From the NCBI RefSeq assembly GCF_003473485.1, contig NC_053042.1:40452762-40516761 (forward strand): 64,000 nt of DNA, given 5' to 3'. Both the position numbers and the translations under genes were made by a program. Positions within the stretch are counted from its first letter, which is position 1, and each line of letters opens with the position of its first letter. Below the pieces are notes generated by a model. The model ran no database searches and was not told where the DNA came from. It saw only the letters and a program-made list of their open reading frames with translations. This DNA comes from Medicago truncatula (lineage: Eukaryota > Streptophyta > Magnoliopsida > Fabales > Fabaceae). Below are positions 1 to 64,000 of the stretch, piece after piece.

Positions 1-206
1 TTCCAGTTGCCACTGACATAAACTACCATCTACCTTAAAAAATCCTTCTTCTATGGTTAAGCTGAACCAATAGATGATCTCATGTAAATTGTAATACAGA
101 TGCCAATATTACTTTTAAGAAAGAAAATATCTGGTCAGCTGTCCAGAAATATTGCAAAAGGAAATCAAATATAATATGTTACGTTGTCATCAAATAGAAT
201 ACTCAC

Positions 207-2676
207 CACTCCAGCCGCATCTGTTTCTGTAGAATTTGAAGCAAATCGACTAACTTTCCAGCCTGAATTTGGTGATACAGGGGAACTGGATCCATCAGGC
301 ATTAGATCTTGATAATATTTAGACAGTGTTTTGTAGCCCATATCACTAAGATTGATCAGCCCAGAAGCTAAATGCTTGCTAGATTCCATAGCATATCGGG
401 CTACCAGGTTTCCGCTGCTTGGTGATGTTGATGGGCTGACAGCAGGAGGAGTCAGACTTTGAGGACTTAAGCGACTTGTGTTTAACAACAATGGGTTGTT
501 GGAGGCATAAGCTAACCACCGTGGCCCTACAGCCATCGGACCATAGCCAATATTAACCCCAACCATTCCTTGCCCACCCAACTGAGGCACAGGATAAGTG
601 AGAACACTGAATTTATTCTCAAGAGTAAGAGCATCAAAACAGTATATCTGCAAGCAAATTAAAAATCAAAACAACAAATTAGCCAGGTATAAGTTATGTC
701 AATAACAAACTAAGTCACTGTTCGTTACAATTTTATTTATGAAAAGAACATGTAAGTGATCCATTTGGCCTCATGAAGTATCAGTGTCCTGAAAACTTGT
801 TACACGTCTAAGCATATGTTTGAATATTTTAAATGAGGGAGCAAAGAGCTACCCAATGGAGGAAATTGGTAAAACCATACCAATGTTAACTGAACAATTA
901 TAAACTCAATTTTCTCAATAAGATAACATCGAAAAAATATAGGTGCTAAAAACAAATTGCAAATATACTTGACTCAAAAACTTACTTGAGTAGCAAGACC
1001 CACAGCGACTATTTGAGGACTGCATCTAACCATGTATACAGTTGAACGGAATCTTAGAGCATGAACATAGGTATGGGACCTCAGTGAGTAGAATCTAACA
1101 GTTGTAGCTGAGTTGATAATATTTTCAGCATGAGCTTCGTTGTGGCCATCTCTGACATTTTGCACCGTACCAGGTATCTTTGATTTATCACATGCAACAA
1201 CCAATAGTAAAGGATGTGATGCTCCAAATCCTTCACAGCCCTCTGATTTTGTAGGGACGGGCTGCATCTGTAAAAACGAAACTGGATCATCACGTTTTGA
1301 GACAAGTTCCCTGATATCAGAGGCATCTTCCACATCGAGAACTTGAAATCCATTGGAATAACCGAGTAGGAGTACACGTTTGAAAGAAGACAGATCGAGC
1401 TCTAGCCTATCAAAGCAAGCCCAAAGCACCTGCTTGACAAAAAATAGATGTCAATAATTCTGACATCTCAGTTCATAAAAAATAACTTCACCACAGTACT
1501 CTATTGCGCCAAAATACAAGTCCACTACTACAGTCTGGGGTCAGTAAAATATTTTGTAGCAGACATCACAACATAATAAATGCTTCTTAAGAGTACCACA
1601 TATGCAGTAATCTATTGCACCACATTGACAATTATATGACGTATCAATCAATCAACAATACTCTACTGTCATGCAATTCCACCTAATCTCACCCTTTGAT
1701 TTATCCACCAACTTTTTAAATAACTTACTTAACTCCCTAAAGAGGAGTTGGGTTGTCTAACAGCTTTATCATCAAAAAACCAGTCTCAAATTAGTTCTGG
1801 TCTAAAATAATAAGATGTATGGCCAATTATGAGACTTATAGAAATACTATATCATATATAGGTACTGCTTTTGTCGGAAAACACGAAGGTGGGAAATGAT
1901 AATACGATTCAAAACTGCCAACTGTCTTCACGCATCATTCGCACATCTATCTCTTCAAACCGAATAGCTTTTCCATACTCGATTGCCACACAGGTGCAAG
2001 TACTATTAAATATTAATTGTTGATTTGTTCATTAACCTTAGAGATTGCTTACTTTACTCTCTCAAGAGGAGTTGGATCCTTGTTTAACTACTCCATCATC
2101 ATCAAAGTAATCAATAGTATATCACATTAATTCTGGTCCGAAATAACCAAACAAATATTCTATTTTATTCTTAGAGAAATGAATATTGTTAATCAGAAAC
2201 AAGTGGATTACGTCTTCAACTTCATTCAATAATCCAAAATTAACCTAAATTAAATATTTAATTCAAAACATAAGAAATAACGATAAACTGATCATTTCAT
2301 ACAGTTCTCAATATGAACAACGTTTCTACAAAGGCGTTGTTACTTATTACTCAGAATTCAGAAACCTAGATTTAGCAAGTTTTCGCTAAACTAAAATTAT
2401 TCATCAAAATTCACGTGTATATCACTTCTCATTTCTAAACAGCATTCACAAGTCAAATTTAAAAAATGAACAACCAAAAAAAAAAAAATCAAAAAAAATA
2501 AATGCTACCTGATCTTTACGATCGGTTCCATCGCCGGAAATAGAAGCAGCGACGGAGGCGCCGGCAGTTCTGACGCCGGAGGAAGCCGTCTTAATGCAAG
2601 ACGAAATGAACTTGAAAGAAGAAGGAACGAATCCATTGCTCTTGGAACCGTTGTTGTTCTTTCCTTGCTTCTTCAT
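207..2676 (-). CDS. ATG18: ATG18g/h-type autophagy protein, 5' part (exons 1-3), continues past the left edge
   Basis: Three exons read leftwards: 2509-2676 (56 codons), 986-1429 (148 codons) and 207-647 (147 codons), all joined in phase 0 by GT-AG introns. The start MKKQGKNNNGSKSNGF at 2676 leads into a Ser/Ala-rich stretch ending DRKDQ, then VLWACFDRLEL and SNGFQVLDVEDA, as in plant ATG18g/h. Later come a long insert with SPVSPNSGW and the motif YGPMAVGPRWLAYA, typical of the BCAS3-like members of this group. Known role of the family: PROPPIN beta-propellers that bind phosphoinositides on forming autophagosomes. The FRRG/LRRG lipid-binding motif and the BCAS3 domain should lie beyond base 1, so they cannot be checked. 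The donor at 206 leads into an intron that appears to run off the window. Family assignment is firm; the choice between g and h is not. Confidence 0.9.
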
Positions 2677-4855
2677 CTACACGATATTCTAAAGGCCACC
2701 GCCGGTGAGTGACCGGGAATTCCGTCCCTGCCGACGACGAGAGTCGCGGAACGCAGTCGATCGGATTTTGCATAAGAGTTGAAGACGACGGAGTTGGCCG
2801 TGCACGGCGGCGATAGAAAACGACGGTGTTCGGTTATTTGAGTTGTGGTGGTTGAAGAGAATTTGACCTTTAACGAAGACGGTTGTGATGATTTTGAGTT
2901 TTGAGGCAGTGCCGCGATTCTGCTATGCTTTGGTGCTAATCACAAGTCTTGTTTTTGTTAATTGTCATTTAGGTCCCCACACATTTTCGATAATGTCCTT
3001 TCTGTCCTCTCAAAATATTTTCAAACTTCGACTTCGCTCCACCATTGACAATTACTATCAAGCCCCTCACGCAAGCCTCTTATTTTTAAATAATTTCATC
3101 ATAAATAGTCAATTATCTCTATCTCAAATGCAATGACGATAACGAGTTAATTCAACACGGGGTTGGTACTTTGGTATGATATGACGGGACTATGATTTTG
3201 TATGGTCACAAATTGTACACATCTAGACAATCAATAATTACATGACCGTATGATTAAGATCACATGATCATGATCATAAATTTGATAATTTAATTGTTAA
3301 AAGGGTTATGCTAATCAGTGTCCTTAAAGCACTAGTTAAAGAAATTAAAAATAGTAAGTTTGCATTGAATTCAACAATTTTTTAACTTTTAAAAATTCAA
3401 ATATATCAATTTTCATTGTTTCTCAATACAACATTTCTAAGTTTGTCTTCTTAATCAATGTCCTAAAGGCACTCTTTAGTATTTAAATTTGTTTTCGTGA
3501 ACATTAAGCATAGCATGTGTAGTGTGTGTGTATAGGATAGGGTAAGGTTGGTGTTCGAATCCTGAATGTTTTATTTATCTACCTTAAAAATGAAGATCTA
3601 CCATTAAACTACTTGAACGACAAAAAAATTGTTTGAGATGTAGATTGACCGGTCTTGATTGGATAATCGACGACTATATAAACGTGTGTAATCGACGATC
3701 AAGGGTAATCAAATTTCAACATAAATGTCTAAATCTTTAGTTTCTTAGAAGAGTTTGGGGATCATAATTTACAGTTATTGTCTAATTTTGATGCATTCAT
3801 ACACTTAGTACATAATTATTGGATCATTATCAAACAATTTAGATTTTAAATGGAGATTTTTTTATACTTACAAATTAAAATCAACATTAAAATTTGAACC
3901 GTCTAATCTCAATCAAAGAAGATGGAATGAACTGTGTGTCAAGATTTTGGCACGGAGAATCTGATTTCATATTTGGTGGGGGATAGTATTTCATTGCTTC
4001 GAAGCAAATCATTGGTTGATGATTGAGAGGGCAAGATGGACATTATATGTGGCAGGCACGTGGGTGTCGTGCCGTATTTTATTTTTGATTGTGGGGATAA
4101 TGAAACTGAGGGGGCATAACGGGGTTATATGAGGAATTTATGGGGAGAATTTTGATAAGGTAGTAGTATACATGATAATAATGAAGAAAGAAAAAGGGTT
4201 AGAGGAATAATAAAAAAAAACAAGGGCACAAGGCATATAGAAATATTGATTAGAAACGACAAGCAAGCAAGGGGAATATCTTAATGAAGATGCCTCACAA
4301 AATAAAATACTAATTTTGAATTGCACTTACAATACAACCTGTACTTGTTCACCAAGAAAATGATAATGATTGAGGTGGAGTTAGAGTGGATGCAAATCTA
4401 ACGTGAGTGAATCCTTTTCTTTTCTTTTCCTATTGAACCTTTTCTTTTTTCACGCAAGAAACCGTGGGAATTTATTTTCGATTTTTATGACCAAACACGT
4501 TTTTATTTTAGAGTTTAATGGTGATGGATTGACGATATTTTTTAAAAAGAAAATTATATTTAATTTTATTATTATGTTATTTTTATAACATAAATTATCG
4601 TTTTCTTTTAGAGGAAATTATTGTATTGTCATTTATCATATTTTTCAAATAATTATAAGATCGTCCTTCAAAAAAACATTTATGAGAATATGAATTCTAT
4701 TCGATAATGCATTATATGCAAATTTTGGGGTTCGAACTTCGGCCACCACAAAAAAAAAAATAGTATAATACATGATTTTTTTATCCAAATAACGCTCATA
4801 TCTTTCTCCTAATTTAAATTTTGTTTTTGTTATATTATTTTAATTCTCTACAAAA
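2677..4855. other. Intergenic region upstream of ATG18
   Basis: This should hold the 5' UTR and promoter of the minus-strand ATG18 gene in its first few hundred bases, which are GC-richer around 2690-2830. Further on I see AT-rich DNA without a convincing gene. Two direct partial copies of a repeat with the core AATCAATGTCCT / AATCAGTGTCCT lie near 3311-3340 and 3449-3475. No clear TATA box was assigned. Confidence 0.5.
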
Positions 4856-4871
4856 ATTAACATGTTATTTT
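4856..4871. repeat. LINE target-site duplication, left copy
   Basis: attaacatgttatttt matches 5930-5945 in 15 of 16 positions and bounds the LINE remnant. Confidence 0.75.
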
Positions 4872-5929
4872 TTTTTAACAAAGCAAGATAAAATATATTA
4901 ATGAATAAGACAAAAAATAACACTACTAGTTTAGAGAATAATTACAAATCCATCTAAACTAGGAATGGGTAAACTATAAATCAAAACTCAAGCAAACTAA
5001 GGGATAAACGTCGGGTTGTGGAAGACAAAAGCAAAAGTAGTGTTATTTGCTTTCAACAAAAAAAAAGGTTTAATTCTATCCAAGAGTTGTTGTAAAGAGT
5101 CAACCTTATTATTAAAGATTATATTGTTTCTTTCTTTCCAAATCACCCACACACAAGCAAACCAAATTAGTATAGATAAATCAAAGGGATTTTGCGTTAC
5201 CACCCATGTTCAAAATGAATAAAGTGATCCTGCAAATAGTGTGAATTTGCCGAGGACATACCAATCTAGTTTTCTAATGAGATGTCAAACAGAATCGAAA
5301 AATGGACACTCCAAGAAGTGATGATCCACTGATTTGACCGCACCACACCCCGCCATACATAATTGGGAGTTTTGTAGAAGGATTCCGTGTCATAATAAAT
5401 TGTATTTTGTTGGGATCATGTTATGAAGGAGGCATCAAGTAAACACTATACCTTCAAATGAGCTTTCTTACGACACAATGTCTGACAATGTGGAATGAAT
5501 GGTTGGTTTGTTGTTGATGACAAATGATAAACATCCATGACAATGTAACCTTTAGTAGGTTCCAATTGCCATTGTCGCCCACCGACGACCAAATTAACAT
5601 GTAAAACAACATCAGCATAGCAAACACACTCCTCTAACATATTTTCTTCCCACGCAAGCCCAAACATGTCAGCACCGGGCATCAAAGGGTTGCCGTTAAC
5701 TCAAATAACCTGTGAAATCTAACATAAAGAGGGACATCACTTAACCATGGATCCGTCTAAAAATAGGTATTAGCATCATTTCCTACCAACTTCCATAGAT
5801 TATTATCAAACCACATGTCCCTCCCTAAATCAACCTTTGTACGCACACCGAACAAATCCTTCCACCAAGAAGACATGTGCCTCCAACCCTCATTCAATCG
5901 TCCTCCCACCTCCCCATTTCGCAAAAAAT
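4872..5929 (-). mobile_element. 5'-truncated L1-type LINE with target-site duplication
   Basis: Read on the minus strand, the segment encodes the zinc-binding and C-terminal region of a plant LINE reverse transcriptase. Recognisable pieces are LCMAGCGAVKSVDHHFLECP, WVIWKERNNIIFNN and, further 5', GEVGGRLNEGWRHMSSWW. The frame is broken in several places. On the plus strand the left end is a T-run at 4865-4876, which is the A-tail of the element. The flanks are 16-bp direct repeats with one mismatch: attaacatgttatttt at 4856-4871 and attaatatgttatttt at 5930-5945. These features fit target-primed insertion of a copy that lost its 5' end. Confidence 0.85.
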
Positions 5930-5945
5930 ATTAATATGTTATTTT
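5930..5945. repeat. LINE target-site duplication, right copy
   Basis: attaatatgttatttt, the partner of the repeat at 4856-4871. Confidence 0.75.
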
Positions 5946-6333
5946 GATGTCATTCCTTCTTGTATTGCTGATAATGTTCATGATGAAATGAGATTAGTAT
6001 TTCTTTGTAAAAATACAAAAGTCAGTTTTGTTGTTGTTAAGAAAGTGTAAAAATTTAGTCACTAATTGTACTAATTCATTACAATCTACAAATACATGGG
6101 AAATTAAGAATTGTATGCACAATTCTGACAGTTTGTTAGATGAGTTTTACATATGAAACTATAAAACTAAGTAATGTTGCATGGTCCGTCTAAATTTAGT
6201 TGGTCCATCTAAATTTAGTTATAGTCTATGTTTTACATTCATTTTATAACAATCAATAGTGAAATAGTGTACAAAGTTCATTTACATGGCAGTCGTTTTA
6301 GAACAATAAACAAATATAATGGGCTTTGAATCC

Positions 6334-9300
6334 TTAGACCTCAAGACCCAAAATCTTCTTATGTCGATTGAGATCTCTTAGATATTTTGTTGAGTTGTAT
6401 TCCTGTGCATCAAGTAGCTCTTCTGAATATGTTCTTTGGAGATTCCTCCTTTTGCTACATGCTCTTGCATACATGACAGATTTTTCCCCTCTTAGCAGTG
6501 TTACTATCTGCACCCATCGAAGAAGATATAATCAATCTTAATTTTATTATATATGGTTCTCTTTAACTTTTACTTTAGATCATAGATCATGATTTTTGAT
6601 TTCTAATGATGATATATAATGCTAAGAGAAATTTCAACTAAATGAACAAGTATGCAACTACATAGCTCATTGTGTATTTACCTGACTCATGCGAGGGCGT
6701 AAAATAGGAGACTGCTCAACACATATTGATGCAGTCAAACTAACACATCCCATCTGTCCTTGGTCATAGTTACCTCCAAGAGAAGGATCAACAACGTCCT
6801 TGATATTATTAGCATCAAGCAAAGGTTTTGCCTACCATACAATATAAATAACACCCTTTTGAGGTCTATCAAGTAACACGTTAGAAAATAGACAAAACAT
6901 ATCTTATGGTTATTTAAGTTGTTTAATTGTACGAAATTAGTCCTTTAGTTTTTTTGTTTTTGTTTCGTGCATGTCTTTAAGTCATAATATGTGTACGTTA
7001 TTATCCTTATTGACATGACAGAAACAAGGTTGACCACTCATCATTGTATGATAAATGAGAAACTTTGTTCTTGCCACATAAGTAACATAACAGACACCCA
7101 TGGACATAACTAAGTACATAGAATTAGGGGCACTCGCCACCCCAAAGGAAAAAAAATCTTAGGATATGATATTGAAACTTATATATCCCTCTCCCTACAG
7201 AGCTAGGCACTTATGTTAGTTATCTAAATTTACGATGTTAAAATTTCATAATATGCTACTTATTTCAATGCAACTTTCAGTGCTCTAAAGCAATCTTAAC
7301 TGCATAACAAATTTCAGGGGTTATTACATTTACACACTCCTTCTATGTCATCTATCCAAGACATTTTTACTCACTCTTTCCAATAAGTCAGGTTCATCTA
7401 AATCTTTCACTTTTTCGACTAAGAGGAAAAAATTGGTAAAACACCATAAAAGTCACCTTAGAAAAATTGATTACCTTTTTTTCTTCTTTTCAAGGAACAA
7501 AAATAAGGCATCATTATAACCGTTTCATTTATAATAATATTTCTATGACTCAAACTAATCATTACTTTAAAACTAATGAAACATTAAGTATTTTTCTTAT
7601 TAATATTGTATTATTTATTATATCTCATACCAACTGCACTAATAACCTCTAAAAAAAACTACACTAATAAGAGTGATATAATAAATGTATTTTATTTTAT
7701 CATTGAAATCAACACGGGTTGTTATTTTCGTAAGAACCTTACACAACAAAAATGAAATATTTATAATGAAATAGAGACTATTAAAAAAAAATTGATACAT
7801 TTAGTAAAAAAATTAACTAAAATTAGTTATTTCAAACAAAAAAAAAAACTCTATTACTGTGTTAAATTTTCGCCACCCTTAACTATTTTTCCTGACTCTA
7901 TCTCTGCAGACACCTACATATTTTTGTAATGAAAGAAAAGGAGTTATGGTGTACACACAATGCGACTTATGTGAGGAAAAAATTGAGGACTAACTTCATA
8001 CGATTAAACAACTTACAAGTATGTATGATATCTTTTGCCTAAATCATATAAGATATACATTATTTAGGAAAATGATTTACCCATGTCACGACACTTGTCT
8101 GCATACGATCCAAAGCCTTACGCCCAGTTATGATCTCCAAAAGTAGAACGCCGAAAGAGTAAACATCAGTTTTCTCATCCACTATGCCATGCATGCAATA
8201 TTCAGGAGATAAATATCTGTGAAACAAGTCATTTGTGGAATATTAAATCAAGAGAATCGGAAAAAAAAAAAAAAAAAACTATGGCATTAGTATTTCATGT
8301 TTGCATACCCGAATGTGCCTTCAAATGTGGACATATTATGGTGAGTCAATTGTTCTGGTAACCACTTTGCAAGTCCAAAATCACAAATCTGTACAAATTC
8401 TTGATTAATAAAAGCCCGAAAATAGAAGAAAAATTTTGTGTGCACCAATAAGATTGTATACAATAATACAAAAGATTCTCAAAATATATTGCTAGCTACT
8501 GGTCTAACTTACGGTAAGAACATGTATTAACAAAACAAAGAATGTTTAACATATAACACACAACAACATAAAATATTTCATGTGTTAAGTAATACTACAG
8601 ATAAATTATTTCCTCATTATATCCGACGAACAAGTTAAATAAAAACCTGTGGATCAAAATTCTCTGTGAGTAGTATATTTTCTGCCTTAATATCTCTATG
8701 AATTATTCGCCTTTGACAATTCTCATGCAAATAGAGAAGACCATCAGCAATTCCGAGAGCAACTTTATACCTTTTACTCCAATCCAATTTGGTTTTATCT
8801 GAACCTGAAATACATCATGAGGGAATAAGCTATAAGTACATTTAAAGTTGAAAGTATGTTGACCGTTAAGGTCTAACGCAAGTTGTTGATGTGCAATATG
8901 TGTGCGAGGGTTGTAAACCCTCGAGTATTGAGTTTGATTCCATTTGATATGAAAACAAAATAAGTTTAAAAGTGATTGTCATCATGAGAGAGTTCAAAGT
9001 ATCTACAAACCATGAAGAACGTATCCTAAACTTCCCAGTGTAGACAATTCGAAGACAAGATGCATTTCTCCCTCTACACAACATCCAACAAGCTTTGCGG
9101 TATTAGGATGATCAACATGAGCAATAACTCCTAACTCAGATAGAAAGCCAGCTGTCTTTTCATCTGTGCTCCCTGTAGTCATTTTCTTTACAGCTATTAG
9201 TTGTCCATCTTGGAGACAACCCTTGTAAACCTCAGAAAAACCACCTCTTCCAATCAAATTTTCTACAAATTAAAGGAACAATGAATTCAATACAAAGTCT

Positions 9301-10713
9301 GATTGATCAAAATCCTAACAGATCAATTTTCTACAAGCAAAAGAGAACAAAAACAAATTTTTATGTGGTCTAACTAGTTCATATGAGAATGTTTAGTTTC
9401 TTTGGAAAGAACATATATAGACAGCTTGAATCAAAGTAAGGCATTATTTGGTTAAATAGTTTAATTAAGCACTTATATCATAAATTTTTATCATATAAGT
9501 GATTATGTATAAGCTATATCTACAACAATAGATAAAATAAAGTCAAATCATTTTCATCTAAGTTATAACTTGTTCTCATAAGCAATCATAGAAAGCTTAA
9601 ATAAGCTGAAAAACAACTTATGAACATGTCATAAGTCGCTTCCATTTTCCAAGCACAAATTCTCACAATTCACAAGTTCTTATGTTAGTAGATAAGCTCA
9701 AATAATCCAAACGGACTCTAACTTTCAATGATACAATGAACAGTTCTAATTACCATGAGTACATAAAACACAGTTATGATCCATTGTTTCTCCTTAATAT
9801 ATTGAGCATTAAAATATCGAGTTATGATACAATTCGAGTCAGCTCACATTAACATAATTCAAGGCATCTCATGTATCTAAGCAGGTATAGAAATAATTCA
9901 TAATGTGTATTATTAACAGTCTATGATATAATTGACTAAAGTAAATACTTCCATCATCATATTACATACCATGGCTGAAATGGTTGGTTGCATTTCTTAG
10001 GTCAGAGAGGCTGAAAGTCACCAAAGAAGATCTAAAATTGTATAGATTACTCGTAACAAAATTTTCCCTAGTGCTTCTACTTTTCCATTTTGGTATCTTT
10101 GGCACACCAATTGAATGAATAGAAGTTAGGCGTTTAACTGATTTTCTCTTCCACAATTTAAAAAATTTTCCCCAATGGGATCGCGCCCTCGAATTGGAAC
10201 AACTGGTTTCTGGCTCAGGTAGTTGTTGAGCATCAAAGCCTTTAACACAAGCCTCTAAAACTCCTCTTGGAGATGCCTCGTCATCTTTCTCTTTCTCAAG
10301 GTCCATATTTCTTAAGTCTATTTGATAAAATGAAAATCAGAAATACAATAACACAATGAAAGGCTTTTCAAATGCGTTTGAAAAATATGCAATGAGAAAA
10401 AACCTTGAGCAGAAGCAGAACAAGCAAAGAGAGATCCTATCTTCTTTGATTTACTAGCAAAACTTCTCTTATGTTTCCTACATTTTACACAATCAAATAT
10501 ATTAGAAACCGTAAATAGACAACATAGCAAATTGGCAATGGCTCAAAAATATTAAACTCAAGAAGAATGATCATATCATATACAAGCACATATTATTATA
10601 TATTCGTTAACATAATGAATAGAATTATATAGATAGTAATAACATGAAGGAATATACATGCATGCATACCATAAACCTTGATTTATCGGGCAAAAGTCAC
10701 CCTCAATTGCCAT
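6334..10713 (-). CDS. RBK-type receptor-like cytoplasmic Ser/Thr kinase (RLCK VI), nine exons
   Basis: Exons read leftwards: 10670-10713, 10404-10477, 9970-10317, 9011-9262, 8647-8804, 8309-8388, 8081-8216, 6682-6831 and 6507-6334, giving 471 aa. Kinase landmarks are the glycine loop [11 protein letters not shown] (about residues 160-170), IAVKK with catalytic Lys181, HRDIKAEN (His275-Asp277), DFG (295-297) and SPEYCMHG as the activation-segment end. The C-terminus reads [17 protein letters not shown]. There is no signal peptide or membrane segment. The family includes Arabidopsis RBK1/RBK2, which bind ROP GTPases; that partner is inferred here. The N-terminus starts [15 protein letters not shown] and uses two small exons that join in phase to [14 protein letters not shown]; a start at 10306 ([12 protein letters not shown]) is the alternative. 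All residues for catalysis are present, so the kinase looks active. Confidence 0.9.
9436..9722. repeat. MITE-like repeat of the GTTTGGATAA family in a kinase intron
   Basis: Lies in intron 3 of the kinase gene. It contains ttatttggttaaatagttt at one end, several ataagct / cttataa stretches inside, and aataatccaaacggact at the other. Related copies sit near 35.5, 48.5 and 49.8 kb. Superfamily not determined. Confidence 0.55.
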
Positions 10714-11483
10714 GAAAGCTACAGAAAACTAAGAAATATTGTATTTTTCTTTTGTTATATGTTGCTATGAGTTAAAAATTTAAGTGATGCAAAATATCGT
10801 GATCTATAATCATGAAATTGAATACAGAAAATTGACATGAATTCATTTTCTGACATGATGAATGACGATGATGAATTGATACAGTTTTTGGATGGAGACA
10901 CGTTGGGTTTGTTTGGGTCAATCTTTTGTATTATCTATTTGGTATAATGTGTGGCTCACAAGTTAAGTTCTCAATTTTAGCCTTTTTACAATTTTGACCA
11001 AATACAAAAAGTATCATTATTACTTATATCATGTGAATATTGTATTATTTTATTGTATTTTTACAAAATGTGAGTATTTTATTTTATAATTATGATTAAA
11101 TAAATAACTCATATAGAATAATGTGGCCTGCCCAACACAATCAATTGTTGGCCAATGTTAGAACTTTGTTTGGATTCTATTTACTTGTCCAGTTAACCAT
11201 GTGAAATGGTAATCTTAGTTCACATTTTTTTAAGAAGCAGCTCACATTATTATTATTATTATTATTATTACTAGCGAAAAGACAAGCACTCACGTGTCCG
11301 TCTTTTCGCACTTTTTATTGTTCTGACTTTTGCAAATTATGAACAGTTTTTTTTTTTTTTTTTTTTTTTTATTTTTTTTATGAAATTTTAATTTTGATTA
11401 AAACTAAAAATATAAATGTTTTTTGCTTTCAAATTATAACAAACAAAACTAACCATGCTTATATATTTTAATGACACCAACAA
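10714..11483. other. AT-rich promoter side of the kinase gene and spacer
   Basis: The first few hundred bases should hold the kinase promoter (minus strand). The rest is low-complexity: an ATT microsatellite at 11246-11270 and a 24-base T-run at 11347-11370. No gene seen. Confidence 0.5.
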
Positions 11484-11492
11484 TATAACAAA

Positions 11493-12252
11493 GAGTAAAT
11501 TACACTCCCCTCCCCTCAAAGATGCTTGAATTACACTCCTCTTCCCTCTTATGTTAAAATATACACTTCCCTCCTTTGAAAAGTAAAATTTATACTCTCC
11601 TCCCCTATAAGATGCTTGAATTATATTGCCCTCCCTTAATAATTAAATATGGACTACACTTTAATCTATTTTAAAATAAATAAATATTGTTATAATATAT
11701 TTTAATTTTGAAATACCATTTAAAAAATATAAATTCGTTTATTTATAATCTAAATGTCAACGACAATTAAATTTAAATCTTTTGTTATTAATTTTATAAT
11801 TTAGAGTATAAAATTCACTTTTAAATAACAATACTTAATCGACTTTAGTAATTTTATAAATATTTTAATTTTATTTTGGGTTGTTTCATATTTTATAATA
11901 GACTTTAAAACTATATGTTAATGAAATTGTGAATAAAAAATAGAGAAAGATATGTATTCAAAATTTGATTATATTAAAATGAACCCGTAATGCTATATTT
12001 CTTTGAAGTGTGTTAGATTATTTTTTTGCTAGATTTTTAGAAATAAAAAAAAAAAAAAACTATTGAGGGACTAAAGCGTAGATTTTAACTTAAGAGGGGA
12101 GGGAAATGTAATTCAAGCTTCTCTCAAGGAAGGGGAATGAAATATTTTCTAATATGTTTTGAATAAGAGGGAAAATGAGTGTATATTTTAACATAAGAGG
12201 GGAGGGGAGTGTAATTCAAACATCTTTGAGGGGAGGAGAGTGTAATTTACTC
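11493..12252. mobile_element. Mutator-type non-autonomous element with long terminal inverted repeats
   Basis: The left end gagtaaattacactcccc is mirrored by the right end, which finishes gagagtgtaatttactc. The arms run for well over 100 bases and contain several repeats of a tract rich in CTCCCCTCC. A 9-bp direct repeat tataacaaa flanks the element exactly (11484-11492 and 12253-12261), the length expected for Mutator-like transposition. I see no transposase; the interior is AT-rich. Confidence 0.8.
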
Positions 12253-12415
12253 TATAACAAAAAAATATAATCTAAATTTTTATTTTTTTAATGACACCAA
12301 CAACAATCTTTATTATAGAAAAAAATGTCTAAGAGTATAATTGGGATAATGAAAAAGTAAGTATAAATATACTCATCTAATCGGTTACAATTTTTAAGGA
12401 TAAAGAAAAAAACTG

Positions 12416-12418
<3 letters not shown>

Positions 12419-12458
<40 letters not shown>
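12419..12458. repeat. (AT)n microsatellite
   Basis: About 20 uninterrupted AT units. Confidence 0.95.
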
Positions 12459-12464
<6 letters not shown>

Positions 12465-12637
12465 CGTGTTTGTTACACTTTTATTTTAATATTTGCATTT
12501 CCTCTTATCTATTTGTTATATGTGTTATTTGTATTGAATGTTGATGATAATTTTGAAAAAGAAAAAAATCAGTCAGAAATGTCAAAATATGCTATTTTCT
12601 TTATATATAGTATAAATTATTATTATTGCTATTGTTG

Positions 12638-12640
<3 letters not shown>

Positions 12641-12703
<63 letters not shown>
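12641..12703. repeat. (TTA)n microsatellite
   Basis: About 20 TTA units just before the deleted LINE. It forces a poly-tyrosine reading frame that is not a gene. Confidence 0.95.
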
Positions 12704-12705
<2 letters not shown>

Positions 12706-12712
12706 ATGGAGG

Positions 12713-13925
12713 TGCTTCCATTATAATAATGGAGGTACCATGACTTAGGTACCAGTTGATGTTGCCTCTACTACAATGGCTACTCAAACTCAGATTGTTG
12801 TTGTCGTACTCAGTAATAGTTTGTCCTCAAATTCCTTCAGTTTTACTTTGCAAAATGTATACGATCACATTTCTCAGGGGGCTGCCTCACCCTACTATCC
12901 CTGTGTTGAATTTGGTTTCCCAAGTAGTGCACGATGACGTGCATTCAAATGTTGTGGAGCAGGAGCATCCGGAATTGCAGGAGATGGTGGAGATTCCCAA
13001 GATTTCCGATGCTACGGTTGCACTTTCATCCCAATTGGTGTTGGATTCCCAAGTAGCACCCGTTGACGTGCATTCTGATGTCGTGGAGCATAAGCATCCG
13101 GAATCACGGGAGATGCAGAAGATTCCCAAGGTTTCAGATGTGACTGCTACACTTTCATCATCTATAGAGCATGAGGACATGCACGAGATTTATGTTGAGT
13201 TGGTTTCCTCCGCTTTTGGTAGGGAGGTGTCACCGGTTCAAACAAATCAACATGTCGTAGCGCACGATGACGTGCATTCAAGTTCCCCTACTTGCCCTTT
13301 CATAGTTTGGTCCATTAATGATGAGTCAGTTACGATAACAGATGTTGAGGGGCAGTCTAAAGAGGTGGCTACGACCACTGTGACGCAAGCTGCAAATGCA
13401 AATATTTTGGTTTCAGCAACATAGGAAGACATTTACAACAATTCGAGAATTCAACATGATATGAAATTATGGCGCCGTATTTGTGAATATGATAAAGCGT
13501 CAGCTGAAATGTCATTCATGTTGGTTTTAACTAAGAAACAGAAGCAGCACCTAAAGAAAATGAATATTGGTAAGCTGCCGTAGAGAACCTGCTCTAGGGG
13601 TGAGCCCTCTCCGGCTGATCAATGATTGTTTAGTATTGGAATGTTCACGATTTTGGTAAACGTAAGCCTGTGATTATTTTTTTGGCTGAACCTATGATGT
13701 GCCGGTATTGCTTACAAATCGTTGGCAAAAGGCTTGTACTATCGGAATTCAAGCTATTTCCTCTCATATTTTCCGTGAAGGTAATTGATGTGTTGATAAG
13801 TTAACTAATATGGGTCACTCGATGCTTGGTGCGGTTTGGCTATCAGTTTTGCCTCCTAATTTGCAGGTGGAGTTTTATTTAGATTGTTGTGGTATGCCTC
13901 GCTACAGGTTTCCTCTCATATGAAT
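12713..13925 (+). mobile_element. Internally deleted LINE: ORF1-side leader joined to RNase H tail
   Basis: An open frame at 12756-13424 (222 codons) carries diverged repeats of the type DVHSNVVEQEHPE. It is followed by VLTKKQKQHLKKMNIGKLP and SRGEPSPADQ, which I recognise as the segment ahead of the endonuclease in Medicago LINEs. The endonuclease opens with YWNVHDFGKRKP and IIFLAEPM, then the text jumps to NRWQKACTIGIQAISSHIFREG and LDCCGMPRYRF, the end of the RNase H domain. The remainder of the endonuclease and the whole reverse transcriptase are absent, so several kilobases were lost between about 13700 and 13720. There are several stops and frame changes. The 5' limit is uncertain. Confidence 0.7.
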
Positions 13926-16260
13926 TAACACATTTTAAAAGAGATCAAACTCTTAAATAATTCTTCAATTTTAAATGATTAACCTCTGACTCTCTAACAT
14001 CGGACTAGGAATACCTCAATAAAAAAATCACATGTAGGGGGATCTCATGGTTTGAATCCTAACATAACCAAAACTATATCCAAATAAAACCCAAAATATA
14101 GACTGGATTTTAAATCCATCCAAATTTATTATCATAAACCCATTACAACTCGTATCATAAAACTGGTTATGGTTATGTTTTTGAACTGGACCTCCGCCCG
14201 CAAAAACGGTCCAACAAGTATAAAGCTCATTTATCTGAAAGGCGTACCAAGGGGAGTTGCATGAGAAGCTCTGTGCGGCTTACCACACAGAAGCACTTTA
14301 TGAAGCAATCTCTACCGTTAAAGCTTGATATCCACTGCGTCGAAACCTCCTCTACCGCATAACCACCCTCAGCTACACTCTATTCTGCACCGGACATGAC
14401 AAGTTATAAAATTGTATCATTTATATATTAAATTAAATTGTGGTTTCATTTAATTCACAGTTAGATGTTTTTCTTTGCCACTTATACATTTTATACATTT
14501 TTTTAGTACATATTTAACATTTTAATAGTTTCGTAAAAGTTTTGTGCATATTAGGTTTGTCTTCTTTTGGCTCTTGCGATACCAGACAAGAGTACCAGTT
14601 TTTAACACCAAGTCTGCAAAAACAAGCATTAACTTGAACTCTGTGTTTGGGTGAACATTTTATAATCATTACTATTTGAAAGATATTGGTTTAATAAAAT
14701 TGATCCAGTTACATAGTTAGTAAAGTTTGTAGGTGAAGTTATTAAAATGGTTGACTTAATTAAACTTGTCTCTTAGATATTGCAATTGTTAACTAATTTG
14801 GATCAATATGGTGGTGTTGGCTTGAGACTTTGGAGTGTGCTGCTCCTAAAGTCTCAAACTCGATTCTCTCTTGTCTCAAGTTCGGTGGACTAATTTGATT
14901 TCTTAGAAAAGAAGATATTTCAATTGTTTGATTTTGATCCTTTGAGATTGATTGCGCTAATTGAACACCCTTATTCGTTTCGGAGTTTGGAAGGGAGGGG
15001 AAAGTAGGGCTTTGGGGGTGGGAAATATAAAGGGAAATGAAGAAATTTTTTAAAAGATAAGTTAATGTTCATGATTGATATATTTTTAATTTTCAAACTA
15101 TCATAAAAAAATAATATTAAATTTAAAAAATTCATATAAACCCTAAAAACAATGACATAATTTCCTCTATGCCGAAGATGCAACTCTTTTGAAGAAACCT
15201 TCCTTCAGTGCATGCCCTCTTTCTTTTCAGTTATGGACACTCCTTGGTTTTGTTGCTTCCATTGCATTGATGTTAGGACTTGGCATCGTGAAAATGGCTC
15301 ATCCTTCCTAGTCCCCAGAGAGTGATTTGTTTTCTTGTTCTGTGTTTTTGTTTTCTTTACTATTTTAGCTTGCTGTTCCCCAAAAGGAACACAACGCACT
15401 CTTTTTATTTTTTTATTTTTTTTATAGTATATTATTTAGGGATACTCTATTTATATATAGTTAAATATTTGGTTTTATTTTTTCTATAAAGCTTATTTTT
15501 AGCATTATTTATGATTTTTTGTTTTGTTTTGGATAAACGATTAATAAACTTGCAAGAATGATCATATATTCCTTTAAAATTGGAAGCCGTTTTGGATAGA
15601 GATGAAGATGATTTTTTTGAAGGAAGAGATGAAGATGATTAAAAATACAAAGTATTCAAATTTCTATTTTTTTATGATATCTCTTTGGAAATGAAGCAAA
15701 TAGTAGATATTTTTGAGAAATTGGCCAAAAAAACCAAGTATAAAATGAAAAGCTAGCCGCAAACATAATAAATAAATAAAAACACACCACTGATCAATCT
15801 ATAAATAGGTCTAATTGAAAAGTTTATCCAAACACATCTCTAATTACCACGTTCGACCTTTTTGATCTGTGATCAAGATCGTTTAAAATTAATTTTGTGA
15901 TCTCAAATTAACGGTTTAGATGATTTAGAACGTATAAACATGTACTTTGTCCCTCGCACACACACCCTTTAATCGAAGACAAGCCAACTGGGAGTAGAAC
16001 CAATAAAAGAAAGTGAGGATGAGGATAATCTTTAAAAAAAATGTGGAAGAAAAATGGCAATGTGCCATTTTAGGAGGATTCATAGGCCATCTCAGTTGGA
16101 CCCGGCAACGTTTCCTAATTGCTAACTTTGCTCCATCACTACACCTCATACTTCTAATCATTCCAATTGTTTTTTGTTTTTCTCATAATTATCATCCTCT
16201 TTTAACTCTCTTCATATGTTTTCACCATTTTCATTATTATATTATTGACAATTACCATAA
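13926..16260. other. Spacer between the deleted LINE and the FAF gene
   Basis: Mostly AT-rich. A GC-richer block at about 14180-14400 resembles old coding sequence on the plus strand, but I cannot name it. Another block at about 15160-15400 has short frames such as CRRCNSFEETFLQC that resemble a LINE zinc-binding tail; this is weak. No intact gene seen. Confidence 0.4.
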
Positions 16261-16263
16261 CCA

Positions 16264-16272
16264 TATATATAA
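16264..16272 (+). promoter_or_regulatory. Probable TATA box of the FAF-domain gene
   Basis: TATATATAA followed by a CT-rich tract (ctctctctctctatctatc) that is typical around plant transcription starts. It lies 143 bases ahead of the candidate start at 16415. Confidence 0.6.
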
Positions 16273-16401
16273 CCCTCTCTCTCTCTCTATCTATCTTTGG
16301 GGCTGAGGATATTATTAATACCCTCACCCTCTTCCCATCTCTTCCTATCCGACCTATAACATCTTCTCAAGATCAAAATCAAATTAAATACATGTAATGT
16401 A

Positions 16402-16533
16402 ATGATCCATCGTTATGATTTTCTCTTTGTATTTTCAGATCATTCTTTCACTTTCTCTATCTTTTCTTCTACATGCCTTCAACTTCAAGAAACACCTCCA
16501 CTCTTTCTTGACTCTTCTCACCACCACCGATAA
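16402..16533 (+). promoter_or_regulatory. Upstream ORF overlapping the FAF start
   Basis: ATG at 16402 opens a 43-codon frame ending TAA at 16531-16533. It overlaps the first 119 bases of the main frame in another phase. Two minimal ATG-TAA units at 16392 and 16397 precede it. Such uORFs usually reduce translation; the effect here is inferred. Confidence 0.5.
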
Positions 16534-17179
16534 AAATAATAATAAGCTTGATCTAAAATGCACAAATCATCCATTCTCATCCAAATCAAAGCCTAAGATA
16601 TCTCTTCCACCTCCGCGGACGATCCACGAGATGAAACAATTGATGACTTGCACAGAGAGCATTAATGAGTATCAAGGGGATGAATATTGTTTGAGGAATA
16701 CGAGGGCGGTGGAGGGAGGTGTAAATAGTAATAACACATTTCCTCCACCACTTTCTTCGTTAGACAATAACTGTCAACCAAGTTATATTTTATTACCGGT
16801 GAGGAAGGATGGAAGATTACAACTCAACAAAATGAGAGTAGATAGACCAGACATTCTATATGCTAATCGACAAGATGGACGGTTGAGATTGTATCTTGTT
16901 CCAGATGAATGCAACGCAAATGATGTGGAACAAGAAGAATATTATGAAGATGATGAAGAAGAGGAAGAATATTTGGAAGAGGAAGAAATTACAATAGTAG
17001 AATCGGAATCAGAAGAGGAAATAATGGGTGAAGAGAGTAGGTGTGAGGAAGATGATAGGGCTAGAGAGTGGAGTAATAATAAGAATAATGAAAGGTATAG
17101 AAGGAGGTGTCACCAGCAATTGGTGAATTATATTCATGGTAGCCATAACAACTTAGTCATGTATGGAGTGGCCACATAA
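16415..17179 (+). CDS. FAF (FANTASTIC FOUR)-domain protein
   Basis: Single open frame of 254 codons. The core FPPPLSSLDN, then ILLPVRKDGRLQLNKMRV and ANRQDGRLRLYLVP, matches the FAF domain, in which two DGRL motifs are separated by about 20 residues. CTESINE ahead of it fits the family's conserved CTESL region. A strongly acidic run of Glu and Asp follows (about residues 170-210), also usual for FAF proteins. Known FAF members modulate shoot meristem size in Arabidopsis; their molecular activity is unclear. The first 60 residues are hydrophobic and Ser/Lys-rich and look unlike FAF N-termini. An in-frame ATG at 16631 (MKQLMTCTES, 182 aa) is a good alternative start, all the more because short upstream ORFs precede 16415. 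Confidence 0.8.
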   Translation: MIFSLYFQIILSLSLSFLLHAFNFKKHLHSFLTLLTTTDKNNNKLDLKCTNHPFSSKSKPKISLPPPRTIHEMKQLMTCTESINEYQGDEYCLRNTRAVEGGVNSNNTFPPPLSSLDNNCQPSYILLPVRKDGRLQLNKMRVDRPDILYANRQDGRLRLYLVPDECNANDVEQEEYYEDDEEEEEYLEEEEITIVESESEEEIMGEESRCEEDDRAREWSNNKNNERYRRRCHQQLVNYIHGSHNNLVMYGVAT

Positions 17180-17569
17180 TTTTGTTTTTTTGTTTGAACT
17201 TTCAATTTCGTCAATTATGAAAGTTAATAACTCTATTTGTGATTATGAAAGTATTGATATTTCCTCCTTCACATTTGTGTTGTGCTTCAAGTTTTCCACT
17301 TTTTTTTGTTGTTGTTGTCAAAACATGACAATAAATAGAGGTTCTATGTTGCACTCGAGATGTACATTACAAAATAACGAGCGTTTTTAGATGATCTCCT
17401 TGCTAGAAAAAAGTAATGGTAATTTTTTTTTTTTTGGAAACAAAGATAGTTGAAGCTCTAAAACAAAGACATTCAAAACATCAATAACAAACAAAGGTAT
17501 TATTCAAGCGTGACAATGCTTGCACACAATCAAATTCAGCTGATGCTCACAACTTAATATTTTTTTTTT
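17180..17569. other. 3' region of the FAF gene and spacer
   Basis: Likely 3' UTR for the first 150-200 bases. It contains T-runs at about 17421-17434 and 17559-17571. The second T-run is flanked by the 14-mer atgctcacaactta (17542-17555 and 17574-17587), which may be a small duplication at the tail of the neighbouring LINE fragment. Confidence 0.4.
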
Positions 17570-17974
17570 TTAAGAATGCTCACAACTTATATTGATTAAG
17601 ACATTTACACAAGAGTTTGATTCACGATATGAGTGGCACGTCCAATTCTCTCTATCCATATTCAACAAACACATAATCTTTTGAATCAATCTCCAACCAA
17701 AAACACTATCCATCTTCGTACTAGTTGAATTTTGAACTACAGCTTTTGAATCAACATCTCCATTAAAAAACACGGGATTGGGCAAAATCCTCCTCAAACC
17801 CTCCAACACCCACCAATAACTCAAGTGACATGGGCACATCATAATGCATATTTCCAACAATTTTGAAAAACGACATAGACAATCACCATATGTTCCTCTA
17901 ATCAACCCACCACAGCTTTCAACACTTTGATAGACGGGGTAGATAGAAAAATTAGTTCTCAAAATTGTAACCAT
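17570..17974 (-). mobile_element. LINE RNase H tail, open over 134 codons
   Basis: The frame contains CGGLIRGTYGDCLCRFSKLL, then WVLEGLRRIL, NGDVDSKAVVQ, FGWRLIQKIMCLLNMD and WTCHSYRESNSCVNVL. That is the order of the RVT_3-type RNase H domain found at the 3' end of legume LINEs: the GGxxR opening, an Asp in VDSK and the final RESN/AD region. It stays open, unlike most such relics, but lacks any upstream RT sequence, and its start ATG lies inside the domain. An A-run follows the stop codon. A domesticated gene is possible but not supported by anything else here. Confidence 0.6.
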
Positions 17975-18139
17975 CGATCAAAAAAACAGCCCATACTTTT
18001 TAAGAGTCGGTTAATACATATTTATATTATAAAATCCTGTTTAAAATGGTCATATTTTAAAGACTATGAAGTGACGCATTAACTAGGTTCATCAAATTGA
18101 GGTGGATGCTTCCACTAATTTATTTTTAGTAAATGAATA

Positions 18140-18480
18140 GTTTTATTTATGAAGGTTGAGTACAATGTGGATGAAAGTGTGTGTAATAGAGGTTTAAAGT
18201 CGACTTGGATTGGAATTTTTCAAGATGATCAAGGTTCCTGAATTTTTGGTTTCGCAAAGAATTTTGGACCTTCTAACACTCTAATGGTCGAGGCATTGGG
18301 ATCGGTACCTACACTTAGCATAACCTTTTTTTTGTCCGAAAAAAAGACTATATTAGGACTTATGAACTTATTATTGAATGTGATTCTAAAGTTGGTCACG
18401 GATGCCGTGATCTCATCTGTTTTCCTCAATGGTCTAGTTGTTGCTCTAATTAGGAAGTGTGTTCATGACCTATACTGATA
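18140..18480 (+). mobile_element. Second LINE RNase H fragment, opposite orientation
   Basis: Plus-strand text GIFQDDQGS, IFGFAKNFGPSNTLMVEALG and LVTDAVISSVFLNG follows the same RNase H layout as the fragment at 17570-17974, in the converse direction and with frame breaks. No ends or target duplication found. Confidence 0.5.
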
Positions 18481-18855
18481 CTTTGATCATTTGATGTCCT
18501 TTTATATCATTCTTGTATGGAAAATATGTAAATTGTTTTTCTCATAAGAAGTGAGTGAACCCAAAATTTGTCCTTTGATCAATTAAAGTAGGCTAAAGAA
18601 CCCAAAAGAAAATATTAGACTCTCAACATAAGCTAAAAAGCTAGCTGTGGAAGAAGTGAGTAAACCTATATTTTATGCAACTATGAATTGTGAGCAATCA
18701 ATATTATTGAAAATGGCTTATCAAATATTTTTTTTATTGAAAATGAGTCTATCTATCTATATATCTATGTTTAGAAAGAAAGCAAAAACTAAAAAGTTAC
18801 ATCATTTTGTTGAATGCATTCACCGTTTTCAGAAAAGAAACTTAAATAACAAAAA

Positions 18856-18937
18856 CGTCGACAGCAGGGTTCGAACCTGCGCGGGCGAAGCCCAACAGAT
18901 TTCAAGTCTGTCTCCTTAACCACTCGGACATATCGAC
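18856..18937 (-). tRNA. tRNA-Ser (anticodon UGA)
   Basis: Read on the minus strand, an 82-nt tRNA starts GTCGATA and ends TGTCGAC plus the discriminator G, so the 7-bp acceptor stem closes with one G-T pair. The anticodon stem ACAGA/TCTGT holds the loop CTTGAAA with anticodon TGA. A long variable arm (GGGCTTCGCCC) marks it as class II, as for serine. The B-box GGTTCGAACCC is intact. Flanks on the plus strand have an A-run just below 18856, which on the minus strand is a T-rich Pol III stop. It looks functional. Confidence 0.95.
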
Positions 18938-19622
18938 TTGTTTATTGAATATTCGAATGAGTAAAGATATAAAGTAAGACAGTTGTAATACAAAATACGG
19001 TGTTCACCGTTCAGGTTGATATTTGACATTCCTTCAACAAAAAATATTATTGATGGTGCCATATTTTAATTGAGTAACGTAGGGAAATTGTGATAGATAA
19101 AATTATATTGAAAATGAGGTTATAATGTATTATATGATCATGATTCTCTCGTTTGAGCCTTGACTACAACAAGAGGGTGCCGTCGTATTTTATAAAACAT
19201 TGACATATTGTTCTTATTAAGTTCATGAAACTCAGGTATACTGACTTTGTCTAGGCAAATAAGCATGCTGGGCTTAATAAAAATAATAAATTAAAAATAT
19301 AGCCAAATTAAGTCATCCTATCTAGATGATAATCAAAGTCAATATTTTTCTTCTCCACAGTGTTACTATAACGTTTTTGGCACGTCAAATCTTTAATAGT
19401 TGAAACTTTGAACTTTTGTCATTATTCGACTTATGTTTAATAAGATTTCATTTGTCTTTGATTTTGTTGTATTTTAATTTAAGTTAGTTAAAACAGTTAG
19501 GTTTGTTGTCAACTGTTTTAGAAGTTGGTTAGAGAGCGGTTGCTTGCTTTACAGTTAGTTACACATGCTTGGTATAAATGATTATAGTGTTCACTTTTCA
19601 GTTTGCTAATGAAAATATAGAA

Positions 19623-20775
19623 GGCTAAAGTGCATTTTTCCCCCCTTAACTTTCAAAAATTTGCAATTTTGGATCTTAAGTACAAAAACTACAATTTTAA
19701 CCCCCTAAGATTTAGTCCCTTTGCATCTTTGGTCATTTTGGTCAATTTTAACTTATTCAACGCTTACGTGGCAGGCCACGTGTGTAATTAATTAATTAAA
19801 AAACTAAAAAATCCATTTTTAAATTAAATAAATGAAAAAAAATTAAAAAAATAAGAAAAAAATATTTATTTAACAACCCCATTCAATCTTCCCTTCTTTC
19901 TCTCTACTAACCCCAGCCACCAACACCACCTTCCAATGGCTTCTTCTTCTTCCTCTTGATTTCAATCCCTAAATCCATTCATTTCAGATCTATTCTTTTC
20001 ACTTCTTCTTCCTTTCGTAACTTCAACAACCCATTCCAGATTCACCAACTCAAGAGCCTAATTTCATTTTCATTCTCAAATCTCCTTTTCACCATGAAAA
20101 TTTCTTAAACCACCACAAACTCACGTTAAAGACTATCTCTTCCTCTCTAAACAATAATTCATTCATTTCATACGCATGTGCTTCGCGATCATCACACCCT
20201 CCGAAGAAATTGAGAGATGAAATTGTTGTCACAGGACGAACATTGACACTACTTAAATGTCCATAAGCTTCAAATGCAATTACCATTTGGTCTTTGTTGT
20301 CATGTTGTTTTTTGTTCCAAAAGGGCATGCCATTATTTCTTGCCTTATGAACCATTGTTATGGCTGAAGGTCTTTCTGAGAGTTCCATTAAGTGCATTGC
20401 ATATATACACAACTTTCCTCGCTTTCGTGTTCCTCTTGATGATTCTATTAGATTGATTAAGGTAGGAATGTTGTAGGTGTTGTGGAAACAAGCTAGTATC
20501 GCTGAATCTGTTTTTCATAAATCTAGAAAATAATGGAAACAAGCTAGAGTTCCATTATTATTTTTTTCATAAATTGATTTTTTAGTTTTTTTATTTTTTA
20601 ATTAATTAATTACACACGTGGCCTGCCACGTAGGCGTTGAATAAGTCAAAATTGATCAAAAGGACTAAAGTTGCAAAGAGGCTAAATCTTAGGGGGTCAA
20701 AATTGTAGTTTTTGTACTTAGGGGGCCAAAATTACAAGTTTTTAAAAGTTAGGGGAGGAAAAATGCACTTTAGCC
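19623..20775. mobile_element. Mutator-type element with long inverted ends inside the Copia LTR
   Basis: The ends ggctaaagtgcatttttcc and, at the right, gggaggaaaaatgcactttagcc are inverted copies. The arms extend about 190 bases to aattaattaatta. The 9-bp direct repeat aatatagaa flanks it exactly (19614-19622 and 20776-20784). The interior from about 19870 to 20550 is not AT-rich filler. It has a pyrimidine-rich leader, an ATG followed by Ser codons, and a minus-strand open frame of 107 codons at 20089-20412 that I do not recognise. No transposase seen, so this may be a Pack-MULE carrying host sequence. Confidence 0.8.
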
Positions 20776-21102
20776 AATATAGAATTACAATCCATTGCAT
20801 CTATCTCTTTTCTCTCTAAATCTTTCATTGCTTGCGTAATAAGAAAGTGTTGCGTTAACAAATTGGCATCTATAACCGCTGGTTTTGATCAAGGGGAACA
20901 CGAGAGAATGTGAGAGGACAAACGTATCTGAGTAACACAATCAAGTTGAGTGAACAAGAATAATTTATTGTAAGCAATCATGAATAGAAACAACAATTCA
21001 ATGTGAATCTTCCAATTAATTCTTGATGGAGGTAATTAGGAAAAATGTAGAGCATTGATGAAGACATTGTTTGGAGCATAAAAAGTGCAAGAAGTTGTGG
21101 AG

Positions 21103-23040
21103 TGTAACACCCCGTTATCCCAAAAGTAATTAAATATAAAATATTCATCAGAGTAATTCACCAAACGGGCATGCTACACTACATTTTCAAAATTTCTTAA
21201 ATAGAAAATAATACTATTTAATAAAACTTATTCATAAGCCAACATTAATTTGCAGCGGAATATTTTCAACATTAAAATCCATTTTCAACATTAATAACCA
21301 CAACATTCAACATAATAATTCTCCTATAGAAATCTTGGCATAAAAAGCCTCAACATTAAATCCAACAATCAAACAAAGGGCTACATCAGCATAATCCAAA
21401 AATGTGATACATAAGAAATGAAAACAATAAGAAATCCCATCCCGTACGTATCAGAGCCCTAAACACTTGAGCCACCACCTACTACTCAGGATCACCTGCA
21501 AGTGGTGAGATTCACAACAATAATTATAGATAATAAATTCATCAATTGAATCTAACACCCTATTAAACATCAATACATCATCTTGTAAATATAAATATAT
21601 GTTTCACAAAGCAACAACATCATCTTCAATATGGCAATGCAACCAACAACAAAGACTCATGCATGACATGAAGACACCACTAAGACCCCTCAATAAATGC
21701 AATTATGCATGTGGTACCAAAACAGGGCCGAAACCCTCACCGCTTTTGAATGGTTAAAGCATTCATCAGGACATAAGTCCTCACCGCTGTGAACAACAAG
21801 TGCTCCAGGACATGAGTCCTCCCGCTGTTTATGCATATGCAATGGACCCCCTTGTGTATATCTACATACAACTTGACCATGCATACATTTTCATATGACT
21901 CTGAGTTTATACAACATGTATGATTTAGTAAATACAACATACATTACAGCCATCAACAATATCATCAATCAGTAATCCAGCAATCCAGGAAGATGCACAA
22001 TTAATCACAATTAGGCCCAAACATCAACATCATTCAACAATAGTCAACACAGAATAAACATCTCTGATTCTGGGCTACTCGCCTCGCGAGCACTCCTACT
22101 CGCCATGGCGAGTACACAAAAAACGTCACTCGCTGAGGCGAACTCAAGGTGAGCTGGGAAAGGTTGCTCTCGGGAGTTTTGACATTTTTCTCACTAAAAC
22201 TTCAATTCTAAGCTCTCTATTCATCTTTTTAATCTAAAACTTGCTCCAGACCTCTCTAAAATCATATAGGTACCCAAAACTATCCTCCTAATACCTTATA
22301 ACAACAATTCAAAAAAAAAAATCATGTTTTATACTGGGTTACTCGCCACGGCGAGTTGTTCTGCTCGCGAGGCGAGCCATGAAGTTTCTCACTCGCCTTG
22401 GCGAATAAGGCTACTCGCGAGGCGAGCGATGAACTTCTGTACGGGCAGAATGCAGGTTTTTCCCAAAAATCCCATTTTTCTTCAATTCACTCCCCAAATT
22501 AATTTACAGATGCAAAACTAAGTGCTGTCTACAACCAGAACCTAATTCTAACATTAGAATATCAATTTCACACTCTAAACTCAACAATTTCATCATAACC
22601 CAAAATTCCCAATTCTACCATAACTCTGTTAAATCAAAATCAGAACTTAGAATCTATACTACTGAAGCAAACCTCACCCTTACCTTAATTCAGAAGCACA
22701 AATGCACAGCAATTCGGATTCCCTTGGTTCTACTTGCTCTTCTCTCCCTTTTTCTCCCAACTTGACTGTTTTCACGTAAACTGCTTTCTGACTTCTCTTT
22801 TCCTAACTCCCCTGTACTTAACTCCCTCTATTTTCACTTAACTCCCTATTAATTCTAATAAATTCTAATTAACTCCCCAACCCCCAAAATAATAATTATT
22901 TCTCACCTAATTAAATTAATATCAAAACCAACCATATAATAAAATATATCACACCACATAACATCACAAATATTATTTAAAATCACATATAAGACTCTAA
23001 ATGAATTAAAATAAATAAATATATCGACTAGGGCGTTACA
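21103..23040. mobile_element. Solo LTR, probably Ty3/Gypsy type, inside the Copia fossil
   Basis: It begins tgtaacaccccg and ends gggcgttaca, the inverted TG...CA ends of an LTR. It is 1,938 bp long with no internal coding region, and copia gag text continues on both sides. The flanking pentamers tggag (21098-21102) and tgtag (23041-23045) differ at one base and fit a 5-bp target duplication. The gypsy assignment rests on length and terminal sequence only. Confidence 0.7.
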
Positions 23041-23122
23041 TGTAGAATGGGTATGAAGAACTTGATGCAATTTCATTAGATACTCGAGTTTTGAAGGCTT
23101 ATGATGCTTTGTTTTATATCCT

Positions 23123-24299
23123 GCAAGTTATTGATTCTCGTATACAACATGTTCTTCTTGGCGGTAAGCGTACTGAAGCTATCAAGACACGAGAAGTAAT
23201 TTGAATAATGGTAATAACTCTCTTCTTTTTCAGGTAATAAAAATTTGGTTTTATAAAGGTAATATGCTGAGAGACATTACACACGTTTTTTCTTTTTCCA
23301 CTCAATGCAAGTGGATGCTATTAATTAGGTAAATGAAGATTGACCAAAACCAGTTGCTAAAATAATGGCAAAACTCTGAATAATATCTCAATGCTTGTTC
23401 AAAGCTTTTGAAATTAATCTAGTTAATAGCAAGTAAATAGGTAACAAACCAATTTTGCTGAATAACTTAAATAATAGTACCTGTAACTTGACAAAGTAGG
23501 AGCACATTTTTAATAAATAACAATAATAACTTTTGAAATAACTTCAAACATACAACATATACTTACTTTAAATATCAACGACAATTTTTATAACTTGACA
23601 ATTATCAAACCAAATAACATGACATAACAACATATAGTCAAAATATCAATATTATAAATTAACAGATAATCTAAATTATCAAAACAATATAACCAAATAC
23701 AAAGCACATGACAAACTAAACTGATACTTCAAATTGTCAAACCAAATTACATGTTTTCATTATAGAATGGATAAATAATAATAATAATAATAATAATTAG
23801 GGCAATGAAGGTTTTTAATTTCGGATAAACCAAGACAAAATCAAACATATCCCAAACCAAAATCAAAATAAATAATAATAAAAACACTCGGACATGATGC
23901 TGACAGAGAGAGTGAATATGAGGGTGAGAGCGAGAGCGATTCACGTTGTAAATCTGTGAGAGTGAGATCGATTAAGAAGATATGATATGTTGATCAATGA
24001 CTATGGTGATGGAGAATAGAGAGATTGAGGGTGTGAGATGTGGAAGGAGTTGAGAGAGAACTCAAATAAGTGAATGAGTGTCGTTTGATAGACTAAGACT
24101 AACTGCATAAGGGAAGTAGTTTTGGGTTTGGGTTTTCTATTTATATATCAGGGTGGGTACCTATATTCTCGTTATTCGTCCCGTACCCATGTTTTTGAAA
24201 TCGTGGAAAACTCAAACTCATATCTAAACCCAATCAAAAGCAGGGAAAACCCTTAAATCGGGTTTGGTTCGAGTGGATATATGCGAGTACGGGTTTTGC
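23123..24299. mobile_element. Unidentified insertion within the Copia fossil
   Basis: Copia gag sequence is interrupted here; both boundaries are approximate. On the minus strand the right part resembles a gene leader, with tatataaatag, a CT-rich tract and an ATG near 23897. The rest is AT-rich with an ATA microsatellite near 23775-23797. No terminal repeats or target duplication were resolved. An hAT-type element is one possibility, unsupported by a transposase. Confidence 0.4.
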
Positions 24300-25581
24300 T
24301 TCAGTGCCTAGTTGATTCAAACAATTTTGAGAAAATCTCAAAAGTAACAAGATCCAAGGAAGGTTGTGATAAACTTGAGAACTATCATGAAGGAGGGAAC
24401 AAAGTTAAACAAATAAAGCTTCAATTTCTCATAAAAAAGTATGAATTGATGCTTATGGAGGAAAATCATAAAGTAGCTGACTACTTCTCAAGATTAATCA
24501 CTGTGGTGAATCAAATGAAAATTTATGGTGAAGCAATTGCTGAGCAATAAGTTGTTGAAAGGTAATGAGGACCTTGTCTCTAAGATTTGATTTCATAGTT
24601 GTTGTCATTCAAGAATCAAAGGATGTGAAAACTATGAAGATTGAAGAATTGCAAATTTATTTTTAAGCAAATGAGCTTATGGTGATTGAAAGATGAACGA
24701 AAGGCCAGTTAAACAAGCCTTCAAGCTCAAACTATCGAGAAGGATAATAATGACAAGAAGAATGGCAAATATAACTTCAAAGGGGGAACTTGTCAAACTT
24801 CAAAGGAAATAGCAAGATTGACAATAAAGTTGAATCTTAAAGGAGATGAGGTTTGGGCAACAATCAAGGAAAGAAGAAATATTTTGATAAAAGGAAGCTG
24901 CAATGTTATAACTGTGAAAAATATGGTCACTATTCATATGACGATGGTATGGAAAAGGTATACAAGTCAAGAAAGATGACGAGGAGGCTAAAATGGCACA
25001 AGAAGACTTAGACTATAATCATGTACTCTTAATAATGACAACAACCAATACTAAAAGTTTCAATTCAGAAAGATGGTTTTTAGGTTTTTGATTGTTCTAA
25101 TCTCATGACAGGAAATAGAAAATGAATGAAAGAAATTGATACCATTAAAACCACAAAAGTGCAGCTAGTTGATCATAGAACGCTAACAACAAAACAATGG
25201 GAAAGTTTGTAATTAAATTATAAAATTGCAAGATAGTTGTGATAGAAGACGTGTTGTATGTGCTTGGAATGCAATGCAGTCTATTAAGTATATGTTTGGA
25301 ATCCCGACTAGTTGAAAATTCTCGCGTTACGAGATGTTTTCACCGTGAAAATTGAGAAGCTACAAAAAGTAGCATCACTGCAAAAGCGCTTTTTTCTCAT
25401 CCCCACCGATCTAACAAACACACTATAAATGTCGAACAACTCGTACCAAAAGGTTATTATCTAATAAGGAAAAATAACTCTCTAGAACTTTTTGATAGAA
25501 CTCAAAGGTTAGTGTTAAAATATCATCTTGCAAAGAATATAACCTTTCAAGCTAGCATGATGACTGAAGAGATGAGATGTA

Positions 25582-25721
25582 CTCCCTTCCGTCATATTTA
25601 TAAGCAAAAAACAACTTTTTATTTACAATTAACGTATCTGACTTATAAATGTGATTGAATACATTAATTATTCAATGTAGTTAAAAAATTGTTTTTTACT
25701 TATAAATATGACCGGAGGAAG
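25582..25721. mobile_element. Stowaway MITE
   Basis: 140 bp with ends ctcccttccgtcatattta and, read on the other strand, cttcctccggtcatattta. A TA dinucleotide flanks each side (25580-25581 and 25722-25723), as for Tc1/mariner MITEs. Copia-like sequence continues on both sides. Confidence 0.8.
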
Positions 25722-25925
25722 TACGCTAATAACAATGAATAAAGAAGATAGTTGGCTTTGACACTATATGTTTGGCCTTTTAAATTTCAAAAGTCTTATT
25801 CAATTAGTTGAAAAAGAATTGATACTAAAATAGTCTTTGTGGTTTGCTTAATTGGTAAGCAACCAAGGAAATATGGAATTCGTTCCGTTCACATACAAAT
25901 CATAGATCTATGGATGCATTACACG

Positions 25926-26377
25926 CAGTGGCGGAGCTAGAAATTTTGCAGAGCCGGTTAAAATCCCTACAGGACCTCTTTTTTTGAATAATAAAAATAT
26001 TTTTAATACAATAGAAAATAAAAAAGGAGTGTTACCACGGATCGAACCCAAGCCATAGAGGGATCAGGTAGCGCGCTTAACCACTACAACACAATGTAAC
26101 ATAACATATGATATGTTATGGGGACCTCTTTTTTTGAATAATAAAAATATTTTTAATACAATAGAAAATAAAAAAGGAGTGTTACCACGGATCGAACCCA
26201 AGCCATAGCGGGATCAGGTAGCGCGCTTAACCACTACAACACAATGTAACATAACATATGATATGTTATGGATAATATGATAATTATAGGCACGTTGAGG
26301 ACTGTTGTGACACCTATGGATCTCCTACGAGATCCGGGGCGTGTGCCCAGGCTAGCTGGGTGGTAAAACCGCCCCTG
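25926..26377. mobile_element. hAT-type MITE
   Basis: 452 bp. The left end cagtggcggagc and the right end accgcccctg are imperfect inverted repeats starting CA and ending TG. The 8-bp direct repeat attacacg flanks it exactly (25918-25925 and 26378-26385), the length used by hAT transposases. Inside lies a 150-bp direct duplication described separately. No coding capacity. Confidence 0.8.
25972..26271 (-). repeat. Two 150-bp tandem units with tRNA-like Pol III signals
   Basis: Copies 25972-26121 and 26122-26271 differ at only one base that I can find (26059 a, 26209 c). On the minus strand each unit holds a box-A-like TAGTGGTTAAGCGCG (near 26070-26090 and 26220-26240), a perfect B-box GGGTTCGATCC (26039-26049 and 26189-26199) and then TTTTTT (26020-26025 and 26170-26175). 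That is the order of a tRNA-derived SINE promoter with a Pol III stop. Whether it is transcribed is not known. Confidence 0.8.
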
Positions 26378-26385
26378 ATTACACG

Positions 26386-26913
26386 TAATTCACTGTGATG
26401 CATGTTGTCTTCTTTAGATTTGTTCATTAAAAGGAAACAAATATTTCATCACATTTATACATAAATATAACAAAAATATAACTATTTAAATTTTAAATTA
26501 AATACATCTTTTTTTTTTTTTAATAGAAGATGAAAGAGTATGCGTTTTATCATGTGCATGCGTCATAGGACAATGTAATGTAATGCACACTTTATTGGAA
26601 GGGTAGGTTGTTTGAATTTGAAAAGCAGCATACATAATAGTGGAACCGGATTAAGATAATAATATTCAAGATGGAATACATTATTTCTGCTCGCTTACAC
26701 ATTACAGCTGCCGCCGCGGCTTGACCAGAATCATTTCTCAAAATCTTTTCCCATACATCAGAAACTGGATTCTACAAACTGTTACCAACATAACAAAAAA
26801 CTATAAATCGAGTAAAGCAAAACAACAATTCAAAAATGAAAGCAAATTAGCAATACCAACATAACAAGAAGCTGATTAGAAATTAGAAATTAGAATTTAG
26901 AATCAGAATCAAT
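26386..26913. other. Promoter and 5' UTR region of the phosphoglycerate-mutase-like gene
   Basis: AT-rich with a T-run near 26510-26521. GC-richer sequence from about 26700 (gctgccgccgcggcttgac) is likely 5' UTR. No TATA box assigned. Confidence 0.4.
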
Positions 26914-27878
26914 ATGGGTGTCCTTCCAAAGAGGATAATACTAATGCGTCACGGCGAGTCCCAAGGAAACCTTGACACGTCAGCATACACCACCACACCA
27001 GACCACAGCATTCAGTTAACTCCATCCGGCATCGCCCAAGCCCGCCACGCCGGCGCCAATCTCCACCGTCTCGTTTCCGGCCAAGGCTGCTCCCCTGACT
27101 GGCGTCTCTACTTCTACGTCTCTCCTTACGCCCGTACCCGATCCACACTCCGTGAAGTCGGTAGATCTTTCTCCAAGAAGCGCGTGATCGGCGTCCGAGA
27201 AGAGTCGCGTGTAAGGGAACAGGATTTTGGTAACTTCCAAGTTCAAGAGCGTATGAAGATTGTTAAAGAAACTCGTGAACGGTTTGGGAGATTCTTTTAT
27301 CGCTTTCCTGAAGGTGAATCCGCCGCCGATGTTTTCGATCGCATTTCCGGTAACTGCTAACTGCTTTTCCCTTCTCTTTAAATTATTCAGATACATCATA
27401 TTGATATCAATTTGAATTTATTTTTATTTTTTAAGGTTTTTTTGAATCTTTATGGAGAGACATTGATTTGAATCGTCTTCATCACGATCCAACAAACGAT
27501 TTAAATCTGGTGATAGTATCACACGGATTGACATCACGAATTTTCTTGATGAAGTGGTTCAAGTGGACGGTGGAGCAATTTGAGCATCTAAACAATTTCG
27601 GAAACTGCGAGTTTCGTGTGATGGAGCAAGGGAGTGGTGGAGAATACAGTTTGGCGATTAATCATACGGAGGAAGAGATGCTCGAATGGGGAATGTCTCC
27701 TGATATGATTGCTGATCAGAAATGGCGTGCAGATGCGCCTAGAGGTGCTTGGAATGATCAATGTCCTTGGTATCTTGATGGTTTTTTTGATCGTTTTGAT
27801 GCATCTGAATCTGATGATGACACTGAAGCAATCCAAAATGAAGGTGAAACTGAAATGAAAGTTGAAGCTAATAAGTAA
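26914..27878 (+). CDS. Phosphoglycerate-mutase-like (histidine phosphatase) protein, AT74-type
   Basis: Two exons, 26914-27349 and 27436-27878, split after the first base of a Gly codon, give 292 aa. The catalytic RHGES is at residues 12-16 (His13), after the beta-strand PKRIILM. SPYARTRST supplies the conserved arginines, VREQDFGNFQ the acidic residue region, and VIVSHGLTSR the second catalytic His at 175. The C-terminal part with MLEWGMSPDMIADQKWRA and CPWYLDGFFDRF matches the plant AT74/AT74H group. The branch-1 histidine phosphatase fold is certain; the true substrate is not known for these plant members, and glycolytic mutase activity should not be assumed. The tail is acidic. Confidence 0.92.
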
Positions 27879-28678
27879 CCAACTCTTTCAGCATACGCAT
27901 AAAGAAGAAATAGAATTTGAGAATTTAGAGGTTCAAATTGATGATAGCCTTTGATTCAGTGTAGGTGTACAAGGCAATTTTATGCTTTTGTGTTAGTATT
28001 CATTAGTTCTGTGTAATAATCATAATTTACGAATTTTTTTTTATAACATGTAAAATTTAGATTTTGAAAAATTAAAACATGATTTTCTCTTTTCCCTTTC
28101 TCTCTCGTGTGAGCCGTCACCAAAACCCCCAGTTTATTCTCCTTTACATCAAATGGATGATTTTTCTCTTTCTCTTTTATTGAAATAAGTGACTTTCACA
28201 TCTATTTCGTTTTTTGTTTTGTGATTTTGTCGTCTTCGTGCGGCGTTGGTTTGTTTGTCGTCTTTGTGCGACATAGTTTGTTTTTCTTGTTTCTTTCAGG
28301 TATTTGATCGGTTCAGATTGTCACATCAACTTTGATCCAGTGCAAATCCAATCAATGACTTTGGCATCATCCACGTTGCAGATCCGGAGACATGTTATTC
28401 CAGAGATTTAAATATAATCATATGTGTAGGCATTTGTACTTTGCCATTTTATGCTATTAACATGGATGTTGTGAGCTTGTTCACATATTCATTCTTTTTA
28501 TTTTTAGCGAATTTGCATTATATCGATGTACTCTGTCAATTTGAATGAATGAATATATTTTAAATGGTTTCACACGTTTCAATTACTTATCATGTGATTG
28601 ATCAAAATATTTTTGTAATTCTTTAGTACGAGAAAATTATTTGTTATCAAATGAGACGATTATTTAAATTTAGGATAT
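27879..28678. other. 3' UTR and spacer after the phosphatase gene
   Basis: Probable 3' UTR to about 28060. From 28100 to 28560 the sequence is T-rich and mixed, with no frame I would call coding. Confidence 0.4.
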
Positions 28679-28679
28679 T

Positions 28680-28837
28680 GTTAACGAATGTCTCCGACAC
28701 TCTTTAAACATTTCAAAATAAGCAATTATTCTTTAAAAAAGTTAAATATTTTGATTTCCAAAACAATGATTACATGCATTTTTAAAAATACTTATTACTT
28801 ATGGGTCTTAAAGAGTGCTCCGGAGACACTCGCTAAC
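28680..28837. mobile_element. Small MITE
   Basis: The ends gttaacgaatgtctccg and, inverted, gttagcgagtgtctccg continue into cactctttaa on both sides. The trinucleotide att flanks each end (28677-28679 and 28838-28840). A 3-bp duplication would suit a PIF/Harbinger MITE; superfamily tentative. Confidence 0.6.
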
Positions 28838-29078
28838 ATTTCCCTTAAATTTATTACGAATCATATTACATTTGTTAAAATCACGTGAGCAAATACCTGT
28901 GCACTAAATAATACTACGTGTATACGTTTATTTATTTAAAAATAAAAAAGAAAGAAGCTACTATTGAATTCTCAATGCATGAAGAGATTGCAAGGCCAAG
29001 CACCACATTCATAACAGCTACTCTGTGTTTCATGACATATATTATTGCTGCTCATATTATTACAGCCTAGATATATAA

Positions 29079-29537
29079 TCAACAAATTGAATTGGATTGG
29101 TCATTGAGATCAGAACCCACTTTCAGAATTGATCGCAAAGGCTTTGGTTCTTCTTCTTCTTCTTGATCCAAGGAGCTTGACTTTTGGAAGGACTTGCTCC
29201 TCTTTTTGATCTTTTTATTTGGCAGAATCTGTTCCACATTGTCACATATGCTCACAGATTTCTTTAGAGATATCCTTTTTGGCAATCTTGTTGTTCCTTC
29301 TTTAACCATCTCATCAACTTTCGTGCATGGAGAATCCTTATTACATGGTATCCCTAACCTTAAGACCTTGTCCGCTTCACAATCAGAACCTCTTGGTGCA
29401 GTTGAGGTTGAACTGTAACGTGCAGAACACCCTAAAGTCACTGTCTTCAACGCTTGCGAAGCCAGAGTTTTAGTGATGAAATAATAGAGCTTGTAACAAA
29501 TGCCCAGATGTTGAAGATGGAGTTCTCTTTGGTCCAT
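29079..29537 (-). CDS. Uncharacterised small basic protein, 152 aa
   Basis: Single open frame from MDQRELHLQHLGICYKLYYF to LNDQSNSIC. A hydrophobic/aromatic N-terminus is followed by ALKTVTLGCSAR and KVLRLGIPCNK, then a basic region KRISLKKSVSIC and KKIKKRSKSFQ, an acidic patch EEEEEPKPL and RSILKVGS near the end. The mixture of ordered blocks and the absence of overlap with any repeat make it look like a real gene; I recognise no named domain. It lies alone between the phosphatase gene and the Tim44-related gene. Localisation and function unknown. Confidence 0.65.
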   Translation of the reverse strand: MDQRELHLQHLGICYKLYYFITKTLASQALKTVTLGCSARYSSTSTAPRGSDCEADKVLRLGIPCNKDSPCTKVDEMVKEGTTRLPKRISLKKSVSICDNVEQILPNKKIKKRSKSFQKSSSLDQEEEEEPKPLRSILKVGSDLNDQSNSIC

Positions 29538-30351
29538 CTGCTAAATTTTTTTATCCAGAGATGAAGATGTGAAAAGGGTGTTGTTTTAATGTGGAAAAAA
29601 TACAGATTACCCAAAGTGGTAAGAATATAGATGACTAAGTAAGGAAATAGATATTAAAAATCTTTGGAAGATATCCTTTGCTTTTCTTGGAAGGGAAGTT
29701 AATAAAGAAGTCTTCAGCCTTTACCAAGTTGTTATTGAATCTGATAGTAGAAAGCAAGAATATAAAAAGACATAGCCAATGAATGTTGCATCTTTCATAC
29801 TCTATGTTTATAGCGTGGCAAGAACACAGCAATGCAATTAATCAACACTAATACATCAACAAAAAGTTTTAAGCTTGATTTAGCTGATCCTTCTAAATCA
29901 TTAGCAAGGTTGTCGTGTTGTTACAGAGTTATTAATTTTTTTGTTGACCAAGGAATTATTAATTTATTTGTGAAACGAATAGTGGGTTTGGAAGAATAGC
30001 ATCACTTTGACCATTCTTCCACGTTTACTATTCAATTATTATTATTATGCTGATGTTAGCAAATTCCTTTCCCACAAGGTTTCATTTGATTGACATATAT
30101 AAAAGAGATTTGTAAGGAGAATAATCGAAAGGAGGAAAATCTCTAAATTAATTTCATTCAAAAACAAAATTTGGATAGGTTTAAACCTATATTCGATTTT
30201 ATTCCAAAACAAAACTCCTCTCTAAGATGAACTTGTCTCCAAAGGAACCAAGTAAAAGATTGCTGTGGCAAATCAACTCAACAATAATAAGTTACAATTT
30301 ATGAACATATATAACTACCATAAATTTTGGTCTCTTCTTTCATGGAGATAA
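29538..30351. other. Spacer between the small gene and the Tim44-related gene
   Basis: Holds the promoter side of the small gene at its left and the 3' UTR of the Tim44-related gene at its right (minus strand). Otherwise AT-rich, nothing recognised. Confidence 0.4.
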
Positions 30352-33300
30352 CTACGATGCTTTTGGAGATATCCGTCCACAAAGACGCCAGTATGATCTA
30401 GGAAGAAACGAAGGCTTCTCAAATATCCATATATCACGAACAAGAACCTGGAAAATATAGGAAACCAGTACTTAAATAAAGGGTAGGACACTGAGGTTAA
30501 GAAAACAATTTATATTGGCGGTAAAGAAATGGAAACTTATGCATGCACCCACTGTATCAACTATCAAGTTCCCTTTGCTATGGCCCCATGCTCCCACATA
30601 ATTCATGCCATGTTCTATTTCATAGAATAATTGTGGAAGAAAATATTGGACAAACAACGACAACAAAGCCTTATCCCACTAAGTAGGGTCGACTACATGG
30701 ATCATTACAGCCATAATGTTCGATCCTAAACCATATTTGGATCCAACTCATTAGCCTCTAAATCTTTTCTAATAGTTTCTCTAGGTCTTCCTCTACCTCT
30801 TCTGATCCGACTCTCCTCCATCTGATCTACTCTTCATACTACATACCAGTCTTCTCTCGACATGCCAAACCACCTAAGCCTATTTTCTACAATCTTTTCT
30901 ACTGCAAGTACTACCCCAACTCTCTCTCTAATGGTGTCATTCCTAATTCTATCCCGTCTACTATATGAGACAAAGAAAGAACAGATTATCGTTGCCTTGA
31001 TCATCTAATGCATTATGCTAATTGGCAGAAGAAAAAAAGAAGAAGAGAGAGAATGAATATCCAGAGACACACACTACAAGGATGTAAGCAAAGCAATTTA
31101 CCTCCTTGTTTTTATCTCCAGCAACAACAGAACCTTTTGAGTCATATGCTTCAAATTTCTGCAAGGAATAAAACATCAATTCACAGTCCTAAGTTGTTGA
31201 AGTCCCGGTACTCATGACACCAAGGATATATATTTTCGGTAATGAGACCAATTTTAATGTGTAAAGCATACTTGTTTAGCCAAAATCTCAAGGGTAATCT
31301 GATAAAATACTTTATTCGTGTCACTTTTGTCAACTCCAAGCTGCAAAGACAAAGAAATCTCCATAAAACAATAATATAGAAAAATATATAATATTTTCAA
31401 ATTATATAATGTGGCATGTGTGCATGTTTGTATGTTACATACATGAGTACAACTCAGTGTCATATGTGTATCTGCTCTTCTGGATAGGCCTAACAGGTTA
31501 CGTAGGCATGCATACCAACAAGATCTAGCCAATTCATATTATATAGGATCATCATCATGATTCAAACAGGAAAATAAAAATTACATCGAATCACAATTAT
31601 TTTAAATATGTATCCCAGAAAGGTTCTGCGCAGCAGAAACTTTGAAAAAGAATCTTAGAAATAATTTTTTGCTACTATGAGACATAAACCAGGGAAGATG
31701 TCCAGAGAGCACATTAGAAAAATGTCAAGTAAACCTAAGAGATTAACTTCAAAAAATTTAGTTGTAAAAACCTCCAAAAATAGACCCTATGGCCCCAGCA
31801 AAGGTAATGATACTACTCAATCCAATCGGACCAGATTTTGATGGTGTCTCACGGTTAGCAAGTTGAGACAATGCAGCGTAAGCAGGTCTTCTTTCTCGTA
31901 TTTCATATAGACATTTGGAATTTCAACATCATCTTGACTAAAATATCAAATAAAACACAGTAAAGCCAAGAATACTAACCATACGAGCACGCAGAGTTCG
32001 TATCAAAACAACAGGCTCAACCATTTCCCAATAAACCCTGCTCCATGTAGTTTCTCTTACTTTAATTTCATTCTTAAGTGTCTGTAAATTAAACAAAACT
32101 CTGATAATTATTGATGAAAAATGTACATAGCCGTGACTTTGCAAAAATAATACACATTAGATAAAATCACAAAAAGGAAGTGAACCATACGGAAAACATC
32201 TTCTCAGTAACTGCTTTCCTTAATGAGTGTTTGTCACCATTAGCTATAAGTGTGTTTATCTGCAGAAAAGGAAAGGAAATTTTAGCATGGAGCCAACAAA
32301 AGAGGCAAACGAAGGAAACCAGCAAGAACCAATCATGATAAATTGTCCTAGCGGTTAAAAATACATGAACCTATAAAGAATTAAAATACAGCTCTTCTGC
32401 CAAAGAAACAAAATGCAGCAAATCTCTACTCAAAAGGTGTGGCAGAGCCACAAAATTTATCAAGTAAATTTGTTTACTGAACAAACAATGAAATGCCATT
32501 TATGTATCTGCTTCATCAGGCTGATAATATGTTCAAATGGCTAAGGATTTGAATTCATCACTATATAGCAATAAACAGATCACAAAGGAGTTTGAATGTT
32601 TCAAAACTGCATCTTTTAGGAAAAAAATTATATTTAATAGAAAATTAAAGGCTTAATGCACTTTTGGCCCCCCTATTTTCATAAAAATGTTGTTTTGGTC
32701 CCCTATTTTAAAAATCAGGTTTTTTGGTCCCCCTATTTTACTTTATTTTGGTCCCTCGTCTCATTTTTGGATCATTTTTTCTCATGTGACCTATTCATTT
32801 ATGACGTGACACCGCTTATTAGACATATTTTTGCTAACATGGATATTAGTGTGGCTTAATAAGCATTGTCACATCATAAATGAATAGGTCACGTCATAAA
32901 AAATGACCCAAAAATGAGACGGGGGACCAAAATAAAAAAAAAGTAAAATAAGGGGACCAAAAAAACCGATTTTTAAAATAGGGGGACCAAAACATAATTT
33001 TTTTGAAAATAGGGGAGACCAAAAGTGCATTTGAGCCCGAATTAAATTAATAAAATTTTGATTCCTCTAATTTCAAATCTAGAGGTAAATAAATGGTCTA
33101 TCTTTTGGGACAAAAAACATGACAACACCATGTAGTTGATTGATTGTAGCTGACCTCACCTAATGGGTGCATACTTATAAAGTTTGATTTGATGTATCCT
33201 TCTGGTTTTAAACAAGTTTGATTTTGGTTCCCTAGTTTTGATTTCAATAATGTTGTCCTTGTTGATTTTCTAATTAATAGCGTAAATTAGTAACAGGAAA

Positions 33301-36148
33301 TCAGTAAAATATTATTAATATATGGAAGAATGAGTTGTAGACAGGACACAATGACACTGTTTGATTTGTGCAACACACCTCATCTAGTGAAAAGAGGCTT
33401 TAGTTGTTGTTTGTTGTTGGCATAATGAGTCAAAAAATAAAGCTTGGTATGGAATACAGAATATAACGGTTATATACCTGCTTGTACATACTGATAGCCT
33501 CTAGATAGAACTGTTTCTTTGAATATCCTGTTTTTCTTAACCTTGCAATGGTATAGGCATTTTTGACCTGTAGCAGAGCAAAAAGCAAAATTTGATTCAG
33601 GTAACGGATAACGTCTATAGAAGAAAGGGCCACTGCCTATTGTCCAGTATTCAGTACTTTCTGCACGACTTTAATTTCATTTTTATTTTATTTTCTATAA
33701 TAAAAGAATACTATTTAGAAATACACTATACTGCAATTCTCCAAGATTGGGGGCAAAATAAAAAGGGAGTGGGAAATAAAATATTGGATTAATAGAAATT
33801 ACTACATAGACATAGTTAGGTTTCAAAATTGGGAGATAGTGCAAACAGAAAGTAGCAGAAGTTATATGCATCATTACCTCCATCATTAAGTCGCTTTTCG
33901 TTCTTTCCCAACCACTTCTAGTGAACATCCTGATACATGAAACATCATAGAAATTATAGAGAAGACCAGGATGCATACTTATAAAGTTATAATATATGTA
34001 GCTGCAATGCTATACAAGCCTTGAAGACACATCAAATCGGTGAAAATACTTAGAAAATATGTAAATAATTCTAAGTAGATGCAACATCACAGAAACTGCT
34101 TTCATGTTAAAATAAATCCCACAAAAAGATATGAAAACTTAAATTTCAGAGAAAAGAATCATGTAAAACAATATATGGGAGTATTTTTTATTTCTTTTTA
34201 GGCTACTTAGAAGAAGAAAAGTATAATAGATATAAGAAGCTAAAACAATGGAGATAAAAAACCATTGCGACCTAACCTTTTCCAAAATGGGATTTTCTCA
34301 CGAGGTTCGTAAGGTTCATAGATAATTCCTGGACTTGACAGGCAAATCTGTGCTCCCTGAAACAATTGTTACACAAGAGGGTTACCTAAAGTCCATCTAA
34401 ATCATTAACTTTGGAAATCTATTAAAGAATATTATAATGGAAAAACAATTGTTACACAAGAGGGTTACCTAAAGTCCATCTAAATCATTAACTCTGGAAA
34501 ACTGTTTTCAACTTTAGAGCACAACACACACACATATCGTGCATGTACTTACATCTAGCATATCCACTTTACCATCCATTGAAAAGACAAAGGCTGCTCA
34601 TGTGGTCTGTCATTTAAAATGCTAGTATGCTATTAATATTTTAAAAAAGTTTTGAGAATATTAGAATGTTCAAAAATCTTTTTGATGCCTTAATTGTAGC
34701 TATGAACTGTGTGTCTTAGGTTCCACTCTTCCTCTAATTGAAGAGTAAAATAAACTCCTTGTTGTTTTTAGAAACCCTTCACTTCAATTGCGAATTTTGA
34801 ACAGAAAGGAAACATGAGATGATAAATCCAGTAAATCAATTCAAATATACAAACAAAATAATTGGTATGAGTATAGAATACAAGAAGGGCATAAGATAAT
34901 GAGATATAAATCGAGCAATTCTTCCACTTGTATAACCTTAATCAATGATTAAAATAATAAATCATAATATCAACTATAAAATTCTAATTAAAATAATGCA
35001 CTAAATTATAAATAAATGAATATTGTTAAATTGGGTTGTGTAAATTGTGTTATTTGAATGGCTCGTGATGTGTTGGGTTGTTCAATATTCAATTGGTAAG
35101 CCTGTTGAGAGGTCTCTACCCTTCGAATTTATATTCCGACTATCCCATCAGGTCAGAGAAACTCTAGCCACCACCTTTGCCAGATAGAGGGCAGTAATCC
35201 TTTCGCACTCTTTCTTCTCCAAGATGACTACGAACACTAACAAACATGACAGGTACACATTACTAAATACTAAATAATATGTCATATATTTTATCTATCT
35301 CTGCTAATTTTCCAACAATTAGTAGTAATAAATTAATTGAAAACATCACAACTTTTCCATCAATATATCATTAAACCATAACTAGTAAGAACTTACGTAA
35401 ACCTAAAACATGATGAGCAAGGCTCGTAAGAGAAATAAGTACCATCCTCCACACAACAAAAGTCATCCTTGTAAATTTCACTACAAATTGGGTGTAACAT
35501 ACATAATCTACCATGCCCCTGTTTGGATAAACAACTTATGTTGCAGGTTATACAATAATCACTTATCACACAAGCTCTTATGAATAAGCTATTTCCATAA
35601 CATAAGATACCAAAGTCCCCGTTGTTTTCATAAATTCTCTTAAAGGTTGTGCCAGTAAATAAGCTCAAATAAGTCAATCCAATAAGGCCGTATAGCCGAC
35701 GAAGGATAACAGAAAACAGTTTGATGATTATAATAAAAGAAAGAGAAGAGATTTAAGAGAACCTACCATAGGGCGGACTTGTGCATTAGGTCTGACTTTC
35801 ACTGCACTAGTTGACATCTTTCTATCATTCATGAAAATGGAAAACTCCGCAGCCTAAGAAAGACATTGACAACAACAAACACAAAAAAAACATAAACCCA
35901 AAACCCCAGAAGCAAAAAATCACAATCTTGAATTTTGATACAACATTTGCAGTAAAATGAATTACCATTGTAGATCGAAATGTCAAAGTTTTAACATTAG
36001 CGAATGAAAATCCATCGTTGGGTTTAAACAAATCAGAAGCGTTTGATAAAGCATTGGAATAGTTTCTGAAGCTACCAAGAAGATGCGATGGTCGAATCTG
36101 AGATGAATGATAGAGATTGCGAGCTGATTGTAAGCGTTTCAATGACAT
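30352..36148 (-). CDS. Tim44-related mitochondrial protein, ten exons
   Basis: Exons read leftwards: 35966-36148, 35767-35853, 34277-34356, 33878-33929, 33478-33567, 32191-32259, 31980-32081, 31272-31340, 31102-31158 and 30352-30447; 294 aa. The N-terminus MSLKRLQSARNLYHSSQIRP is basic and Ser/Arg-rich like a mitochondrial presequence. The body has FTRSGWERTKSDLMMEVKNA, IARLRKTGYSKKQFYLEA, WSRVYWEMVEPVVLIRTLRA and FEAYDSKGSVVAGDKNKEVL, ending RDIWIFEKPSFLP. This order is that of the Tim44-like C-terminal domain shared by Tim44 and mitoribosomal mL45. It resembles the Arabidopsis protein annotated as Tim44-related (At5g27395, from memory). Import factor or mitoribosome role cannot be settled from sequence. 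An in-frame ATG at 36244 could extend it by 32 residues. Confidence 0.9.
30652..30963 (-). mobile_element. RTE-type LINE 3' fragment in an intron
   Basis: Lies in the last intron of the Tim44-related gene, same strand. On the minus strand it ends CCCTACTTAGTGGGATAAGG and CTTTGTTG repeats, the classic 3' end of plant RTE LINEs. Before that come traces of the RT C-terminus (EESRIRRGRGRPRETIRKDL, LEANELDPN). 5'-truncated. Confidence 0.8.
32650..33037. mobile_element. Mutator-type MITE with long inverted ends in an intron
   Basis: Lies between exons 5 and 6 of the Tim44-related gene. The ends ggcttaatgcacttttgg and, inverted, ggctcaaatgcacttttgg continue as about 180-base arms with several ggggaccaaaa units. 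The flanks aaaattaaa (32641-32649) and cgaattaaa (33038-33046) match at 7 of 9 positions. The arms could fold into a long hairpin in the pre-mRNA. Confidence 0.75.
34361..34506. repeat. Short direct duplication near the exon 3 acceptor
   Basis: About 63 bases starting aacaattgttacacaagagg occur at 34361 and again at 34444, 83 bases apart, differing by one base in the matched part. It lies in intron 2 of the Tim44-related gene, immediately 5' of exon 3. Confidence 0.85.
35519..35683. repeat. MITE-like repeat of the GTTTGGATAA family
   Basis: In intron 2 of the Tim44-related gene. Begins ctgtttggataaacaactta and ends ataagctcaaataagtcaat. Confidence 0.6.
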
Positions 36149-37699
36149 CTTCTTCGTCTTCAACTTCGATGTAGAAGCATTACAGTTACAGTTACAGTTA
36201 TTGATCAATTGATGAAAGATTATTGATTGATTCAGTTCAATCAAAGAACAATTGCAGGTTTCTGGTTTTCAAGGGTTTAAGCATTCAACGTCGGGCTGTA
36301 AAATTGTATATTCATTTATCTTCAATTGGGCTCGTTAAGGAAATGTGTATTTCTCCTACAAGTTACTATTTGCACTCCTGTTTCTTTAGAGAAAACACCC
36401 CAATTAACTTCCATCGGTTTAGGACCTCGGGATATGCTCATTTGTAGGTTTGGGATTGAATGTTAAAACTTTTTATGTTGGGTCAATTAGTTCATACAAA
36501 ATTTTGTTCTGATTGAGACTTCAATCTGTATTCGTCAGTAAATAGTGAGATTGGTATTCAAATTAATCGGTACTTAGGTTAGATATAGAGTTTACACACA
36601 CACGATATACAAACCTTTTTATTTTATTTTTATATTTATTTATTTTATATTTTTGAAGTCTTGAAATGTTTTGCTGCATTCTGAAAGCTAACTTTCCAAA
36701 TACAAATAAAAAATTGTATTTCTTAAATGTGTTTTTATTAAATGTTGTAAACACATGTTTTTTTTAAGCAAACTGTATTCTTAAATGTGACTCTAACCTG
36801 AAAAAATTGAGGATAAGAAATTGATCAAGTTCTTGACCTCATTAGGAGAGACTAGATATAAGTTGACCCTCAAGCAACCCGTTCTTTACAATTAAGTAGA
36901 GTGGACACGTTGATTTTTTAATTGAGTGTTACACTACTACACTCATTTTGTCACTTCCATAGTCATTTCATTTCAAGTTTTTAATTTCACTAGTTTATTG
37001 ACCACTATAATGACAAGTCCCTTCAAAAAACAAATTTTCATTTTCATAACACAAGTCTCTTCCTTATTCTGTACTACACTACTGCTTACAACCATATTCA
37101 AAATTATATTGTTGCTGTCCTGTAATAAAATTTTGGCGACTTGTTGACTAAAGGTGTCTTTTAAAAAGTTATCCTATTGACATTTACTAAAAGACACCAA
37201 CTAATTTTTTTTAGCAAGTTATAATTAAAAAGTGGATAATCACATCTTGAGATATGACTTGCTAAAAAACACCTATAAAGGTGTCTTGTAGCAAAACCCT
37301 TTTCTTTAATAGTATTATAACTCCAAACAATTTTTTTATATATTACTATTAGTTGCTTGTCTTGAGAACGCCCGACTTTGTGTGATTTGTCCTTATTGAA
37401 CCCGTAATTTATTAAGATAAAGTTGAGTTTGGATCTAAATATTTGGCCCGGCGTAATGCTAAGATCGGGTGAGAGACACACTTAACTTGGCCTAACCCGT
37501 CTTTTGTACATCGAAGGTGGAAGTGAGGAATTACGCCTAATTCATCTTTACTATTATCCCTCTCAAGAGAATCTGTCGTAAAGTTAACTTTTGGCACAAG
37601 AGATTACAAATCTACTAGGAGAAACAGGTACCTGGATTTACTTCTAATGTGATGTCAAATTCGAGTTCAATGAGCAGCTATTTGCAATATAATATACTA
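36149..37699. other. Promoter side of the Tim44-related gene and spacer
   Basis: The first few hundred bases should be its promoter (minus strand). A block at 37150-37290 has inverted tracts (aaggtgtcttttaaaaagt, aaaaacacctataaaggtg) and may be a decayed MITE. A GC-richer block at 37360-37620 looks like old repeat sequence but was not identified. Confidence 0.4.
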
Positions 37700-37701
37700 C
37701 C

Positions 37702-37746
<45 letters not shown>
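37700..37746. repeat. (TTA)n microsatellite
   Basis: About 15 TTA units immediately left of the Mutator-type element. Confidence 0.95.
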
Positions 37747-37747
<1 letters not shown>

Positions 37748-37751
37748 TGTA

Positions 37752-39080
37752 GGGTTAATATGTATTTACCCCCTGTAATTTAGCCGAGTTTCACAAAAAA
37801 AAGTTTAGATTCCAACCCTGTAAAATAAGATTCTTTGATTTTAGCCCCTGACCTATGTGACCGTGCAGAATTGCTGACGTGGCATGCTGACTGTGCATAT
37901 CTGGTTATGTGGCGTGATGACTGTATTATTTTTTTAAAGGGTGCACGTGGCATTTGTATTTTTTTTTAAAATAAAAATAAATTCTGGAAAAATTATTAAA
38001 AATAAAAAATAATAATTAAAATGAAAAAACAATTATGAAAAAATATAGAAAATTTAAGAAAAAAATCACGAAAATAAAAAATTCTAGAAAAAAATTATAT
38101 ATATCAAAATTTTCAAAAAATATAAAAAATTGAAAATATAATATTATATAGTTATTTTGATTATGAAAATTTATTTCTAGAATTTTATTTTATTCGAAAA
38201 TATAATCTAGATAAATAACAAGATACAATGAATTTTGATTGACACCGGTATATAAGTCATGTTATACTATTGAATAACAAGCCCTTAATTCTATTCTTCA
38301 TGATCTAATGTTATGTTTTTTTAATTATTGAAATATTTTCCAATATTTTTATTTTTTGTATAAAAAATAAAAAAAAAACAAACTTTTTAATTTCGAAAGA
38401 AAAATCTGAACTTTTTTTTTTTAAAAAATAAAATGTATTTTCTTATTATATTCATGAATTTCGAAATATATTAAGTTCCTGAATTTCCAGAAATATAAAT
38501 TTTTTGAAATTTTTTTTTTCTCATATTTTTAACTTTTTCTAGATTTTTTTCTTATTTTTTAAAATTTTCTAGAACTTTTTAAATTTTTATTAGTTTTTCC
38601 AAATTTTTTTCATTTTACCAGATTCTTTTTCATTTTTATTAAAATTTTCAGATTATTTTTTATTTTATTATATTTTCCAGAATTTTTTAAATTTGTTTAA
38701 TCATATTTTTTATTTTAATTAATTTTTTCGTTATTTTTTTTCTTTTTCAGAATTTATTTAATTTTTTATGTTTTTTTCGTTTTTTTTTAAATCACAAATA
38801 CCACGTGTACCCTTTAAAAAAATAAAAAATAAAAATAATTATACAGTCAGCGTCCATTACACATGTGTCAGGTTTTAAGAAAAATTAAAATTAAAATAAT
38901 TACACAGTGGCGTGCCACATCAGAGTCTGGATGGGGTCAGAAGTGTTTTGTGGAAAATCTTAATATTATAGGGGTGTTTTGTGAAGAATCTTCATGTTAT
39001 ATGGTTGGAATCTAAACTTTTATTTTTATAGGGAGTAAACCGGAACTCGCCCAAATTACAGGGTAAAGACATATTAACCC
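37752..39080. mobile_element. Mutator-type element with long inverted ends
   Basis: Ends gggttaatatgtatttaccc and, inverted, gggttaatatgtctttaccc. The arms include ttggaatctaaactttt and its complement. The 9-bp duplication ttatttgta flanks it exactly (37743-37751 and 39081-39089). The 1.3-kb interior is extremely AT-rich with no open frame of note. Confidence 0.85.
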
Positions 39081-39653
39081 TTATTTGTAATATAATACTT
39101 GTCTGTTTCACTCGCTTCAAAAGAACCTATTAACAATTCATGAATCCATTTTTGCATTGTCTCCATTTGAAATTTTTTGCTACTCAAACAAACTCACGAG
39201 AAGCCCATACAAATAAAACTAAATATCTTAATGCGTCTTTTCGTTTGACATTAATTATTATCTATGCATTGTGGCTCATGTGTTAACAAAATTAATAATA
39301 AAATAGAAGATAAACGAGGAAGAATCTTAGCAGAAGAGTAGTTTATATAATTGCCTAAATTCGAATGGTTCACGGGGGAGACAGACAATTAAGGACGGTG
39401 AAGCAAGCAATATGCAATCTCGTGGATTTGCAAGTTAAGACAAAATGCACGCAAATCGTGCATCATATCATGTTTTTTTTCTTATAGGACAGAACCAACC
39501 TTTTTTTTATTTCTTTCTTTCATGTTTAGACTTCAGATTAGCAACCAACTTGGTGTGCAATAAGCATGCATGCATAAAAGACATCACTCTCTGCTTAGTG
39601 TCCTTTCATCGATTAAGGAAGAAAAAAAAGAAATTTTAAGCAAAAAGATGAAT

Positions 39654-39758
39654 CATTTAATGCATTGATTACACAACTTTGAATGCAAATATTACCTTTC
39701 TTGACTTCTAATAAGGGTAATATTTGCATTCAAAGTTGTGTAATCAATGCATTAAATG
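39654..39758. repeat. Perfect 43-bp inverted repeat with 19-nt loop
   Basis: The left arm 39654-39696 (catttaatgcattgattaca...) and the right arm 39716-39758 are exact reverse complements over 43 bases. The spacer 39697-39715 is tttcttgacttctaataag. There is no target duplication that I can see. Confidence 0.95.
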
Positions 39759-39796
39759 CTTCCTCTTTTGGTTAGCATTACTCTTATTGTTATTAC

Positions 39797-40113
39797 TCTC
39801 TCCGTCCCAAATTATATGACGTTTTGAGCATTTCACACATATTAAGAAATGTAATTCATATTGTGTGGGAAAAAGATATTATGAGTTGTTTTACAAAATT
39901 GTCCTCAATAAATGATATGAGAAAGATAAATGAAGGAATTGAAATAAATGATATGGGAAAGATAAATGAAGGAATTGAAAGAAGAGAGAGTAATAAATGG
40001 TTAAGGATATAATATGAAAAGTAACATAATTTTTCATTGGTATTGTAAAGCAACATATAATTTGAGACAAATATTTTTTTTTTAAATTGACATATAATTT
40101 GGGACGGAGGTAG
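39797..40113. mobile_element. Stowaway MITE upstream of the GDSL gene
   Basis: 317 bp. Left end ctctctccgtcccaaattat; right end inverted ctacctccgtcccaaattat; TA on both sides (39795-39796, 40114-40115). It ends 80 bases before the GDSL start codon. It contains an internal tandem repeat with aaatgatatgagaaagataa. Confidence 0.85.
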
Positions 40114-40193
40114 TATATGATATGATACGTATTACACTAACACTACTATTTGGCTATCTTGCTCTTGCACATAACAAGTGAAAGTTAAGTGGC

Positions 40194-42006
40194 ATGGCTT
40201 CTACTAAGTACGTTGTTGCTTTACAAGTTGTGTTATTTTGCATATGTTTGGTTGTGGCAAATTCTGTTCACTTCAGTTACCCAGCAGTTTTCAACTTTGG
40301 TGATTCAAATTCAGACACAGGTGAACTTTGTGCAGCCAAGGGCTTTCAACCCGCCCCACCCAACGGACAAAATTACTTCAAAGCTCCAGCCGGGAGATTC
40401 AGCGATGGCCGTCTCATTGTTGACTTCTTAAGTAAATTTCTAATCCTTTCTTGAAATTTCTTATAGTATTCTAATTATTATATGTTCCGGACACAAAAAA
40501 GTCTCACATTGCTTGAGTATTTTATAAACACAATATCCTCATTTCTGCTGAGGCGTCTTTTAATGAAGAACAAAACCGTGAATGCTTACATGCTTCTATT
40601 GCATGAACACTTGATTAACACTCATTTTTCTCATCAATTTTGAAATGTAGAGAATGATATTATTTAACGATTGATAGAATATAAGAAAGGGTTGCATTCT
40701 TAGGATAGTTCCATTCGATGTGATTTTGGTTTATTATTGCAGTGGATGCAATGGACTTGCCATTCTTAAATGCCTATCTGGATTCAGTGGGCTCGCCAAA
40801 TTTCCATCACGGATGCAACTTTGCAGCAGCAGGTTCAACTATCCTTCCAGCAAATGCAGCATCAATCAGTCCATTTGGATTTGGCACTCAGGTAAATCAG
40901 TTTCTGCTATTCAAAGCCAAGGTTCTTGAAGTGCTTGCAGGTATATGAAAAGTTAATTCAAATATTTCCAAGTTTGATGATTATGATCTACTTCATTCAT
41001 GCCAAAGAAATAAAATTATCACAATAATGTTTCAGGCAAGAAATTTGATAAATATGTCCCAGCTGAAGACTATTTCCAGAAGGGGTTATACATGTTTGAC
41101 ATAGGCCAAAATGATCTTGCTGGCGCATTTTATTCAAAAGACTTGGACCAAATACTTTCCTCTATTCCAACAATTCTACTGGAATTTGAAACTGGTATAA
41201 AGGTTGGTGACACTATATGTCTAACAAAATAACAATGAATTTGTTACGTTTTTTATTGAAAACATTCTTGACTTGAACTCCACAGTAGAAAAATTGTTTT
41301 GCTGAAATTAACATTCACTCTCTTATTTGTGATAGAGACTATATGACCACGGGGCTAGGAATTTTTGGGTACATAACACAGGTCCACTTGGATGCTTGGG
41401 TCAAAATGTTGCCACATTTGGCCATGATAAATCAAAGATTGATGAACTAGGATGTCTTGGTGCACACAACCAAGCTGCTAAGGCCTTTAATCTACAGTTG
41501 CAAGCTTTGTGGGCAAAATTGCAGGGCCAGTATCTAGATCTAAATGTTACATATGTTGATATCTTTACCATAAAATTGGACCTCATTGCAAACTACTCAA
41601 AACATGGTAAGTATAACTAGAAAAATTTCATTGTTGCTTCATCTAAATTCAGCTTATATTTCCGTTACAGTAAAACCTATTATTGCTGTTCAAGTCATTT
41701 TCCTTTCTAACATGTCACTACTTGATGGGTTAAACAATGTTAAATTTGTATCATTATTTGTTTGCAGGGTTTGAACAACCTTTTATGGCTTGCTGTGGAT
41801 ATGGAGGTCCGCCATTTAACTATGACAGTCGCGTTTCTTGTGGACTAACAACAACGATCTTGAATGGGACCACAATTACAGCAAAAGGTTGCAATGATAG
41901 CGGTGTGTATGTAAGCTGGGACGGGACTCATTACACTGAGGCTTCAAATCAATATGTTGCATCACAAATTCTCACCAGAAACTACTCCAACACTGATTTG
42001 TCATAA
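40194..42006 (+). CDS. GDSL esterase/lipase, secreted, five exons
   Basis: Exons 40194-40431, 40743-40940, 41036-41202, 41336-41606 and 41768-42006 give 370 aa. Residues 1-24 form a hydrophobic signal peptide (KYVVALQVVLFCICLVVANS). Block I is FNFGDSNSDTG with nucleophile Ser38; block II lies in PAGRFSDGRLIVDF; block III is DIGQNDL; block V is DGTHYTEASNQ with Asp343 and His346. All four SGNH signature regions are present. The subgroup with NVTYVDIFTIK and [14 protein letters not shown] includes plant enzymes named alpha-L-fucosidase 3-like or GDSL esterase; the real substrate (acylated wall sugars or lipids) is unknown. The extracellular location is inferred from the signal peptide. A decayed sister copy lies at 44606-46700. 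Confidence 0.93.
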
Positions 42007-42527
42007 AAGATGTCTTTCCTTCTCTAGATCAAGTTCTAATCCAGTCTATTTGTTGTCATAGTAATTTTATTCTTCACATATATGCCGGCGTGCAACCAAT
42101 AGATGATTGTTATAGTAAACTTGAATGACATTGAAGCTCTTATAAACAAATGTGATTTAAGACTGGAAAATTTTATTCTTCATTTATGATTTCAATGCTA
42201 GATTATACGTCAAATTGATTGTTTTGAATTCATGGTTTACATTTTTTATTTTGAAATCATAGTTTACAAGAGTTGTTTAGTTTCATGATTTGATTAGTTA
42301 ACACATAAAATTATTATAAACATAAAGAAGGTCAAAATTGACTTGCATTAACATCAAGGAGATACAATCATTTCAGAGCTAGAAAATAGAAAGCCTAATC
42401 AAGCTAAAAAAATTACAAAGAAATAAAGCTTATAAAAATTTAGAATGAAACAAAAAGAAAATGCATGTTTCAGAAAACAATGCATCAGATCCAAAAACCG
42501 GTTAATCAGATTCAGATTGAGATCGAA
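42007..42527. other. Space between convergent GDSL and Sec61-beta genes
   Basis: Holds the 3' UTRs of both genes; otherwise AT-rich. Confidence 0.5.
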
Positions 42528-42872
42528 TCAAGCACCGGCGCCTGCACCAGCACCAGGACCAGATTGATAACGGTAGAGTTTGCCAAAAACATGGAGCATG
42601 GTGACGAAACCAATGAAGCCGAGACTCATCACGAGAACCACCGTCGGAGAAATCTTCAAACCAGGTGCATCGTCGGTGTAGAATCGCAGCATGTTGTTCC
42701 CTCCGCTGGAGCTTCCTGCGGCAGAGGTGGAGCTGGTAGTGTTTCCACCTGTTGGACGGCGACGACGCATACCGGCTGTAGCGGCAGCGGAGCCGCGTGG
42801 TGCCATGACACCTGGTCGTGTCGTGGCACCGGAAGATGCAGATTGAGATGATTGAGAGGCGGTTCTTGCCAT
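42528..42872 (-). CDS. SEC61B: Protein transport protein Sec61 subunit beta
   Basis: Intronless, 114 aa. [13 protein letters not shown] is followed by a Ser/Gly/Thr-rich cytosolic part, then [13 protein letters not shown], the conserved [20 protein letters not shown] and a single membrane segment [20 protein letters not shown] near the C-terminus, as in all Sec61-beta. The tail-anchored protein is a small subunit of the ER translocon that binds Sec61-alpha. The C-terminus adds a repeat of Gly-Ala pairs. Length is normal for plants. It runs convergent to the GDSL gene. Confidence 0.96.
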
Positions 42873-43469
42873 TGCGTGGCAGTGAAGAAAACGAGAGAAG
42901 AACGGAGATGAAGAAAAAAAATAGGAGAGAAAGATGTAGAAATAAATGGTAGTAGTTTGAATGAAAGGGGATTAATGAATAAAACAAATTATTTACTAAA
43001 AATGGAATTTTATGGTGTTGTAAAAATACTAATCAATATTAACCTTCAATTCAATCCAAATTATCTCATAGTTTCAAATTGTACTTCATAACTTACAAAA
43101 AAAAAACTTTAAAATGGAAAACAACAATTAAATTAAGAGCAGTGTTACTTTTTGCTCGACTTTACTTACATTTTAACCGTACTTAGAGTGCTCGAGAGCT
43201 AACACCTAAAAAAGTTAAATAAATAAATGGTTTCATGCAAACTTTTAGTTATAGCCCTCCTAAAATATTCTTTAAACTTTTGGTCTCTAATTTTTTTCCA
43301 TGTTGTATTGTTGACTCTTCTCTAACAGCCATCATGTTATATTTCAAAAGAGTAATTCTCTTGAGTTACTCCAAACCACGGCCCTCCATTTGCTTTTAAT
43401 CTAGTGATCTCAATTAATTATATTTATCATAGTTAAATATTTATCTCTTGTTTTTTTAATGTATCATAC
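42873..43469. other. Promoter region of Sec61-beta
   Basis: Includes its 5' UTR (about 42873-42960, purine-rich on the plus strand) and upstream AT-rich DNA. No element recognised. Confidence 0.4.
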
Positions 43470-43615
43470 ATTCTTGAGGCTGCAAATCGATATGTTGCAT
43501 CATAAATTTTCACCGAAAATTACTCCAACACTCATTTGTCAGAAAATGTCATTCCTTTCTCAAGCTCAAGTTTTAATTCGGTCTATTTTCTTCTACTTAT
43601 ATTATCAAGTTTTTA
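43470..43615 (+). pseudogene. GDSL esterase 3'-end fragment
   Basis: The stretch from ttgaggctgcaaatcgatat to ctcaagctcaagttttaat matches the last coding bases and early 3' UTR of the GDSL gene ([20 protein letters not shown]) and of the decayed copy. Nothing upstream of this part is present. It carries a stop within the matched coding part. Confidence 0.7.
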
Positions 43616-44029
43616 TGAACCGGTTTTTGAGGATGAGTTAGGCCTCCAATTTCATTAGGAATTAGGATATTAACATATATTCTAAACATAAAATACACCT
43701 ACTCAATCAATCAACTTATTTTACTCCTATTTTTACCAATGTTGGTATGCCTTCAGCTGATACTTATGTTCTTCTCAGAATTTTATTTTTCATGATAATT
43801 CTTTTGCCTCACTTAAGACTCTTTAGAATAGTTATGAAACTTACAACCGAGAAGGAACAAAGTTCTTTCCTTGGCATAATCTTTTGAAGAAAAAAGATTC
43901 ACTATTGAGAGCGTTACTCAAATCTTGGGCGCACTAACTTTCAAGTTCGACATTATAAAGTCGGTGAGTTAAACAAATATATTTTACGAAACCTCAGCCA
44001 AAGTTTTATTTAGGAAACAATTGAATTCA

Positions 44030-44233
44030 TTAAGAAACGAAATCAGGTGCAACAAAGGAAGCATATAAGAAGGACAATGATGAATCCAAAATAGTATCAA
44101 AATGATGAGCTACTGCATTAGCACTACATTTAACATGACTCAACCAAAGCAGAATTTGATTATTAGTAACATCATTAAAACCCCGGACCAGATTAAACGA
44201 ATCTCCTTCAACCATCACTTGAAAAACCCACAT
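44030..44233 (-). mobile_element. RNase H tail fragment of a LINE
   Basis: VMVEGDSFNLVRGFNDVTNN, WLSHVKCSANAVAHHFDTIL and FVAPDFVS follow the end of an RVT_3 RNase H domain (Asp in EGDS; NAVAHH near the end). Upstream parts absent. Confidence 0.5.
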
Positions 44234-44605
44234 ATCTAGAGGAAATTGAATTGCTTATCTTAAACCCTAGGTGTCAACAATATCATGATCAAGAATATCA
44301 TCAACAAATCACGAAGTCACGAGTAACATAAATTAATATTAATAAGTAAATAAAAACAATAGGCTCGTGTTATAGCCTTCATACGTCTTTTAAATATGAC
44401 ATGGTTACAATTATTTAATGTAATGTGGCTCATGTGCTGTACAGAATTAGTAGTAAATAAAAACGAGGAAGAATCTTAGCAGATCGTGCATCCAAATGCA
44501 AGATAAATAAGTTTTTTTCTTTTTCTTTTCATACACGACATAACCATCCTAATTTCTTTAATGTTATTTGGCTGTGTTCCACATAACAAGTGAAAGTTCA
44601 GTGAC

Positions 44606-46745
44606 ATGGGTTCTAAGTACGTTGTTGCTTTGCATGCTGTATTCTTTTGCATGTCTTTGGCTGTAGCAAATTCTGTTGACTTCAGTTATCCAGCAGCTTT
44701 CAACTTTGGTGATTCAACCTCAGATACAGGTGGACGTGTTGCAGCGTTTGGCCTTCCACTCCCCCCACACCTTACGGACAGAATCACTTCAAAACTCCGT
44801 CTGGGAGATTCTGTGATATGGCCGTCTCATACTTGACTTTTTAAGTAAGTTTTAAATCCTTTCGTGAAACTTTCGTAGTTGTTATATGTTATTTATATGA
44901 ACAAGAAAATATGTCGTCTCACGTAGTTTGAGAATTGTGACTAAATGTAGTTTATAAACATCAACGCTTCTCAACTCTGTTAAATATCTCTTAGCTACGG
45001 AAAACATTGTGAGGGCTTACATACTTCGGTTGCATGAATAGGGGTTTGACACTCATTTTTCTCATCAACTTTAAATGTAAAGAACAGTATAGTTTAATAA
45101 TTGATAGAATATAAATGAGTTATTTCCATACCAACAAGTATGAGCCAACAAACGAAACATCTTATTTTACTACATAGGGATTTGCTGCATCCAGCAATCC
45201 ACTCCATCACGCATCCAGAGAAGTTGAAGATTGCTGGATCAAGACCGGACGGTCCATATTTCAATGCGTATTTTGATTTTAAAAAAGAAAAAACAAATTT
45301 ACGTGCTTAAAATCTAGACAGTCTGATCTTGATTCAACGGTCACCGACGTCCCTAACTACGTGAATGCGTAGATTGCTGATTGCATCAAATTCAAATCAA
45401 GCATATATATATATATATATAACTAGTGTTTGGAAATAAGAAAGAAAGGTTACGCTGTCATATGATAGTTCTATCCCAATCCAATTCTGGTTTTTTGATG
45501 CAGTGAATGCAACGGACTTGCCATTCTTGAATGCCTATATGGATTTCTTTGGCTTGCCAAATTTCCATCAAGGATGCAACTTTGCAGCATCAGGTTCAAC
45601 TATCCTTCCAGCCTGAAGCACGGTTCAGTCCGTTCAGCTTTGGGGTTCAAGTATCTCAGTTTCTGCTATTCAAAGCTCGGGTTCTTGAATTACTTGCAGG
45701 TATATGATAAGTAAATTCAAATATCTTCACATCACTTCAGTGTCAAAATCAAGTGTGTTGGTTTTCTAATTCATTCATGTGAAAGGAAAATGATCACAAT
45801 CATATTCTACGCAAGAAATTTGATGAGTATGTCCCAGCCGAAGATTATTTTGAGAAGGGGTTATACATTTCTGAAATAGGTCGGAACGATCTCACTATTG
45901 CATTTTATTCACAAGACTTGGACCAAATAATTGCTCAATTCCAACAATTCTATTGGAATTTGAAACTGGAATAAAGGTTGGTGACAGTGCCTAAGAAAAT
46001 AGTAATGAATTGGTACATTTTTTATCCTAAAAATTTCTTGAACTCAAGAATGTAAAAATAGTTATGCAGAAATTGACATTCCACTCTCTTATTTGTGTGA
46101 CAGAGACTGTATGACATCGGGGTCAGGAATTTTCGGATACATAACGCGAGTCCACTTGGATGCTTGGCTCATTTTATTTCCCTATTTGGCACTGATCCAT
46201 CGAAACTTGATGAACTAGGATGTCTTCGTTAACATAACTTAGCTGCTAAAGCTTTTAATCAATATCTTCAAGATTTCTGCAGTAAATTGCAGGGCCAGTA
46301 TCCAGATGTAAATGTTACATATGTTGATATCTTTACCATAAAATTAGACCTCATTGCAAACTACTCACAACATGGTAAGTATATCTAGCAAAAGCTCAAT
46401 ATCATTGCCTCAGCAAAACTCACGAGTCATTAAATTTGTATGGCTATTTGTTTGCAGGGTTTGAATTGAACAGCCGATTATGGCTTGTTGTGGATATGGA
46501 GGCCCGCCATTGAACTATGACAGTCGCGTTTTTTGTGGAGAAACAAAGGTCTTAAATGGCACCATAGTTACAGCCAAAGGTTGCAATAATAGTAGTGTGT
46601 ATGAAGCTGGGACGGAGCTCATTTTACCGAGGCCAAAAATCGATATGTTGCATCACAAATTCTCACTGGAAATTACATCAACACTCATTTGCCAGAAAAT
46701 ATGTCATTCTAATCCAGACTATTTTCTTCTATTTATCAAAGTTTG
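44606..46745 (+). pseudogene. Decayed tandem copy of the GDSL esterase
   Basis: All five exons of the gene at 40194 are recognisable: exon 1 44606-44845 (KYVVALHAVFFCMSLAVANS, FNFGDSTSDTG), exon 2 45505-45700 (ATDLPFLNAYMDFFGLPNFH), exon 3 45814-45975, exon 4 46105-46375 (VNVTYVDIFTIKLDLIANYS) and exon 5 46459-46700 ([20 protein letters not shown]). The frame is lost in exon 1 after the Gly-rich block. A stop lies in exon 2 after STILPA, exon 3 shifts near its end, exon 4 has a stop after CLR, and the opening of exon 5 is shifted. The block V DGTHYTE is altered. No full protein can be made. Upstream sequence resembles that of the intact gene without its MITEs. Confidence 0.9.
45181..45390. 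mobile_element. MITE-like insert in intron 1 of the GDSL pseudogene
   Basis: Ends tttgctgcatccagcaatc and, inverted, tttgatgcaatcagcaatc agree at 16 of 19 positions. The intact GDSL intron 1 lacks this block. No clear target duplication. An AT microsatellite follows at 45403-45421. Confidence 0.5.
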
Positions 46746-47015
46746 ATTAGAGTTGTATGACACAGTATAAATAATAACATAAACCTGTTTCTTTTGCAAA
46801 TGCTTTTATGATTTGACAATTGATAAAAACTGGAATGTAAAAATATTCCAACAAACATATTTGGGAAATACATTTACAAGCCAAAAAAACTCTGATCTTA
46901 TTTGTTATTTTTCTCAAACTCAATTATAACATGAGCTTGGTTACAACTGTGCATTATACATCTGAATTTAAAGAGTGATAATTTGGAAGAGATTGATCTA
47001 GGTATATCCATTATC

Positions 47016-49088
47016 TTATTTTTTGGCTACATAAGCATAGTATTGTACCATAGGAACAACAAATGCAATAACCAACAAACCTCCAACTACAAGAGAGAAT
47101 TGTCCACGCTTTTCTTCTGTCTCTTCCTTTGTTTTGAAGTTAGACTCACGTTTGTCATCTTTAACCGAGGGACCGCCAGGATCTGGAAGTCCGTCAATGG
47201 CAGCAACTAGTCGTTTAGCGGTGCTATAAATTGCTTCATTGTACTTCTCATCCGTAGCCAATACTGCATGCAAAAACCAGATAATGGTAGTATTGTGCCC
47301 CTAAAAATGATCACAACTGCTACTTAATGAATGCAACATCAGAAGACAGACATGGTTTATAAATAATACAAACTTGTACCCTAGTTTATCACCACGCCGA
47401 AAACGTGTTGCCCTGTTTAAACCGAAGTATGTAGGCGCATAAGCCTTGACAACATACACTGAAATTAAATGGATAGGGATCATATGTTTTTTGTGATAGC
47501 TAAAAAGGGATTATCATGTATTGATTTCTAAAAGTGAAAACATATCCATCATTATCTTTATGGTCATTGAGCGTTGTAGTGTCTGCAACCTTTCATGTTG
47601 AAAGTGCCCCTGATAAAGCACAACATCAACTCTTAACCAAATAAAAAATAAAAAGGTGTCATGACAAGTGATTCACCCACATGCTGACAAAGCGATTCAT
47701 ATGTCCTTGACCTTGTATTTGTTTTCAAGAAAAAATATTTGAATCCAAATTATCATCCGTCCTTTACCATATATTCAGTGCATGACATGTTATGACCATA
47801 TTCATATCAATGATGATTCCTTCATAGTTTGTGAACAGATAGCAATCAGCAACCAACACTTGCCATATTTGTTAGTGAAGAAAAAAAAACTCCAAGCCAG
47901 TCTTGTAAATCCTTTGAAAGACATAATCATGATAATTAAGTTCTTATGTGATACAAATAGTGTAATTCTCTCCCCAATATGCTACAGAAAAACAATAAAG
48001 AATCCAAATCCACTAGCCATTAGGAAGTACCTGGAAGGTTCTCTGAAACGGTAGCATCAAGGATATTTTCTCCTACGGCTTGAACAAAAGCAGGTCCACC
48101 AGTAACTGCTCCTTCTTTCTGACTTGTTACAAGAACCACGACACCCTTATCGTTGCCTTCTTCCACAGAAGGATACCAACGCTCCAAAATTTGGTCAGCA
48201 AACTCAAAAGCATCAGCTTTACTCTGCAACCACAACCAATCACATAATCCAAATACCCAACATTTTTGTTTTGCACCATTTTATCAGATTATTGATCAAC
48301 AAAACTTAAGTGCAGTTACTTATGTGCTGTTTCTACCGTTTTCCTATTACAATACAACACATAAGGATTGTCTATTTAACAGTAAATATTAACAGAACTA
48401 TTTTAAATTGTCATCCAACTAAAAAGCTTAATCTATTTAGCATGTTATTATTGGTGAACAGCAGCATAATAAACAATACTACTACAGAACTAACACTGAA
48501 ATTTTTTCCTTTATTCAGGCTATGTTTCGATAAACAACTAAATTAACCTCTTTTGGTATAACCGTGTATCATATAATTACTTATATATAAGTTATTTCTA
48601 TAACAAAAGATAAAATAAAGTCAAATTATAACCGTGTATCATATGGTTATGTAACTAACCGTGAGTTTTCTAAGTGTAATAAAATTGATATGAAAATTCT
48701 TCCTTGATTCCAAATCAGCCAACAACCGTTTCAAATCAGACTTAGTGACTCTACTAAGAACACCAGCATCATCAACCACATAAGCCTCTTTAGGTGGACG
48801 CTCATTAATGACATCAAACTCAGAAGCGAATGCATTACCACTAAGCAAAAGTGGGCTGAAGTTGAGTGCTAAAGTGATAGCTAAAGCTGCAAGACCCTGT
48901 TGAGCATGAGTGAGTAAGGTTGTGCATGAAGGAAGGGTTGGTGGTTTTAGTGATAAAGTTTGAGTCTTTTTGAGATTAGAAACAATGGGTTTGTAGGAAA
49001 TGAGAGAAGTTGATTTGGGTTGGAGGGAAGGTGAAGATTTGAGGTTGAGGAGTGGTGAGAGAGAGTTGGGAGGAAAAAGGGTTGTCAT
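47016..49088 (-). CDS. TLP18.3-like thylakoid protein (UPF0603, TPM domain)
   Basis: Exons 48660-49088, 48031-48223 and 47016-47263 read leftwards, 289 aa. The N-terminus MTTLFPPNSLSPLLNLKSS is Ser/Pro-rich like a chloroplast transit peptide. A hydrophobic stretch ALAITLALNFSPLLLSGNAF ending AxA suggests thylakoid lumen targeting. The TPM domain follows: AYVVDDAGVLSRVTKSDLKR, FHINFITLRKLTSKADAFEF, RWYPSVEEGNDKGVVVLVTS and GPAFVQAVGENILDATVSEN. A C-terminal membrane helix (FSLVVGGLLVIAFVVPMVQ) anchors it. The Arabidopsis relative TLP18.3 (At1g54780) aids photosystem II repair and has reported acid phosphatase activity; the same role is inferred here. MQQRNKNNF at 49154 is an upstream in-frame alternative start. 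Confidence 0.93.
48523..48627. repeat. MITE-like repeat of the GTTTGGATAA family
   Basis: In intron 1 of the TLP18.3-like gene: gtttcgataaacaactaaat through ataagttatttctataac to aaataaagtcaaa. Confidence 0.5.
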
Positions 49089-49412
49089 GAGGAAGATGAG
49101 GGAGGGAGGGTTGGAGTGAGGAAAGGTGAAGTTGTTCTTGTTCCTCTGTTGCACAACATTGTTCTCATCATGTTTTGTCTTTGATTTTGTGTTTAGATTT
49201 TGAGTGGTCTCAATTTGTTGATTGTGTTTCGAAGTGGATAACGTCTATTAGCCACGTGTCTACATAACAACACATTTTCAATTTTCCACTCTTTCTTTTC
49301 TTATTGATAAAAATAAATAAATCTCCCTTTTTTTTTTTGTACTACCTTTTACCTCCCTTATTATTCTATTCTAGTTGAATGATAATGGTCTCTATGCTAT
49401 GCTATCTATTCG
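49089..49412. promoter_or_regulatory. Divergent intergenic region between two chloroplast genes
   Basis: Only 324 bases separate the start of the TLP18.3-like gene (minus) from the start of the PsbP-domain gene (plus), so the space must hold both promoters and both 5' UTRs. It contains cacgtgtc at 49254, a G-box-like CACGTG core common in light-regulated plant promoters. A T-run lies at 49329-49339. Shared regulation of the two photosynthetic genes is an inference. Confidence 0.55.
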
Positions 49413-52312
49413 ATGGCCATTCTTTTATCCACATTATTTCCCAAACTTGGCATTGCCAATACCAATACCAAATCCTTCATCATCTCAAAAGTACCCATCA
49501 TCATTTGTAGCAGCCTCAACCCCAGCACCTTGAAACGCCGCAACCTCATTCTCCAAACTTCTCTACTCTGCTGCTTTGGCATTTCTTCTCTAACTCTTCA
49601 ACTCCCACCTGCTCTATCTTCGGAACCCAATTCTCTTCTTTCTACCATCGAAAATACTAGTTCTTGGTACCGTTTCTATGGTGACGGGTTTGCTATTCGA
49701 GTCCCACCTGAGTTTCAAGATGTCATGGAACCTGAGGTACTACATTCATTCATTCACAAGTAATTATACCAGCTTTTCTAAGTGCCTGTTTCAATTGACT
49801 TATTTCACCTTATCTAGTGACATAAGTTTGTGAGGGTTTTTGGGAGAACTTATGAAGTTACCATAACACCTTATCTTTATTTTATCTTTTGCTATACAAA
49901 TAGCTTATACAGTCATAAGCGCTTATCATGTTGAAGGCTGTGTTTGATCCCCCATTGCTCATAATGAACAAAGGTTTACAAGATTGAAATTGAAAAGATC
50001 ATATAGTGTGCGAATAGAAGCTATAGAGATGTTGTATTGGAATGCAGACTGAGGACAAATCGAGGGAGAAGGAAAAAACAAATTGTGATAATTAAGAGTA
50101 ATGAAGGCTTATATAGATACGCCCATCAGCTAATAGCAACAAAATTTATTAGCCAACCTCAATTAACAGAAAACTGACATCGGCAACTATCTGTAAACTA
50201 AGTTTACAAACTAATTATAGATAACGATAGCAACTGACTCATAGTGTGAAAGCTATACATTGCGGATTGATCTGTCTAATGAACCTTTGGAATCCATTTT
50301 TCAGAACTTGCATCTTATTAATAATCACATTGACGCATTATGAAATTTTCATTTTAGTGAGCTTATCTTCCATTTCCTTGTAGGATTTTAGTGCCGGAAT
50401 GAATCTTTATGGGGACAGAGCAAAAGAGAAGGAAGTCGTAGCACGCTTTGTATCTTCAGACGGGTAATTTGTACTATCAAACTCCTAACTTCCTACTTTC
50501 TTATTATGCACTGACATATATGTTCAGAAGGAAACATAAGCATCTTGTCCATGATTGTAACAGATTAGCTGTTCTGAATGTTATCACTCGGGTGACCAGT
50601 CAGCTTAAACTCACCTTCTTAGAGGTAATCAGACAGTCAAGGACATTTTATTTTACTTACACACAAATATATTCACCCTCCATTAGGCATAATTTTTCCA
50701 CCATGGCTTACTGTTTGGTAGCAGATAAGTAAGGCATTTTACTATACCAAATCCATGTAATGTGTCTGCATAGGTTTGGCCTTAGATTTTGTATTGTATT
50801 GTAATGTATCTTTTCTGCCTTTGTTCATTGTTTGCCATTTCATTTCTTTATTATTTAATATTGAGTTATCATTTGGCTCCTTATTGCAAACTTTTCCTTT
50901 TATTGGTTTTCAAGAACTTGGGCTGGGATTACAAACTTTTTGCTTATTATGATAAATTCCTTGCTTATGTCTTGATTTGCGCAATTTTAGTTTTTTTTTC
51001 TTTTCAAAAGCTTTAATAATGTTATTCTCTAAGGAGAACACGTGTGTGTGTGTGTCAGCGCCATTGGGTTTTTATGCCTCTAGTCACTCTAGCATAGATT
51101 AGATCCAGTAGTCCTATATTTTTTTCTTGATATATGCTCAAGGAACTTACATATTCTTCATTGTAGTAGGCTCAGGATATAACTGGTTTAGCCTCCTTGA
51201 AGGATGCTGCAAAATTATTTATTCCAGGTGCAATTTGTAAATTCTCAATGAAGTTAGTTTTGTTTTAAGTTTATCTTTATGGTATAGATTGTTATTTCCC
51301 AACATTTCGTTATGTAAGTGATATGATTACTTCATTGCTCTTTCTCTTTCCTTCTAGTTCTTGGTTTCAGTGTCTCATTTTGCACAAAATGTACATGCAG
51401 GAGGGTCAAAAGTTTACTCAGCAAGATCAATAAAAATTAAGGAACCAGGTGGTTTTAGGTAAGCTCGTTTTCAAATGACTTGAAGTAATTATGAAAACGA
51501 AATACATAAAGTAGTTTTCTTTTTCTTTTAATTATTATTATTAGTATTTTATTTTAAGAAAATGAAACAAGTTATCCAAGAAAAGAAGGTCTGGTCTATA
51601 AATAAACAGCATTTCAGGATATACGTTCTCCTATTTTACACTCAAAATGCCAGTATAGAAAACTCTACATGTATTAATCTTTTAAGCAATTTTTATGCCA
51701 TCTGGACCTGCTACTTCGAGTTTTTCTGTTGCCCCAAATTCCACAGCAGTGTCTATTTTTCTAATTTCAGGACATACTATTTCTATGAATTTGGTAAAGA
51801 TGATCTGCACTTAGCATTGATGGCAGGCGTACGAGGTGGAAAGGTTTGTTACTATGCATTTTACTAACACATCCATATCAAATTGATTATGCAGTGCCAG
51901 GGTTATATCATAGGTCACCAACTTTTGGTAGTTGACCTAGTTACCAATAAAGCAAAGTCTAACATTTTTGTGTCGATACATGATTTGAACCCCCTCCTCG
52001 GGTGAGTGTTTCACATGAGGGGGTCAACTGGAGGATTTGGCCATTAAAATTCGCTGAATCTGTCCCATGTGAATTTTGATGGTGGATCCTCTCTACTTGA
52101 CCCATCATGTGAAATCCCCACACAAGGTGATCCAAACCGGTGATACATGCCTATAATTTCTGTATTTTCAAGAACATAACACTACAAAAAATAAATTATC
52201 GTGTCATTTTATTCTATAGGTTATTATTGCTGGCGCAACTGCACCACAGTCCAAGTGGGACACTGATGGTGTAACACTTCGTTCTGCTGCTATATCATTG
52301 ACAATTGTGTAG
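49413..52312 (+). CDS. PsbP domain-containing protein 2-like, chloroplast
   Basis: Exons 49413-49736, 50384-50463, 50564-50624, 51170-51227, 51401-51458, 51771-51843 and 52220-52312 give 248 aa. Residues 1-70 are Ser/Leu/Thr-rich with a hydrophobic part and SSLTLQLPPALS, a bipartite chloroplast/lumen signal. The PsbP-like body reads SSWYRFYGDGFAIRVPPEFQ, DFSAGMNLYGDRAKEKEVVA, QLKLTFLE, TGLASLKDAAKLFIPGG, GGFRTYYFYEFGKDDLHLAL, then GKVIIAGATAPQSKWDTDGV. This order fits Arabidopsis PPD2 (At2g28605, from memory). The family sits on the lumenal side of thylakoids; its exact role is not known. Starts divergently from the TLP18.3-like gene. Confidence 0.9.
49785..49950. repeat. MITE-like repeat of the GTTTGGATAA family
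   Basis: In intron 1 of the PsbP-domain gene. Carries acttatttcaccttatct, cagtcataagcgcttatca and gtgtttgatccc. Confidence 0.5.
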
Positions 52313-53742
52313 CCATTTCTTGAAATATTGTAACCGGGTATGCCAACATTTTTGTATCTTGTAAGATTGTTCGCTATTTTAAGCCGAGATTTATTTATAT
52401 ACAAACTGGATGGAGTATAGAAGATCATCAATTTCTTTGTAATGAGATTATATATATTTTGTAGTGTGTGTATTTTAAAATATTACATTATATATTCAAA
52501 ATGTTTCTTAGTGTGAAGAGCCGAAGTCAGTTGGAGATTTGTTCCACTGCTTCATACTCTACACTTGAGTTTGAACAATGTCTGAACCAGCTGATGAGAG
52601 TTGGGAATGGTGTAGTATATCTGTAACCATTAATGTGATATACAAATAATCATTTTCAGATATGCCAAGAACAGTAACTTTTTGCACTACTTCTAATCGC
52701 ATGTGTAGCAAGTAGTATTACTGCTTCTAGCTACCATATTGATGATTCTTTCCAATTTGTAGCTGTTCTCTACCAGTGAAAGATGAAAAGTAGTTGGTAA
52801 TGTGTTGGACTTCAAATTACTAATATTATTCTGCTGAATATCAGGATACACCCACAAAAATTCTTAAACGAGTTACTGAGGCATAATTCTCTCGTATTTG
52901 TATCAGCAATTGTAATAGGTTATATCACATGAATACTCAACATTTGAGATTTGAGAATAATTAACCAATCAAATAAAATAAAATAAAATAGTAGTGTATT
53001 TGTATTATATACTACTATCCAATGAATGAACACGAGCTTGGTCCACTTTTTAATATAGAATAATTGGTTACTCTTAAACCACCCTCATCTCATATTCACA
53101 TCATCTAAATAAAATTAAGATTGTAAAACTGCTTAATCCTTCCAATGTTCTGATAATAATGAGCTCGAGGCAGAAAATTACAGATTTATGGTATGATCAC
53201 TTCAATGTCAATGACATCAAGTTGTACGAGTGACTAGTAGCAACGTGTATAAGAAAAGGATATACAAAACACCAAGTTTGTTTACACCACAGTGGTCAAA
53301 TATCTGAATGTTAGGTAGCTCTTAACATTGAATGACATTTCATTTCAACCAAAAACATAAGACTGGTAGTTCGTTGTCATGCTCAATTACCAAATTTACA
53401 CCACTACATTGAAATTGAAATTCTTAAACATTTGACAGTTTTTTTAGTTAATGTATACAGAAATCGAAATGATTTTTTTTTGCATCAAAATTTTAACGTC
53501 GAATATATGGTGTCCTTTGATTTTTGTGTATTTTTTAAAAATCTAAGTAAGTTGTATAAGGTAAAAAGTAAAAGAGAGATAGAGATAAACACATACTATA
53601 TCTGTATTTTGATGTTCAAATAACACAACTAACATAGAACCATGTGAACCAACTTAAAAACTCAATCCATTTGGTAATAATCATCAACAGATTCAACTGG
53701 GAAATGAAAAGGCACTTATTGTCAACTTGAGTGAGTGAATGA
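52313..53742. other. Spacer before the NHX pair
   Basis: 3' UTR of the PsbP-domain gene to about 52500, then AT-rich DNA with a short AAAAT run near 52970-52990. The stretch at about 53150-53400 shares words with 58430-58600 (accaagtt.gtttacacca, ggtagctcttaa), so the upstream region was copied together with the NHX gene. Confidence 0.5.
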
Positions 53743-56700
53743 ATGCTTAAGGTAGCTATGTTACCCTCACCACTTGATTCTTCAACTTCATATCTGAGCA
53801 CAAGCACCATTGTTTCACTTTGTGTATTCTTCGCACTCCTCTGCGCTTGCATCATCGTTGGCCACCTTCTCGAAGAATATCGATGGGCCAGTGAATCCAT
53901 TATTGCCCTACTTCTTGTACACACTCAACATATTCTTCATCTTCTCTCCACTTAAAATTGTGTAGCTTTCTAATTCTATCTCATGGTTTTCTTGGATTTG
54001 TTAAATGAGTGTAGGGTTTGTGCTCTGGAGTGGTGGTATTGTTGGTGACCAAGTTCCGTAGTACAGAGATTCTAATATTCAACGAAGACTTGTTCTTTCT
54101 TTACTTGCTTCCACCAATCATTTTCAATGCCGGGTAACTGTGATTATTATCATCCTTCTCTATCTCTTCATTTAATTCATATTTTATTTCTTTTGTATAA
54201 TAATATCCAATTCCATGTCAGTTTCCAAGTCAAGAAGAAACAGTTCTTCAGGAATTTCACTACTATACTTCTGTTTGGAGTCCTTGGGACAGTTATTTCT
54301 TTCTGTGTCATATCTGTTGGTAAGATAATTATCTACCAATCCTCTTGAGTTTCAAATTGTTTCAATATCATTCCAAACCTTATGCCAAAAGGAAAAAGCT
54401 GATGATAAACAATTGCTAGAATAAATACTAAATACAGTTATTTACGCAACTTCTTTAGGTGCCTTTTTGCTCTTCAATAGGATTGGCATAACTAACTTGA
54501 GCATAAAAGATCACCTAGGTGAGACAGTCTTCATTTAAAAAGAAATTTATGTCGAACTATCTCTTTCGATTTAATCATTGTGTTCCCCTATTCTGATTAT
54601 TCGTGCACATTACATGTGAAGCCATTGGGGCTATCTTGTCAGCAACTGACTCAGTTTGTACATTACAGGTATATAATATTCTAACCTCGGCTCGAACAAA
54701 AATTTACATAACAAAATTTATATTTGATCATTTAATATTGCCTTGCTTTTCCTTTTGTGATGAAGGTTCTGAGTCAAGATGAAACACCTTTTCTTTACAG
54801 CATTGTATTTGGCGAAGGAGTAGTAAATGATGCCACATCTATCGTTCTTTTCAATTCAGTCCAATCACTTAACTTCGACAGCATTAATGCTATTACAGCT
54901 TTAAAATTGTTGGGGACCTTCCTTTACCTCTTTTGCACTAGTACTGCCCTTGGCGTAGTAGTAAGTTCATGTTAGGGCAGCACCTTCAAAAAGTGCTTCT
55001 CTTTTGGGTTTTATTATTTTCTCATGCTAAATGAAATCTTCATCATTTTGTTTTAACACACAATCTGAACATAAAATTTTCTCCATTAAAGCATTCAATG
55101 GATTGATATTCAGAATCACTATCCAATTAATACATCTATGACCTGCTTGCAAACCAAAATTTGAATTTCTGACTGTTGGGAGTGTTGCTCCAGTTCTATA
55201 CTGACTTGCTATATGATGGCTTCTCAGGTTGGCCTCTTAAGTGCTTATATTATTAAAACACTTTACTTTGGAAGGTATGAGTTTCCTTTGCTTGTATAAG
55301 TTCATATGACTACACTTGAAACTACGGTCCACTGAATAATATTGAAATCTAAATAATCAACAGGCCGATTAACAAGAAAGATATGAAAAACACAAAAAGA
55401 ATACTGGTTTCACCTGTTATGCTCTTGCTGTTTCAATTATTTTGTGACAAAAATTAACTTGTATCTCTGAAAAGCAGGCAACTATAAGGACCTATTTGAG
55501 AGGTTGGATAAATTGCAAAGACCTTTTTGATAAAATACACAGTTGTATAGGTCCTTACAGTTTACTAGATTTCATAAATAGGTCTTATAGTGTAACAAAT
55601 GCTTAACAACGTCTGAATGTTGCTCAACCTGACATAGCTCCTTTCATTTTCAGGCACTCTACAGATCGTGAAGTTGCACTTATGATGTTAATGGCATATC
55701 TGTCATATATGATCGCTGAGGTACAAAATCACTATCAACAAAGACATTTTAATTGATAATTATACTTCATTATATTATTTTATTTTCTAAAAAGAGGATT
55801 AGAGGAAAAAAAATCATACCTGGCAAAGAGCATCATAAATGCAGTGATTCAGTTTACTACATACGTTTGTGTGGCTTTTGCAGCTTTTGAATCTCAGTGG
55901 AATTTTGACGATTTTCTTCTGTGGTATTGTTATGTCACACTACACATGGCATAACGTTACAGGAAGCTCAAGGATAACAACCAAGTAAGGACATGATCTT
56001 TAACTTTTTATCTGATTGATCAATCTGTTAAGATGTGAGTGTAATGCCAACCATGAACATATTTATCGAATTTAGTAAAATCATTTCATTATGCACGTAA
56101 ATTTTTCCTCTCTCTCTCAAAAAAAATAAAATAAAAATAAATTTGTACGGAAGTAGAAAACATTAAACATATAAATTACATCTTAGTTTACACAATACTC
56201 TCACAATTTCAGGCACGCATTTGCAACTATCTCATTCATAGCGGAAACCTTTATATTTGTATATGTCGGCATGGAGGCTTTAGACATTGACAAATGGAAA
56301 AGAAGCAAGGCCAGGTAGCTGAAAACTTCTCAAGTCCACTAGTACATCGTATAAAGAATTAGTTAATTAGCTTTTAGCACTCCATACCATTGATATGACA
56401 GGATCTTCATCACCAGCGATGCAACTATATATTTAGTTTATAAAGTTCCCATTATTTTCATCAAGTAAACCACAAAATCATAAACTAATAGTTAGTTATT
56501 CTATTTTTAGCTACAATCATTTTCTTAACACATTATTATGTTGGAACAGCATAGGAACTTCAGTTGCTGTCAGCTCAACATTGATTGCATTAGTTTTGAT
56601 CGGAAGAGCAGCTTTTGTTTTCCCTATTGCAAACATTGCAAATTGCACCAAAACAAGAGAGAGCACTAAAATTGAGTTTCGATCGCAGGTGATTACTGTC

Positions 56701-57544
56701 TTACTAGTACCGAAACTTCACATTGAAGGAGTATCCGAACCGACTTATGTGATTACATTCAATTACTTCTATCTTCTTAAACTATTGCCAGTGTCGAAGT
56801 GTCAGCATTGTGTCCGTGTTCGTGCTTCATAGTTCTCTCAATTCTTAACTTTTTCATTTAGCCTCACTTAATTTCTGTTAAACTGTTCAAAATGTCAGTT
56901 TATAATATGGTGGGCAGGCCTAATGAGAGGTGCAGTGACCATTGCCTTGTCTTATAATCAGGCAAGCACGCGCTTTAACTTCATTCTTTGATGAAAATTC
57001 TGTTTTAAGATAGGCATTTGATCTGGGTTGCTTTGAAATGCAGTTTTCAAAATCTGATATAGCATCAGCTGAAGACTCTGCATTAATGATCACCTCAACT
57101 ATAATCCTTGTCGTATTCAGTACTGTGGTGGGTTTCATATTTCTATAGATCTGAATAATATAAATGGAAAGGATCTTATAAATACTAATTTGGTGGCTTA
57201 TATTGCATAAAAAATCAAAATGCAAACAGGTATTTGGTTCCATAACAAAGCCTTTGATTGAGGCTGTGAACTTAAAGCATTCAAAACCAGCCATTTCTGA
57301 TTCCACCGATAATCAAGAGGATCTAAGACTGCTATTACTTGAAAGCAATAGTTCCATCAACCAAAGCATCAATCAGTCAAATCGAAGACGAAGTAACCTG
57401 AGTTTGATGATGCGTTATCCTACTACTACCGTTCACTACTTTTGGAGGAAATTCGATGATAAGTTTATGAGACCTGTATTTGGTGGTAGAGGTTTTGTTC
57501 CAGTTGTTCCTGGTTCACCGCATGTTGAAGAGGATATTTCTTGA
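53743..57544 (+). CDS. NHX: Class I NHX Na+(K+)/H+ antiporter, copy A, 14 exons
   Basis: Exons: 53743-53916, 54015-54133, 54222-54319, 54459-54518, 54622-54668, 54766-54960, 55228-55274, 55654-55720, 55884-55984, 56213-56314, 56550-56688, 56899-56961, 57044-57127, 57230-57544; 536 aa. About 10-12 membrane helices. Key parts: the amiloride-site motif LFFLYLLPP at 84-92, ATDSVCTLQ, FGEGVVNDATS with the Asn-Asp pair of the transport site, SHYTWHNVT and WWAGLMRGAVTIALSYNQ. The hydrophilic tail ends FMRPVFGGRGFVPVVPGSP, as in the vacuolar NHX1-4 class. These exchange cytosolic Na+ or K+ for vacuolar H+. The intron after exon 12 has a GC donor (56962). The start is unclear: MLKVAM at 53743 or the Met at 53758, since the ATG used by copy B is not kept. 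Confidence 0.93.
55486..55605. repeat. Relic of an inverted-repeat element in NHX-A intron 7
   Basis: Contains actataaggacctatttgag and, inverted, ataggtcttatagt, with gataaaatacacagttgtat between. A related relic occupies the same intron of copy B. Confidence 0.5.
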
Positions 57545-58839
57545 AACACAAGCAATTAGTACCTGTTATGTTTTCATATTTTGGGTTTAGTTTTAAATAT
57601 AAAGATACCACTTGTTTTAAAATAAAATTATTTTTCCATGAAGCATTCGAAACCAGGTGGTATATTTGCATCTAAAACTCAACAAAAAAATGAAAACCAA
57701 ACAAAATATTTTATTCAGCATAAACTATATTTTATGACTATCCGAGGAAAATATTGTATTCTCTCTCTACTTTCATTGTCATTTATTAGAAATGTGAGCT
57801 ATGGTCCAGTTTTTCGTCTACACAGTAATCTCAGCCAAAAGTGCTAATATGTATTTTCAAATATCACAAGCAGGGATGGAGTCAGAAATTAAGCTTAGGG
57901 GGAACCAGGTTTTAAAGTATAATTTAGTAAAGAAAAATAAATTTTCAAATGCATAACATTTACAAGAAATTATAAGATAAAATTGAAGTTAATATATATA
58001 CAAAGTTTTAAGAAATTTCAAAGATATATAAGAAAGATGAGGACTTTGAGGCTTTATAGAGAACGACGAGACTAAAATGATTTTTAAATAGTGGAGAAAG
58101 GAAATATTAAACAAAAAAATCCAAACATATGAGAATGAGTTGACGATGAAATTGTGAGCAGTGAATTGTTGGGTGGTGGCTGAGAGTGCAAAAACATAAT
58201 CACAGGCTAAACTTCACTTTCTTTTTCACTGTTAAGGATTCTAGCTAAGAATTAGTGTAATTAAGCCTAAAAATTCAAGTTTTAAAAGTTCACAGAAACC
58301 AAATATAGAGACCAAAAAGTATAATAGCATACTAGTATTAGAATAGTTAAAAAAGCTTGGGGGAGATAGTGGTATACTTTAATCATTAGACTTAAATATT
58401 ACAATGGAAATACATCTACAATGGATGGCTCAATTAATACCATGTTTCAGCACAGCTTCCGGGGGTTAGATTCAGTACTACAAAAAAGAGATACAAATAC
58501 CAAGTTAGTTTATACCATCTGAAGGTTACTCTTAATACTTCAACACAAAAAACAATGACTAGTAGTTGGTTCTTAAGGTCAACAATATCTGTCAATGTCT
58601 GCTATAAAAGAAACAACAATACATGTTTCCATGACATATCATTTGTACTAAATCATAAACATGCCTGAAAGAGTAGTTATTTTAGTTGATATAAAAAAAA
58701 CCAACCAAACCAAAGTTGTTAATAACGCCCGACATATTTGTCATTCAAAAACCACACATTTCCTTTTTATTTAATAACTATTGAGGATCAAAAGGAACTC
58801 ACTCATTCAGTTAGTCATTCTCAACTTGAGTGAGTCAAG
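57545..58839. other. Spacer between the NHX copies
   Basis: 3' UTR of copy A followed by AT-rich DNA. A block from about 57875 begins gggatggagtcagaaattaa, a phrase common at repeat ends in plants, but no element was defined. The last 400 bases resemble the upstream region of copy A and should hold the copy B promoter. Confidence 0.4.
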
Positions 58840-61800
58840 ATGGTTGTGTTACCCTCACCACTTCATTTTTCAACTTCATTTCTGAGCAGCGCAACCGCAA
58901 GCACCATTGTTGCGCTCTGTGTATTCTTCGCACTCCTTTGCGCTTGCATCATCATTGGCCATCTTCTGGAAGATAGTCGTTGGGCCAATGAGTCTATCAC
59001 TGCCCTCTTTCTGGTATTAACCAAGACTTAACTCATTCTTCTTATGCTCTTCACTTACAATTATGTGTCTTTCTATCTCAAATTGTTTCATATTTTTCTT
59101 GGCTTGGTTAAACGAATGTAGGGTTTGTGTTCTGGTCTTGTGGTGCTGCTGGTGACCAATTTCCAAAGTCACGATATTCTAGTGTTCAATGAAGACTTGT
59201 TCTTCCTTTACTTGCTTCCACCAATCATCTTCAATGCCGGGTAAGTATGTTAATCATTTTTTCTATATCTTAATTTACTTCATTTTTTTTCTCTTTTGTA
59301 TAATCATTTCAAAATTCCATGTCAGTTTCCAAGTCAAGAAGAAACGGTTCTTTAGGAATTTCAATCATATTCTTCTGTTTGGAGTTCTTGGGACAGTTAT
59401 TTCATTCTGTCTCATATCTCTTGGTAATATCATTGTCTTGCAACCCTTTCAAGTTTCAAATTGTTTTAATATCATTCTGAATCTCATGACCAAAGCCGAT
59501 TATAAACTGTTTCTTTCACGCTGTCAATTACTCAATCTTTATGAATGAACGCGATAAATACTCAATCTAGTTTCCTATTTCTGAAACTTCACTCTAGGTG
59601 CCTTCCTGCTCATTAATAGGATTGGCGAAGTTAACCTGGACATACAAGATATCCTAGGTAAAACAGTTTTTTTTAAAGCTCTCTCTCTCTCTCTCTCTCA
59701 ATATAATAATCACTTTGTCAATAGTCTAATTGTTTGTGCACATACATGTGAAGCTATTGGCGCCATATTGTCAGCAACTGACTCAGTTTGTACATTGCAG
59801 GTGTATTCTAAGCTTGGCTCAAACAAAAATAAATTTGTAATACAAAATTTATATATTGATTATTTAATGCATTCGTTTTCCTTTTGTGGTGAAGGTTCTG
59901 AGTCAAGATGAAACACCTTTGCTTTACAGCATTGTCTTTGGCGAGGGAGTAGTAAATGACGCTATGTCTATTGTTATTTTCAATTCAGTCCAATCACTTA
60001 ACTTCAGCAGCATCAATGCTGTTAAGGCCTTGGAATTGTTGGGGACCTTCCTTTACCTCTTTTGTACTAGTACTATCCTTGGCGTAGCAGTAAGTGTTTG
60101 GATAAACAACTTAATTAAGTAATTATAGCATAAACGCTTATCACAGGTCTACTCTGACTTGCTATATGACAACTTTTCAGGTTGGCCTTTTAAGTGCTTA
60201 TCTTATTAAAACATTTTACTTTGGAAGGTATGATTTTCCTTTGATGGTATAAGTTCTTATGAATGTACCTTAAACCTTTTCTGATAGAATACACAGTTTT
60301 ATAGGTCCCTGTAGTTTATTTGAATTCTTCAATAAGTCCCTATAGTTTAACTTGTTTAGCAAAGTCTCAAATTCTCAATGTCGTCGGTGAATGAAGACTT
60401 ATTATTTGAATAAAATTAAAAGTCTATTGAATCTGTTACAAACTTGTAAATTACAAGAATCTATTTGAAAATATGTGAAACTGTAGGGATCTCTAATCTT
60501 TCTCTTATTGTTGTTCAACCTGACATAGTAATTTGCAGGCACTCTACTGATCGTGAAGTTGCACTTATGATGTTGATGGCATATTTTTCATATATGATCG
60601 CTGAGGTATAAAACGTCATCTACAAACGCATTTTTAGTTAATTTTATGTCGATAGATATAATTAAGACAAAAGGACAAAAACAATGAAATGAGTTGATTT
60701 CAAAATATATTTTTTGGTATAAGAGGGTTACAGGGATAGTTCCCTCAAAGGCAAAAAAATCCTGAATAACAAAGCATCATAAACATTATTACTTAACAAT
60801 TTCAAGAAAATACATTTGTGTGAATTTTGCAGCTTTTGGAACTCAGTGGTATTTTGACTATTTTCTTCTGTGGCATTGTTATGTCACACTACACATGGCA
60901 CAATGTTACAGGAAACTCAAGGACAACAACAAAGTAAGGACATTATCTTTAGCTTTATTTTTTTCGACAAATCTTTAACTTTATTATCTGGAAAAAAAAA
61001 ATTGGTGTACGATGTTGATCAATCTCTTAAGATGGTAATGCAATACCAACTACAATCTCTTTTGATGCTTCCTTCTTTGAATCTTATTTAAACAAATAAA
61101 TTTGTACAGAAATACGAAAAAGTTGATTAAACAAAACAAAAGAAACTGCATAGAATCTTAATTTACAAGTTATTTTCGCAATTTCAGGCACTCCTTTGCA
61201 ACCATGTCCTTCATTTCTGAAACCTTCATTTTTCTATATGTTGGCATGGATGCTTTAGACATTGACAATTGGAAAGCAAGCAAAGCCAGGTATCTGAAAA
61301 CTTACCTAATAACAAGTCCGCCATTGCCTCATACAGGATATTCATCACCGCTGATGCAACCATGTTCAGTTCATAAAGCACCGTCAAACAAAGAAGAAAA
61401 CCAATAGTTTACTATACTATTTTTGTAACACGTTATCATGTTGGTGCAGCATAGGAACTTCAATTGCGGTCAGCTCAACGTTTCTTGCATTGGTTTTGAT
61501 TGGAAGAGCAGCTTTTGTGTTCCCTATTGCAAACATTTCAAATTACTTCGTGACAAGAGAGAGTGCCAAAATTGAGTTTCGATCTCAGGTGATAACTGCA
61601 GGATTCTGATTCCCTTAAGCCTTAAGATTTTAAGTTGTTCTCACTGAAATTCCTGCTAAAACTGTTCAAAATGTCAGTTCATAATATGGTGGGCAGGACT
61701 AATGAGAGGTGCAGTGACTATTGCATTGTCTTGCAACCAGGCAAGTACATGCTGTAACTTCATTCTTTTTCTGAAATCTTTATTGTAAGTTAGAAATTTG

Positions 61801-62451
61801 ATCTGTTCTTCTCTCAAATGCAGTTTTCACATTCCGAGACAACATCACAAGAAGACTCTGCATTAATGATCACTTCAACAATAACCCTCGTCTTATTTAG
61901 TACTATGGTAGGTTTCATATGCCTGTAAATATAAATAAGGATTTAATTGATATGCATTGACCGTGTACAGATTTTATACACTGTCAATCAATCAACACAA
62001 ATATTTAACTTCAATCATATCTCCCTTAAAAGTCATACAAATGATGATTTATAATTGGCTGACAGTGTCAATTTTTTACATTGACACTGCATCAAAATTA
62101 ATCTCTAATATGAATTGCAAATACTGATAAGGCAGCTTCCATTGCAAACAGGTATTTGGTTCCATAACAAAACCTCTAATTGAGGCCGTGCTACTAAAGC
62201 ATTCAAAACAAACAACTTCTGATTCCGCCGATTATCATGAGGAGCTGGGATTATTATTTCTTGAAAGTAATGATTCCATAGAACAAAGCAACAATCAGCC
62301 ATTCCTGAGGTGGATGATGCGTTATCCTGCTACTACAGTTCACTACTTTTGGAGGCAATTTGATGATAACTTTATGAGACCCATATTTGGTGGCTGGGGT
62401 TTTGTTCCAGTTGTCCCTGGTACACCACTCACAGAAGAGGAGATTTCTTGA
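58840..62451 (+). CDS. NHX: Class I NHX Na+(K+)/H+ antiporter, copy B, 14 exons
   Basis: Exons: 58840-59013, 59122-59240, 59326-59423, 59598-59657, 59754-59800, 59895-60089, 60181-60227, 60539-60605, 60833-60933, 61188-61289, 61450-61588, 61678-61740, 61824-61907, 62152-62451; 531 aa. Exons 1-13 have the same lengths and phases as copy A, so this is a tandem duplicate. It keeps LFFLYLLPP, the Asn-Asp pair in FGEGVVNDAMS, SHYTWHNVT and WWAGLMRGAVTIALSCNQ. It begins MVVLPSPLHFSTSFLSS, a cleaner start than copy A, and ends FMRPIFGGWGFVPVVPGTP. It is five codons shorter in the tail. The intron after exon 12 also uses a GC donor (61741). Both copies look intact. Vacuolar location and ion choice are inferred from the family. 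Confidence 0.94.
60282..60510. repeat. Relic of an inverted-repeat element in NHX-B intron 7
   Basis: gatagaatacacagttttat, ataggtccctgtagttta and, inverted, aaactgtagggatct. It matches the relic in intron 7 of copy A and so predates the duplication. Confidence 0.5.
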
Positions 62452-63943
62452 AACACAAACAACATCCTCCAATTGTTCATTTTCATTTTCTGTTTGTAGT
62501 TTTAAATATTTTCCAGTTTTTTTTCAAAGTTCTCTACAGAAAATAAATTGAAAACAAGTTTGTAAACTCAATATTTAATTCTTCCAAATCTCTGTGACTG
62601 TGACCAATAGATTTTCTATATTTGGATAAAGCTTGTTCACAGAATACTATTTTTTTCTTCCTATAGTTGTAATGAAGGGAAAGTTTAAAAATGAAATTTA
62701 AAGTCTTTCATTTATTTTCAATTTGTTTTATGCACCTTGGCATGCATACTAATATCTTCAACTAATACCTCAAGGTTATTCACCAATATAAATAAATAAC
62801 ACTTAAGCTAATTTGCATTTTATTGTTGATAGAGTCAAATAACATTAATCACACCTTAAAACACTAAAGAATTAATGGAGGAATTACATGCAACAATTGT
62901 AGTGGATTGAATTGATTCTTCTTTGCCATTTCCATCAAATATCACATTTTCCTTGTCTATCTATACTTTCTCCCTTCCAAAGCAATAATGCAAGTAAAGA
63001 GTGGGAGGTGGAGGTGACTCAGCAAAGTTCAAAATAGGAAAACATTGGGAGAAAAGAAACCAATAGGATGGGAGAGAGCAAATAAAATAGGAAAGGAGGT
63101 AGGTACTGTACTGTACTACAAGTACAAAGAGTGAGAGCAACTGAACATAAAAAAAACTCTTTAAGTACACCCTCCTTAGTTACTAAACTCCACAAATCAC
63201 TTTGCTACCTCACTAGAAGAAGAAATTGAAATCAACAAATCTTCATTTTTAAAAGAGTGGTATTGCATTCTAAACTTGTCTTTATATTCAACAAAGCATT
63301 TCTAATTCCAACCAATTTTTATAAATCTCCATAAATCCATTGTATCATCAACTTTTATATTTTTTTTAAATATAATTTTAAAAGAAAAAATAACATTTCA
63401 GTTTATAAGAATCATATTAAGGTTTCTATATTTTACTGTAAAATTAAAATTAATTTTGGTACATAACACAGTATAAAAGTATTCGTTTATCTGATATTTT
63501 TTGTTTTAGAGAGACTAAAATGAAAAAAATTGATAAATTTATAGGGTCAAAATCATATTTAACCATAAATAATTTAAAGACTAAAAAGAATTAAACCTTA
63601 TAACAGGGAAAAGGAAATGTCACTTGCTTCATAGGACATAGACGTGTTGCAGTATATGCATATTAAACTAGTTGAATAAGACTCATAACAAAAGACTATA
63701 AAAGGGAAAACTTTAACCACATGGACATAATATTAGAAATGGTTTATTAAATGGAATGCTAGGTAGCATGCATAGGGCTAACAAAGGCTTAAGTTCTATG
63801 AAAATGAGAATGTTACTCTGAATGGTTGAACACACTATAAACATGAGATCATAAGTTAATGTATTAGGGAGAAAGTAGAACTACCATTTAGTAAATGTTT
63901 ATTTTCTCATATGATATGCAATACTTTTGTTTACCACTTGCAG
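62452..63943. other. Spacer after NHX copy B
   Basis: 3' UTR to about 62600, then AT-rich DNA. A purine-rich stretch at 62990-63140 is noticeable but encodes nothing I can identify. The right part is probably promoter or intron of the gene entering at the right edge. Confidence 0.4.
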
Positions 63944-64000
63944 TTGCAGGTAGTGAAGGTTGATGGGCGCACAATTGGTGATGGAAAAGTAGGGCCAGTA
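63944..64000 (+). CDS. Probable exon of a class IV (branched-chain/D-amino-acid) aminotransferase, cut by the window edge
   Basis: After the acceptor tttaccacttgcag the sequence reads LQVVKVDGRTIGDGKVGPV to the last base. The phrase VDGRxIGDGKxGPVT is the C-terminal signature of fold-type IV PLP aminotransferases (branched-chain and D-amino-acid types). A second possible acceptor is six bases later. Only one partial exon is visible, so the family call rests on about 19 residues. A relative in Arabidopsis (At3g05190/At5g27410, from memory) would fit the neighbours. Confidence 0.6.
   Translation, partial: MQVVKVDGRTIGDGKVGPV

What the first reader, a model, noticed from the sequence alone, without database searches (positions are those of the whole stretch)
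25918..26385. hAT MITE containing a fresh tandem duplication of a tRNA-like Pol III unit
The element has CA...TG ends and an exact 8-bp target duplication. Inside are two 150-bp units differing by one base. Each has on the minus strand a box-A-like word, a perfect B-box and a T6 stop in tRNA order. A DNA transposon that carries an amplified SINE-like promoter is unusual; it may have captured a SINE or may express short RNAs of roughly 70-110 nt.
Basis: partly seen in the sequence, partly recalled or inferred. Interest (0 to 1): 0.7.

Follow-up and report, generated by a model that had tools for sequence, protein, structure and literature searches.

The report
Jumping DNA carrying paired tRNA-like promoters
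A short "jumping" DNA element in a plant-sized genome belongs to a family that carries two tRNA-gene-like promoters facing each other, and this copy has lost one of them and recently doubled the other; the promoter words have been kept while the DNA around them changed, which suggests they may matter to the element.

Summary
The element is 25926-26377, with an exact 8-bp target duplication and two 150-bp units that differ at one base (26059). Each unit has, on the minus strand, an A-box-like word, a perfect B box 44 nt on, and T6 13 nt after that. The interpretation needs changing.

(1) The tRNA-like unit is a family trait. Of 41 loci (window copy included), 28 match profiles of two CONVERGENT units, one per strand, some only in part. 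Here the left (+) unit is reduced to a mutated B box and a T-run, and the right (-) unit is duplicated. A genome pattern found no other hAT copy with this tandem.
(2) Between diverged copies the box columns outlast the spacer (strongly in the right unit, modestly in the left), and the A-to-B distance mostly stays at 44 nt.
(3) The units look like decayed tRNA genes (nearest of those compared: tRNA-Lys(UUU)) rather than a SINE. No cloverleaf or conserved fold remains.
(4) The element is a composite: outer hAT ends around an inner hAT MITE core that carries the pair.

Best reading: a hAT MITE lineage keeping a convergent pair of TFIIIC/Pol III-type promoters. No RNA data; no autonomous partner identified.

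The parts
25926..26377 (.). hAT-type MITE (composite), 452 bp between the target duplications
25918..25925 (.). target-site duplication ATTACACG, left copy
26378..26385 (.). target-site duplication ATTACACG, right copy
25926..25934 (+). left terminal inverted repeat CAGTGGCGG
   Evidence: shared by sisters
26369..26377 (-). right terminal inverted repeat (CAGGGGCGG on the minus strand), 8 of 9 with the left
25956..25966 (+). remnant of the family's left (+ strand) tRNA-like unit: B box GGTTAAAATCC with the key C changed to A; its A box lies in a deletion of about 0.1 kb relative to sister L009
25979..25985 (+). T7, terminator-like run of the left unit (copied again at 26129-26135 by the duplication)
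25972..26121 (-). unit 1 of the 150-bp tandem duplication; tRNA-like part on the minus strand
26081..26091 (-). unit 1 A-box-like word TGTTGTAGTGG
   Evidence: same word as unit 2
26039..26047 (-). unit 1 B box GTTCGATCC
26020..26025 (-). unit 1 T6 stop
26122..26271 (-). unit 2 of the tandem duplication
26231..26241 (-). unit 2 A-box-like word
26189..26197 (-). unit 2 B box GTTCGATCC
26170..26175 (-). unit 2 T6 stop
26329..26336 (.). GAGATCCG: truncated right end of the inner hAT MITE (intact as ..GATCCGCCACTG in the inner-only subfamily), where the outer element's right end follows
   Evidence: read

Best explanation
The element is a non-autonomous hAT-type transposon (MITE) of a family whose core carries two convergent, tRNA-gene-like Pol III promoter units: one on the + strand at the left, one on the - strand at the right. 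Each has an A box, a B box about 44 nt later and a T-run usually 7-17 nt after the B box, at the edge of the short A/T-rich middle. Shown by sequence: the pair exists in several diverged subfamilies; its promoter positions outlast the surrounding sequence; copies have hAT-type ends and 8-bp target duplications. Also shown: in the window copy the left unit was reduced to a remnant by a deletion and the right unit was duplicated in tandem recently (1 difference in 150), an arrangement found in no other hAT copy. Inferred: the units descend from tRNA genes (the right one closest to tRNA-Lys(UUU) of those compared) inside an ancestral hAT element. Inferred: they still bind TFIIIC and may be transcribed into RNAs of roughly 80 nt. 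Inferred: this was kept because an open, TFIIIC-bound core keeps the element accessible to a hAT transposase, or away from silencing. The tandem duplication itself is most simply a local replication or repair error.
For: Sister loci with homologous ends and single right units: (44 matches). Both unit profiles hit 28 of 41 loci examined (3 left only, 5 right only, 5 neither; partial hits and the window's own remnant are counted). TSD of at least 7 of 8 in 26 of 42 loci, ends allowed to slide by 1-2 bases, including the subfamily L056-L060, L106, L113, all seven 8 of 8. Right unit, 28 rows (of 33 loci hit; 5 partial ones left out): box columns 0.843 mean identity between diverged pairs against 0.550 elsewhere, 0 of 20000 column permutations; the B box is the best 11-column window of 69, the A box fourth. 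Left unit, 19 rows (of 31 loci hit; 12 others, mostly partial or remnant, left out): 0.733 against 0.607, 689 of 20000, 1 of 90 shifts. Left unit: fixed consensus positions 0.87, degenerate positions 0.61, A-B spacer 0.56. Its R columns hold only A/G and its Y column only C/T. Spacer of exactly 33 nt in 15 of 19 left and 24 of 28 right units. Genome pattern: 16 convergent B-box pairs (12 of them this family) against 1 in divergent order. Right-unit consensus against tRNA-Lys(UUU): score 32 against a shuffle mean of about 14.6, 0 of 100 shuffles; the same 44-nt spacing in five tRNA-Lys sequences. Tandem same-strand B boxes genome-wide: two places, this element and a tandem pair of tRNA-Lys genes, with 1 hit of the reversed control.
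Against: No RNA or chromatin data. Rfam tRNA matches none of 38 family loci scanned at E up to 10, almost no base pairs are predicted in the alignments (4 and 3, one with a two-sided change), and four predicted transcripts fold no better than shuffles. The right A box lacks the consensus G at its third place in all 27 copies that have the column, and its B box has T for C in 10 of 28, as expected from CpG decay. The left-unit signal is modest: its A box ranks only 32 of 81 windows. Two of 28 right units have no T4 or longer after the B box (L020, L024). The left A box has two mismatches in L062 and L067. The subfamilies are few (about five) and related, and the alignments were anchored on the boxes. 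The hAT assignment rests on ends and target duplications; the transposase was not identified.
Confidence: 0.6

Rival explanations
1. The tRNA-like pair is a passive relic: tRNA-derived sequence trapped in an ancestral hAT MITE, inherited by its descendants without function; the present similarity is only shared descent.
For: No cloverleaf, no conserved RNA fold; many copies have a damaged B box or lack one unit; the window copy persists without its left unit.
Against: Boxes and their spacing outlast the spacer and flanks in the right unit (0 of 20000 permutations), and the left unit varies mainly at degenerate consensus positions.
Confidence: 0.27
2. The conserved words are transposase-binding subterminal repeats of a hAT element that merely resemble A and B boxes; CAGTGG recurs in the end repeat, in both A boxes and near the right end.
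For: CAGTGGCGG ends, GCAGTGGT in both units of several copies and GCAGTGGCACC near the right end.
Against: Does not account for the B boxes, the T-runs, the 44-nt spacing equal to tRNA-Lys genes, or the R/Y pattern of variation.
Confidence: 0.08
3. A SINE (or an inverted pair of SINEs) inserted into a hAT MITE.
For: A and B boxes in tRNA order.
Against: A T-run close after the B box and no SINE body or tail. I did not search systematically for target duplications around the units, and no SINE library was at hand, so a short decayed SINE head cannot be excluded.
Confidence: 0.05

Closest known systems
hAT MITEs (non-autonomous hAT elements; plant Tip100-like ends by recall)
   Same: CAGKGGCGG ends, exact 8-bp target duplications, a few hundred bp (too short for a transposase), many copies, nested composites.
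   Different: The core carries two convergent tRNA-type promoter units kept across subfamilies; this I did not find described in nine paper searches.
Plant SINEs (tRNA-derived; Pol III A and B boxes, mostly an A tail, per passages of PMC9033089 seen)
   Same: Internal A and B boxes without a cloverleaf.
   Different: Moves as a DNA transposon with inverted ends and an 8-bp duplication; the unit ends at a T-run soon after the B box; no body or tail seen.
Nuclear tRNA genes, nearest of those compared tRNA-Lys(UUU)
   Same: A-to-B distance 44 nt, identical B box GTTCGATCC, CGTGGGTTCGATCC shared with the right-unit consensus; a T-run soon after the B box.
   Different: No cloverleaf, no Rfam tRNA match.
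MITEs carrying internal tandem repeats (recalled for a Xenopus MITE; not looked up)
   Same: Tandem duplication inside a MITE.
   Different: Here a single two-copy duplication of a Pol III-like unit, in one copy of the family by the pattern.

Membership tests
hAT non-autonomous transposon / MITE | 8-bp target-site duplication | tested here: met
   ATTACACG exact in the window; at least 7 of 8 in 26 of 42 other loci (L012 and L014 share one insertion site inside a larger repeat; L073 lies in a G run; 9 of 42 had no pair of ends and 7 had 4-6 of 8)
hAT non-autonomous transposon / MITE | Short terminal inverted repeats of hAT type (CAGKGGCGG by recall) | tested here: met
   8 of 9 bases between the ends in the window; same ends in sisters
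hAT non-autonomous transposon / MITE | An autonomous hAT partner with matching ends | tested here: inconclusive
SINE | tRNA-derived head with A and B boxes | tested here: met
   (right A box with one mismatch)
SINE | Retrotransposed structure: no inverted ends, body after the head, A-rich or simple tail, duplications of variable length | tested here: not met
tRNA gene | Cloverleaf / match to the tRNA covariance model | tested here: not met
   no RF00005 match at E up to 10 in 38 family loci or in window 25000-27500; Rfam scans do find the real tRNA genes of L116 and the window's tRNA-Ser at 59.6 bits
Type 2 Pol III promoter (A box, B box, T-run) | Consensus boxes at tRNA spacing followed by a T-run | tested here: met
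   the right A box misses one consensus position
Type 2 Pol III promoter (A box, B box, T-run) | TFIIIC binding and Pol III transcription | not testable with these tools
   no RNA or chromatin data held

The most novel reading that the evidence does not exclude
A lineage of hAT DNA transposons has kept a pair of convergent Pol III promoters as a working part: TFIIIC/Pol III binding at the core keeps the element open or insulated, and so helps it to be mobilised or to escape silencing. The window copy is a natural variant with the left promoter lost and the right one doubled.
Probability: 0.33. Interest if true: 0.75.

Novelty: new variant of a known kind. Interest (0 to 1): 0.5.

Why it matters
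Pol III promoters in mobile DNA are expected in retroposons (SINEs), not in cut-and-paste transposons. A DNA transposon family that keeps two convergent tRNA-type promoters would link class II elements to TFIIIC-bound chromatin (boundaries, open sites). It would also give a natural series for testing whether a bound Pol III promoter helps a transposon to survive: two units, one unit, none, or a doubled unit.

Tried and rejected
Captured SINE in this copy: rejected as the main reading, because sisters at other sites with their own target duplications already carry the unit.

A conserved structured RNA: rejected. RNAalifold found 4 and 3 pairs, one of them with a two-sided change, and four predicted transcripts fold like shuffles (z between -0.14 and 0.76).

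Left and right units as copies of each other: weak. L against R scores 23 against a shuffle mean of 14.5 (1 of 300 shuffles reaches it), the match being only the B box and T-run. They may be two different tRNA-derived units; the left consensus scored best with a tRNA-Ile (29, 0 of 100 shuffles). In one search the ARAGORN sequences were parsed with a few extra letters; this does not touch the box distances.

L020 (1433 bp) as an autonomous relative: not supported. By reading, its extra length is an insertion, its frames were listed but not searched against a family library, and its two units look fused by a deletion.

Of the 16 convergent pairs, 12 are this family, L116 is a real tRNA-Ser/tRNA-Asn pair, and L111, L117 and L118 look more distant and were not placed by ends and duplications.

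The exact spacing depends on the method: exactly 44 in 15 of 19 left and 22 of 28 right units by best fit, against a 33-nt spacer in 15 of 19 and 24 of 28 by alignment columns.

Papers: nine searches. I saw search listings, and passages of PMC2374699 (which says that D. [quoted passage not shown] I found no description of a hAT MITE with tRNA-type promoter pairs; subscription papers and repeat libraries were not searched.

Names from recall and from no call: Medicago truncatula as the likely species (430 Mb, eight large contigs), Tip100-like ends, DUF4371 as a hAT domain, the hAT end motif, and the A- and B-box consensus strings.

Full report
The element. Window 25926-26377 is bounded by CAGTGGCGG and CCGCCCCTG and by an exact 8-bp duplication, ATTACACG. 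Two 150-bp units, 25972-26121 and 26122-26271, differ at one base, 26059. On the minus strand each has TGTTGTAGTGG, then GTTCGATCC 44 nt downstream (start to start), then T6 13 nt after the B box. An A+B+T-run scan of both strands of the 64-kb window found three places, these two and the real tRNA-Ser, against 0.35 on average in 20 Markov versions.

The family. The genome (430 Mb in 42 contigs; likely Medicago truncatula by recall) holds many relatives: 44 matches to the whole element, a lower bound. I fetched 40 regions around matches. Aligned sisters have one right unit, not two, and most carry an additional tRNA-like unit on the + strand to its left, e.g. TGGTGCAGTGG .. GTTCAAATC .. T8 in L009; L022 and L025 lack it. 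In the window copy that left unit is gone except for a B box with the key C changed to A (25956-25966) and its T7; the left-unit model still finds this remnant (25952-25990, E 6.9e-8). Profiles of the two units hit 28 of 41 loci with both, 3 left only, 5 right only, 5 neither; hits in part and the window's own remnant are counted. No other tandem was found: a genome pattern for two same-strand right B boxes 125-155 bases apart gave two places, this element and a tandem pair of tRNA-Lys genes, with one hit of the reversed control. The pattern needs intact boxes, so decayed tandems would be missed.

Composite build. The subfamily L056-L060, L106, L113 is a 340-372 bp MITE with ends CAGTGGCGGATC .. 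GATCCGCCACTG (L060 truncated at the left) and 8 of 8 target duplications in all seven copies. L065, L067 and L068 show such an inner element lying inside an outer MITE with ends like CAGTGGCGGAGCCAG .. GGTAAAACCGCCCCTG. The window element has the outer ends with a truncated inner right end (GAGATCCG, 26329-26336). So the Pol III-like pair belongs to the inner element, and the window copy descends from a nested composite; this step is my reading of the alignments.

Are the boxes kept? Counts use 28 right rows (of 33 loci hit) and 19 left rows (of 31), the rest being mostly partial. Between diverged copies (pairwise difference above 0.25), right-unit box columns have mean identity 0.843 against 0.550 for the rest; 0 of 20000 column permutations and 0 of 78 shifts reach this, and the B box is the best and the A box the fourth of 69 windows. 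Left-unit boxes have 0.733 against 0.607, 689 of 20000 permutations and 1 of 90 shifts; the B box ranks 7 of 81 and the A box only 32 of 81. In the left unit the fixed consensus positions have 0.87 identity, the degenerate ones 0.61, the A-B spacer 0.56. The R columns hold only A and G, the Y column only C and T. In the right unit fixed (0.88) and degenerate (0.82) positions hardly differ, against 0.58 for the spacer. The spacer is exactly 33 nt in 15 of 19 left and 24 of 28 right units, although elsewhere indels are common. Against: the right A box lacks the consensus G at its third place in all 27 copies with that column, and the right B box has T for C in 10 of 28; the subfamilies are few and related.

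Genome-wide order. The convergent pattern GGTTCRANTCC-N(50-80)-GGATYRAACC occurs 16 times, the divergent order once, reversed controls 0. Of the 16, 12 are this family, one is a genuine tRNA-Ser/tRNA-Asn pair (L116) and three are more distant and not placed. A relaxed pattern with an A box gave 18 places against 1 in the reversed control, letters not shown.

Origin. Against 25 distinct tRNA sequences recovered by ARAGORN from the 30 tRNA loci fetched, the window and L116, the right-unit consensus is closest to tRNA-Lys(UUU): score 32 against a shuffle mean near 14.6, 0 of 100 shuffles, the same 44-nt A-to-B distance, and CGTGGGTTCGATCC shared. Not all tRNA kinds were in that set, and no SINE library was available. 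None of 38 family loci scanned matches the Rfam tRNA model at E up to 10, while the control L116 shows both its tRNA genes. No fold is conserved, and four transcripts fold like shuffles. The units keep promoter geometry, not RNA structure.

Mechanism. Shown: mobility traces, anatomy, conservation. Inferred: TFIIIC binding and possibly Pol III transcripts of roughly 80 nt ending in the T-runs; a benefit to the element through accessible or insulated chromatin. The passive-relic reading remains a serious rival.

Verdict. A real, family-wide trait of a known kind of element, for which I found no description (nine paper searches, limited to an open-access library). The window copy is one damaged and locally duplicated member.

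Noticed in passing
window 25579-25724: A hairpin-like stretch just left of the element matches several plant miRNA families (MIR6224, MIR2593 and others) below their gathering scores; probably another MITE of the kind from which such miRNA entries were made.
   Followed up: no
window 21098-21184 (-): Match to MIR2617 above the gathering score (102.7 bits).
   Followed up: no
L070, about 536-664 (minus strand): Another family copy with its left half in two tandem copies (nhmmer hits 579-536 and 664-621): local tandem duplication within these MITEs is not confined to the window copy, though of another part.
   Followed up: partly
G000 contig 3, 54238020-54240189 (minus strand): An inner-type left end and a Pol III-like unit lie about 2 kb apart on the same strand; a possible longer relative or a nested insertion, not read.
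   Followed up: no
L012 and L014: These two copies share target duplication and flanks (86.7% over a 1,049-column alignment), so one insertion was multiplied inside a larger repeat.
   Followed up: partly
G000 contig 2:36358143-36358207 and contig 3:50042950-50043014: Two more A+B+T-run units of a different sequence family, found by the pattern and not placed.
   Followed up: no
L020: A 1433-bp copy in which left and right units look fused by a deletion and about 1 kb of unrelated DNA is inserted, still with an 8 of 8 target duplication.
   Followed up: partly
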